A stretch of 64,000 nucleotides of DNA. It comes from Hydractinia symbiolongicarpus (Eukaryota > Cnidaria > Hydrozoa > Anthoathecata > Hydractiniidae). The notes beneath the pieces were generated by a model. It was not told the origin of the DNA, made no database searches, and saw only the letters and a list, made by a program, of their open reading frames with translations. The position numbers were made by a program, and so were the translations under genes. Positions 1 through 64,000 of the stretch are shown here, piece by piece (position 1 is the first letter of the stretch; every line of letters begins with the position of its first letter). Where the stretch lies: assembly GCF_029227915.1 (NCBI RefSeq), contig NC_079879.1:33732501-33796500 (forward strand), written 5' to 3'.

Positions 1-1723
1 TTGCTTGTCGGAAGTCATGGTGGCAGCAAATTTTAAAAAACAAAACTCCAGAACTATTTTAGCTAGTTCAGACTGAAAAAAAAGGGGTAATGTAATCGAT
101 CATAAGTACTTATAATTAGTCAGCATTCAACAGAAGAAAGTATTGACCCGCAATATTTTAGAATCTTTTTTTTAATAGAGTTGACTCGCGGTAAATCACA
201 CACCGGCTAACCCTTTTTTGCATATTTCTTCGGGTAACTTAATTTGGCTTAATTTTTTTTAATTTCTTCTGTTTAAATAGTTGCTGCTTCATTTTTTTCA
301 TATCATATATTTTGCCTGTCCAGCTCAGTCATCAACTGCTTCGTTAATGCTAGGATTTTGAATAAAAACCAAGCTGACGCCAACTAAATACTGATGATCC
401 TTTCAAGGATCTTAAGACCAGTTAGAAAGACTGACAGTCGACCCTTCGGAGTTCTCCGAAAGATGTGGTATTTATGGATTGTTTCGTCAAGACTGCCGAA
501 TCGATAATGAATGACGAAGAAATTATATCTGATGTGTTGAGTGAGGAAGATTTTAAACTTGAAAAAGACGAAAGTGGAGATGACTTCAATCGGGTGCTGT
601 AATTGGAGCACTGGAAGTAGTCTAAACTCTCGATAACTCGAATACTGGAACATCTTTTAGGTCGAAATGTGTCAGGGCCTTAATCCTACACACACTTCTA
701 AAGCTAAAAAAATCTTTATAATTCGAACTCGAATGGGAAACCCGAATATGTCAATTGGTCAAACAAATTTGTGGGCCCCTCAGAGGAATTTCCCTCTACA
801 GGTTGAACTTTTCTCGTCAAGCTTTTTCTGTAGAAATCGAATAAATGACGATAAAAATACGGCACCACCTCGTCAACGAATGGCTGGAAACGATGCAAGA
901 CCTCTCCATTTTCAGTACACATGGAAGAGAAATTTGCTCTCTTGTATTGACAATGGTAAGATTGTAAGCCCTGGAGCAGGTTGAAAACCTTAAACAAAAC
1001 TTTGTAACAGACTTTCGTCTTACCAAAGATCCCGTGGAGGTTCGGGTTACTGAGAGTCAACTGTATAAAGAATTTCCATGATATTCAGTGACAACGGAAA
1101 GTGTATTTACAAATGTGTAAACTAAATAAATTTAATTGTGGGGAAAGTTATCAGAAAAGCTAATTTTCCTTTCCTTTTCAATTTTTCCAATGTGCTGACT
1201 ATCCTGGAAGAATGCACTCCCATGAAGCTGCGAAGAGCTGCGGCAAGAATTCAAATTCAAATTACTTGCAAACCGACTCCATTTTCTGGTGACAATACTG
1301 GCAAACAGACCAATGCGTTCTGTTGAAGGCCCACACGCTGGTAATGGTTTAAGAAATATATAATAAAAACAAATATAATAAAAACAATGATAATTTAGTG
1401 AAAGTTATAGATACTTAAATCCGGGTTGCAAAAATTTTCATGCAGAGTTAATGCGAATTTTGTGAAGAGAGTGTTCGGAATTAAGTCTGAGACATCGCTA
1501 TATTTGAACATACTATCTCATCATATAAAAGTGCGGTCGTGATATTTAAATAAGAGAGGAAAAGAAGAGGAACACTTTAAATTTAATAACAAGTTTGAAT
1601 TAAAAATCATCTAAAAAATTCCATCAATTTAAATAAATAACCAGATGAAATTTTAATAAAAAATCTAGGTAGTGTTACAAAATTCAAAGAACTATATTTT
1701 CGTAATGTATGTATAAAATAACA
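1..1723. other. No supported gene
   Basis: This is AT-rich sequence downstream of the sideroflexin gene. Short open frames overlap on both strands around 384-1330. A short acidic stretch beginning MNDEEIISDVLSEED near 510 resembles the N-terminus of some transposases, but it stops quickly and nothing downstream in any frame supports a family. It may be a decayed mobile element. I see no RNA gene. Confidence 0.4.
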
Positions 1724-4700
1724 TTACAAACCCTTATTAAAATATACACTATGTAGATCGTCTCTTTTTTTGCGCACGGCATCTTGTAATTCTGGTTCGA
1801 GTTTCGATGTTGCTATGGAACTACACGATAAAGGAATAAAAAAATGACACATTTTGCAAAATTTAAACAATTCGCAATAAAGGTTTGAAGAACCTGTTGC
1901 CTTATTTGTGGAAATATAAAAGTTTGAGGAACTTGTTACCTTATTTGCGGAAATATCGCACAACATAGAGGCGTGGCAAACACCAGGCTGAAATACAAAG
2001 TGGTATGGAATAAATTACAGATAATCGAGTGAAAGAATTATACTTGAAGAGGAGTTATCAACAAATGTAACCGTGTTGTAATGTGTGACATAGGATTACA
2101 AATAGACAGTGTCTTTTTGTAATCCAATGTCTTAAAATGTTATAAGAAAATCCTGTATATATTCATAAACCGTACGTCAAAGGGAATCGAATCAATCATT
2201 TATTTTCCACGGAATTTCGTGTATTTTACAGACTGGAGTACAATATGTAAACATACAAAAATATATCTATATTATAATGCACGTATACGTCTGTCTGTCT
2301 GTCACGCAAAATGGTAGCTTAGCTGCGCAATAGCGAGAAGCACGCAATGCGGTATAAAAAGGACGGGCGAACCCGTGGATTTTCCACGGGCTAACAGACG
2401 TATACGGGTATATTAAATTACCCGTATACATCTGTCTGTCTGTCGTCTGTCTTTCACGCAAAATGGTACGGCAAGTAGCGAGACACACGCAATGCGGTAT
2501 AAAAAGAACAGGCGAACCCGTGAATTTTTTCAGGGGTTACCGACTAGTTAAACATAATTCAACTGCTACTATTTTTTTTACTTATTTGTAATGAGCCCGA
2601 GGTCTTGATCATTTTTAGTATAGCTCAGAGCATTTGGAATTAAATTACGACCAGAATATATATTTTTTTGATTTGTGTCTGTAAAATATCACCAGCTTGA
2701 CCTCGAAAGGGAAATATTTGTTTTATGAATAAAAAAGAGTCTGGGCATATATGGCGGGTTTGGTCAACTACGCCACCCCTTTATGGTTATTTGTAGTCCT
2801 AGGTACTTATATAATAAGAATCAAAATGGCTTGATTGACACTAAAATTTTTCTTTTTTCAAGGTATTTTACAAAATATTTACAAGTGGGCCAAGTAACTT
2901 GAAAAAAAGCTAAACAGATTGAAAAATAATTACAAAATAAAAATTATAACTTATTTTAAAATTCATTTTCATGACTATTTGTAACCGCAACAAAATTGTG
3001 CCAAATATTTATCATCTTTTTATTAGAACAACTCTCAATCTCCCTTGCATAAAATTTATTTTAAAGAAATAACTTAAATGTGGAATGAATATACTCACAT
3101 AAATCCAACCATTCCAATTTGAAGTGGACCTGCTAGCCATGGCATACGCTAAGAAAGTTGTCAAAAATCAGGATGGTTTATTAATATACACGTTTTTATT
3201 ATAAGCAACATGAGGCTTATATCCTTCAAAAAAAACTTGTAAGCAAAAGCCAGCGTGAAGTGATAAACAACAGAGACTTCAAAAGCAGCTACAGTTTTGC
3301 AGACCTTCTTATTTTAACAGACATGCAACAAGAAGCTTATATAACAAAAAAAAATTCCGAAAAAAAAGTAGGTGCACATAAAGTCGTAAGTAAAAAAAAT
3401 GTGCTCAATCTAGGTGCGCAACATTATATAAAAATTAAAAAAGTGCGAAAATTTAATGAATTAAGGCATACCAACTTACTTTCATGAAAGACTTTTTTTC
3501 TAAAATATTCATTATGATTGGAGGAATAGCTAAAAAAGCAACAAACCAAAAAAATCAATGAATTTCCTTCAAACTCGCATCAAAAACAGTTAAAGTATAG
3601 TAGCTATAACCCAGTCCTTCTGTCGTATCGGCTTTAAACAGAAATTATTTTAATCATTATTAAAAATCCTCACTTACCCATTCCAGGTGAGGCCATCACA
3701 ATTCTTGAAAAGACAGTCATCACCACAGCATGGCGAGCAGCTACCTACAAAAGCAAGTGAGACAAACGTCTGACTTATGCTGTCACGTCGTATAACAGAA
3801 CACAGTCCTTTACCTTTGATTCACCAAGTCTATTTCCATTGTCATCGAACACAGGTATACCATGCAACAATTCTCTAAACATACGCAAAAAATAATTATT
3901 TAACTTGAAGTTGTTTCAACGACCTTGAGAACCACAATTCTTTTAAATATATTTTACCTTTGTCGCATAAGAGGTATGTTGACACAGTTAGCAGCAGCGA
4001 CAGCAGCAAAGGGGACATATCTTCCTACAAGTGGTGGCAACGACTAAAAATAGTTTAAAGTATATCAAGTACTTTACTCTTTTTTTTACAAAAGAATTTT
4101 GTGCAGAAAATAAATGCAAAATTCATTTTTGCAGGTTTTCACTAGATCAGCAAAAAGGTTTCTCTGTAAATTTTTATTTCAACCTCCATGAAAACCAAAC
4201 ATTTACTTTGCCATTAAATGAAGTGTTATGCAAACTTTAATAAAAGGTTTTTTCACTTTGATTCTACAGTATACTGAATTTGTAGCGTTATCCCATAGAA
4301 AAATCCACGGGATTCCCTCGAAAATATCATTTGGCTTACAGACGTAAAGTTGGATGCAACAAGATAGACATTATATTATTTGTAGCTATGACCAAAAACC
4401 GAAAAATGGCATATTTTTCGCCTGTTAAATCCAAAAAAAAATATTTCTACAATCCTTTGCAGATAAGTTCTACAAATAACTTTGAACTTATCTTTGTGTA
4501 AAAACATTTATGCTTACAGCAAAAAATCCTTACTTTCACCATGGAATTTAAACCTAAAGCAACTATTAATGCAGCACCTGTGGCTGATACATACGCCTGC
4601 GACAACATCCTAAAAAGACAATGTATTGATAGATGAGACTTCAAAAATTTACACATCAAATGTTAATGCCTACGGAGAAGGTAATCAGGTGCTTTTAGAA

Positions 4701-5938
4701 AAATTGATTAAAATTAAACGAAAGTGATGACTTTAAAAAAGTCAAAATAAATATGGAGGGAAAAAATTATATCGGCTTTACTGTTCTTTTATTAGTTGTA
4801 TTTTAATGATATTTTTGCTTCGTCAAAAGATCTGACAATCAACCAAAAAATTTAGAATAGTTCTTTTAGAGCTAAACACAGCATGGCAACTTTGTTTTTC
4901 TTTATTCTTCATCGTAGACGGCCCCACCTTTGTTTATTAAAAGTTATTTATTGTAAGAAGTAGAAACTTGAACAGTCTTACTTTGTAGAGATAGGTTGAT
5001 CACCACTTCTGTTAGTGTAATTCACAACAGCATTGAAAGACTGATTAACCCACTGCCAAAATATTACAGCAGGTGTTGTTCTGTAGAAAAAAATATTAAA
5101 GCTGATTCTCCAGAGAACATCGCTATGAAACAATCACCTTAAGATACAAATTGTTTACAGAAGAAAAGATGGTGGAATTAATGTTAGCATATAGGACTTT
5201 GAGAAATGCAAAATAAAAAATTGTGAATGATCTCAAATAGCTATTTTACTGATATCATATGGATATCATAGGGAATTTTATATTGAATTTACAGAAAATT
5301 TCAACCATTTAAAAATGTTTCGAGTAATACAAAAGTTATTTTTAGAGATACTTCGCAGTTTTTATAAATTTCTCAAACAACATGGAAGTAAGCACAGTCG
5401 GCATGTAAAATCAGTTATTAGGCAAAGTCAGAAATATAAAAGTGACATACTTATAAAATGTCATCATAGCACCTGTAATTGTCATATTCATTGGTACTTG
5501 TGCTGACATTCTACCAATCAGAAGTTGCTTTTCACCCGTGTCTGGATGAAATGCAGAGGAATATATTTTCTTGGCATTCCATACTTCTTCATCTGAAGTG
5601 CCAGCTGGTTCAACACCAAGTCTATAAATGAACTATTATATGCAACTGCAGAAAGCTAAACTGGAGTACGTATATATTAGTTTTCTTATTCTAATAAATT
5701 TAGTACTACGATTTGATATATACCAGACTTCGGTTTTGCTTAGGAGGTCTAAGAATGTTTTTTACCTGTATTTTTCAACTAATGTTTTTGCGGCTTCTAA
5801 AGTTGCATCATTAGCAAAAAGATTTCGTGGGTCAGTGACATTAAAAAAATGTTTTGCTCGACCAGTGAATGTGTCTTGTAACCATCTGGGGCTGTCTATT
5901 ACTAAACGACCATTTGAATCCTTTGGAGCTTCTGTCAT
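1724..5938 (-). CDS. SFXN: Sideroflexin (SFXN1/3-like mitochondrial serine transporter), 11 coding exons
   Basis: Sideroflexins are multi-pass proteins of the inner mitochondrial membrane; SFXN1 and SFXN3 import serine for one-carbon metabolism. Exons on the minus strand are 5938-5766, 5621-5451, 5080-4982, 4609-4534, 4043-3958, 3874-3814, 3744-3678, 3529-3480, 3148-3099, 1987-1940 and 1820-1724. All junctions are GT/AG and keep frame. The sum is 978 nt, or 325 residues, close to the roughly 320 usual for the family. Family signatures seen are an N-terminal [12 protein letters not shown] (about residues 82-89), [55 protein letters not shown] and the C-terminal VYFNKGL. The start ATG gives the usual short lead before the PRW motif, and an AG acceptor lies 20 nt upstream of it. 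Intron 9 (1988-3098) contains a Helitron-like insert. The sequence is closer to SFXN1/3 than SFXN2 in the MSAQVPMNM stretch. No lesions were found. Confidence 0.96.
2266..2547. mobile_element. Non-autonomous Helitron-like element, dimeric
   Basis: The element lies in sideroflexin intron 9. It begins TCTATATTATAATG directly after an A and ends in CTAG directly before a T, as Helitron insertions do (5' TC, 3' CTRR, between A and T). A short hairpin (CCCGTGGA / CCACGGG type) precedes the terminus. It contains two tandem copies of a unit of about 115-130 bp, each with a TCTGTCTGTC run, ACGCAAAATGG, GCAATGCGGTATAAAAAG and the hairpin. A second, monomeric copy lies at 51969-52100. There is no coding capacity. 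Confidence 0.7.
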
Positions 5939-8545
5939 ATCAAAATAAGTCTTTTATTCTGGAAATATTAGGTAGATGTTATTATTTAGTAAATTTAAAA
6001 CCAAATCAAACTAAACCAAAAATTTATCCTAGGAAAATTGGACTCATAAAAATTTCTTATGAAAATATATAAATTATGATATGTTTCAAAACTAAAAAAC
6101 AAAAATTGATATTTATTTCTGATATCTTACTTCATAGAGGGAAAGGCTGTAATTATAGTTAAAATTTTTCTTCACTTTGAGTCCAGCCTTACAATTGCTA
6201 TGCTTATACAAAATATATGTATGTTTATTTACACAATAAATAACCGCAAACACGAACTAAAGATTTAAAAAAAAGAAAGAATGGTGACGGTTTAATGATA
6301 TTATCACAATCAGTCAAACAACTTATCATACCAATTAAGTGAAGATAAACAGAATTTAAACAAAAAAATGATAAAATATTAAGCTAAATATTAGCTGATT
6401 AAACAAGTTTTTATTGAACTTATGCATATAATTATATTAAAACAAATTAAATTGGAAAATCAAAACAATGTTGGTTTCAAACATAGTTGTTAACAATAGG
6501 ACTAAAAAAGTTCATTTTTGTCCCATTTTTACAAAAAAATAAATAAATAAATAAAACGTTTTAAAAGAAAATTGAACAGAAGCATGAAGCATTTATCCCT
6601 TTTCAGGTAATTTTCCACTGTACTTTCCATATAAACAACCCTTAGCATGGGAGCACAAAGTATACAAAAATTATTTTTTAAACATGTCAGGAAAGAATTG
6701 TGTTTTTAATAAAAAAATGATACAATTTTGGGATGCTTTCTTTCAAGTATTTAAAAGAAAAGAAAATAGACATGTTCAAAAAAAAATTAGAAAAATTAAC
6801 CTGTCTTTTTAATTCTAATGCATTTCTACTTTGAGCTCATGCAATTAAAAAAAGGTTTTGTAGTTTATAAACCAATTTCTGAATGTATATATACAAAGAA
6901 GTTTAACAAATGTAGTAACAAATAAACACAGAACAAGAAGTTCTTTCAACAATTGTTTACCAAGTACAGAGGAAACAAATGTATTAACACTATTAAGTAA
7001 ACACAAATTCAGCAATAATTTATATGCTTCAATGATTTGTCGTTTCAAAACAACACATTATGTTTAGCATACATATATCCAAAAATACATCCATAACCAC
7101 AGATAGGTAATCAGAAACCTTCAGAAGTCAACTTAACAGCTGAAATCTTATTTTTACTATGTAAAATTAAAAATTAGAAGATGATAATTTTATATTTATT
7201 TTTTTTTAATTACAGAAAAGCTGGGTTAAAATAGACAACAAAAATATTTTTATATCCCCTACGTGACTGGGTAGTTAAGGCAAAGCAAAATTGAGAAAAG
7301 TAAAAAAATTAAACTCTTATATTATACATACATACTATAATCTTTAATTTTTTCCCGAAAAGAACAATAAGTATTAACCAGGCTTTTTAATTATTTTATC
7401 ATTTTAAAATACAAAAATTACAAAACATCTAATAAATACAACTTAATTTCCACTTCTTTTTCATATATTTTCATGACAGAAATTTTTGTGAATCACGTCA
7501 TTCACAAAAATTTATAGAATTTCTCTAAAAATATTTTTCGCGAATAGATCAATTTGGATACTTTGTGGGAAAATATTTTCCATAACTTGGGCATAATTCA
7601 AACCTTTAACTGAAAACAGATTATGTTTTGTTACATAAACTTTGAAACGAAAAATGGTTTCTAAAAATGATTATTTGAAATTGGGAATTATATATATTTT
7701 TTGGTAAGGATTTATTTATTTGTTTGCGAGTTTTTGTTTTCGCGAATCAAGCAGAAAACTATTTTTGTTAGATTTTAATTTCTCAAATGAGATGTCAATT
7801 TACAATATTTACCGAAATTTCTGCTCGTGGAAATTTCGGAACCTGAAAACTAATATTTCTCTTGTTTAAGGCTCGGTTTAAATATAATTTTGTTTTCTGT
7901 CACCCAGGTGAGGTTTCAACATTATTTCATTTTGGTTTAACAATAAAGTTTCCCAGCTTTAATGATGTACGATAGTGGCCTTTTAGAGTTAGTTAAGAAC
8001 TATTACTTAGGCTTGTTGATGGAGGTAAAAGGTAAGACCTGTAAAAGAAATATTATGTTCAAATATAAAATATCCCATCCAACACACGCTAGCACAGAAA
8101 ATGAACATTAAGCTGGTGATGATTTTGAAATATGTCTTTATATAACCTTAACAGTTCAGTAACCTCACTTATTAATTTTTGGGAAGTGGTTATCTTGTAC
8201 ATTAAACATAAAAATCTTGTACATAAAAATAAACAAATTTTCTTGATTTACCTGAAATTATTTTAAGACCTGGATGGGTGACGACAAACATAAATATTTA
8301 AGTCCAATGTATATAAGCCCAATTATCATGTCTAAAATTACACTTGAAATAGGTTACATAAATAAGACATGCATTTTAAAGTTAAAATGTTGGTATATAA
8401 GGCTTAAAAAAAATTCAGGAAAGCAATTTTGATGTCAGCATTGCAATTATTTATTATTTGATGTCTAGAAAGTTACACTAACTTGTTTTCTCCATTTTTT
8501 AAATAAAAATCATTTTCAATAAAAACACTGTTTAGTTAGTTATAA
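5939..8545. other. Intergenic, AT-rich; no gene seen
   Basis: This lies between the 5' ends of sideroflexin (minus) and the 3' end of ataxin-3 (minus). Only short AT-driven frames occur. A small perfect-arm hairpin at about 7479-7512 (AAATTTTTGTGAAT, loop CACGTC, then its complement) is the only structure noticed. No conserved exon was recognised on either strand. Confidence 0.5.
7479..7512. repeat. Short inverted repeat (hairpin)
   Basis: Arms AAATTTTTGTGAAT and its reverse complement ATTCACAAAAATTT flank a 6-nt spacer. It is AT-rich, so it may be the core of a miniature element or chance. No function is inferred. Confidence 0.4.
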
Positions 8546-9373
8546 TTATTCCATTGGTTCCAAGGACATTTCCATTGCTACTTTTAACATCTCTTCTTCT
8601 GACATATCATTCACATTATTCATTGGTTCGTTACTTGGCTCTGATTTTTTCTCTGCTAGTTTCTCAAAAAAGTTTAAACGCTTGTCACGAACAGCAGTAG
8701 CATCTACAGGGACTGCTGGTTCAGAGTCAATAACACTTGTTTTACCGCTTTGTTCTGAATTTTCCTTTTTTACAGAGTTTTTTAAACGTTGTGAATTTGC
8801 AAACTGTTTATAATCTTCTGTTGACACAGGACAAAGTCTAAGTAATTGCTCAGCTTCACATTCTGGAAATGTTCCAACAATGACATATATAGAATATCCT
8901 TCGGCCTGAAGTTGTGCTAATAACAAACTTAAGTATGTGTCAGAAATCAATTCAGGGTTCGACTTTATCGAGTTTAAATTAAACCACTGTTGCCCTAATT
9001 TACGTATTGTCAGCCAGTGGTTCTGTTGATTACATATATAGGCAGTTTCTGCAACAGGATTTTGTCGTGTTTGCTCAGCAGCTAGACTATTATATTGTAT
9101 CATTTCTAAGTTCCACACCTCCAAAGCTTTACAAATAACTTGAATGGAAAAATATCCACTATCATCCATGTTTGAAGAAGGCTGTTGCATAAAATTATAA
9201 TATTCTATTGAGTTTACACTACCTTCTGCCATCCTTTGGTGCTCAGCGTCATCCAAGTTTTTAGCAATGGTTGCTAAATCTACAGCATTAAAATAAGACC
9301 CTTGTAGTAGTGAATTCAAACAATGTTGTGCACACAAAGCTCCTTCCTGTTTTTCATGAAATATTGACTCCAT
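8546..9373 (-). CDS. ATXN3: Ataxin-3 (Josephin-domain deubiquitinase), single coding exon
   Basis: Ataxin-3 is a cysteine protease that trims and edits ubiquitin chains and works with VCP/p97 in protein quality control. The 275-residue frame starts MESIFHEKQEGALCAQHCLN, as in vertebrate ataxin-3. The Josephin catalytic residues are at the canonical positions: Gln9, Cys14, His119 and Asn134. QQPSSNMDDSGYFSIQVI and QQWFNLNS are strongly conserved. After the Josephin domain (about 1-180) the tail is short. A basic RDKRLNFFEKLAEKK segment matches the region next to the polyQ tract in human ataxin-3 (VCP-binding area), and SEEEMLKVAMEMSLE near the C-terminus is one ubiquitin-interacting motif that aligns with human UIM3. 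UIM1, UIM2 and the polyQ tract are absent. Vertebrate ATXN3 has many introns and this copy has none in its coding region. An AG acceptor 2 nt before the ATG points to a 5' UTR intron or trans-splicing. Confidence 0.96.
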   Translation of the reverse strand: MESIFHEKQEGALCAQHCLNSLLQGSYFNAVDLATIAKNLDDAEHQRMAEGSVNSIEYYNFMQQPSSNMDDSGYFSIQVICKALEVWNLEMIQYNSLAAEQTRQNPVAETAYICNQQNHWLTIRKLGQQWFNLNSIKSNPELISDTYLSLLLAQLQAEGYSIYVIVGTFPECEAEQLLRLCPVSTEDYKQFANSQRLKNSVKKENSEQSGKTSVIDSEPAVPVDATAVRDKRLNFFEKLAEKKSEPSNEPMNNVNDMSEEEMLKVAMEMSLEPME

Positions 9374-10882
9374 TTCTAAACATAAAAAACATACATAGAA
9401 CTATACACTACATAAAAAATTTTATAGACTAAATACAATTCAAGTATATAGAATAAGTTTATTTTTAAGTATATACAAATTTATAATTTTTCAGCATACT
9501 TTCAGGACTTCCAGGACTATCTATATAATTTTAAGTACATCAAAGTACGCCATTTTTCTTCCTGCCACATAAAACACATCTGTAAAATAAGAATACAAAA
9601 CGTAACAAATGCTGAAAGTTATATAAAAACACAAAATTCTCATTTTTTTTTTGGATAAATTTTAAAACTAAATTTTTTAACACATATATTATATAATTTC
9701 AATTTTTATGGCTGTTAATTTTTTATGCATTTTTACAAGACACATTGATAGCAGAATATCACATAGAAATATTTGTAATGAAATAAATAAATGCACCAAC
9801 AAAGTTAAAAATATTTGTTGCCATTATCCTATTCTTAAATCTACATTGTAGAAAAAGTGAGGATATTTGTAGAATAATGGAAAATGAAAGGAATCATGTA
9901 GAGTGTATAGTGACTTTAAAGTTAAATTATGAATTAAGACCTACAATGAAAGGGGTAAGAGAAATAAGAGGTGGTTCATCATCAACATCAGGATAACAAG
10001 GAGAAGACCTCAGAAATAGTGTACAATATAGCTACAACAAATGATCAAGGGAAAATACCTGCAACAAATGATCAAGGAAGAGCACCTGCATTAACAAAGG
10101 CAGAGAAAAAAAAATGGGGAAAGTAAGTCAAGATGGGCTGAAGTAGATCCTGGCGATGAAAATAAGTTTATTGGCATAATTTACCTTTAAGGTATATAAT
10201 ATTTTCTGAAAGTTGATAAAATTACCTAACAGATGATATAAAAATTATTGGAAACGAAATAAAATTGAAGACATTAACTAATGCATCCCCATTTACAAAA
10301 CTTTTAGTTTTTTATGATCAATGTTTACAGTTTTTTAATCACAACAACATTGATCTAAAACAGTCTGAAAATTATAGTGTAATTATTTTGCATTTTGAAG
10401 ATATTTTCCATTAACTTTTTTTATTGAATTACAAACCATAATTCGCTGAAAAATACGTCATGACTGGAGATCTGTTCACGTTTAGGAATCAAATTTAAAA
10501 TTGTTTTTTAGATATAACATCTTTCTTTGCAAGATGATTACATATACAAGGAGATAGGTGAGTTGCAGTATGCATATCCACAGCGTTTACTGGAATTTTT
10601 ATGAGAATTGGCACCAAGTAACATCTTAGGGGATGATGTGAGAGTGTAGATATCCCTTTGTTACAACAAATTTTATAAGATATGTATAAAATATATATAG
10701 AAATTAAAAAGCATTAAAAAATATTTATGCTGTTAGGATGGAAACCTTGGGGGTTGATAATAAATACTTTCATTTTTTTTGGAAGAATCCTGTCTTTTTT
10801 CTTCCAAGATTTATTTCCAAGATGATAAACCTAAAGATTTACATATATATTTGATCTTTTAGCACGTTCAGCTGGAAGACTG
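9374..10882. other. Intergenic; no gene seen
   Basis: This is the 5' flank of ataxin-3. A short imperfect direct repeat (ACAAATGATCAAGG, about 29-nt period, two copies near 10037-10090) is present. No conserved exon was recognised. Confidence 0.45.
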
Positions 10883-11040
10883 TGGCGTTGTAAGTAGTTA
10901 TAAGTCTTGCACTTTGTGCGGGAGACCAGAGTTTGATTTCCCTTAGCAGCGATTCAACATGGGTGAGTGAATGTTATACCATTGCCCCCGATTAACCCAT
11001 GCCATGTGAGGGAAATTGGGGAGATGGCACACTGTGCCAC
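10883..11040 (+). mobile_element. tRNA-derived SINE, diverged 5' fragment
   Basis: This matches the first part of the SINE family found intact at 15403-15770, sharing GTGCGGGAGACCAG, GCGATTCAACATGGG, GCCATGTGAGGGAAATTGGG and GATGGCACACTGTG. It is the most diverged copy. The B-box region is degraded and the 3' half is missing. Confidence 0.75.
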
Positions 11041-11873
11041 CTAGTTTCGTAGGAGAAAAATGCTAAAAAATGTGAAAATGGAAGATTTAGTAGCTAACGA
11101 AAGGTAACCAGAATAAAAATCTGTCTGGAAATGATGCTTAGCTAGCGATCTAGATTTTGCTCCGAAAAATTATCTTTGCTCAAACTTCCTTCCTTCAAAT
11201 CGTTCTTAAAACTCCAAAATGTGTATAGCTCTGCACTCTATTCACTTATATATAATACGGAAACTTTTCACCTTCCAAAAAAAGTGTTATGACGTCAAAC
11301 CGTAATAATTTTACCATAAAAAGTTCACTTTTTTTTTATAAGAGGAATTATTTGCAAAAAAAACTATTATTTTTCCTTACTTATTTGTGAAACTCCCAAC
11401 AATTAAGAATTATTGGAGTCATGATGTGCTGTACTGCTTCAAAGGTTGTTAAACTGTTGTTCTAACCAGACTTCAAAGGATTTTTCGCTTTTGGCACTCA
11501 GCCTAATAATGAGGGAAAAAATGGCCTGCTTGGACAAAGTCATGCCCTTTAATAGTCAACTAAATGACACGATGGTCGAGATATACCACCCTAATAAATA
11601 TTTTGTTTTATTTTGCTATCTAGACCTTGACAGTTGAATATTTTGTTAATTTATCTAGATACAACTAGAAAATCAAGGCATGAATTAATTCGTGCGACGA
11701 ATTGATGCTAAAACTGGAAAGATTATGTCGACTGAATTATATTTATTATGCGAGAAGAGAATAAAGACGTTTGAAATAAAACTAGGCCTCTAAAGGTTTA
11801 TATGGAAAGAATTTAAAAGTTTTTTTGGATTTACGTATGCCATATAAGAGATTTTAAGGAAATCATACTCTAT
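11041..11873. other. Intergenic / possible LINE 5' UTR
   Basis: No gene was recognised. The last part, up to 11873, may be the untranslated leader of the adjacent LINE, but the 5' boundary is not visible. Confidence 0.35.
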
Positions 11874-13412
11874 TTGTGGCTATCGACGAAAATTGCGACT
11901 CTTATACATTCCGAAGTAATTTTATTGCTTATACAAAGATTATTTTGGATTAGTTGGTTTATATGCAGAAAATTTAAACGTTTTTGGGTATTACACGTCC
12001 CGGCAAATTGCAACAATTTGCAAAACTTCTTATCAACACTCTATATCACCATGGTAACCACAATGTCTTATGCCGTAATATTAATAACATCACTAATTAC
12101 TTTATGTATTGATTTTAACGATAGCATTGAGACCATTGAAATAAATGGAACGATTGTAAAAGGTGACAGAAGCTATAGTTACGTTATTAAAAGAGGTAAA
12201 GCAAGAGTCTCCTATTATAACAATACGTGTGCTACATTTAATATTATTTTGCAAAGTGGCGACGTGGAAACCAACCCAGGGCCCAAACCCCAAGCAACTA
12301 AGTGCATTAAATGTAGAGCAACTATCAGACGAAATCAAAAGCAGCTCGCCTGTGAAATGTGTTTTAATCGAACTCATGCAAAATGTGCCGATACCAACTT
12401 GACACATTCCATAATGAATTGTAGTCCGGTAAAGTGGACATGTACTGACTGTACACACTTATTAATGCCGTTTGCGCGAGAGAATGATTTGAATTCAACT
12501 ATTTCATCAACTATTTCAGGTGCAACATACAGCAGTCATCAACACGCATTGCATGAACATTATCAAAAATTGAGAGTACTGCACATAAACACACAATCGA
12601 TGACATCTAATTTTAACGATTTACTGGTATTATTGGATGACCACCCATTCGACATTGTTTGCTTATCCGAAACATGGCTAAAAAATAATGCTAATTTATT
12701 GGAATACGTCCGTATACCTGGTTACTCAATGGAATATGTGAATAGAGACCAAATTCGAGGAGGGGGTGTTGGAATTTATGTGAACAGTTTGATCAAATAT
12801 CGCATTCGAAAGGATATTAATGATATGTATGAAAATTTAGAGCATATATGGATCGAGGTAGATGGCCGAAACAAGCATAGTAAACTACTTCTTGGGGTCA
12901 TATACCGCTCGGAAAGAATCATCTCCTTTTCTGACTGGTTAACTAAATTTGAAGATTTGATAACTTATATCCAAACAACATGGGATGGCCTGCTACTTAT
13001 AACAGGGGACATAAACATAAATCTTCTCAAACCAGAATGTTGCCAAGTAAGACAGTACAACAATATTTTATCTGCATTTAACCTTAAACAGATAGTATCA
13101 AAGCCAACCAGGACGACTCCTTTAAGCGCAACATTGATCGATCATATGATAATTAACAATAATACCAAAATCGCACATACTGATGTATTACCATGCGAAA
13201 CTATTAGTGACCATGATGGACCTTACGCTATCATCAACATTAAATACGATAAGTTTAAACCTCGATATAAAATGATAAGAGATGAAAGGCAGTTTGATAG
13301 GGAATCTTTTGTGTCGGATTTCTCGAACCTACCGACATCAGTTATATACGCTATAGATGATCCAGAAGAAAAAGTGGAGATACTTCACAAGTTCATGCAA
13401 GTTAGACTTTAA
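11874..13412 (+). CDS. LINE ORF fragment: hydrophobic leader, 2A motif, PHD-like finger, endonuclease
   Basis: This is a 512-residue frame. Residues 1-125 are rich in hydrophobic segments (another Met lies at codon 60, 12051). GDVETNPGP at residues 129-137 (codons 12258-12284) fits the 2A consensus D-V/I-E-x-N-P-G-P, which causes ribosome skipping between the final Gly and Pro in viruses and in some non-LTR elements. A Cys/His cluster follows at about 141-195 (KCIKC, CEMC, HAKC, CTDC), PHD-like. An exonuclease/endonuclease/phosphatase domain spans about 230-450 (LRVLHINTQSM, CLSETWL, GGGVGIYV, ITGDININLL, SDHDGPYA). The frame ends where sequence encoding the reverse transcriptase has been lost. 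Start choice among upstream ATGs is uncertain. Confidence 0.85.
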   Translation: MWLSTKIATLIHSEVILLLIQRLFWISWFICRKFKRFWVLHVPANCNNLQNFLSTLYITMVTTMSYAVILITSLITLCIDFNDSIETIEINGTIVKGDRSYSYVIKRGKARVSYYNNTCATFNIILQSGDVETNPGPKPQATKCIKCRATIRRNQKQLACEMCFNRTHAKCADTNLTHSIMNCSPVKWTCTDCTHLLMPFARENDLNSTISSTISGATYSSHQHALHEHYQKLRVLHINTQSMTSNFNDLLVLLDDHPFDIVCLSETWLKNNANLLEYVRIPGYSMEYVNRDQIRGGGVGIYVNSLIKYRIRKDINDMYENLEHIWIEVDGRNKHSKLLLGVIYRSERIISFSDWLTKFEDLITYIQTTWDGLLLITGDININLLKPECCQVRQYNNILSAFNLKQIVSKPTRTTPLSATLIDHMIINNNTKIAHTDVLPCETISDHDGPYAIINIKYDKFKPRYKMIRDERQFDRESFVSDFSNLPTSVIYAIDDPEEKVEILHKFMQVRL

Positions 13413-13818
13413 CGACACTGTTTATATTCCATTAACAGCCATCCAAATTCGAAAGCTGCATAAAGTGATGATATGTGCAGCCAGCTTTGTATGGAATAAG
13501 TACAGCCATACTGAAGATATAACACGTTTAGGTTGGTTACCTATTAAACAAAGACGAGAATGGCATTTGATGATCACAGCCTTTAAAAGTGTTCATCAGA
13601 ATAATTGGCCAAAGTATTTGAAAAATGAAATTGTTGTTCACAAAAGAACTCTTCGAAATGCTGACGAAATTCGATTAAAGACATCACTTCGCAAAAACAC
13701 TTTCGAAGATGTAACAACTACGTCTTTCAATCGACTTCCTAAAGACATTCGCTCGATTAAAAAGCTGATAACATTTAAAAGAGAGACAAAATTATTTTTA
13801 CTGAAAGAAATTAAGTAA
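13393..13818 (+). pseudogene. LINE C-terminal (post-RT) domain remnant
   Basis: This segment is out of frame with the upstream endonuclease. It encodes the tail region found after the reverse transcriptase in CR1/L2-type LINEs: RLGWLPIKQRREWHLM, then SFNRLPKDIRSIKKLITFK, ending at TAA 13816-13818. The junction with the endonuclease frame near 13400-13412 marks the internal deletion. Confidence 0.75.
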
Positions 13819-13949
13819 ATTTTTGTGGATCATTCTGTTGTTATGCGTTAATTGACTTTTCCTTACTCAAACCGCGCACTTTCTCTTCTGTGTTTTTGTT
13901 TTTGTTTTTGTTTTCTCGTCCGTTTCTTTTAACAATATTATCATTAGTA

Positions 13950-13982
<33 letters not shown>

Positions 13983-14145
13983 TTAGAAATTTCTTTTAGT
14001 GTAAGCATAATGTATATATATACATATATTTTAAATTTTATTAATCTCCTTGTTTAAAATTTTCTGGATGAAGAGCTATGTATATTTGTATATGGATATG
14101 CCAGAATATAGTCTTTTAATAATAATAATAATAATAATAATAAAG

Positions 14146-14684
14146 ATTTTATAGATTGGTGAATCCATGATGCTGTGGGGCGTGGGAAGTTGATGTTCAG
14201 TTTCATCAAAAACAAGACACATAAATACAATATAAATACACATAGTCAGGTTTTATGAATTGTGTAGTTAGTGGTCTTATTCGTTGACAACTACTACAAC
14301 TTGTTTGAACTTGCAAAAAGAGAAGACCTATCATCTCTCATTAAAAATATCAAAAAGGGAAAAATGATGAGTTTAGTTTCCAGACTAAGAGGTTAAGGTG
14401 TATAGCTACCCTTGCCATTCGCACATTTACATCCACAACAAAATTACTCCACAAGAGCTTGATATAAAAAGAATAAATCCTACAAGTCCTTCTAGATTAA
14501 AAAAGCAACTAAGTAAACAAACAAAATGCCGAGATCTGAAGTTTTGCTGCTCGCTGCAGCTTGCTGCCTTCATGTTCATGTTCGAACAGGGAGTACAATT
14601 TAGACCATAAAGACCAAATTCTATACGTTACTTAACAGCTGGGTGGTAAAAGTATCATCTTTGCATTACGTCTTTCTCTCGAAA
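14146..14684. other. Intergenic / QDPR promoter region
   Basis: This separates the LINE tail from the QDPR start codon. No other gene was recognised. QDPR and the LINE have the same orientation. Confidence 0.4.
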
Positions 14685-15737
14685 ATGGCGGCTGCAAAGC
14701 GAGTGTTGATTTACGGTGGAAAAGGTGCTCTGGGAGCAGTCTGTGTACAGTCATTTAAGGCTAAAAATTTTGTAAGTACTGTTTCCATTTGTTAAGTTCG
14801 TTGATCTAACGAAACGGATTCAGACTCCAAAACTTTAAGATCACTATTGTACTGGCAGGACAAACTGAAACATCTGCCTGGGACATTTTTTTTCTTTTCT
14901 TAGTGGGTTTGCAGCATTGATTTATCTCCAAACGAGTCTGCAGATGCAAATATTATTGTCACGGAGTTAAATAACTGGGAGAAGCAAGATGAGCAGGTTC
15001 AACAAAGACTTGCAGAAGTTTTACAAGATGAAAAATTAGATGGAATCTTCTGTATTGCAGGTGGATGGGCAGGTGGAAATGCTGCATCAAAAGGTATAAA
15101 TTAAATTGTACAAATGAACTTGAAATAACTGCTGAAACTATATACATGTAGGCATTGTGAATTATTCAGTAAATTATATGGATTGTTAATAAAAATTTTC
15201 ATTTAGCTAGTGAAGCGTCACATGTTTTTGTTGTCAAAAAGAATACTTCAGACAGAAAATCCTTAACAACAGATCGCTAGCTATTCATATTTAAATTGAG
15301 ATAACTAATTTACTAATTTACCTGGTAGACATTTTTTTCTGCCTTACTAAATGTGCTTATAGGAAACTTTAAGCAACTGTAGCTAACTCTTCCAATTATA
15401 TGTGGCGCCGTAGATTAGTGGTTATAGCTCTCGTACTCTGTGCGGGAGACCAGGGTTCGATTCCTCTTGACGGCGATTCAACATGGGCGAGTGAATGTTA
15501 CCATAGCCCCGGGTTAACCCAAGCCATGTGAGGGAAATTGGGAAGATGGCACACTGTGTGGGCCGTTGGATGTTGCCGGGAGTTGTCTAGTAGAGCGCGG
15601 GCTCTAATTGGGTCTGCGTAGCTCAAAATGAGCATTAAATACTCTAGGACTCTCCATCTACGCCATGGCCCCTCCTGGAAATAATAGACAGGGTATATCC
15701 CTCGATATTTGTGAGGCTAGCCATGTAAAATATGCAC

Positions 15738-15771
<34 letters not shown>

Positions 15772-16633
15772 ATAGTAACTAAATGTTCTGACCAGATTTT
15801 TAATATTTTTAGAATTTATAAAAAACTCAAATTTGATGTGGAAACAAAGTGTTTGGTCATCATGTATCTCTGCCAGTTTGGCATCTTCTTATCTGAAACA
15901 GTAATGATTTGATTACCAATTTACTGATTTAACATTAAACAAACATTTTCTCTATGGTTTAAGCTCACAAAAAACCTTTTAATAATTACAGGGGAGGAGT
16001 GCTTCAGTTAACCGGTGCCGTACCTGCGTTAGCGGGTACAGCAGGTAAATAAATTTGTTTGTTATGCTACCAAAGTGTTTTTTTAATAAAGCATAGTATA
16101 GTAAGAAACATAGTAAGAAGATGCATAATGTATGTTAATTTTATTTTGTAGGAATGATTGGTTATGGAATGGCAAAGGCTGCAGTACATCAACTTACGAA
16201 AAGTTTAGCTGCGGACAATGGGGGACTTCCTGAAAATGCAGTCATCGCTACCATATTACCGTAAGTAAATAATTATAAATAAAATTCAGAAAATCTTGTT
16301 AAAAGAATTAATACTTGTGATTTATTGATTGTTTTAACCAAGGTTTATATAAATGCTTTTTATAGGGTTACGTTGGATACCCCTATGAACAGAAAATTTA
16401 TGCCTGATGCAGACCAGACAACGTGGACACCATTAGAGTATGTCGCAACGTAAGAAAATTTTAAATTTGATTTTTTCAGATTTTCCAGTGTAATTTACTT
16501 GTCCAATTTAATGCATTCCATCTATAGAATGTTTACAGAATGGAGTGAAAACATAAACAGACCTGCATCAGGAAGTTTGGTGAAGTTAATTACAAAAGAT
16601 GGAAACACAGCATTGGAATGTGTGGAAAAATAA
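14685..16633 (+). CDS. QDPR: Quinoid dihydropteridine reductase, 7 exons
   Basis: QDPR reduces quinonoid dihydrobiopterin with NADH, regenerating tetrahydrobiopterin for aromatic amino-acid hydroxylases in the cytosol. Exons are 14685-14771, 14904-15093, 15813-15900, 15992-16044, 16152-16260, 16366-16449 and 16528-16633. All junctions are GT/AG and frame is kept. The total is 717 nt, or 238 residues (human 244). Features are the short-chain dehydrogenase NAD-binding [12 protein letters not shown] at about residues 6-17, [19 protein letters not shown], and the catalytic Tyr-x3-Lys in IGYGMAK (Tyr144, Lys148), then [10 protein letters not shown] and TPLEYVA. The start gives [12 protein letters not shown], matching the family N-terminus. 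A full-length SINE sits in intron 2. No lesions were found. Confidence 0.96.
15403..15770 (+). mobile_element. tRNA-derived SINE, full length
   Basis: The head resembles a tRNA, with TAGATTAGTGGTTATAGC as an A-box-like element and GGTTCGATTCC as a canonical B box. GCGGGAGACCAGGGTTCGA looks most like tRNA-Asp/Glu. A non-tRNA body of about 270 bp follows, ending in a (TCTA)n microsatellite tail. The copy lies in QDPR intron 2 on the same strand. Further copies are at 33064-33407 (minus), 52671-53003 (plus) and a fragment at 10883-11040. Confidence 0.88.
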
Positions 16634-16989
16634 TTTGTCACTTAATGAAGCCATGGAGACTTTGCTAACTGTATGGTGTGGATTTTTCGGTGGATTGTAT
16701 TTATTATTATTTTTGTAACGAAATTAAAACTTTCTTAAAAAGATGCATTAAGCACATTACGATTTAATATTTTCAGAGAGTACACAGCATAGCGTTTACA
16801 AATACATAGGAAGGGGACTTACTTACTTATGTTACTTATGTTAACTTTTGAAGTTGTAGCTTCACGCCAGTCGTAGACGACCAACGTCAGTCACTTCTTC
16901 CTCTTCTTCTACTCCATCTCTAAAGAGAGGAGGATGAGGATTAGATCGAACTACATTGATAATACTGTTTTCTGAGGCTTCATTTGTCC

Positions 16990-19210
16990 CGGGGATTGGA
17001 GAAACTTGTTGAGGGCTGTTTTAAACTTTTAAACTGGACATGAAGTGATGCTTCTTAGAGACTTGGGCAGGGCGTTGAAGGTTCTTGGAGCTTGATAACG
17101 GAAGCTGTTGTGTAGTTTAGCGAAGCTTGTGGAATTGTTCAGCACCGATGGTAGTTCAAAGAGACGCCCTTTTCTTTGTGTTGCATGGGTTTGCATGGTT
17201 GGGTGAAGGTTTGGGACAATGCCTTCAACTATTTTCCAACTGTATACGGCTTGATAGCGTTCACGTCGTCGTTGTAACAAGTACAATTTGAGCTGTTTAA
17301 GTGCGTCGTTGTAAGTCATTCTGTGTATACAGTTGATCTTTTTTAGGCGGCTCCATTGCAGAGCTTCTAGTGCCTTGATTTGTCCTTTTCTAGCAGGAGA
17401 CCGGAGTTAAAATGAGTACTCAAGTCTAGGGATGACAAGGGATTTCATCTGTCATTAGTATTCCAAGATCTTTGGTTTGTGTTTTTGGTTGGATTTGTGT
17501 TGATGCTGTTGTTTTGTACTTTGACTTCAGATCTAGGTCTTTTCCGTACTGCAGGAGTTCAAACTTTGTATTGTTGAACATCATGTTGTTTTGTTTACTC
17601 CATTCGTAGACTAGTTTTAGGTCTGTTGCATTTTTTCAATGTCACTTTTAGAGCTAACCTTCATTATAAGTCTTGTATCATCTGCAAAGCTTAAGAGTGA
17701 TGCGTCCTTTACAGAAAGATCAATATCCCCCATAAGGATCAGGAAGATGAGCGATCCAAGCACACTTCCTTGTGGTACGCGAGTGGTGACCGTTTACTGA
17801 GACGTACTGGGTTCTGTTTTTTAGGAAGGACTTCAGCCATTTAAGTAGTTTGCCTTTGATACCTAAGTTTTCTATCTTTTTAAGGGCTATGTCCATATCG
17901 ACCTTGTCAAATGCTTTTGCGAAATCCAGGTATACAACATCAGGTTTGAGTTGTTGCAGAGTATTTGTAGAATGTTGTCGAAATGATCAAGAAGCTGGCT
18001 CAGACATGACCGTCCACCACGAAAACCATGTTGGGAGCTGTTGAACAGGTTATTTTCTTCCATGAATGACACAATTTGATTTTGGACAACCTTTTCAAGG
18101 ACCTTTATGATGTGAGAAGTTATGGCAATTGGGTGGTAGTTTTCAACTTTATTTTTGATTCCACTCTTGTGTTTTGGGGTTATTATAGCACTGGTTAGTG
18201 TGTCTGGAATGGTTCCTTCTTCAAATGATTTCGTTCAAATCAGCTTGAGTGGGGTGGCTATGACGTTTTTGCACTTTTTCAATAGGATTGATGGGAAGCC
18301 ATCAGGAACAGAAGAGGAGTTTGCTGAGAGTTCATTGATTGTCTTAATGAAGTGTGTTTCATCGAATATCACGTTTTGTAGTGAGGGTTTGCTTGGACTT
18401 TGGTTTTGTTTGTTTGTGTACTGTTTTGGTGTGCTGAACATCTTGCAGTACTGCGTCAGTAGCATGTCGGCTATATTTTTTGAATCAGAGATGTAGTTCC
18501 CACTCTCGTCGATTAGAAGACCAATAGTGGATTTAACTTTTACGAACTTTTGCGTAGGAGAAGAAGAATTTGGGTTGCGCTTTATTGATTCTTCGGCTTT
18601 CTCTTCTTGCATAATGGTTGAATTTCTATATGAGAGTTGTAGTGACTTTTCAATCTGAATGAGTTCTGCCTGGAGCCTATCAGTACGTGATGGCGATGTA
18701 ACGCGTACTAGTTCTCTGTTTATCCCTGGTTCGTCTTCTCATGAGTGCCATTCTCTCTCTTGGAATTTTGTTTCTGTTTGTTTGTTCTATCTTTCTTGAT
18801 GGGGCATGTGTTTCTGATGCCTTGGTGCAGATGTTGTAAAATTCCTTCAGCATGTCCGGTACATCAAGATCTTGGAATTCCCGCTCCCAGTTGACTGCTT
18901 GGAGGTTTTCGTTATGCAAGTCCAGTTTACACTTTCACCCTGGTAATTTAGAAGATCGAAAGGGGATGAGAAGACTCTAGGAATTGTCTGTTGTGGGATA
19001 TGTGAGGGTACATAAGATGTTGAGAACATCAGTTGACTATCAAGTAAAGCGTTACTGATTGCACAACCTATAAGCGTGTAGCTTGTCGTGGGAGGGAGGG
19101 CAAAAGTAAGATGAATGACATCACAGCGTTTGATTTGCATTTTGCATCTAAAGTTTTTATCCTTTTTGTGAAAATAAATTAATAAAAAACGTGCTGTAGA
19201 ATCTTTCAAC
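16990..19210 (-). mobile_element. Decayed CR1/L2-like LINE
   Basis: Read on the minus strand from 19210 down, several broken frames give successive parts of a LINE reverse transcriptase. There is an N-terminal linker near 18900-18680, a frame with DESGNYISDSKNIADMLL and VPDGFPSILLKKC (18612-18235), QHGFRGGRSCLSQLLDHFD (about 18045-17975), the VPQGSVLGSLIFLILM motif (about 17790-17740), the catalytic SFADDT (about 17675-17690), and the distal tail NALPKSLRSIT (17319-17029). Frames are broken by stops and shifts. The endonuclease domain is missing, so the copy is 5'-truncated and dead. It is a different lineage from the LINE at 11874. Confidence 0.82.
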
Positions 19211-21224
19211 CTTGTGGGAGTGAAAGTGCAAAAACAAAATTAAAAAAAAATAATAATAACGCCCACGCATACATTAATAACACGAAAGATATATTTATGG
19301 AGTTTGAAATAAAGCAAAAATGATTATGATAACCCAAATCAAATCTACACATCTAAAAAAGTAGCAATGTAGCTTGACCACTTCAAGGTACTTAATGCAC
19401 ATCCAGAGAAAGTTTTATTTTTTTAGATTAATTTGGAATCAGAATACCAACAAGAAGTGTGAACATGGTTTTCAAAAAAGGAACCGACAATCCAGAATTT
19501 AATTTAATTTCCCAACCTTGTAGTCAGCACCTATAAGACAACAGTAAACGATGTGGGACTTTACCGTATTTAACATAGTTTTCAATGTTTTTATTTTATT
19601 AAATGTAGTCATTAAATCCCTTCATTTCTTTAGAAGAGCTTAGAATGGAAACACCGGTTGATTTAATGACCAAAAAAAAAAAAAAAATATGGGTCAACAA
19701 GTACCGTGGCCGATTGGTAAGAAAAAATCTTATATGCATAAAAATAATGTTATAATACGTAAAAAAAAAAATGTTATATGCGTAAAAAAAACTTATAAGC
19801 GTAAAAATAATGTCATAATAAAAATCTGATATGCGTGAAAAAAATATATGCGTAAATAAAATCTAATTTTAACTTCAACATCGCGAGAACTAACTTCTTG
19901 CCCATGTTGGGATTTTTTTTTAAATAAAAGAGATAAAATGCTGTCTTCAATTAATGTGTATTTTTATTTCTTTCAAAAAGTGACACTATTCACGCGTTCC
20001 CGCGCTTCTTTTTGTCAGCAACCGACAACCGCATTTAAGGTAATTTGCCTGTCCCTTACTACTCTTCGCTTTAGTACTCTTCATTTGTCTCCATTGAACG
20101 TTTGTAAACACACGTCTTCTTTGTTTCGGAATCAAGCCTATCCACAGACCATATTCCCGAGTTCTTATTGACTAATCAACTTTCGTCAAAGTTTCTGTAA
20201 CCAGTAAAAAAAATTAAAAACAAGTAGCACGTGTATTAGCGTCTTTTTGCTTGAAAAGTTTTGTATTCTCGTCTTGGGTCTTTATTATTATTAAAAAATA
20301 GTACAGTCCTAAGGACGAGGTTGCAGTACGTCGCCGCTTCAGACGTAGCCCACTCACAATCTTGAGAAAAATCAAAGTGGTTGCCAAACATTATTTTTAT
20401 GCATTCAAAATTATTTTTATTATTTTCATTATTTTGTTGATATAATGCACTTATCGACCACGGTAAACAAGTGAAACTTCAACGAACTGCCCGGATTAAA
20501 AACAGAGAAAACTAATAATCCAATCCCCAGAAAGTTTCGCACATTCGAACCGTTTTGACTTATTTTCTCCGCAAATTCGCCATTATCAGGCCTACCTTTA
20601 AAAAAATTTATAATAAACTAAATCCAATCCTGAGAATTGTCTTAAAACCATATTTTGAGATCGTCATTTTCGCCACTTTCGAGCCGATAAGACTGCAAAT
20701 AACTACAAAAAAGTAGTAGTGTTTTTTCAACTTAATATAGCGAAAGCAAAAACATTTTGATAACAGATATTCTGCATCGTAGTAAAAAAACATTACGGAT
20801 TTTTGACCCCTCAAAACAGACAGTATCTTTATGTCGAGACGTTTTTTTAGGTGTTGCGTAAAGGTTAACCCTTGAAAAAACGAGTGTCGTGCATGTTAAA
20901 CAAACGGGAACCATCAAGGATGCGATTTCTCAGATATTTTCTATGTAAGAAATGCGTTATTAGAATAATGTATTTCATATAAGAATTCTTTCCCTACCAA
21001 GCTATGCGCATGTCAACAGATACAAGGCTTCAAAATTTTAGCATAAATAATACTTTCCTGAAATAAGTTATGTACTTCACACACTTACACAACTGCTGAA
21101 CTTGGTAAATGGACAAAAAGATATGCCTGTAACTTGTAAGTTTGAGGTCGGAAGAGATCTCACGTAGCAAACACAAAATAAATTCGTCTAAAAAAAACTA
21201 ATTAAAAAGTTAAATTACAAGATG
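19211..21224. other. Intergenic with low-complexity repeats; no gene seen
   Basis: About 19735-19866 is a degenerate tandem series of a TTATATGCGTAAAAA-like unit. Near 20306-20326 the sequence CCTAAGGACGAGGTTG resembles the terminus of the transposon at 35098-39971 and may be a fragment of a related miniature element. No exon was recognised. Confidence 0.4.
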
Positions 21225-21673
21225 CAGTAGCACCTCAATTTTTAAACTCACAAGTGATCGAGAAAAAGGGTTGAAAAATCGGGGTTTCGAGAAATTGAGG
21301 GTAGCCCAAAAAGCGAATAAAAAACAAGTCAGTATAATAAATATAATGTTCGGGTGACCGGGAAAGCTCTGAACAAAGGTGACGGCTTAGGCTTAAAAAT
21401 ACCCAGCATTTTTATGTTAAAAGGACATGTAGAATTTGTATTTGTAGATATACTCGCTAAAAAAACTTAGCAAACATACATAACATTTATTACAGTATTA
21501 AATACCCTTATCGTCATCATCCAAGAAAATGTTTTTCGAAAACTCGGAGAATTCGAATAGCAATCCTGGTTAAAACATCAGGCTCTGTTTATGCAAGGTT
21601 AAGGGACCGCAAGAAAAGTTCGAAAAATCAGGGAATTTACAAAATCCGGTGTTCGAAAATCCAGACTCAACTG
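21225..21673. mobile_element. Possible pogo/Tigger-type miniature element
   Basis: The left side starts CAGTAGCACCTCAATTT and the right side, read from the opposite strand, starts CAGTTGAGTCTGGATTTTCG. CAGT-starting ends with this type of sequence are usual for pogo/Tigger elements. The two ends match only weakly beyond CAGT and the interior is non-coding. Confidence 0.35.
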
Positions 21674-21804
21674 ATTTCAGATAATGCTAAATATTTATCC
21701 GGAGTTCCGTCAAAATATTACCTTTAGTTTTGGTCATGAAAAGTTTAGAGAACTTCGTGATGATAAAAATTTAAATAATTACAAAGTATGAATACACCAA
21801 TGAT

Positions 21805-24800
21805 TCACAAATGATAAGGGTTGTACGTGATCCAATGAGCTTTTTGATCGCTACCACGATCTTTTTGGCCTGACGTGAACAAACTCTTATAGACTTTGCT
21901 TTTTGTATGGTCTATCACTTCATCAGAAGATTTTTCGTTACTTTTTCTTTTGTTTGCTTTTTTCGAGTGGGTTTTCACTTCCCCATTCACAGAAGTCTTG
22001 CGTTTTATTTCCCCATTTGCAGAAGTAGATTTTAAACCTATCGCTGCTGGAGGGGCAGGCATCTTGAATCCGTTTGGAGCCGTAGAGAGAGAACCATTAG
22101 TGGCTTTAGTTTCTTCTTTCAAATTTTTACTTTTCTTCTCCTTTTTTTCTTTACGAAGTGCTTTCATTTTTTCTCGTCTGTTCTTCATGTTCGTTTCCAT
22201 ATGTTCCACATCTTCGCCATCTGGATTTAGCACAATGATATTATCCTTCGAAAACTTCTCCCCGCATTTATGACAAAGTTCAGTCTCCACTTCCTTCAAT
22301 GCTCTTTCAGATAACACGCAACCACATGTCCAAATTGCACAAAACTTGTATTTACCGTTCATTTCCAAACCTGTTGAATATGATACAAAATTATGGTGCT
22401 TTTATGGCTACTTAATTGTCAAAAATTTCACGATTCAAGAAAGCTCCGGATTTTTGCATTTTTGCAGAATTAAATAACGCTGTTGACTAAATTCATTAAA
22501 TTTAATGAATTTTGCGAGAATTTATTAACGCGGATGATAAAAAATAAAATTGAGCCGAACCTTTTTGTATAATTTCAGATTTAGAATTTCTTATTTACCA
22601 TTGAATATTGACCTTAAGAGTTTATAGGAATCATAATCAGAAGTTTTGAGAAATTTAACTTTAGAAAGCGAGAACATCGCGGAATTTATTTTCGCGGTTT
22701 GTAAAAAAAAAACAAATGATAATTTGAAGAGTTTATATATAATGTGAAACAATTAAAAGAGAGTGTGGAAACTTGGATAAAACTTGCTTAAATCTCAGCT
22801 TAACAAAAATTTCATGCTACAAAAGTTAAAAAAAAAACTAAAAAAAAGTAAACGCAGATAATACAAAATTAACACATAAAGGAGATTAACTGACAATCTG
22901 CTCGTCTTAACTTTAAAACAACTTACCGACGACAGGACACACGTATTTTGATGTGTGGGTATCATAATACTGGTCAGCTAACTCCGACGAACGCTTTGCA
23001 AAACTGTTGTTTTCTGTCAAATTCAACTGCTTCACATCCTTTAAATTTCTGATATGTTGAGCACTGGTGCAGATTGTACGATCAAGAAGAAATTCAATAA
23101 CAGATTCTTTGCTAAAAATAGATTTATTTACATTTCCATTTTTTCTTAAAAAAATAAGGTAATAAACCCATTTAAATAATTGTACCTCATCGGCGCTTTT
23201 TTACGCCAGCCCTTTTTACGCTGCTACTTGAGAAATTCAGTGTAACGCCACTTAAGCCTGTGTTTTTACGCCGCTCTAATTGGAAGGTTAATGAGTGAAT
23301 TAAAGCTCCAAAGGATTTTTAGTTTTCTTAAACAACACCTTATATATTTGCACAAGATCTATTGTTTCTTGACACTGATCCTTCCCATTGTGCGACTTGA
23401 CTTCTAACAAACGTTCTTTATATGCTTTACCTTTTTCTTCTTCTGGAGGATTCCATATACAGAAAGTAACATACAAATCTTGACAGTTCTCTTGGTATGT
23501 GTTCAACTGTGACGTCACCAATACTATCGATTCGACTAATTGTAATCTTGCAACGTATCAATATGACGTTACTTGCTAGTATAATTTTATGTTTTTCTAA
23601 GTTGCTTCTCTTATACATGATAGTCTCTACTAACATACGAATCTATTTCAACCTCCTAATATTTCGGTTAATAAGAGTGCCAAATGCTACGCCACAGAAA
23701 GGTATAAGATTGGTTTGCGGAGCAAGTTCTGCAGCACTTAAACCTATGCCTAGGTTAAAAAAAGACGATTTCCTACACGACGGTAAAGTAGATGTCCGGC
23801 TAAGTAAAGCCTCATCATGCAAGATGGATTATTAACTGTATCAGCATCTAAAGAGTTCTAAAACGCTCACTCAATGTTGTTTCCGAAAAGAATACATTTG
23901 TGAGGCCCTTACTGCAACAAAAATCATTTCAGCGTATCAAGGTGATTCGTAATGTAGGTTGGTCAATAACAGATTTGAGGGTTTAAAAATTAACACTGCT
24001 CTTTAAAAAAAAGCCATATTCTTAGTCCTTTTTCTTTGTGTCAGCTATTATGCCAACTAGTAAAAATTAACGCCACTTAAGGGCGGCGTAATTAAGATTG
24101 GTAATCAATTTTCAATATTACTAAAACAGTAAACAAAATAAATTTCATCTTTTTTTATAGATTTATAGAATAAAATTTATAGATTGAAACTAAATTTCTG
24201 TAGCCAAACATTTAATAAATTTTAAAAATCTAAAACTATTCTTTTGCAAATTTTAAAACTGAGTTAACTCATTAAACTTGCATCTTGAAAAAGCATCGTG
24301 CATTAACAAAAATGTAGTCCTTTTATTGTTAATGATAACTGGATCTAAAATCAAGGACTGAAAATGTGGATAGTTAGGGCAGGGAAATCTAACAGTTCTA
24401 ACAGATATTAAAAAGTCCAGGCAATGCTTTTTTAAAAAGAATTTCCTCAAAAAAGTTAAATCTTTATTCAATTGGAAAAAGTGAATTTTTAACAAAATCT
24501 TAAATAACTGACTCAAAAAAAAGTTCTTTAACAAAAACAAATTTAAAAAATGCATAAAAATTACTTCCTATAATATGTAAGAACCAACACATCATTTAAT
24601 AAAGCATGATAAAGTTCAGTACAAGTATTCATAAAAGATAAAAAGATATACCTGTATAATTTCCCCAATTCACAAGTCATTATAGGTGTTGTTAATGCTT
24701 GCTGACTTATTGTGCAATTTGACCACTTGGCACTTCTATCCATATCTTTGTCTTTTTGTTCCGGTCTTTTGGCAGTTTTAACCAACTCATGTCGTTTCGG

Positions 24801-24824
24801 AATTGTACCACCATCGCAACCCAT
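21805..24824 (-). CDS. RTF2: Replication termination factor 2 (RTF2), 3 exons
   Basis: RTF2 is a nuclear RING-like protein that controls stalled replication forks and is removed from them by DDI1/2. Exons on the minus strand are 24824-24652, 23111-22927 and 22370-21805. Splice sites are GT/AG and frame is kept. The total is 924 nt, or 307 residues (human 306). The N-terminus MGCDGGTIPKRHELVK is diagnostic. The RING-like Cys pattern runs across exons 1-3 (NCTISQQ, MTCELGKLY, YVCPVVGLEMNG, IWTCGCVLSERALKE, ELCHKCGEKF). The middle is Lys/Ser-rich and disordered, and the C-terminus KVYKSLFTS...AHWITYNPY matches the family ending. An AG acceptor lies 16 nt before the ATG. Intron 1 (23112-24651) holds a 73-codon frame at 23300-23521 that I do not recognise. 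Confidence 0.96.
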
Positions 24825-25124
24825 GTTGTTAATTATAATTCTAAAATTACAATATAGTCAACTAAGTTCAACATTTGCTGGTAGTTGCAGATATATTTGC
24901 ACAAACGAATGCCAAAGACTTGTGCAAACACACACCTCAAAAAGAATCAAAAAATATAACAATGAAAAATGTTGTTAATTTTATTGGCTGGAATCTTAAT
25001 CTACACACTTTTTTTAAAGAAAAGGCTTTCTTATACAATATTAAAGTTGAGAATAGGTTTGATTAAGAATATCATAAGAATATATCCTGGTTCCACTTTT
25101 TGTTTTAGATTTATAAAATTTTAT

Positions 25125-25238
25125 TGTTGATATTGCGATTTGTGTTAATTCTGTTGTTATCTTTCAGTAACCAATACAATAGTATTAGAGACTGGTGAAG
25201 CCTTCAAGTTACCTCATCAAGGTAAGAATCAATTAACA
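25125..25238 (+). repeat. 5' LTR of copia element
   Basis: This 114-bp LTR starts TGTTGATATTGCG and ends CAATTAACA (TG...CA). It differs from the 3' LTR at one position by my reading (T versus A in ACAATAG[T/A]ATTAG). Confidence 0.92.
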
Positions 25239-25252
25239 ATGGTAGCAGAGTT
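25238..25252 (+). other. Primer-binding site (initiator tRNA-Met)
   Basis: TGGTAGCAGAG follows the 5' LTR after a single A. It is complementary to the 3' end of initiator methionine tRNA, the usual primer for copia elements. Confidence 0.75.
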
Positions 25253-25437
25253 AAAAGGTACAGATCAACTGGCCTGGTATTTATGATCATTGTGCGAGTG
25301 ACATTTGAGTTGAAAGAAAGCAATTGAGGGCACACACCCGGATGTGTTCCTTAAGGTAAGAGAGATAACTTTCCCTTTTGTTGGCTATTTGTTGACACGT
25401 ATGTGTGCAAACCAATTGGTGAAGTAGTATGTGAACA

Positions 25438-26329
25438 ATGGCAACAACAACATTGAAGGCTCCACCAGCGTTTAAAGAGGATGATGACTATAGCAGTTGG
25501 AAGAACGATTTGGAGATCTGGCAGATGTTTACAGAACTACCAAAGAAAAAGCAAGGTCCAGCTGTATACCTGTCACTGACTGGTCGGGCACGGGATCAGG
25601 ACGCGACCTGACACCTGCAGATGTTGGATCAGATGATGGTTTGGGCAAGATTATATCTAAGCTAGATTCAATATATGAAAGATGAAAGCACAAGAGCATT
25701 TACTTTATGACTATAACAGGAATAGTGGAGACAAATTTCCTGATTTTATTGTGCAGTTTGAGAAACTCTACAATAAGATATCCAAATATGATATGGCATT
25801 GCCTGAAGCTGTCAGGGCATAATTTCTTCTCACAGCTGCGAATATGTCTGAAGAAAATGAAAAACTGGCTCGTACAACTTGTGCAGAACTCAAGTATAAG
25901 AATATGAAGGACACAATCATGAAGATATTTGGAGAACTGAACACAGCAGAAGACGCTGCACATTTGGGAGCTCTTCCTGTGAAACAGGAATGCTTTTATG
26001 GAAAGCTTCATGCTGATACCAAGGACAGCTTGTCAAGGAATACACGTTCAAGAACGAATCCTGTTGATAAGGATGGGAAACTCATGAGGTGCCATGAATG
26101 TGAATCAACAAGACATTTTGCTAACAAATGTCCTCATAGAAATCAAGAGCAAAAAGGTTTCAGATCACGGAACAATAGACCTACAGAAAAGAAACAAGAT
26201 GTAAATGAGATCCATATCACCCTTTTTGCAGCCTCTCCAGACCAACGGCAATATTGTCTTGTTGGAGAATCCTTTGGTAGAGGTGTCTTGGATTCTGGCT
26301 GTACAAAGACAGTGGCTGGGGAGAAATAG
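25438..26329 (+). pseudogene. copia gag and protease start, broken
   Basis: The ATG at 25438 opens a frame that stops at TGA 25609-25611. Recognisable gag continues in other frames (25619-25685, then 25844-26329), so there are at least two frame changes. The zinc knuckle CHECESTRHFANKC (CX2CX4HX4C) lies at about 26090-26131. The aspartic protease motif LDSGCTKTVAG lies just before the stop at 26329. Protease-like sequence continues past that stop to about 26478. Confidence 0.85.
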
Positions 26330-26451
26330 ATGGATGAATATCTTGTGACTCTCTCTGAATCAGATAAAAATGCTGTAGTTTCAAATAGTACTGATTCTAT
26401 ATATAGATTTGGTGATGGAAAGAAGAAATCTAATAATACCAGTTATTCTAG

Positions 26452-27377
26452 GTGGCAACAAGTATAAATTGTCTACTTGTAAAGGATAGTAATTTGTATG
26501 ACAAGGAATTTTTGTCATGCATCGAAAAATGTTGCAATGATTGTGAAATATGTCACAAATATAAAAGGCCATACAGTAGACCAGTTGTGGGAATACCTCT
26601 GGCTAACACTTTTAATCAAGTAATATGTATGGATTTAAAAGTTTATGAACATAATAAACAACACATCTTACATATCATTGATGCTGCAACTCCTTACTCT
26701 GCTGGATGTCTTATCAAATCGAAACATAAAGATGTCATCGTCAGTAGAGTGTTTAGATTTTGGATTGCATACTTCGGATCACCAAGTACAATCTTGACTG
26801 ACAATGGTGGTGAATTTTCGAATGAGGTTTTACAAGAAATGAATGAAAAGCTCAATATTGAGACAAAAACAACAGCAGGCGAATCTCCTTTCAGCAATGG
26901 TATTGTGGAAAGACATAATAAAATTCTGGCAGAGACCATGTTCAAGACAATTGAAGATACAAAATGTGAACCAGACGTAGCACTAGCATGGGCCATCAGC
27001 GCAAAGAATTCTTTACAGAATCATGGTGGCTACAGCCCAAACCAATTGGTATTTGACCATAATGTGAACACACCCACTATGAAATAGTGAGAAAAAATCT
27101 ATCTGCTCTGCATAAGGCAAGGAAGAATTTCATTAAAGCAGAATCCAGTGAGAGAATTAAAAGAGCGCTTAGACATAATGTTAGAACATATTCTGATGAG
27201 ACGTATTTGAATGGGGAAAAAGTCTTCTACAAGCGCAAAAACACCAAGGGTTGGAAAGGTCCAGGTGTGGTTTTGGGACAAGATAGTCAAATGGTGCTTG
27301 TCAGACATGGTGGTAACTTTTACCGAGTGCATCCATGTCAGTTGATGAAACATAGCCAAAATTATAAAGTTAGTTAA
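26452..27377 (+). pseudogene. copia integrase, broken
   Basis: Only the CC half of the zinc-binding HHCC motif remains (CCNDCEICHKYKRP), because a deletion at about 26480 fuses protease to integrase. The DDE core is present: ICMDLKVYEH, ILTDNGGEF and NGIVERHNK. A stop at 27085-27087 and a frame change separate the integrase C-terminus, which continues to 27377 with GWKGPGVVLGQDSQ. Confidence 0.85.
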
Positions 27378-27413
27378 TTCAAGTCAGATCATGTCAAGAG
27401 GAAGGAAGGCCAT

Positions 27414-29441
27414 TTGAATAAGTTGTATGATATGAACGATAGTGTCAATGATTGTGATAATGATGATGATGGTGATTGTGACGGTGATGATTACGATAAT
27501 GATGATGATGATGATGACACAGCTGATAAGAATGTGATTGATGTTTATGATGATTCTGAAGATGTAGAGCAATATCATCAAGAACAAGCTAGAAATGTAG
27601 ACGAAAATGACCAAGAAGATTCTGGCACAAGTGAAAATGAAGTTGAGGAAAACAGGGATACTTATAACAATAATAAAACTGAAGAAGACGAAGGTAGTGG
27701 TTGTACAAGTGACATTTTCAGAAGACCATCTACAGAATCCAAGAAAGTTGAATCGAAACCAAAAGCAAAATCATACATCAAATACAATCTAAATGGGAGA
27801 TGGTATTGTGCAAAAGTTCTCTCAGCACAACCCAAAAGAAGTGGCACTTATAAAAATTGGGTTAATGTGCCTAATGATGGTGATAGAAAGCCAAAAAGCA
27901 TCAATTGGAATGATGTGTCCAAATGGGTCAAGCTGGAAAATCCGGAATTCCCTGTCTATATGTGTGATGTCGATATGTTTTCACAGGAAGTAGTTGATGC
28001 GAAGGAGAGAGAATTGCAAAATTTAAAAGAAAATGATGTCTTCGAAGAAGTTCCAGACACTGGTTAAGCAACTGTATCAAGCAAATGGGTCATAACTGAG
28101 AAATTTAAAGGTGAAAAAAGGGTTGTGAAAGCTAGATTGGTGGCTAGAGGCTTTGAGGAAAATTCACATTCGTTGAGAACAGATTCTCCAACTTGTGGCA
28201 AACAAAGTCTTCGACTTGCCATGGCTATCATAGTTAGCAATGATTGGCAGATCAATTCACTTGATATCACTGCAGCTTTTCTTCAGGGAGATGCTATTGA
28301 AAGAGAACTGTTTCTACAACCACCAAAAGACACATTGTCATTGGGAACAGTGTGGAAACTAAAGAGATGTTTGTATGGGTTAAACGATGCATCTAGAGCA
28401 TGGTACAAACGAGTGAGAAGTGAAATGTTGAAACTTGGTGGTGAAATGTGTACCTATGACCCTGCTGTGTTTTACTGGTATAGAGGCAAGCAAATCACTG
28501 GAATTCTTGTTTGCCATGTTGATGACTTTGTGTATGGTGGTAGTCCAGCTTTCCACAAAGATGTTATTGCTAAACTTTTCGAAACGTTCAAAATCAGTAC
28601 GCAATCGAGCTCAACCTTCAAGTATCTAGGTTTAGATGTGGATCAATTTAAAAGCCAAATTAAGATTAATCAAGTGAGCTATATAGAGTTTTTGATAACT
28701 GTTAATATTGAAAATGATGTTAACAATGAACGAAAATTGACTAGAAAGGAAAAGACCATGCTAAGATCATTGAGTGGGCAAATTGCTTGGGTGGCCGGAC
28801 AAACCCGCCCTGATGTGGCTTATGATAGTTGCCAAACGTCTAATTATGGCAAGGAACCTACAGTTCAAAATTTGAAAGATGCCAACAAGATTATTCGAAA
28901 AATTAAGAGCAAGCATGTTGCAATAACCATTGTCAAAATTGCAAATATGAAAAATTGTGAAATTATTTGCTACACAGATGCAACTCACGCCAGTTTAAAG
29001 TGTGGATCATCACAAGGTGCATTCATCATATTTGTGAAACACCTAAGCGAAGTTATACCAATCTGCTGGCAATCAAAGAAACTACAAAGGGTAACCAAAA
29101 GCCCAATTGCTTCGGAAACACTTGCTCTGAGTGAAGGAGCTGATGCTAGTTTTTATTTGGCCAATGTCATACAGCAAATCTGCAAGTTGACGAAGGTTCC
29201 AAAGATCACTTGTATTATCGACAACAAGTCATTATTTGAAACCTTGAAAACGACAAATGTCACAAAGGATTTGAGACTGCAAGTTGATATAGCCAGATTG
29301 AGGCAGATAATGGAACAAGATGAGATTACTGTCAAGTGGGTTGAAGGAAAACACCAATTAGCTGACTGCTTGACAAAACATGAAGCGTCTCCAAACAAGT
29401 TGCTTGAGGTTTTGGAGACATCCAAAATATCTCTACAATAA
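27414..29441 (+). pseudogene. copia reverse transcriptase-RNase H, one in-frame stop
   Basis: One frame runs from 27414 to 29441, interrupted only by TAA at 28065-28067. The first part is an acidic linker, almost all Asp at about 27460-27530. Reverse transcriptase motifs are VVKARLVARGFEE, INSLDITAAFLQGD, LKRCLYGLNDASRAWY and the catalytic CHVDDFVYGG (the YVDD equivalent). RNase H is seen in IICYTDATHASLKCGSSQGA and SPIASETLALSEGADAS, ending with WVEGKHQLADCLTK. Confidence 0.88.
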
Positions 29442-29576
29442 TTAATTGTAGTGATTACCGTTGTGTTTTTTTTTGATGATTTTAATTTGTTTGTCATGTT
29501 GATTGTGACAAACAGTTGTAGCATGTAATTTGATATTCTATTTGTGTTGGCTTTAAAATTGTGTTACTGGTGGCAA

Positions 29577-29690
29577 TGTTGATATTGCGATTTGTGTTAA
29601 TTCTGTTGTTATCTTTCAGTAACCAATACAATAGAATTAGAGACTGGTGAAGCCTTCAAGTTACCTCATCAAGGTAAGAATCAATTAACA
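29577..29690 (+). repeat. 3' LTR of copia element
   Basis: This 114-bp LTR is nearly identical to the 5' LTR. The sequence just upstream (GGTGGCAA) is a weak polypurine tract. Confidence 0.92.
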
Positions 29691-30325
29691 AAATTTGATT
29701 GGAAGCAACAGCATAAATGGTCTGTTCTGACCTACTATGGATGGCAGTCCAACTTTAGACACAATGGCTGGCCTGTAAAAAGATGGGTATTTGAAGTTGG
29801 GATGGCTATCTATTGACAAGGCAAACAACTGTAGGCAATTGTCTGAAGATCAACTCACACATGTTACCCCAAACCTGAAAGATTATCCTCTAAGTTAACT
29901 ATTGGCGCATAATTCAGGGACTTTTAGAGACTGTAACAAAATTTTGCAAATGCTATTAATATACATAATCTATTTAATTGTACACACAGCTAAACTAATG
30001 GTCAACACAAATTATGTCACCAACAATTACCACATTTTGAGAGTTTAGATCTAACCAACAAATCTAAGCTCCTAATTCCTAGTCTGCTGTATACATTGGC
30101 AAGTTTAAATTAATAAAATAAACTAGATAACTATGGTGTCTGCTCACTGGAAAACAGCACAAAATATGCTTTTTTGGTGAGTTCAGCATCTTTGAAAAAA
30201 AAGTAAAAAATTTTGCCCAACAAAGCCCACATCCATTTTAAAAATTAAAAAAAAAATTTGGTTTTATATATGTCAACATTACTTTGCTTATCACAACAAG
30301 AATTGCATGGGTTAATGAATGCCTT
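29691..30325. other. Intergenic; no gene seen
   Basis: This is AT-rich sequence after the copia element. No exon or RNA gene was recognised. Confidence 0.4.
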
Positions 30326-30445
30326 TTCTAGTGACAGGATTTCTAGTGACAGGATTTCTAGTGACAGGATTTCTGGTGACAGGATTTCTAGTGACAAGAT
30401 TTCTAGTGACAGGATTTCTAGTGACAGGATTTCTGGTGACAGGAT
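30326..30445. repeat. 15-bp minisatellite, 8 copies
   Basis: The unit is TTCTAGTGACAGGAT with C/G and A changes (TTCTGGTGAC..., GACAAGAT). Because 15 is divisible by 3, both strands stay open, which explains the overlapping frames here. It does not look coding. Confidence 0.9.
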
Positions 30446-31155
30446 TTTCATTAAAAGATTACTAACTGTAGTAAAATTTTCTTTATTTGTTTTATTTGAT
30501 ACAATTTGAAATATATAAGCATAGTAATAAATATATAGTTAATACTGTAAGGGTTTTCTTTTTTTCTGGTCTATTCAATGAAAATAAAAGTGCTGTTTTA
30601 CATTTCGGATATAATTCCAGCCAGTTCGGGAATAATTTGGACGTTATTGGAGTTATTGGACGAAAAACTTTAATCAAAAAATTGCCTAATCTAGCACTCA
30701 TATATATGGGCCTCTATGGCTAGTCTTGTATAAAATTTCTATAAAACTATTTGTAGGGATAACCTTTTAAATTTATCACCTTGTCTCGATAACTCTAGTG
30801 CCATAGTTATACGCATAACAATCCAGTTAAAAACAAGCAAGTCTGTAATTATATATATACTTTGAAAATTGCATTTGCTATCTTGTAAGCTGTGTTACAA
30901 TATTATATATGAGTTAAAATCTAAAGATCTGGTCTTGCAGCAAGAGGTAACAAGTATTTAGAATTAGCTAGCTTTCTGCTTTTTATACCGATCCTCTACC
31001 GTGGACATTTATCCCAAGTTATGGGGTCATCAGCAAAAAAAATTGAGAGGCCTGGAATGAGCAAACAAGTGTAATTTTGGCAAAATAATTTATGGTAATT
31101 AATTTACCTTTATAATATTTATGCATTGATAAAGTTTGAATGCACATTCCTTAAT

Positions 31156-31751
31156 ACCGTATTTGCTCTAATCAGCGCCGCCATCCAATAAGCGCTGCAC
31201 CTTAAGTTTAAAGTTCGTAATTAGTGCCACACTTGATTATTTAAATTCTACTCTCTCTTAACAAAATCTTCTTCATTTAGTTCAAGATAATACATTTCTT
31301 TTTCTTTTTTTCCAGTTCTTCATGAAGGACCTTTGAAAGTCTTTTATTCATCGTTGAGCATTTAAATTTAGTTGGAACTACAAGCCCAAGCTCTCTCTTC
31401 CTCTTTCCAGTTATATTTTGCTATCACTGAATTAGAATCATCTGGTTGGAGAAATGAAAGAGCTAATTATTAAATCTTTCAAAACTTACCCCCCTAAACT
31501 TAGAGATCAATGGCAGCGAAGACAAATTGATCCACTGCTTCAAAAAGAAACTGAGTACTTGCACCCGAAACCTTCAAAAACCAAAAATCTAAAACTTTGA
31601 AATAGTTTCCGCCCTCTAATTAGCGTCACCCTCTAATTAGCACAGCCCTCAATTAGCGCTGCTATCAATTAGCATCGCCCTTTAATAAGCGCAGCATGTA
31701 AAACCATAAAATTTTAATTAGTGCTGCAGCGCTAATTTGAGAAATTACGGT
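31156..31751. mobile_element. Miniature inverted-repeat element with ACCGTA ends and subterminal repeats
   Basis: The left end is ACCGTATTTGCTCTAATCAG. The right end, read from the other strand, is ACCGTAATTTCTCAAATTAG. Next to each end are degenerate repeats of an AATTAGCGCCGCCCT-type unit (for example 31610-31700). The interior is non-coding. The plan resembles the foldback element in UNG intron 2, which has ACCGT ends and ATAACCCGC subterminal repeats. Confidence 0.7.
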
Positions 31752-33063
31752 CTGTCTAAAATTATTGATGACAGAACATTTTAAAATTTGCTACTACTTG
31801 AATATGAAATCATAATTTATGCAGCATAATTAAATCTGAAATTCTTTAAATGTAAATATCTTGAGAATGAAAAACGCTTTTTAAAAAATTTGGAAAGACT
31901 TGTTATCCAACTTTTTAAACTCTATAATATAAGTCCAACATCATTTTATACCTCGGGTTCCCTTTAAGCTTTATGTTTATTGAGCGCAAGGGTAAAATCT
32001 GAGTTATGAAATACGGGGAAAAGCACTAGAATAACCTGGGAAACCCCCCAGGATATTTATCCAGGGTCTGTTCACCCTCGTACTTAATCTCAGAAAGCTA
32101 TAGCTATATAGCTACAAGAATGCACCATAGAAAATGGCAGGAGTTCAATTTATCTAGCTTATGTATAATTGGAGTTAATTTATGTTAAAGGTCTGGATAT
32201 ATGCAAATATATCTTACTGATGTGTAAAAGGTTGTCTTGGCCTATCAATACACCTTTACGAGAATTCAGGAAAACTAACACTCCATTACAGCTTATTTTG
32301 CGATTGGAGGAGGTAAACATCACACTTTTATAAGGAAAAAACACGTTCTTTTGTGGTAACTATTCTTGCCGTGGAAGTACAGTTGTATCTTATTATTAAT
32401 AACGTTTCCTGAAAATTTGAAAGAAATTGATAGGAAGAAAGTTTAAAAATACGAGGGTGCCGATTGTCAGAAACTTCGCAAAAACCACAGGGCTGTCAGA
32501 CATCTTCCATCATTTTTAAAAAACTTTAAAAGTTCGCCGGGAGAAACCTGAAACAACAATTTTTTTTAACATTTATTATTCTTTCAATGTCAAGCAGTGG
32601 TAGCGGAAGACTGTATTTCTTATTTATTCATTTATATATTCAATAAATAGCTGTAATAAAATCCCACAAATAATAAATTGTAAGTACAATATCAAAATTA
32701 GCACCTTCCTTCTTCTCGACAAAATTTAAATGAGAATAATGAGCTCACCAAAGTTGCATTCCAGGCGCAACTCAAGCGCTTTTGGACAGATTCAGGATTT
32801 TTCGGGCGGTTACAGACAAAAACCATGAAAAAAACTGTCACCCTCACATATATAGCGTTTTCAGCGAGTTGGCACCCTCGTTAAAAAACTGGAGAAAACA
32901 CGCTTTCATCTCTGACAAACTCTAATAAAAAAATGTTTTTACCTCCCTTTTCCCCATATTGTAAATCGATGGAGAGCTGTAAAAACGCATGTACAATTGA
33001 ATTATCATAAATGTGTATTCACAGGACAGCATGTCAAAAGATGGGATTGGAAAATCCTATTAT
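31752..33063. other. Intergenic; no gene seen
   Basis: No conserved exon was recognised on either strand. The stretch is AT-rich with short frames only. Confidence 0.4.
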
Positions 33064-33407
33064 TAGATAGATGTGCATATTTTACATGGCTAGCCTCACA
33101 AATTTCGAGGGATATACCCTGTCTATTATTTCCAGGAGGGGCCATGGCGTAGATGGAGAGTCCTAGAGTATTTAATGCTCATTTTGAGCTACGCAGACCC
33201 AATTAGAGCCCGCGCTCTACTAGACAACTCCCGGCAACATCCAACGGCCCACACAGTGTGCCATCTTCCCAATTTCCCTCACATGGCTTGGGTTAACCCG
33301 GGGCTATGGTAACATTCACTCGCCCATGTTGAATCGCCGTCAAGAGGAATCGAACCCCGGTCTCCCGCACAGAGTACGAGAGCTATAACCACTAATCTAC
33401 GGCGCCA
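33064..33407 (-). mobile_element. tRNA-derived SINE, full length
   Basis: This is a minus-strand copy of the family at 15403-15770. It includes the A-box-like and B-box (complement GGAATCGAACC) head and the shared body. The (TCTA)n tail has shrunk to about two units. Confidence 0.88.
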
Positions 33408-33639
33408 ATTTAAATCTATTGAGTGAAAATGACTGAAAATACTTAGCTATAGCTAGCTGTAATAAAAAATGTATGCAAGAATGAGAATAAAGTACAAAAT
33501 TAAGTCAAAAAGCTCCAGCTACAATATTTCAAAAAAGAAAATAAATGGGTTAAAAAATGTAAGATGTAAAAAAAAACAAGAAAAAAAACTGCCATCTTGT
33601 TTACATCACTACCGCAGAAATGTTAAATACGCCAGGGAG

Positions 33640-33906
33640 GCAAGCAAGAGTTCGGGGACCCATGAATCTCGGGTCCCCGCGGCAACTGCTTGACGTGATC
33701 CCGCGTCAAGCACACCTCATCCCCAGGGTCTTGCGGCCCCTGAGCCGTTATTACGGAGTGGCCGCTATCAACAACCTCGTTCCCAGGGCATTTTGCCTTG
33801 TTGATAAGTTGATCACTCCGTAATAACGGCTCAGGGGCCACAAAACCCTGGGGACGAAGTTGTGCTATTAATTTATAAACAAGACAAATGCCCTGAGAAC
33901 GAGGTT
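33640..33906. mobile_element. Cluster of nested palindromic miniature elements
   Basis: Two short GC-rich hairpins (33655-33680 and 33688-33712) are followed by overlapping inverted repeats. One pair is CCTCATCCCCAGGGT (left) against ACCCTGGGGACGAAGTTGT (right), with CCCCTGAGCCGTTATTACGG arms. The other is CAACCTCGTTCCCAGGGC (about 33774) against CCCTGAGAACGAGGTTG (ending 33906). The latter tips match those of the transposon at 35098-39971. They are probably non-autonomous relatives inserted into each other. No clean target duplications were found. Confidence 0.65.
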
Positions 33907-34687
33907 GACGCTAAGTGTGTGGCCTTTTCTTTTGATCTTGATAGGTTGTTTATTTGTAGCTTGTTTTATTAGCGTCGAACCTTTTTTCTTGGAACAAATT
34001 TGGTTAGTTAATTTTTTCAAATATACAAATATTTGTTTTCGATCGAACAGCTTGTCCCCCAATAAAGCTGATATTATACCGCATATAATCTTCCCTAGTT
34101 ATTACAGGTAATAAAATAATAAATAATAACGCAGTTACGTCGTGAGAAGCTCGCTGACTCGCACATTATTTAGTTTAGACAGTGTGCACGCGTTCTACTA
34201 TTGTGTATAGCTAGTTTGTAGATCCAACCAACCCCCAAGGCATTAGGTTATGGTAAAAACCTATTTTTCTCCAATTTTTTTTAACCAAAAGGTACTTATT
34301 ATAATTTTTTGTTAACATGGGTTTATTTGAGAGTGCACTATACTGTAACATAAAATAATAACATCAGACGGCGATACGAACTTGTTCGTCTCGCCGTCCT
34401 GAGACAAAATAAAGAGACAACAAGCGCTGGAAACGAGGTTGTTGTACACCATATGTGCGGATTTCGACTCAGCGCAGCAGCAGCGAAAAAAGATGGATTG
34501 TGTGTTATGTCTCACAGTTCCAATCTTTTGATATATACACCGTGATGGATACATCAAAAACCATAGGTAATTTTCAACCTAATCCTAAAATAAAGTGGCC
34601 ACAGATTTAATTTTGCATTTTGATAATTTATCCGAACACATCAAAAAACGCAAATTTTAGAAACTAACAATCAATCTATCCTAACAT

Positions 34688-34769
34688 CAAGCTTGACCTC
34701 AGTACCTTTTACCGTGGCGTCAGAAAGCGCAGCGCCGTTGAGAAGCAAATAGTCCTGGGGACGAGGTTG
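34688..34769. mobile_element. 82-bp miniature element with 9-bp target duplication
   Basis: It is flanked by exact direct repeats TCCTAACAT (34679-34687 and 34770-34778). The right end, GTCCTGGGGACGAGGTTG, matches the right end of the large transposon at 35098-39971; the left end starts CAAGCTTGACCTCAG and is diverged. End sequence and duplication length both point to the same transposase. Confidence 0.75.
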
Positions 34770-34802
34770 TCCTAACATACCTACTACCACTGTTCACAAA
34801 AT

Positions 34803-35088
34803 TTAGTGATACAATTTTATTTTTGATATATTGAATTTAAGACACTAGATGCTCTAAATATATCATTGATATAAATAAGAAACAACAGTGGTCCTAAAAT
34901 TGATCCTTGAGGTACTCCACATGTTATAATCCTGTAGTTAGTATTTCCTTCGTCATAAGAAATATATTGTTCTCTTTCGAAGAGGTAGTTCTTGAACCAT
35001 GCCAGATATGTATTTGTTATGCCATAATATTTTAGTTTTTCTAATAGAATCACACGGTTGACTGTATCGAATGCCTTGCTGAGATAAA
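34803..35088 (-). pseudogene. LINE reverse transcriptase fragment (distal part)
   Basis: On the minus strand this reads IYLSKAFDTVNRVILLEKL, then ITCGVPQGSILGPLLFLIYI, the reverse transcriptase palm motifs just before the catalytic box. It ends before any YADD-type motif. The 5' continuation lies at 40345-39981, on the far side of the inserted transposon. Confidence 0.85.
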
Positions 35089-35097
35089 TAAAGACCC

Positions 35098-35115
35098 CAA
35101 CCTCGTTCCCAGGGC
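35098..35115 (+). repeat. Left terminal inverted repeat of the helicase transposon
   Basis: CAACCTCGTTCCCAGGGC lies immediately inside TAAAGACCC. Confidence 0.85.
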
Positions 35116-35798
35116 TTTTTGTCTCTCATCGGCGCTGCGCTTATTGATAGGTCTGACGAAAAAGGCCCTGGAGGAGGCTGGTTTTATTCCGAGCCGTGAT
35201 TGGTCGAGAATTTCACCTAATTATGCGAAAGATAAAACGTCACTCGGTCCGTGAAATATTCACGCTGAAACTAACTGTAAACAATAAAGATGGCCGACAC
35301 TGTGCATACATGTTTTGTATCAGAAAAAAATATTTGAAAAATACATTTTGGCAAGAAACTTTTATGGCTTCAATTAGTTTTAACTAGTTAACTCTCAGTC
35401 CAGATGTGCTTGTATGTAACTACATGCTACTTATGCTCAAATTAATATTAGCAACTGACCAAGAGATTGTCTAGAGCTAGCTAGTTATAAAACAAGAAGT
35501 GTAGACATATATATAGTTACAGATAGATAGCTACTAGTTATTTATTATTATTATTACTACTGAACATCAGAATACAAAGTAAGCGCAGTTAGCTACATCA
35601 ACGCAAAAACAGATAAAGGATTGGATGTATTTTCCATGCTAATTACACAGATTTTACATATTGCAAGAATTCTGTTAACTCTTAAAATGGGAAGGGATTA
35701 TATATAAGATAAAAACACAAAGCTATCTATACATTTATATATATACATCTATATTGCTAAATATAAAAATTTTCTTTTTTTATTCAAGGTATAGAAGA

Positions 35799-37794
35799 AT
35801 GGCTAAGCCAGCTACTCCTAAGAAGATTTACTTTCGTAACACTTCCAATGATGGAAATTTCTGCAGGTTATGTGCCAAATTAAAACAAAAATCTTTGTTT
35901 ATAAAAATATTCAGCAATATTGGAAAAAACAAAAACATTGAGAACAAAATAAGTCTAACATGTGGGTTAAGAACAACGGAACTGGATGCTCTTCCAACTG
36001 TTATATGTCAGTCTTGTGTCACCTTTGTCGAGAAAATGTCAGACTTTCGGAAAAATATTCAACTGAATCAAATTCAGTTACGACAAAACGTGTCTGTCAA
36101 ACGTGGCATATTGTCTCCGCATAACGAGAAAAATCAAACTATTGAAAGTGAGAAAAAGAACGAAAAAGGAAAATCTAGAAAGCAACTTAACTTTGCTGAA
36201 AACAAGGAGTTAACTGAAGTTCCTACCACACAACTGCAACCACGCAATATTGTTTCTCCCGAAGACAATATACCAGCAATGCAAAAATTAAAACTGGAAA
36301 CAGCGCTTAAATCCAATAATAATATGGTAGTAGCAAATACAATCATTAACCACTGTCCAACTATATCTACATATTTGAAAAATAATTATATTAATAATTT
36401 GAAAAGTTCCTGTAAAAAACTTGCCACAAGAAAAAAACCATCAATTTTACACAAAAAGGGTATGAAGAGATGCAAAATTTTAATATTGAAAAACTGTGGG
36501 CTGAGATCAAAGAAAATCATCCATTACTTGTTGATGTTCTTAGTGCTGTGTGTGGGCAAAAGGATATTGTACTTGAAACTAAAAACAAATTTTGTTTCAT
36601 ATATTCCATACTGATGCAAATGCGGTGGCATGAACTTAGTTTATATCAGAGAGTCAACACTGTTTTGATCATTGAGGGTGGATGCAGCAAAAAGGTAATA
36701 TATAAGTCAGTAGATGTAAGATGTAAATAATGGGAAATGCTCTTGAGATTTTAACTCCGACTAATAGAAAAAGTTTCTGTTCTTATTTTGCTTTTTATAG
36801 AAAGGTGAAAATTTATCCAAAAAATTCTAAATGTATATATATATATATATTAAAACTTTTCATTAAAACATGTTTTTGGATATAAGTAAACATAACGAAC
36901 AACTAAATTAAGCTATGTTGGGTACTTATATTCTAGTTACAAGAAAGATTCAACAAACTAGGAGTATGCCTGTCACACAAGATGAAAGGAAATCTGTTAA
37001 ACTTGATTGGAAGCCACTATATGGAAAAGGCGATTGATTTAGTGAAAAACAACACAACACTCAGAGGAAGCGGCGATAACTGGGATCTGAAAGTACTAGT
37101 GGAGACAAGAAAGGGTGTTGACAACAAAGATTACCATCTTTTTGCAACAAATCTAATCGCAAACAGAATTCCTTTTGACCATCTTCCAAACAACCAGCCA
37201 ATTGGAGATATTCGATATATGGACAGGAAGAAATTTGCTGTCAATATGGCAGAATGGGAATGTTACAGACAGACAACAAAGGTTCTGATTGGAAGAATTC
37301 TGGTTGAGTTTTTCCCAAAATTTAAATTTTTAAAAAAAGTAATCCCAGATCATATTGACAACAGATTTAGTGACAAAATGTCCCAAAAGTCAACAATAAT
37401 TTCAATGCCGATCATTGATGCAAATGAAGCAAGGTATGCAGATTGTGTCGAGATCCTGCGAACATATGAGAAATGGATTGCAGAGATATACCAAAAGGCT
37501 GGTAAACTGACTGACATGCCAATTATCGACAATACACCATTACCTGAAAACACAGCTGAGCCAGGTCAATCATATTCTCATACTGTGTTTACCAACGAAG
37601 ATCCAATGAAGGACATGAAAATAATGTTTAGTGGTGATCAGCTGACACGAGTCCGTTTCGCTGGTGCGAAATCCCTATTAGCTGGGAATCACACACCAAC
37701 AGACCGGTTGGAGCATTGTTCCCCTTTCAAAGCTGCAATGTGGCACTGTAAGGCATACTTATTTATTTTATCGTATATGGTGGTAGCATATTGA
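35799..37794 (+). pseudogene. Probable transposase: N-terminal zinc finger and GDQLT-motif (DUF6589-like) protein, damaged
   Basis: The likely start is ATG 35799, just after an AG acceptor at 35789. Residues from there include a paired-Cys module (FCRLCAKL...VICQSCVTFVEKM) resembling a ZAD-type zinc finger, then a Lys-rich linker. A frame change in an A-rich run at about 36450-36463 moves the frame to the one with EKLWAEIKENHPLLVDVLSA. A GT donor at 36695 and an AG acceptor before 36937 join in frame to LQERFNKLGVCLSHKMKGN. The last part has MKIMFSGDQLTRVRFAGAKS, which I recall as typical of DUF6589 proteins repeated in cnidarian genomes. A GTAAGG donor follows at 37748 but no downstream exon is present, so the C-terminus is missing. 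A transposase role is inferred from position and repetitive nature. Confidence 0.65.
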
Positions 37795-39680
37795 TCATCC
37801 CAAACATCATATTCAAATAACAGATCATTTTTAGATCTTATAAATGGAAGTTTACTCAATAGTGTTTGAACCAAATTTTTATTGATAGATGGAAGTTCAT
37901 AAGTTTGATCAAGGGTAGTCAATAGCGAAAGTCTCCAAGTTTCAATAATTTCTTTCGGCTCAGTTTGTAAGCATTTAAAAGCATCTTCTGATACTAAATC
38001 ACGGCAAGGTAATGTTGTTTCTTTTATCAGCAAATTAGACTTTGTACAATTTGAGCAACAATTATCTTGTTCATATTTTTTAAAACCAAAGAAATTTAGA
38101 ATAAATTTCCTTAAGCACAGATCTGTTTTGCAGAAGCACTTCATGCTATCGTCAACATTATTTTTATTAACAGCAATATCTGCATTATTGTAATACAATG
38201 TTGCAGTTGAGTTTTGCCCACGCCTTCCAGCTCTACCAATTTCTTGCATGTAAGATTCAATATTGGCTGGAGGCGTTATGTGGATAACTTCAGTAACCTT
38301 TGGTGCATTAACACCCATCCCGAGTGCTGTGGTTGCAAACACAACTCTAATAGACGAATCTTGTTTTGTAATTTCATCTAAGATTTCTTTCTTCATTCTA
38401 GATGTTTGAGGAGCATGAAATTGACAAAATAGTTTTGTGTTATTTGGAGTTACTGTTTGCTGAAATAACGAATAAGCATAGCCACAATATTTTAGCTTCA
38501 TGTAAATGATTGTCATGGGATAATCATCCCGTAATTTATTTAACTCTTTAGCAATGGGAACTAAAATATCGTCATAGCTTCTTAAGCCAAAGTTGTTTCC
38601 GCGTCTTGGCAATTTCTTTAAAAATATATTTTTTCTATTTGGATTTGCAACAACAACCTTACAATAAGGACTGAAACATAGTTTCTCTTTTAAATTTTTT
38701 ATTTTACTTGGGGGTGCAGTTGCTGTCAAAGCAATCATGGGTGTGCTTGGAAAAAGAGCTTTCAGTGTGCATAATTTTCCAAAATCTTCACGAAATTCAG
38801 CACCCCTAAAACATATAAATGGAGTGTTTTTTTTAAAATTTTGTATAGCTAATATATTAGCAATTTATTATATTATGTACCAACAGATATATATTATCAA
38901 CTTGTCAAAAGATATGTTCGTTTATATTAGTTTCATTATATATTTTCATATATATATTACATATAGCTATATATATATAACAGATTTTTATACTGTATAT
39001 ATTCAGTTTTGTTAAATATTTCATATGATATGTGCTATATACATACCTACAGTACTTCATTATTATTTTATAAAATGAATTTTAAAAACCACCAAAGTTT
39101 TTTTATAATTTTATAATCTATATTCTTGAATAGCCAGCTAGAGCTAGTTTACTTACCACATTTCAACACAATGCGCTTCATCAACCACGCAAGCTACCAC
39201 ATTTTGTTGATAAATTTTGCTCTTTAAAATTGAACGCCCTTGATCAGATAAAAAGGATTCTGGATGGGCAAATAAAATCTTAATATCTCCGTTTTTAATA
39301 CCACAATCAATTGTAATATTTGTACCATCATGGTCGTCCTCCGCTGCATCATTACTTCCAAACAAGCTCTCATCTGCCTTAAACTTCCTCTGTTCCAAGT
39401 TCAATACAGCAGCAGAAAAACCAATCCCATTCAAGTATTTCACCTGATCATTTATAATGGAAGTTAAAGGGCTGATGACCAAAACAATATTCTTTTCATT
39501 TTTAACTGGGAAGAGATCAGCAAGTAAATGAAAAATAATTGATTTTCCAAATCCAGTAGGCAGAACTGCCACCACATCATTCCCCTTTAACAAAGCTTCC
39601 AAACATATGACTTGCTTTGGTTTCAGGCAAAACTGAAAAATGTAATTATTTAATGCGAAAGATATTCGCTTTAAAATATC
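37689..39680 (-). CDS. RecQ-family DNA helicase carried by the transposon
   Basis: Two exons are clear on the minus strand: about 39680-39157 and 38805-37689. They join across a GT/AG intron and restore the DEAH-box segment (DEAHCVEMW plus GAEFRED). RecQ motifs in order are motif 0 LKPKQVICLEAL, Walker A VLPTGFGKSIIF, Walker B DEAHC, motif III ALTATAPP, VVFATTALGMGVNAP, and motif VI QEIGRAGRRGQ. After the helicase core is a Cys cluster (CFCKTDLC, CCSNC) as in the RecQ zinc-binding region. Both exons are open with no stops. The first exon has no in-frame ATG before a stop at about 39690, so a small upstream start exon is expected (an ATG at 39764 is a candidate). The C-terminus at 37689 overlaps the end of the convergent gene. 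The helicase probably assists transposition or repair of the excised site; that is inference. Confidence 0.85.
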
Positions 39681-39953
39681 AATATACGTTAGAGCTTGGA
39701 GGTTAGAGCCATCACGACCTTAAGCCTTCAAGGTCCAGTCTTCACTAAAAAGTTCTATTTCCATCGATCACGATAAAATCCAGACCCTAATAATTAAATT
39801 GAAACTCGCTTACCAAAGACTAGGAAGTATAAAATTCCTGATAAACGAGACACGAGTGCATTAATTAAAAATCTGCGAAAATCAAAGATTTTTGACCAGC
39901 CTCCACCAGGGCCATGTTCGTCTCGCCGTCCGATATTCAAAAAGAGACAACTT

Positions 39954-39971
39954 GTCCTGGGATCGAGGTTG
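39954..39971 (-). repeat. Right terminal inverted repeat of the helicase transposon
   Basis: GTCCTGGGATCGAGGTTG is the inverted partner of the left end, with two mismatches near the inner side and one central. TAAAGACCC follows immediately. Confidence 0.85.
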
Positions 39972-39980
39972 TAAAGACCC

Positions 39981-40345
39981 CATTGTAAATTTCTTCTCAT
40001 CAAAGGCTTAAAATATCTCTTAACTCAACTGAATGATTGCGTGATCAGTTGACCTGCTTGAAATCCAAATTGCTTATTATACAAAATATTGTTGAAAGCA
40101 TAAACTCTGTTGTACACGATTCTCTCCAAAATCCTAGAGAAGCAGGGAAGTATTGAAATTCATCTGTAATTAGATACTTTATAAACATCTGGAACAACTC
40201 TAGCTATTTTTAACTTTTTAGGAACAATGCCTGTAATTAGAACTGAATTAAATATATGCAGTAGTGGAGATTATAGTTCATTGAAACAGTTCTTTAAGAC
40301 ATTACTGCTGATTTGATCAAAACAGGACTTTGGTTGATTTGCAAA
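39981..40345 (-). pseudogene. LINE reverse transcriptase fragment (proximal part)
   Basis: On the minus strand this reads NQPKSCFDQISSNVLKN, GIVPKKLKIARVVPDVYK, SNYR (stop) ISILPCFSRILERIVYNRV and NKQFGFQAG, the fingers part of a LINE reverse transcriptase, then FDEKKFTM at the transposon edge. Across the transposon it continues as GVFIYLSKAFDTV at 35088. It contains stops and one frame change. Confidence 0.82.
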
Positions 40346-41199
40346 GAATAAAATGCTGCCTCTAGTTCCTCCTCACTTAGCTTTTTTTCTCCATTTCATA
40401 TCATATGACAAATACGATTTGAAGGATTTTGCACTGTGGCCTATTTTTGATGCCAAGGTTGGCCCTACTTTAGTACAGAAATTGTCAAGTTCACAATTGG
40501 AGTTGTCATTTCATAAATTGTGCACACGTGAATAATCCCATTTTCCGATTTGAACTTAAAATCGGGAAAAAATTTCGGGCAATTTTCGGGAGTTTTTTAT
40601 GTAAAATATTTAAAAAATGGAAAATATGTTACACTTCAAACAGAATGTTAAAATTTGTTCCAGAACTAAAGACAAAAAAAATTATTTGGTCAAGCCTATC
40701 AAAAGTTAATGGGGTGGAGGGCGGAATCTGCTTCAAGCTAAATATCTTAGACCTCATGTTGAGTCATTTAGTCCAAAGTGTCCTCACTTGTTATGTTATA
40801 TTGCCGTCCTTGCGAAGATTGTTAAAGTCCTTAGGCTTGTTGTTTTGGTGTGAGATCACGCTTCATTAAAATGTACTGCCAACAAACAGTTTTAGTAAAC
40901 ATTCGATAAATATAGATGGATATGTTTAATAGGGTCAGATATACACTATATTAATTCTACGCACCATGCCCTCGTTACCTACTTCCAAAACTATCTCTCG
41001 AACAACAAAAGTATATATAGAGATTACAATTTCTCCACTTCTATTTTTTACACATCCACTCTATTTGTAGTATTAACAAAACTATGAACAAAATATAAAA
41101 CGTTGATTTACAAGTAACGTCAAGTAATTTTTCTAAAAAATTTCTTGTGAAGCGTCTAGTGTGGTCGCACATACAAACTATGCTGCAGCAATGTTAGTG
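40346..41199. other. Intergenic; no gene seen
   Basis: This lies between the LINE fragment and the 3' end of UNG. Short frames only. UNG's 3' UTR must extend into its right part. Confidence 0.4.
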
Positions 41200-44100
41200 T
41201 CACAAACTGGCTGGCAAATACGACCAATCTATTTCTTTGTTTCTGTTTTTCTTCAAATATTCATTCGCCTTCGAGAAGTGCTTGCAACCGAAAAAACCAC
41301 GATGAGCAGACAATGGAGAAGGATGTACGCCAGTTAAAACAAGGTGGCGGCTCTAAATATAGCATAAAAGAAGTTAAAGTATTATTTCATAAGAAACTAT
41401 GACTGCCTAAAGTAAATATTTACACCTCTGTGACTTGTAAGAATTATAAAGTAACAGGGAATAAAAGTCAATACAAAAAAAGATGACTTAATTCATTATT
41501 TTTAGTAGTATTACTAGCTACTAGTATTTTTAATTAGAAATTGTCATCTAACGGACGAAAAAAAAGGCTAGCTAACACCCTGCATATTTATTATTTAGAA
41601 GTACATTTTAAATTTTTAAATGAGTTGCTTCTGTGAGATATTACTATATTACTTACCTAGGATAGGATAGTCAGTTCCTATTGTTACTGCTATAAACGAG
41701 GGTCCTACGAAGGAGCGCCAATGCATTTAAACTGCACTTGTATTTCAAATGGAAGCATTTGTTCCTATTTGAACTACAAAAGTCGTGCAAACCTAACATC
41801 TCAATCTTATTCTTGTGCTGAACGTTTAGTAGAAAGGATAGATTTACACTGTTATAGTCTCTGGCATGACTTAGACGAGGTTTAAAGACAAGCCGCACTG
41901 GAAGCAAAGGCTCTACGTCTGGCGCAATGACGTGCACATTTGTGAACATGGATAAATACAACCTCGAATGTGTTATTAATAAGCTAAAGACTCAAGATAT
42001 ACGTGCGATAAAACTGTTGAGGAAGATTCTGAGACCCACTGGTACGTTCCAGATTGCTTCGTCACAAATCAAATGTTTGAGTGTGTTGACGACACACGAG
42101 CCCCACAACGGGAAGCACAGAAATATGAGTAACTCCATCAGAAAGAACAAAAAGTAGAAACAAATCGCTGCCTATTGCCCGTGTTATTTAGAAAATGAGA
42201 ATGAATGAATTATGGAGCTTCGCGGTTAGGCATCCCTTGAAGCGATAAAACAAGAATGTGATAATTGTGAAAGGTACTTGATGTGTACAACAGATGCAAG
42301 CGCGGGTGTGGGCTTGTAACAGAGGCCAAGTATTTTGCTGACCCTACCATATGAAATAGATCACCTATATTGGGGAAAATTGCACATGTAAGAAATAAAA
42401 AAAGTTCCGTCAGTTGAGTTAATTGGATCCAGAATAAGTACTAAATAAAAGAGGATGCCTCTGTTACAATTTAGAAATTAAACTGTCAAGTAAAGACTTT
42501 TACAGTGTTGTTTTCGTCTGCAAGATTGAGGACGTGAATGACGAAAACCTAGTACTAAGCACCTATATGACAAATAATGGCAAAGACACTAGAGGCAAGC
42601 TATCCCCGCTATTGATAAAGACCCACAAAACATATGCTCCGAGAGTGATTGATAAAGTATATGGAGGTGGAGGTATGGAGAAAGGTTGAGGAGCGAACGT
42701 TGACAAGTTCGATTCTGAATTTGTCAAAAAGGGAAGTCATATCTGAGAAGCTAAAGCAATGGGAAGACAACATACGTACCGATTTTTACAAAAAAGAGGT
42801 ACCACAGCGCGGTCCTAAAAACTGCAGGCCTGTATGTGCAAGGACAAAATTAGCACACATAAATCTGCCTCGAAGAGTGTAAGTGCAAGGAGATCCTAAT
42901 GTATGGAGCTAGCTATCTTAGTGAATCAAGCGGCAGTTCGAAGACGATTTCGAGAAACAAACATGAGCAACTTGACGAAAGAATCAGAAAGTTTAGGCAT
43001 AAAAGGGAGTTCGGAAAGTCATGTTTAAGAACACTTACACGCTAACGGATGGTCCATACTGCACATCCTGCGTAGAAATTTAGGGTGTACACGAATCAAC
43101 TTGCTAAAAAAGAACGCGCAAGACATAATTCACGATGATGGCATGCTAATCGACGAGATACGGGGGAGGTGTCATGACGGGGGATGTTTGTAGGTCGCGA
43201 TAACTACCGCACCCACAAAACCTAGGCTCGTATTGCGGAGGATTCTCTAAGTAGTACCTACATGCGGACACCAGCTGAATTTTTTTAAAAAAAACTGCGT
43301 CCTTACCCTCCTGTCGACCTTTTACCACAAGCTCTGCATATTTCTTTTCGTTGGTATCGTCACAATTTGTTGTGCACGCTGTCGCATCTGTTACTTTAAC
43401 ATCATATAACGCCATTTCTCCTGTACAATCACGCTTAATTCGTCGTGAGCTTTGACTCTAATTTCGATAGCCTCAGACATAAATTCTACAATAGAGTTTA
43501 ATTTCAATTCAGCGAGTAGTCTTTACCCCTAGCCTTTTAGAACTGTTTTTAGATCAGCTTGGCCCACACTCATGGCTAGTGTAATAACCACATATAGCAA
43601 AGAAGACCTGTTGATAATGCACAAAGTCTGCATCCGGTAGAGATGATGTTAACTTCTAGTAAGGCGTGATCACTTTATTTAATTAAGGTACGATGCATCT
43701 TAAAATTTTTTTAATGCACTATCACGCTCTTCAATCTTCCTTCAAAATATTGTTCAATCTATTTTTCGCAATCTAAAGGTTTGGCTTTCGCCCCTGTATT
43801 CTCTGGCGCACTTGGTGGCAATGAAGGATTTCGCCTGTGAAATCTCAATGGACCTGAACTGCGTTGCCTATGGCTCTTAATGTCTATCGCTTTCATACAT
43901 ACTTTCAAGTGTGCAAAATTCATCACAGTTTGGCACGGTACTACCTAGGACGGAACGATTTTGATGTCTAAAACCCTTTTAACCAATAAAAATACCAGCA
44001 GCTAGGCCGTGAGTTTGAAGTGCCTGGCGCTGAGCAATGATGGCGCAGCACAAGCACCTTCAGCAGCTGGCAGAGTCAACGCAAGGATTATCTTGGTTCA

Positions 44101-47100
44101 GGACTTACCTCAATGAGGACTCATGGAGTTTCTCCTTCGGTTTCTATCCAAAGATCAGTCCTAATGTTACCGCTTGTGCTACCGATAGCAGGAAGCACAA
44201 TCCGCCGCAAATGGGTCATCTTCGACTACTCCCAAGTAGGAGAGCGCAAGCAGAAAGCAGGAAAGCACGACGATAAGAAAACCATGTTTTCCACAACATG
44301 GGTAGAACTTATCCTCGGGAATATTTGGCTAAAAGAGTATGCGTAATACTTAACCTTTTCTGACTTTATTCCACAGGGAAATAATTTTAATGACAATATT
44401 AATTCTAATGACGATACAATATGACCGTTGCAGGTTATGGCGAGCGGTTATACTGGTACTGATTAGAAAAAGGCAATAGATTGATACCCTAGCTGAGTCT
44501 CTTAAGGGGGTCCTTCTCCTCTTTGCAGATCCCGCAAAACACAAGGCCAATGCAGGGGTAAACGTGGTGTTTTATATTGACGTTCGAATTATACTTATAC
44601 GCCATGCAGCAGCAGATCATCAATCTTTTCGGAAATCACAATAGGAAAGTTACAATCAAGAATTTCATGAACCAGGACTTCATGGTAGTGGCAGGCTTTA
44701 CAACGCCTTAGCGATAGGATAACTTTGCACATCACCAAAAAAGCAGATGGAAATATCCGATGTTATGTTTATCTTCGGAGCGATGTTTAGCTTAACATTT
44801 TAAATGGTAGGTTCCACAGTCCAGAATACTGATAATGATAAATATTAGACATAGCGAGACAACCACACACGGCTATTTTTACCGGACCGACTGGAGCGAG
44901 AAAAACCTCATCGATGGCGAATACAAGCGACACTTCAATAACATGATCATCCTCTGTCCTAACCTGAGATGAAACTTTACGTCCCTTGAGCGAGCCTCGC
45001 TGAATATATCTACCTAAAAAAACTTACAAGATCAGCGTTTTGAATGGATTGAAAAATTATCGTCAAGTATAGCTAGTGAAGAGATGATCCTTATAGTTGA
45101 CAACATAATCGCGGACTAGAACCCAAGAACGCGGAAAAATCCCTGCTGGAGCTAGCCATCTCCGAAAGGCACAGAAAATAGTCGTACACTGCTGTCTCAA
45201 AGTACCTACGAAGACAAAACAAGCAACTTTTCCTATAGTATCCCCACGAAGCAGAATATGAAGTTGATCAACGAGGAAACGAATGGAAGAACAAGACACA
45301 ACTCAAAAAATCAAGCATACCCGTCTCTATGTGAGACTTAAACTCCTAAAAGTTATACAATTTTAGAGTGAAAATCCTTGTATAAATTCTTCTATCCTAG
45401 TTGGAACCTAAAAGTACAAAGTAAAGATAACCTCTTCTCTGGACTGAGGTTTTTATGGCGGGTATTTAACGATGTTCACAAATGTGCACGTCACTGCAGC
45501 AGATGTAACCTACTTCTCTCTCTCTCTCTGCACTTCATTGGTTTTAGCATGAAAAAATGGGTTAAAATATGTTAAGTTAGCCAAATAAAAGCAAAACAGA
45601 AGCACAAGGTAATGATAACTTGTTTAAGATAAATAAGTTACATAAATAACGGAACATACTTTGTTCAAGAATTTTCCTTTCTTTTGAGCATATCCTCCCC
45701 ATAAGATGAACACAACATTATTTAAATTATCGTTGATGTACTTTACTGTGGCATCGGTAAATTTCTCCCAACCCTAAAATTACATAGTTGATCCAAACAC
45801 ATTTAAAAATTCCTTGTTAAATTTCTTCAAATAATAGCATTACATTGGAATATTTTGAATTTTTAGTTTTTTTTACTATCAACAATTTTATGCTGACAAT
45901 GCTCAAAATCTTATAACATTGACATAAAAATTTGTGGTACTACTTCCATCGTGATAATCATCATTGCAAAGAATTAAAACTGAAAAGAGGTATTCGTGTG
46001 CAAATCTACTTGTTTTTATTTTTATTCATAATAACTCAGTTAAGGTTACAATCGAGAGATTGCTTAACTTCAAAATTTTCGACAATACAGTGCTTCCCAA
46101 ATAACATGAAAATTAATTATTTCCCTAAACTACGATGAAGTGCTATGATCCCGTTCATGTAGCAAACTTAACCCTTAAGGGGCGCCTCGTTTTTTAAAAT
46201 AACATTCTTCACGACAACCTAGAACTCAGGAGTTATGGGGGTCCAACTGTAAGGTTTTTGCACAATTTTCGGATATCTGCAGGTCTCGGCCTTTAAGGGT
46301 TAAAAAACCATCATAATGCAGGCTAATATTCGTTTAAATTAAAATTCCTTAAAAATATATTCTTATAAATAAAAAACGCATAATAGTTTTGAAATATTTT
46401 TCTATCAACCAACCTTATCTTTGTGAGAATTCGGCTTACTTGCTTCAACGGTTAAACATGCATTCAGTAGCAACACACCTAAATAAAATGGTGTCAATGT
46501 AATAAATTGCAGAAGAGAAAACACGTGATTTACAACTGATTTAACTAAAGAGGGTTATATCAGTACATGTATTCCGTACGTATTTTCTTATGAGTTGACA
46601 ATTACATGATTTTTCATTGCATCACAGAAGATTAAAAGTGTTAAATTAGTTATGTAGCACCCAATAATTTTTCAAATTTGTGCGAAGTACATGAAATAAA
46701 GTGCTCTTTTATATATACTGACTGGAGAATTAATTGTTGTTTAACATTATAAAAAAGTGAATCAAAAAGTTGTACCTTGTTTTGCCCAACCAACTAGATG
46801 TCCATGATCTGGCTTTTTAAATCCTGAAATGTCGCTTGCTAATTCTTTATACATGTTGACAAGACTAAAGAACAGGAGAAGTTAGGCATGCAAATTTTTA
46901 TAAACAAAGATTCCAGAAAGATACAATGCAATGTAAAAATAGAAGAAAAAAAGAAACCTTCACAAATGATTTTTTCAAATCCTGAAATGTAGTATAACTG
47001 TGAAAAAGGAATAAATCCTGCAGAAAATTTATCAAAGACAATTTGAAAGAAAGATTTGTATAAAAGACCAAGACTTCAGGCCAAGGAAAGATCATTTTCT

Positions 47101-50100
47101 GTGTTGCATGACTGCATGCACAAGTTTTTTTTTTATCTTGTTTGTTAATTTTACACAGAAAACAATGCAATTTCGCTAATTTTCATTATTTTTCATTTCA
47201 CTATTAAAAAATAGTTCATTGTTTGTCAATTCGACCATAAACCATAAATTTGTCAATATTTTTTATTTGAATAGACCCATTTTCATATCCGTTGTTGTTC
47301 CGCTATTGATACAAATTTCGTTTTTGACCTAAGAAAAATTCACGTTGTCTTCTTTAGTTTGGGACAAGCATTTTTGGACAAAATTATATATATGCCAATA
47401 ACATCACCAATTCTGATAACCTTGAAATTCCACATTTGTTTGGAAGAAGACAACTATTCATATCATCATAATTCACAGCTATAGCTATAGTATACCTAGC
47501 TCATTTAACACCAAGAATAATAAGCAAACTATAAAAAAATATATCTGTCAGATACATACTATTACTCCATATTATTGCCAAACGTTAAAAATTTTGTACA
47601 TGATGCAAGTAAACAAACCATATCTGCATTAGTGCGGTGCATACCCATAACTAATCTCTCTTTATGTTTTTCTGTATTTTGGTGTGTATATTTCGCAGAA
47701 TGATAAATCGATACAGAAATCAGTCTATTGTTTGTTCTAAGGGCGGTTGCTACTCCCATAAAAATAATTTAAAACTGTGGCTTTTCGTTTTTAAAGTTTA
47801 TAAAATGTAGGCACATTTGCATTTTTGAGCAGAAAACACACTGAACATGTTTCCAAGGCTACCATACAAAATAGATAATTTAATAACTTTCCTTGGCTTA
47901 ATCACCAACTACTTTTCGTTTTCATGTTTCATAAATTTGAATCTTGAATACAAAGAAAACATAAATAAACCAACCTTGGTGGTGCAGGTACTCCAATTTG
48001 TACACTGAAGCACAAACCTGAATTCATTATTATATAATTAAAAACATCTTACTGATATTATAAAAAAAAACAATTTACTTAACTGTACTTACCATGTGCT
48101 TGATTTGGTCCATGATACGGATCTTGTCCAAGAATAACAACTTTAAGGTCTTGTATGTCACAAAATCTTGTCCAACTATACACATGTTTTTCTGAAAGAA
48201 ATACACTTAAGCCTCAGGTAAAATAGATTTACCGTGTTTTCCAGTATATAACCCACACATCGTATAACCCGCAGCTCAGCTTTTTTAGGGAGTTATAAAC
48301 TAGATGCTATCAGATAGCCCGCACCTTCGTATAACCCGCATAAAATTTCAATCAATGTGTTTTTCTAACCCGTACCTTTGCATAACCTGCATCATGTTAA
48401 GAAAAAAATTCAGCGTATTTTTACTTATCCTAATCATTTTATAAACATGTGCATGTGTTCTGTTTTTTCATGCTGGAGACAAGTAGCGAATCTTTTAGTC
48501 TTAACTTCCTTGTCTCCGATTGCCGAAATAATGAATTAAAATTAATTTGACAAGTCGATTTTCTGCTAATGCCGACAGTACTAAATCAGACAATGCTGTT
48601 TTCTTTTTATTTGTAGACATTAGTTTTAGCCAATAATAACTCTTGCTTCCTGCGATTAAACAAACAAACAAATAAAAACCATTCTATTAGGTTATAAACC
48701 TAAAGTAAAATCTCTATTTTTTATGTATATTTAAGTTTTTTTGGCATATAATTATCACGGATTGTCTGCAACAGCGATGTTTAATTGACACGTATTTCAC
48801 AACCTAGTGCCCAGGACTTAATTATTAATTCCTGTTAAAAAATTTGAAAAATGATAAAATTAAAGTACAGATAATAATTTTCTTTTCTTATCTTCGCTAC
48901 CTGAAAATCAAAAATATAAAATACAATTAATAAGACACACGCAACTATCTCCTCCTCATTGCCGCCATTTATTTTATTATGCACACTGTGATTGCTGAGA
49001 TATAAATAGATAACAGAATTCTATAAACATTAGAAAAGAATGTTCCGTACATTGCTGTTACAGACAATCCGTAATAATTATTATGTTGTTTATTTTTATG
49101 CCAAAAAAACTTAAAAATACATAAAAAACAGAGATTTTAGTTTATGCTTATAACTTGATAGAATGGTTTTTTATTTGTTTGTTTGTTTAATTGCAGGAAG
49201 CAAAAGTTATTAATGGCTGAAACTAATGTCTACAAATAAAAAGAAAACAGCATTGTCTGATTTAGTACTGTCGGCATTAGCAGAAGATCGACTTGTCAAA
49301 TTAATTTTAATTCATTATTATTTCGGCAATCGGAGACAACGAAGTTAAGACTAAGAGATTCGCTAGTTCAGACACTCGGTTCTCGTGGTTGGGGTTCACG
49401 AGTTTAAATGTCCCCCAACTTGTCTCCAGCATGAAAAAACAGAACACACGAACATGTTTATAAAATAATTACGTAAGTAAAAATATGCTGAATTTTTTTC
49501 TTAACATGATGCGGGTTATGCAAAGGTGCGGGTTAGTAAAACACATTGATTGAAATTTTATGCAGGTTATACGAAGGTGCGGGCTATCTGATAGCATCTA
49601 GTTTATAACTCCCTAAAAAAGCTGAGCTGCGGGTTATACAATGTGCGGGTTATATAGCGGAAAATACGGTATAAACTTTAAATTTTGCAATAAATGACAG
49701 AAAATTTAAAACTTATCACATAACCCGCACCACAATATAACCCGCACCAAAGGTGAAGCTCGTAAAAATAAACTTATAACCCGCGGGTTATACACCGGAA
49801 AATACGGTAGCCTTAACCATGCCTATCAGAAATTGAGCTTTTTAAATATACATATATATTTATACTTATGCCAACTATTTTTTTCTTATTACCTTAAGTG
49901 GATAAATTTTAGCGGGGATTTCATTTGGCAAACAGTAAATTATGTTAAATTTGGCAAGTATTTAATTTGGCGAATATTCAGTTATCAAATTTTGGCAAAT
50001 ATTCAGTTATCAAAATTTCGGCGGGTATTTAACTTGGCGAATTTCGCCGAAATTCACTAAATTTGCCAAATTTAATCCTCACCAAAATTTATCCACTTAA

Positions 50101-50924
50101 GGTAATTTAAACTATAAATTTAAGGGATAACTAAAATTTTTTAAATCTGATAAATAATGCATAAGGTGTACTGTTGAATTAAATCTTTCCTTTAGTTCTT
50201 GTCAGGAATTCAAATCCGATGCCTCAAAGCTGGATAAGAATTAAGAAAACAGTTAAAGTTTATATTTTTAGGAGGGTATTTATTTTTCTAAGGTTATTTC
50301 AGATGGTAGTTAATTGAGCAAGAATGCAAAAGCTTTTTACCATAAATTTACAACATATTTAAAACTTTTAATAATTATTTTTTTCTTTGATCAAAATTTT
50401 ATAATTTAGTCTTATGATAAAACGATGACAATGTTTGTAATCTGATAGAACATTAAAATTCAAAAGTATATTATATATATAAATATAGTCCTTACCAGGG
50501 GGATATATAGTAGCTCTTTTTCTTTCTGCAATTAAAAAATCTTGAAGCTAAGTAAAATAAAAAAATTTTATAATTTTTCCTTATTTCATTTTGTAATGCT
50601 GTTCCAGTAATTATAATCACTTACCTTCTGAAAGTATGGCTTTGTAAATTCAGATTGTAAGGCTACTTTCCATGAATGTCCCATGTCGATTCCCTGTTGT
50701 GCATTATGTTCCAGTTTTTTTAAAGCTTCTTTCTTGTTTTCTTCTATTCTTTTCCTTTGATCCGGTGAAAGTGGTGGAGAAGTATCCAGGTTTGTTTTTG
50801 TCTTTTTAGAGGATGGGGTGTCATCGTTATTTTTATTATCACTACTTCGTTTTCCAGGTTTTGTAAAAAACGATGCAATGTTCTTTTGTTTGTTATCTTG
50901 TTTTTTAGATTTAGGAGGCATCAT
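41200..50924 (-). CDS. UNG: Uracil-DNA glycosylase, 8 exons
   Basis: UNG removes uracil from DNA at the start of base-excision repair in nucleus and mitochondria. Exons on the minus strand are 50924-50625, 50547-50496, 48191-48093, 48017-47975, 46864-46776, 46478-46414, 45773-45660 and 41352-41200. Junctions are GT/AG and in frame. The total is 915 nt, or 304 residues (human nuclear form 313). The N-terminus has a PCNA-binding PIP box QKNIASFF within the first 25 residues, as in nuclear UNG2, then a Ser/Lys-rich linker. Catalytic motifs are [13 protein letters not shown] with Asp141, [29 protein letters not shown] and [15 protein letters not shown] with His264. The frame is also open upstream to 51062, where an alternative ATG (50993) would add a basic leader. 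Introns 2, 6 and 7 are packed with mobile elements. No lesions were found. Confidence 0.96.
41353..44479. other. UNG intron 7, distal part: unassigned, probably decayed mobile element
   Basis: From about 41700 the base composition becomes more GC-rich and less low-complexity than the flanks. Many short overlapping frames occur on both strands (for example 41927-42157 plus, 42649-42882 plus, 43146-43415 minus, 44037-44346 plus). They look like an eroded protein-coding element. It is next to the Polinton-like remnant and may belong to it, but I could not identify a domain. Confidence 0.35.
44480..44720 (+). pseudogene. Possible Polinton capsid-protein remnant
   Basis: A broken plus-strand frame includes [18 protein letters not shown] followed by short fragments. 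Its position directly before the ATPase remnant and its general look suggest the end of a Polinton major capsid gene. The match is weak and the frame is disrupted. Confidence 0.3.
44866..45345 (+). pseudogene. Decayed Polinton/Maverick packaging ATPase (FtsK/HerA type)
   Basis: Plus-strand fragments include a P-loop [10 protein letters not shown] at 44878-44907, in which the second conserved Gly of GxGKT is replaced by Arg. After a frame change come [19 protein letters not shown] (about 44907-44963), a stop, and [12 protein letters not shown] (about 45134-45169), then [15 protein letters not shown] and YPHEAEY separated by stop codons. These are short blocks typical of the Polinton genome-packaging ATPase. 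The copy is clearly dead: several stops, at least one frame change and a damaged nucleotide-binding loop. It lies in UNG intron 7, opposite to UNG. Confidence 0.65.
46172..46299. mobile_element. 128-bp piggyBac-like miniature element with TTAA duplication
   Basis: The ends are CCCTTAAGGGGCG (left) and, from the other strand, CCCTTAAAGGCCGAG (right). They are flanked by TTAA at 46168-46171 and 46300-46303. TTAA targets and CCC-starting repeats are typical of piggyBac. It lies in UNG intron 6. Confidence 0.7.
48231..49670. mobile_element. Large foldback element in UNG intron 2
   Basis: Two inverted arms of roughly 550-615 bp (48231-48780 and 49055-49670) surround a loop of about 275 bp. The ends are ACCGTGTTTTCC and GGAAAATACGGT. 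Subterminal sequence repeats the unit ATAACCCGCA(CC) several times. A further end-like sequence, ACACCGGAAAATACGGT, lies at 49792-49808 with its own ATAACCCGC repeats, so a second partial copy abuts it. The loop is shared with the repeat at 51915-52390. No coding capacity was seen. Confidence 0.8.
49888..50106. mobile_element. 219-bp palindromic miniature element
   Basis: The left end is ATTACCTTAAGTGGATAAAT and the right end is its complement ATTTATCCACTTAAGGTAAT; the arms run about 33 bp. The interior repeats TTTGGCGAATATTCAG/TTTGGCAAATATTCAG motifs. It lies in UNG intron 2. Confidence 0.75.
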
Positions 50925-51914
50925 GAACTTGTTTACAATTTGTGTTACTTTGTATCGATATGAACTCCTTGATTTCAATAGAATTGTAAGCATCAGCAGT
51001 TCTTTGTTGCACAAATATAAAATCTGTTTAAAGTAAGTGAAGTAAGATTCAAAAGATTTCAAAACTATATATGTGCACAGCTTAGGCGAAACTGTTGAAA
51101 TTAACTTTATATTTGATAATTTTGTTATTGTAGCTCTAAATATAATTTACCTAATATATGCATTGGATAAATTGGATTTAAATACTTCCTATTTTAACAT
51201 GGCGCTGCAAGAAGATAGACCTGGGAAGCCCTTAAAAAATATTACCACTTATCTGTTCAGGTATTGTCATTGAATAATATAGACATGCCATTTTGTAAGG
51301 TTTTAGGTAGGCATGTGATGATAAAATTTAAATTTTCAAGAAGCAAAAGTAAGACCAAAATTCCTTTATCCCTTACACTGCCCAGGAGCTTGGTTTTGAC
51401 ATGGGGAACATGCGAAGAGCAATTTCTAACAAAGTTTACAGCCTACTTGTGGAACAAACAATATTTAAAATAAATTAAATTACGGAAAGTTGAAGCGTGG
51501 CTAATAACAAAATTTAATATTTCAATGCTAAGGATGGATCATGAAATTCCTCACTACAATCATATTCCCTTACTATCAAAGACTTTTTTATTTTTTTACT
51601 TATTGTTTTTAAACTTTATTTCTTCGAAAGACGATTATATAATATATATAAAAGCTTGAATTATAAAATCAAAAAAGGCTACTGAACAAAACATATAAAT
51701 ATTTGACAGCTTCCTTTCACAAATTACGCAAATAACACAAATTTAAAGTTTTTTAAAAGAACACAAGACCTTACTCTCTCTAAAACACAATTCTGGAGAT
51801 CAATTTTTCTTCTGCGTTGAATGTTATTCTAATCTATTTATATCTTTGCAATCACATTGGGCATATTGAAATGATTTGCTTCTCGTAATAGAGCAGTATG
51901 GCAGGTATCATTTT
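50925..51914. other. UNG 5' flank; no further gene seen
   Basis: This includes the open upstream extension of the UNG frame to 51062. Short plus-strand frames at 51073-51473 are not recognised. Confidence 0.4.
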
Positions 51915-52390
51915 CAGGTGTTATTGACATGTATCTCACAAGTTAGTGCCCAGGACTTAAGTGATAAATCTATATTAAAATATACGTCTGTCTGTCTGTC
52001 ACGCAAAGTGGTAGCTTAGCTGCGCAAGTAGCGAGACGCACGCAATGCGGTATAAAAAGGACGGTGGAACCCGTGGATTGTTCCACGGGTTAACGGCTAG
52101 TGCTGTTAAAAAACAGTAAAAAATGTAACAATTTAGTTTGAATGATATTTTTCTTTTCTTTTTTATATTCATTACTTTCATACAACAGGTGGCCACAAAA
52201 AATGTGAAAAAATACAATTAATAAGGCACATGAAACTTTGTCCTCCCCATTACTGCCACTCATTTTATTATGCACACTATGATTGGGAGATGAAAATGGA
52301 TAATCAAATTATAAAAACATAAGAAAGAATCTTCCATACATCGTTGTTAAAGACGATCTGTAATAATTCATTATTTTGTTTTTTAATGCA
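51915..52390. repeat. Dispersed repeat related to the loop of the foldback element
   Basis: Shared blocks with 48785-49090 are TTAGTGCCCAGGACTTAA, ATACAATTAATAAG, TTTATTATGCACACT and GTAATAATT near the right end. It is interrupted by the Helitron at 51969-52100, directly after the CCCAGGACTTAA block. Confidence 0.7.
51969..52100. mobile_element. Non-autonomous Helitron-like element, monomer
   Basis: It starts TCTATATTAAAATATACG after an A and ends in the hairpin CCCGTGGATTGTTCCACGGG, then TTAACGGCTAG before a T. It has the same body as the unit at 2266-2547. It is nested inside the dispersed repeat at 51915-52390, giving an empty-site comparison with 48785-49090. Confidence 0.75.
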
Positions 52391-52670
52391 TTTTAACTAT
52401 GCAGTTTTCTACGTACACTGAAAAAATTTTAAGTTAACGATAAGGGTTTTAAAGCCTTCTTAAATCATCTTCTGACTTCATATTTAGCTTTTGTCGTAAT
52501 TTCTATAATTTTAGAAAGCTATTCGCAGACATAAAGAAAACAAAATTTGGACAAAATTTGCCCGTGTGTGGAGGCGTGCACGCCTCTCACAAAATGGACT
52601 GTATAGATATTATTATGTCATGACCAAGTGAGTTTATTCTGGGCTGTGTTTCAAAAGCTCGGTAAAAGAT

Positions 52671-53003
52671 GGCGCCATAGATTAGTGGTTATAGTTCTCG
52701 TACTCTGTGCGGGAGACTGGGGTTCGATTTATCTTGATGGCGATTCAACATGGGCGAGTGAATATTACCATAGCCCAAGTTAATCCAAGCCATGTGAGGG
52801 AAATTGGGAAGATGGCAAACTGTGTAGGCCGTTGGATGTTGCCAGGAGTTGTCTAGTAGAGTGTGGGTCCTAATTGGGTCTGTGTAGCTCATAATGAGCA
52901 TTAAATACTCTAGGACCATGGCCACTCCTGGAAATAATAGACAGGGTATATCGCTTGATATTTGTGAGGCTAGCCATGTAAAATATGCACATCTATCTAT
53001 CTA
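52671..53003 (+). mobile_element. tRNA-derived SINE, full length
   Basis: This plus-strand copy of the 15403-15770 family has the tRNA-like head (GGTTCGATT kept), the body with small deletions, and a short (ATCT)n tail. It is more diverged than the copies at 15403 and 33064. Confidence 0.87.
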
Positions 53004-54565
53004 CGCTACCAATTGTCCTGCATGAGGCAAAAAATCCAACATTGCAACACCATAAACCGTTTGGCAAAAATGTACCCGCAAAAAAACCTAAGACTCAATA
53101 GAAGCACCAATCGCTCATCTTTCGTAAGAGAAAGAAAAGGGACTTTATACACACACGTCAGAAAAAATCAAAATTGATGCCGAACTTTCAACAAACAGTG
53201 CGAACCAACTATCATGAATGAATATTTCATGACAGAGAAAATGGCATTTGCTTCACAGAATTTAAATCCTTCTACCTTAATAAACATCAAGGAAAACCCC
53301 CTCTACCACAAATAAGTGTGTGCTGTTGGGGATCAACACTCATCTATTCAGGCTATTCACTAATACTTTTCAATTAACAAACTTTCTACCATTCAACCAC
53401 TCTGCGAAAAAGTTAATCGCATGGTTGCATGTAACTTAACATCCTGCTTAGTATATTTCCATTTTCAATGTATTGGCCAACATCCATCCCATCCTGACTG
53501 TCCATAAAATATACCGAACAGACCAACTCAACTTTGAAATGAGGTGACAAAAGAAAATGTTACAACACTCAAACAATACCTCTTCAAGAAATTTTTCGAT
53601 ATAACCTTTATTAAAAAAAGGGACACAAAGCCAGCCCACATTCACATTGCTGAAAATGCAAAACTATTGTAAAATTTGCTGGACAGTTAATCTATAAAAT
53701 CTAAATGCGTACATGCTATTTCCCCTAGATGATAAGTGTTACACTTTACCACTTACATAACTGAGTGGGGTCATTATTATCTCCATAAAGGTTTATAGCA
53801 TTTTTTCCTGACTGAATTACACATCAGTTGTTTCTTGTCTCCATTTATGTTTTTTTGGCATAAAAATTTGTTATTTCTTTCATTATTTTTGACCTAACAA
53901 GAAATCTTTTTCCTGCCCAAGGTGCTGTTTTCTTTTGCAGAGAGCTCAATGCTGAATGGTCAGACCTTAAGGGTTGTTGTGTAGCAAAAAAGGAAACTTG
54001 AACTTTATGTTTTGTGGCCTGAACCTGGAGGGATTCAATTGTATTGAAACTTATCACACAAATTTTGTTTTAAAGTTTCAAAGTTTACGCTAGCCAGCTA
54101 GAATTTTCCTAAATAAAATTGCGAAGCTAAAAACACCATCTGAACCTACGTTTCTTATTGAGAACAACAGCAACTGTTCAGTGTACAAACTCAAGGTGCA
54201 GTAGTAACAGTAAACAATATTGTCGTCTGGATAAACTTTAGTTGGCTATATTTGTTAGAGTCGACCTTGTGGAGATGTAGCTAGCTAGCTAGGGATCTTT
54301 TTTTTCCTGCTAACCCTCTCTCTCTCCATTTCTTTCTTGATACACGCATTGTAAAAAACTGCTACAGGATCTTTAGGGAAGCACTTCATGGAAGGATCCA
54401 TATAGTCTGTGAATATGTCTGAACCTCTAACACAACCTCACCTTTACCCGACATTGTCGTATTCCTTTCCTCACGACAGCTCAACTGCATCCGACACGCG
54501 ACGTTAAACAATTTATCAACGTCGTGATGTTGTTAATACATACTACTGCCTAATGTAATATCTTT
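53004..54565. other. Intergenic; no gene seen
   Basis: No conserved exon or RNA gene was recognised. Short frames only. Confidence 0.4.
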
Positions 54566-56402
54566 GTAATATACAGTAATACACTGTAGCACTTAGTAAT
54601 ATGCCGTATTGTATACTGTAGTATTCGGTAATACACTGTAATACTTTGTAGTATTCAGTTGTACACTGTAATACCTTGTAGTATTCGGTAATACACTGTA
54701 ATACTTTGTAGTATTCAGTAATACACTGTAATACCTTGTAGTATTCGGTAATACACTGTAATATTTGTAGTATTCAGTTGTACACTGTAATACCTTGTAG
54801 TATTCAGTAATACACTGTAATACCTTGTAGTATTCGGTAATACACTGTAATACCTTGTAGTATTCGGTAATACACTGTAATATTTGTAGTATTCAGTTGT
54901 ACACTGTAATACCTTGTAGTATTCAGTAATACACTGTAATACCTTGTAGTATTCGGTAATACACTGTAATACTTTGTAGTATTCAGTTGTACACTGTAAT
55001 ACCTTGTAGTATTCGGTAATATACTGTAATACCTTGTAGTATTCAGTAATATACTGTAATACCTTGTAGTATTCGGTAATACACTGTAATACTTTGTAGT
55101 ATTCAGTAGTACACTGTAATACCTTGTAGTATTCAGTAATATACTGTAATGCCTTGTAGTATTCGGTAATACACTGTAATACCTTGTAGTATTCAGTAAT
55201 ATACTGTAATACCTTGTAGTATTCAGTAATATACTGTAATACCTTGTAGTATTCGGTAATACACTGTAATACTTTGTAGTATTCAGTAACACACTGTAAT
55301 ACCTTGTAGTATTCGGTAATACACTGTAATATTTGTAGTATTCAGTTGTACACTGTAATACCTTGTAGTATTCAGTAATACACTGTAATACCTTGTAGTA
55401 TTCGGTAATACACTGTAATACTTTGTAGTATTCAGTTGTACACTGTAATACCTTGTAGTATTCGGTAATATACTGTAATACTTTGTAGTATTCAGTAGTA
55501 CACTGTAATACCTTGTAGTATTCAGTAATATACTGTAATGCCTTGTAGTATTTGGTAATACACTGTAATACCTTGTAGTATTCAGTAATATACTGTAATA
55601 CCTTGTAGTATTCGGTAATACACTGTAATACTTTGTAGTATTCAGTAATACACTGTAATACCTTGTAGTATTCGGTAATACACTGTAATACTTTGTAGTA
55701 TTCAGTAGTACACTGTAATACCTTGTAGTATTCAGTAATATACTGTAATGCCTTGTAGTATTCGGTAATACACTGTAATACTTTGTAGTATTCAGTAATA
55801 CACTGTAATACCTTGTAGTATTCGGTAATACACTGTAATACTTTGTAGTATTCAGTAGTACACTGTAATACCTTGTAGTATTCAGTAATATACTGTAATG
55901 CCTTGTAGTATTCGGTAATACACTGTAATACCTTTTAGTATTCAGTAGTACACTGTAATACCTTGTAGTATTCAGTAATATACTGTAATGCCTTGTAGTA
56001 TTCGGTAATACACTGTAATACCTTGTAGTATTCAGTAATATACTGTAATGCTTTGTAGTATTCGGTAATACACTGTAATACTTTGTAGTATTCGGTAATA
56101 TACTGTAATGCCTTGTAGTATTCGGTAATACACTGTATTACCTTGTAGTATTCAGTAATACACTGTAATGCCTTGTAGTATTCGGTAATACACTGTTATA
56201 CCTTGTAGTATTCAGTAATATACTGTAATACCTTGTAGTATTCGGTAATACACTGTAATACTTTGTAGTATTCAGTAGTACACTGTAATACCTTGTAGTA
56301 TTCAGTAATATACTGTTATGCCTTGTAGTATTCGGTAATACACTGTAATACCTTGTAGTATTCAGTAATATACTGTAATACCTTGTAGTATTCGGTAATA
56401 CA
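54566..56402. repeat. 30-bp minisatellite, about 60 copies
   Basis: The unit resembles CACTGTAATACCTTGTAGTA + TTCGGTAATA. Variants at the end of each unit (CGGTAATA, CAGTAATA, CAGTTGTA, CAGTAGTA) and the CACTG/TACTG start alternate, giving higher-order periods of 60 bp and more. Each unit contains a dyad, AATAC-N6-GTATT. Because 30 is divisible by 3, a minus-strand frame stays open for 162 codons with an NTTRYYSVLP repeat; this is a by-product, not a gene. Confidence 0.95.
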
Positions 56403-59400
56403 ATAATAGTAATACGTTGTTATATGGATTATTAAAACTTTAAACACGGTTGCTATTGCCCGCTATGACGTAAGTTGTAACCAATGACATGCCGCCCTTT
56501 ACCTGGGTAATAAAGCTATATATGGGACTTTTCTGTCATTTGTATTTGGATGTCCAGTGTGATATTTAAGATGATTTAAGTTTGTTGTTTTTGTCCTCAG
56601 TGATCATACATTTTCCCCCGCCATTAGCTTGACTTTCGTGTAAGTCACTAGTCGAAAACCAACAACCGTTGCAAAGAGGCTACAATAAACACTCGACGAC
56701 AGCATGTTGAATAAACAGTGGTACTCTGTAGTTTGACAAATCATTAGTATTATCCCTATTGTTTTTGTTTGATTTTTTATATTTTTAAATATCTATACGC
56801 TAATAAGATGAACACTACTGCGTTACCTAAATTAGACCAAAGCTAAGTTGTTTATTTTTGAGCTTCAAAGATTATCTTTAATTTTGTAAACTTTGGGACG
56901 ACAATATTTCTAATTGGGAATTTTTAACATCGATATGCGTGTGGCGTGGTGGAATGCAGAGGCAAGGGGGGATTGCGGGATTCCTACAATTTCGTATCCT
57001 GATACTATAATATGCACTAATCATTGCTCCCCATGTTAGGATATATATAACTTGCTTCAGAGGTCCTGCAGTGTTTAATACTGGCTCTAATATTCCTTGA
57101 CGGTGTTCTTGTAAGTCGAAATATCGAAGTTTTTTTCGTGCATTCTTATCACCCTAATTTTTTAAAAAATGTTGCAGATTAAAACAAAATAATACCAATA
57201 CACCAATTCATAACAAAACAATTACATTTCCCGTTGTAAAAACCGGCGTATAAAAAAAAATTGCGACGAAATAGAATCTCTTTAGAAAATTTTTAGGCGA
57301 TGTTTTATAGAACTGGAGTGTTGCACTAACTAATCGTTCATAATCTACACTTTGTGCTAAAAATGCATGAAGTATAAACTAGTATATAAATAACTAGCTG
57401 TATTATACTTCGTTTAGAAAGCGTTATACTATTTGACAGCCTGAGCGCTAATGAGAGGGTGGAAGGGAAGCGGAAAAGAAAATGAGATAAAAGACGTGCT
57501 GAATTACCTCTTTTTTTTACTGCGTTATATTAAAATAGCAAGTGGTAACAAACTATAAAATGTCGTGCTTCTTTGTTTTGTTTAATAACTTTTTGTGTCT
57601 AGTAGCATGATTCGGACAAATACGTTTTTAAGCGTTTTAATAAATGTAGTTTACATCTTATGTAATTTTGGAGATATCGTAGATATATATTGCGTTAATT
57701 ATGCTGAACCTTATTAAGTGCACAATTTGTCAAGGCTGTTATTGGTCGAAAAACAAAAAGGACATATATAAAATCACTGTTTTGTCTAGAAAGTGTTTAA
57801 AATTTAGAACGATATCTTTTTTATTTGAACTTACTTTTGTTTTGTAGTGTTGAAGTGTTTTATTTTCTTTCTATTTTGCTTATTTACAAAGGTTTATTAT
57901 TTTTTTTATTTTACTAAACATTTTTTACAATTACTTGGCAGAAATATTTCACAGTCCTAAAGGTTCTGGACTGATATGTAGCTCTGCCAAAATTGTTTAA
58001 AAGCACAATGTATATATGTTAGAAATCAGATTATATTTGTATCAGTTATTTTTCTGTTTATGTCTTTCTCCATGAAGTATTAACGAAAGTTCAAGAGACT
58101 CGAGAAAGTGATTTGATAAAATGAATGCTGGAGTTATCAACTGTATTGTTAACAGGCCCCAGAATAATCTGAGGCGTTTTGTACGTTAAATGACTTGGGA
58201 CTGGGTCAATTTTAGCAAAAAATGGGAAAATAAAAATATCTTTTTCTCTCAGTACTTTCAGAAATGTTAACAACGTGTATGAGCTGGTCCTACCTACACC
58301 ATATTTTATAACCAAAAACGTCGCCCAAGATTGTAGGTTTGGCATAGTCATGACTATTGATTGAGCGTTGTTCAAGTCAGTTCAGTCAGTTTTAATATCA
58401 ATTCTCTAGTTAACTGACGTCAAAGATTAAATCTTTTTAAAACAAAATTAAGCCTGCAAAGGAATAGCGGCGGAGTGGATTATTTCAATGCTAAGAAAGC
58501 AGAAAGGTTTAAAGCCAGTCAACTTTCAAGAAAAAAAAATTTTAAAAACAAAATAATTAGCAGATATTTAATCAAATTTCAGTATTTTTATTGTTTTTTT
58601 TCGATTTGTTTGATTTTAAGTGGAAATCCACCTTAACGGAAATGGTTTTTATATTCTTATGTGGTTAAGTTTTTCTGTGATTGGTTAATGTGCACGAAAT
58701 ATACTACGGAAAAACGAGTGTAAGTTGCACCTATTTTTCAATGCCATACTCCAGAAAGGTTACACTTTATAATTTGCTGAATATCGAGCAAAATGACAAT
58801 TTGTAGAGAAATTCATTCCAAAATTTTTTACTCAAAACATTATTTTTATAAAACAGACAAACGTTCGCGGTAATGGGAAACAAAGGTCAAACTTTTTTTT
58901 TTATTTTCTTCACTTAAAATGAAGTATGATGTGACATGACAGACATGTTTTTATTATTTATTTTTACTCTAATGTTGACTAGAAGCAATTTAAAGTTTCA
59001 ATGGTTATGATGTCATAGTTGCGTTAGGCTATACTCATAGTTAGTATGTAGGTCAGATCAAACAAAATTCAGTAAACCTAACAGATTATTGGAAACTTTG
59101 ATATCTTACCCTGAGGCATATTTATACATAATAAATTGCTAACATACATGTAACAGTAGAAACCTCTGTTCTCCTATAAAGAGCCTTTGAGACTCCTATA
59201 GTGAGATTTTTTAGTTCACAAAGAAACACATTAAAAGAGACCTACGTTTATCAAGATCTATGTTTAGATTCAGGATCTTTTTCAGACCATTCGCGTTTTT
59301 CTTCTCCCTTTTTATTAACTTATTTTTAGGGGATTACCGTAACATAGCCCATCATCAACCCCGCGCACACGATCCCCGAAATGTAAAGGAATGTCAAGAA

Positions 59401-59732
59401 CCGTAATAATTTAATATTTGGATTGAAACATTTAATAACTTATGAAATATTTATAGCCATTTTTTGCTAAGGGCTGGCTTTCTTTTAGGGCTCATTTTGA
59501 GAGCGCGCTACAATGAAATTGATTACCCTTAGTAAATAATTAACGTATAGCGTCAGAAAGATTTTACACAAACAGAAAAACCTCTTCAAAATTTGTTATT
59601 GTTAACCTGACAGATCCAACTTCAACAAATAACCAGGAAGGAGATCTGGAAATAAAAAAGAAAAGTTGTTTTTTCTAAAAATACTTTTTTAATTGCGATA
59701 GCGCGATGGTTTGGTTTCGGCTCAGCCCTACG
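56403..59732. other. No supported gene
   Basis: AT-rich with only short frames on both strands. Around 56500-56540 an AATAAA and a TATA-like CTATATATGGGA are close together and might be from an LTR, but no second copy is in the window. Confidence 0.4.
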
Positions 59733-59816
59733 GCATTCAAAAGTCACATTAATAAAGTTATTTTAAGATAACAAGTGCTATCTTAAGATAACTCTATTAA
59801 TGTGATTTCGGAATGC
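59733..59816. mobile_element. Palindromic miniature element
   Basis: GCATTCAAAAGTCACATTAAT at the left is mirrored by ATTAATGTGATTTCGGAATGC at the right, with AAGTTATTTTAAGATA / TATCTTAAGATAACT inside. An adjacent stretch (59840-59885) repeats the AAGATAAC motif around ATAACTCGAGTTAT. Confidence 0.6.
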
Positions 59817-60629
59817 GTGTATATTCACATAAATGTCTTGATTGTAAGATAACTCGAGTTATTTTAAGATAACATAAATGTGATAATTCTATCTTTTCTA
59901 ATGCGCATATGTGTAAATGAACGTTGCTTAGGGTGCGGATACGTAAAGTAGCTCACAAAACAACAGCCTACATGAATTTCCGGCCGTATTGACATTTATT
60001 TTGATACGTCATTTGTATTGTCCTTGTGGTGTCGCGTATGTGCTCTGCTGTAGAGTTCGCTCTGCGGTGGAGAACAAGATGCATTTTGTTAGTTTTGTGT
60101 TGTGATGTATTGTCCCGTGTTAATTATGTAAAGAGAATAATTGTAATTTTGGTACTATTTTTAGTTAAATTTTCTGCACATCTTGCACATCTTTTTTCTG
60201 CGCATTCAGTCTTCAACATGTAATGACAGAGTCGAACATACATTTTTGTATTAAATTTGCTGTTGAGTGAAATTTTTCTTTCATACATCACAGGAGTTGT
60301 CCTGTATCTCAGCATCTGTTTTAGTTGTTTTCTCTCACATGTAGTTGGCTTGGCTTACGCCACTATATATCTAGTAAGTGTTTATTTCTTATTATATTTT
60401 ATGTCATCTTACATGTGTAATTTGTTGCTTAAATTTCGTCTTGTAATTTTGTCGTTTAGCGAATAAAAATAGTTAACTCAGTTGAAATCGTGTAAGCACC
60501 TACACTAGTCGATAAGGCCCGCAGAAAAATCTACTTAGTGAATACACAAAAAAAAAATTTTCCCCGTGTTTCCCCGTCGCCTTTATTGAGTAGAGCTTAA
60601 AATGCTGCTGAAAATAAATGTATACAGTA

Positions 60630-60770
60630 TTCTCTTCAATTAGCGGACACTTAATTAACGGACACTCGAGCGGACAAATTTTTTTGCACGAAATGGCAAC
60701 TATAGGCTTTTTTTCTCTTCAATTAGCGTACAATCCAAAAAATTAGAGATAAGCATTTAATTTTAAAATA
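60630..60770. mobile_element. Possible pogo/Tigger-like terminus
   Basis: CAGTATTCTCTTCAATTAGC, then two copies of an ATTA(G/A)CGGACACT unit, resembles a Tigger-type end with subterminal repeats. No matching opposite end was found. Confidence 0.35.
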
Positions 60771-60782
60771 TCTATTTTAAAC

Positions 60783-61037
60783 ACTTTAAAACTTTACAGG
60801 AAATGTCTGCTTTTACAGTCTCAATCTTCTTCGCAAACCAGTCAATCAATTTTTCTTGTCCGTTTTGTAAAGAATCAGTTCTTATTATTGCTATTGCATT
60901 TCCGTCCACTTCGTTAGATGGCTCATGCCTGAATTGTAACAGCTCCCTGTAATAGTACTCATTCCAATCCTTTTCGATGAGTATGGGTATGTTGACCTCA
61001 ATATCTATGTTAAACGACAGTTTGAGCGTTAAATGCA
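60783..61037 (-). pseudogene. HIRAN-like domain fragment
   Basis: On the minus strand an open stretch without a start codon reads EKDWNEYYYRELLQFRHEPS, followed by NEVDGNAIAIIRTD. The REP/HEP-x-N-x-x-D-x-NAI pattern is typical of HIRAN domains, which bind DNA ends in some helicases and nucleases and occur in repeat-derived cnidarian proteins. A stop lies just upstream in frame near 61035 and a GTAAAG splice donor-like site follows. It is either one exon of an unseen gene or a remnant. Confidence 0.45.
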
Positions 61038-62468
61038 GTTAAACCCTGCCATTCATCTAGTGATTAGTGCAGATATACGTTATACTAAAACTCTGTTGAG
61101 TTGTTATAGAAAGAAGTTTTCTGCAAGTGCGATTCAAATAAAATTGAGTTATTTATAAGACATTGAATGCCAGTTGGATCACTTAAACCGTCACACATCA
61201 TGGCGGAGTGCTTTATTCAGATGTACTGTACCCCCTACCTGAACATATATTTTAAAATCTCACAAGTAGCGGTGAAAAAAGCACGAAATAACTACACCAT
61301 ATTAAAACCTTTTCCAGCAGGATTAGCCACCAAACATTTTCTATTTTGCAAAACGTTGTCACGATGGCTCAAGACACATAAAAACTAGTCCGTTAACTAT
61401 AAACCCAACATACATTTTAAAAATCAGGGAACATTTTTTTGTTTTTTTTAAGAAAAAATACAGAATTTATGTCAATATTTCTTTGTGTATCAAAGCTACA
61501 TTGGCCAAACATGCGTTTCCTACTGATCACAGTGTTTGTATTCCGTGAATTATGTTTAGCATGGGTAAAATTCATGGTATTGTTGTTTAAAAAAATTGTC
61601 AAATTAAGTCCACTTGATTTGAACTAAGTCTGTCTATAAAAAACAGTTATTCACATTAATTAATCAGCTCAAAAAATATCTGCAAACTAATTACAGACGA
61701 TGTGGCATCCACAAAAAAAAATAGTCCACATGGAATTTAATTCATGTGAAACATAATTCAGTGGTTCTATATTGTTATCCATTAACATCTTAGCTTTAAC
61801 TGATTAACTGTACAGAGTCAAGCATGGTATTCCAATATTCCCGCATATACTTAATGAAAATCATACTATATATCACAAAACTTTGTTAAAATTTAATTGA
61901 AATGGAGTTCTCTAATATTCTGGATGTAATACAATTTTCTCAATGAATGTGTAGTCTACGAAGTCTGTTATTTCTATTTGTCTTTTTGTGACCATGTCAA
62001 CAGAATTGAAAACATTGTTTGGATTTTTATAAAGCAATAAGGAAAAAAGAATCAACAAGCATTGCAGTTAGTGAGTGACATACATCGCTACTTTTTGGCC
62101 ACAATGGACCAGTGTCAGTGTTGCAAGTGTTTGATTGTGCGTCAAAACCAATACATATGTGTTCAGGCTGAAAATATAATCAACAAGTCACCAAGCCCAA
62201 AAAATACCGTCAATGAAGAAACTTTATGAAATTCCTGAAACTTGTACTTGAAAAGAGCAATTGGCTTTTAAAAATTGATTCTGGACCTATTTGTATTCAT
62301 GAAAACGGCACACAGTTATAACCTATGGTATAAAGCCAATAGCACTAGTGGAACAAATACTCCACATAAATGTTTTTCTTTTTGATTCAGCCTAAAAAAC
62401 AGCAAAAATGCAATGTGTACCAACTAGGATTTTTCTATATAAAATTTTTTTTTCAATTAAGAACAACG
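61038..62468. other. No supported gene
   Basis: Only short AT-driven frames. Nothing was recognised. Confidence 0.4.
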
Positions 62469-62662
62469 AGTTTCCATTCATTACTATCTGCATGCATGAA
62501 TAGATGGGTTTTTTTATTTATATATTTCCAGCATTAAAAAATAATTATTTGAGGAAACTTTTTAAATGTTTCCATTCATTACTATTTGCATATATATAAA
62601 TGTTTTTATATTTCTTATTTTTGCAACGTTAAAAATAATTATTTGAGGAAATTTCTTAAATG
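62469..62662. repeat. Tandem duplication of about 100 bp
   Basis: TTTCCATTCATTACTAT(C/T)TGCAT ... ATAATTATTTGAGGAAA(C/T)TT occurs twice in a row with moderate divergence. Confidence 0.8.
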
Positions 62663-63218
62663 TTTGTTAAACTTTCACACAACTGTTTAAAAAGTTATGC
62701 AGACTTTTACTTTGGACTAAAACGTTCTTTTACTTTATATTTTTATTGTACATGAAGCAGAGACCAGTGTCCTTCTAGGGTTATTAAGAAATATTTACGT
62801 TATATTTAGATTAAATCTTGGCATTCATTTTTTTGCTTTGCTAAATTGTATTTTTGGTAAAAGAATAATATTAAACGAAGATCCATACAATGTAAATGTA
62901 AGTCCTTGCTTTTTTATTGCTTTAGACTCCTCAAATAGAAATATGTGAACACATCTTTTAGAGTACTATTAGACCTCTATGTATTGTCTGCAAATTCCGG
63001 ATAATTGCTTCAATACTTTATTGTTTTGTGTTTTGTTTTTTAGTGGAGAAACTAATTACATTACAACGAACGAGTGAATGATCAGTGAAAAACAATCTAA
63101 GAAATGTATGGATGCTGAGTCGTTTACAACACATGTAAAAAAGTGCGCCAAATATAATTTTTTTAAAAAAATCTGCCGAATTTATGGATACTGTGTCGTT
63201 GATAGCAAGCACAAACTG

Positions 63219-63222
<4 letters not shown>

Positions 63223-63261
<39 letters not shown>
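63223..63261. repeat. Homopolymer T run
   Basis: About 39 T in a row; length is likely unstable and prone to assembly error. An (AT)n run follows at about 63351-63377. Confidence 0.9.
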
Positions 63262-63566
63262 CGCCAAAAGAAATTTACATACAACTATTTCAAAATTACA
63301 GATACAAGTTCTACATACACATAAGTACAGGCATAAATTTCTACATTAGGATATATATATATACATATATATATACATAACTGTATCACGTACGTAGAAT
63401 AAAATGGCAGGAGTAAGTAGAAGACTATGCAGTCTTATCATCTCACACCTTACATAGCCGTCATTAAAAAGAGCGTCAAATAAAAATTGATAATTAAAAA
63501 CTTAATAAAATATTAAATGTTATGTTAAATAAAAGAAAGCGTTTAATTATCACACGTAGTGTTGTT

Positions 63567-64000
63567 TCAGAAGAAGACTTGTTCGTTATTACTTCGTAAC
63601 AGCTGATTTCTTAGTGCAATTTTAAATTGTTTTGTAGATGGAATGCTTTTTATCTCATCGTTTAGAAGCATGCTCCAGAGTTTTGGGCCTCGGTTTGATA
63701 TTGAAAATTTTGTTACATTAGATATGATTTTTGGCCGAAGGAAATTATTACCTGAAAATCTAGTTGGATATTTATGTTGAACTTTCTTAAATAATGTAAT
63801 GAATATATTTGGTGCTATTAAATTTTTAATCTTATACATGAAAATAAGGACATGAAAAATGTTTAGCTGACATACGTTAAGAATACCCAGTTCTTTTAGC
63901 AATGGTCTAGAATGGGAACATTTGTTCTGTCGTAATATAATCCTACTGGCATGTTTTTGCTGAATGTGCAGTTTTTTTAATTTTGTTATATTAGTGCTAC
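63567..64000 (-). pseudogene. LINE C-terminal region, runs off the window
   Basis: On the minus strand the frame is open from the window edge to 63567. It reads IQQKHASRIILRQNK, PLLKELGILNV, FMYKIKNLIAPNIF, FSISNRGPKLWSMLLNDEIK and FKIALRNQLL, the post-RT tail typical of CR1/Jockey-type LINEs. The reverse transcriptase would lie beyond 64000. This part has no stops, so the element could be fairly young. Confidence 0.8.

Follow-up and report, generated by a model that had tools for sequence, protein, structure and literature searches.

To our knowledge, few DNA transposons carry a helicase, and we know of no case in which the role of such a helicase during transposition has been worked out. 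Among the Academ DNA transposons, the AcademH lineage, reportedly described by Kojima in 2020 (Mobile DNA 11:15), is said to occur in animals and fungi. The presence of a RecQ helicase in Academ elements goes back to earlier work of Kapitonov and others, as cited in a 2013 paper (PMC3627910). According to a passage in a paper of 2023 (PMC10045372), AcademH elements encode a helicase and have target-site duplications (TSDs) of 9 or 10 bp, whereas AcademX elements encode a nuclease and have TSDs of 3 or 4 bp, and this difference is seemingly related to which of the two proteins is encoded. AcademH elements have been noted in three fungal groups (PMC10799480). In addition, a RecQ helicase is carried by KolobokH of fungi and by the rhodophyte element Kolobok-1_CCri, in which it lies on the complementary strand (PMC9587614).

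The window analyzed here, i.e., the whole stretch of 64,000 nucleotides from the genome of the hydrozoan Hydractinia symbiolongicarpus, contains a unit that, with high confidence, can be read as a non-autonomous copy, shortened by an internal deletion, of a young AcademH-type family of this species with a convergent transposase-helicase gene pair, the transposition model proposed below being part of this reading. The family has a RecQ-type helicase, duplications of 9 or 10 bp, and an animal host. The element thus fits the known AcademH, where it is filed by these described features, and no tested feature distinguishes it from AcademH as outlined in the cited passages, which likewise combine a transposase and a helicase with 9 or 10 bp duplications in animal or fungal hosts. 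AcademX shares the superfamily name, but its nuclease and its duplications of 3 or 4 bp are unlike those of the Hydractinia element (PMC10045372). The view of the initial annotation that a RecQ helicase within an animal transposon with terminal inverted repeats was undescribed has to be abandoned, since Academ and AcademH helicases already appear in PMC3627910 and PMC10045372. The features of the window copy and its flanks are as follows.

34817-35088, minus strand: decayed LINE reverse-transcriptase copy, one flank of the insertion
35089-35097, no strand: left copy of the target-site duplication, TAAAGACCC
35098-35182, plus strand: left terminal inverted repeat, imperfect, approximately 85 bp
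35799-36694, plus strand: transposase exon 1, zf-AD (PF07776, 1.4e-9) and the stretch before DUF6589
36695-36936, plus strand: putative transposase intron (GT...AG), placed by frame and relatives
36937-37756, plus strand: transposase exon 2, DUF6589 (PF20231, 4.5e-9), ending ..MWHCKA at the internal deletion
37751-37757, no strand: deletion junction, 1,238 bp missing, aligned after window position 37751
37752-38805, minus strand: helicase exon 2, C-terminal half including the Zn-binding Cys cluster, the deletion having replaced its final residues
38806-39156, minus strand: putative helicase intron, in agreement with protein P0121
39157-39712, minus strand: putative helicase exon 1, motifs 0, I, Ia, and II
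39887-39971, minus strand: right terminal inverted repeat, imperfect, approximately 85 bp
39972-39980, no strand: right copy of the target-site duplication, TAAAGACCC, exact 9-bp match to the left copy
39981-40500, minus strand: the same LINE copy, other flank, outer limit approximate

The window copy spans positions 35098-39971, and both ends are exact to the base. These coordinates and the exact 9-bp duplication had been given correctly in the initial annotation, and the inverted ends, of which 18 bp had been quoted, are real and extend with mismatches to approximately 85 bp. Local alignment of the left end with the right end gave a score of 72, the maximum among 200 shuffles being 49, and the inner arm of the inverted ends (35155-35182 and 39895-39922) is 89% complementary. 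Within the left repeat, the terminus is additionally echoed further inward in inverted orientation (CCCAGGG ... CCCTGG). As for hairpin folding of the ends, z values of -1.78 (left end) and -0.47 were obtained, the left end being weakly better than shuffles. When the flanks were joined in silico, a LINE reverse-transcriptase block (..FIYLSKAFDTV..) was restored, the junction being off by one base. The interrupted LINE sequence itself carries stop codons; the host sequence at the insertion is an old, decayed LINE copy split by the element.

The H. symbiolongicarpus genome (481 Mb) was searched using the left 203 bp of the element and another helicase of Hydractinia, P0125 (48% identity to that of the window), as queries. 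With the left 203 bp, 40 places were scored of 481 candidates, and at least 16 of them, the window's own included, showed an identity of at least 99.5%. Twenty further copies were fetched, and 18 were examined after two (L012 and L028) with no right end in the stretch were left out. Exact TSDs were found in 15 of the 18 copies (thirteen of 9 bp and two of 10 bp), the duplication of L020 also fitting 5 bp in a repetitive target; the older copies L025-L027 showed no exact duplication. Copies L019 and L023 have common flanks, belonging to a duplicated segment, and were therefore counted as one insertion. That two host genes came to lie by chance between unrelated repeats is scarcely credible: several fragments with similar ends do occur inside the window, but complete units occur at several separate sites, flanked by exact duplications, and this reading was rejected.

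At least eight copies are full-length (approximately 6.09 kb, 6086-6097 bp) and 99.4-99.9% identical. In these copies, a 901-aa gene encoding zf-AD and DUF6589 converges on a RecQ helicase gene of 536 aa, the two lying tail to tail. The transposase reads through to 901 aa in four of the eight and the helicase to 536 aa in seven, and both genes are intact in three; L022 was counted as incomplete, as the assumed splice pattern is absent and the second exon has a stop. The helicase is located inside every one of the eight copies. In addition, the search with P0125 (81 of 469 candidates scored) gave at least 105 matching exon-size pieces on at least 14 contigs, so that a single host helicase locus was rejected. 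Thus, the initial description of a DNA transposon with inverted ends, 9-bp duplications, and its own RecQ helicase holds for a young, multi-copy, recently expanded family.

Compared with the full-length copies, the window copy has a 1,238-bp deletion that removes the transposase C-terminus together with the last helicase codons, and GGCAT (37752-37756) is common to both sides of the break. Exon 1 of its transposase is one base short (896 vs. 897), which breaks the frame, as is also the case in copy L019. A 14-bp duplication in helicase exon 1 (element position ~4590), absent in all eight full-length copies, places the ATG out of frame. Being internally deleted, the window copy, judging from its sequence, cannot be autonomous and would depend on proteins supplied from elsewhere for its movement. 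The initial annotation listed neither these three defects nor the zf-AD finger and the putative single intron of each gene.

As for the plus-strand protein with the GDQLT motif, the Pfam search revealed an N-terminal zf-AD zinc finger (PF07776, 1.4e-9) followed by DUF6589 (PF20231, 4.5e-9). Of the 410 profile positions of the latter, only 16-149 are matched, since the window copy has lost the C-terminal part. Two conserved Asp residues (GDNWD and GDQLT) are kept, and the deletion has taken the conserved stretch that holds the likely catalytic Glu; these Asp, Asp, and Glu are the putative catalytic residues. The relatives P0241-P0243 (769-922 aa) have zf-AD and DUF6589 in one protein, as confirmed with Pfam for P0242 and P0243. 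According to the VIA structural comparison, which calls for caution with helical models, the predicted structure of the DUF6589 part of a Clytia relative ranks with Hermes, Transib, and RAG1. For this reason, DUF6589 is probably a DDE transposase domain, with a predicted RNase H-like fold and a large helical insertion, and the proposal that the GDQLT protein is the transposase is probably right. In hAT (Hermes), Transib, and RAG1, as predicted for DUF6589, the second Asp and the Glu of the DDE fold are separated by a large helical stretch. Their duplications are 8 or 5 bp, in contrast to the 9-10 bp of the Hydractinia element. Comparison of the DUF6589 profile with PDB chain sequences gave no matches at E up to 10, and no DUF6589 relatives in viral contigs were confirmed among 21 pattern-matching stretches. 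A literature search for DUF6589 by name found none, and a search on zf-AD/ZAD and transposase found no zf-AD transposase among the titles listed; in these searches, neither the zf-AD finger in such a transposase, which may be new, nor the DDE fold of DUF6589 turned up as described before.

The other common group showing duplications of 9 bp is that of the Mutator-like (MULE) elements, which the Hydractinia element resembles in this respect. A Pfam scan of the transposase relatives, however, gave zf-AD and DUF6589 only and did not detect a MULE domain at E values up to 0.1, although an absent match is weak evidence, and the structural comparison ranked hAT, Transib, and RAG1. Assignment to MULE is therefore very improbable and was set aside. 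Even less probable is an assignment to KolobokH, a lineage of the Kolobok superfamily with a RecQ helicase. Kolobok elements produce TTAA duplications, which the 9-10 bp found in the Hydractinia copies contradict, and KolobokH was rejected on this ground. KolobokH and Kolobok-1_CCri are likewise DDE transposons with a RecQ helicase, but their transposase superfamily and host range are different, the passage on KolobokH in PMC9587614 naming fungi only.

The minus-strand gene encodes the RecQ helicase with the motifs and the Cys cluster that had been recognized in it initially. The window helicase matches TIGR00614 with 6.4e-65, exactly at the cut-off of 219.8 bits, and RecQ_Zn_bind with 4.7e-4, under its cut-off. 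It is 98-99% identical to the H. symbiolongicarpus protein P0121. Named helicases of other cnidarians (Dendronephthya, Montipora, Acropora, and Exaiptasia) score 362-509 bits against it, and the corresponding scores of near full-length RecQs of solved structure from bacteria and vertebrates are 80-140 bits. Because the cnidarian helicases outscore the bacterial and vertebrate ones in this placement, made by bit scores only, the element helicase looks like an old separate lineage and not a recent capture. For helicase and DUF6589 relatives, source contigs of the same size were found in six cases, which were not relied on because one contig (2,214 bp) is too short for both proteins without overlap and another is a whole chromosome.

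The gene pair is not confined to the window family. The helicases found with P0125 form groups with approximately 97-99, 47-49, and 40% identity to it, among others. In all three non-window groups tested (one helicase each), a zf-AD/DUF6589 gene or its remains lies tail to tail with the helicase. In L036, this gene matches P0242 from end to end with 98% identity, in L035 only its C-terminal part is left, and in L037 it is represented by two remnants. Among the ten divergent stretches picked up with the left end (L025-L034), both genes are represented by pieces in the same order in L025 and L030, only the helicase is so represented in L026, L027, L029, and L033, and neither gene in L028, L031, L032, and L034.

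These data bear on whether the helicase is passenger cargo, that is, a host RecQ gene that a DUF6589 transposon acquired on a single occasion and that has no role in transposition. Six of the 20 fetched copies (L010, L014, L015, L017, L021, and L024) are deletion derivatives that keep both ends and exact duplications, some without most of the helicase, so that a copy can do without a helicase of its own in cis, which speaks for cargo. Against it, the tail-to-tail pair or its remains are present both in the window family and in the three other groups, and the helicase groups apart from P0125's own are 40-49% identical to P0125. Moreover, the helicase frame is intact in seven of the eight full-length copies, and the cnidarian helicases stand well above the solved RecQs in bit score. 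Capture as inert cargo is thus unlikely.

In the preferred reading, an AcademH-type element using both of its proteins, the transposase would bind the ~85-bp ends, the zf-AD finger guiding the DUF6589 protein there. It would then cut the ends and join them to target DNA by DDE strand transfer, with a stagger of 9 (sometimes 10) bp that would produce the duplications. The element-borne helicase may unwind or remodel DNA during strand transfer, or else act in gap and donor-break repair. Aborted gap repair at short shared sequences could give rise to deletion derivatives like the window copy, which afterwards would be mobile only in trans.

The zf-AD (ZAD) finger is known mainly from arthropod transcription factors, and THAP, BED, and FLYWCH are domains common to transposases and host regulators. 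It is possible, as a tentative proposal, that the element represents a distinct cnidarian AcademH sublineage with a zf-AD transposase that has co-evolved with the RecQ helicase, the two forming an obligate pair, and that this sublineage was recently mobile. If this is true, ZAD would join THAP, BED, and FLYWCH as a domain shared by transposases and host regulators. DUF6589, in Pfam a domain of unknown function, gains a suggested identity, being probably a DDE transposase. The transposase-helicase pairing recurs across groups within one genome, and several near-identical full-length copies sit in a colonial hydrozoan that is kept in laboratories; if the proposal is true, the part of the helicase in transposition would become directly testable.

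Directly upstream of the insertion of the probable AcademH-type transposon, several short fragments or miniature elements were observed at 33712-34769, with ends resembling those of the transposon (CAACCTCGTTCCCAGG); these pieces are found at window positions 33772, 33907, 34441 and 34769. Other features of the window are as follows:

25823-29441, open frames resembling those of a Copia-type retrotransposon, with apparent integrase and reverse transcriptase as judged by eye
54617-56402, large tandem array of a 30-bp unit (about 60 copies, matches of 89%)
8546-9400, minus strand, open frame that by eye looks like ataxin-3 (Josephin)
21805-22401, minus strand, open frame that by eye looks like Rtf2

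The latter two frames are likely host genes.

Further insertions were found inside three other copies of the transposon family, L010, L012 and L018. In each, the element matches on either side of the further insertion overlap by 9 bp, at the following element positions:

L010, 207-215
L012, 601-609
L018, 205-213

These overlaps look like 9-bp duplications resulting from nested insertions.

Contig C1 carries two full-length copies, L019 and L023, approximately 1.7 Mb apart. Since their flanks and duplication are identical, the site itself was probably duplicated after the transposon had inserted.
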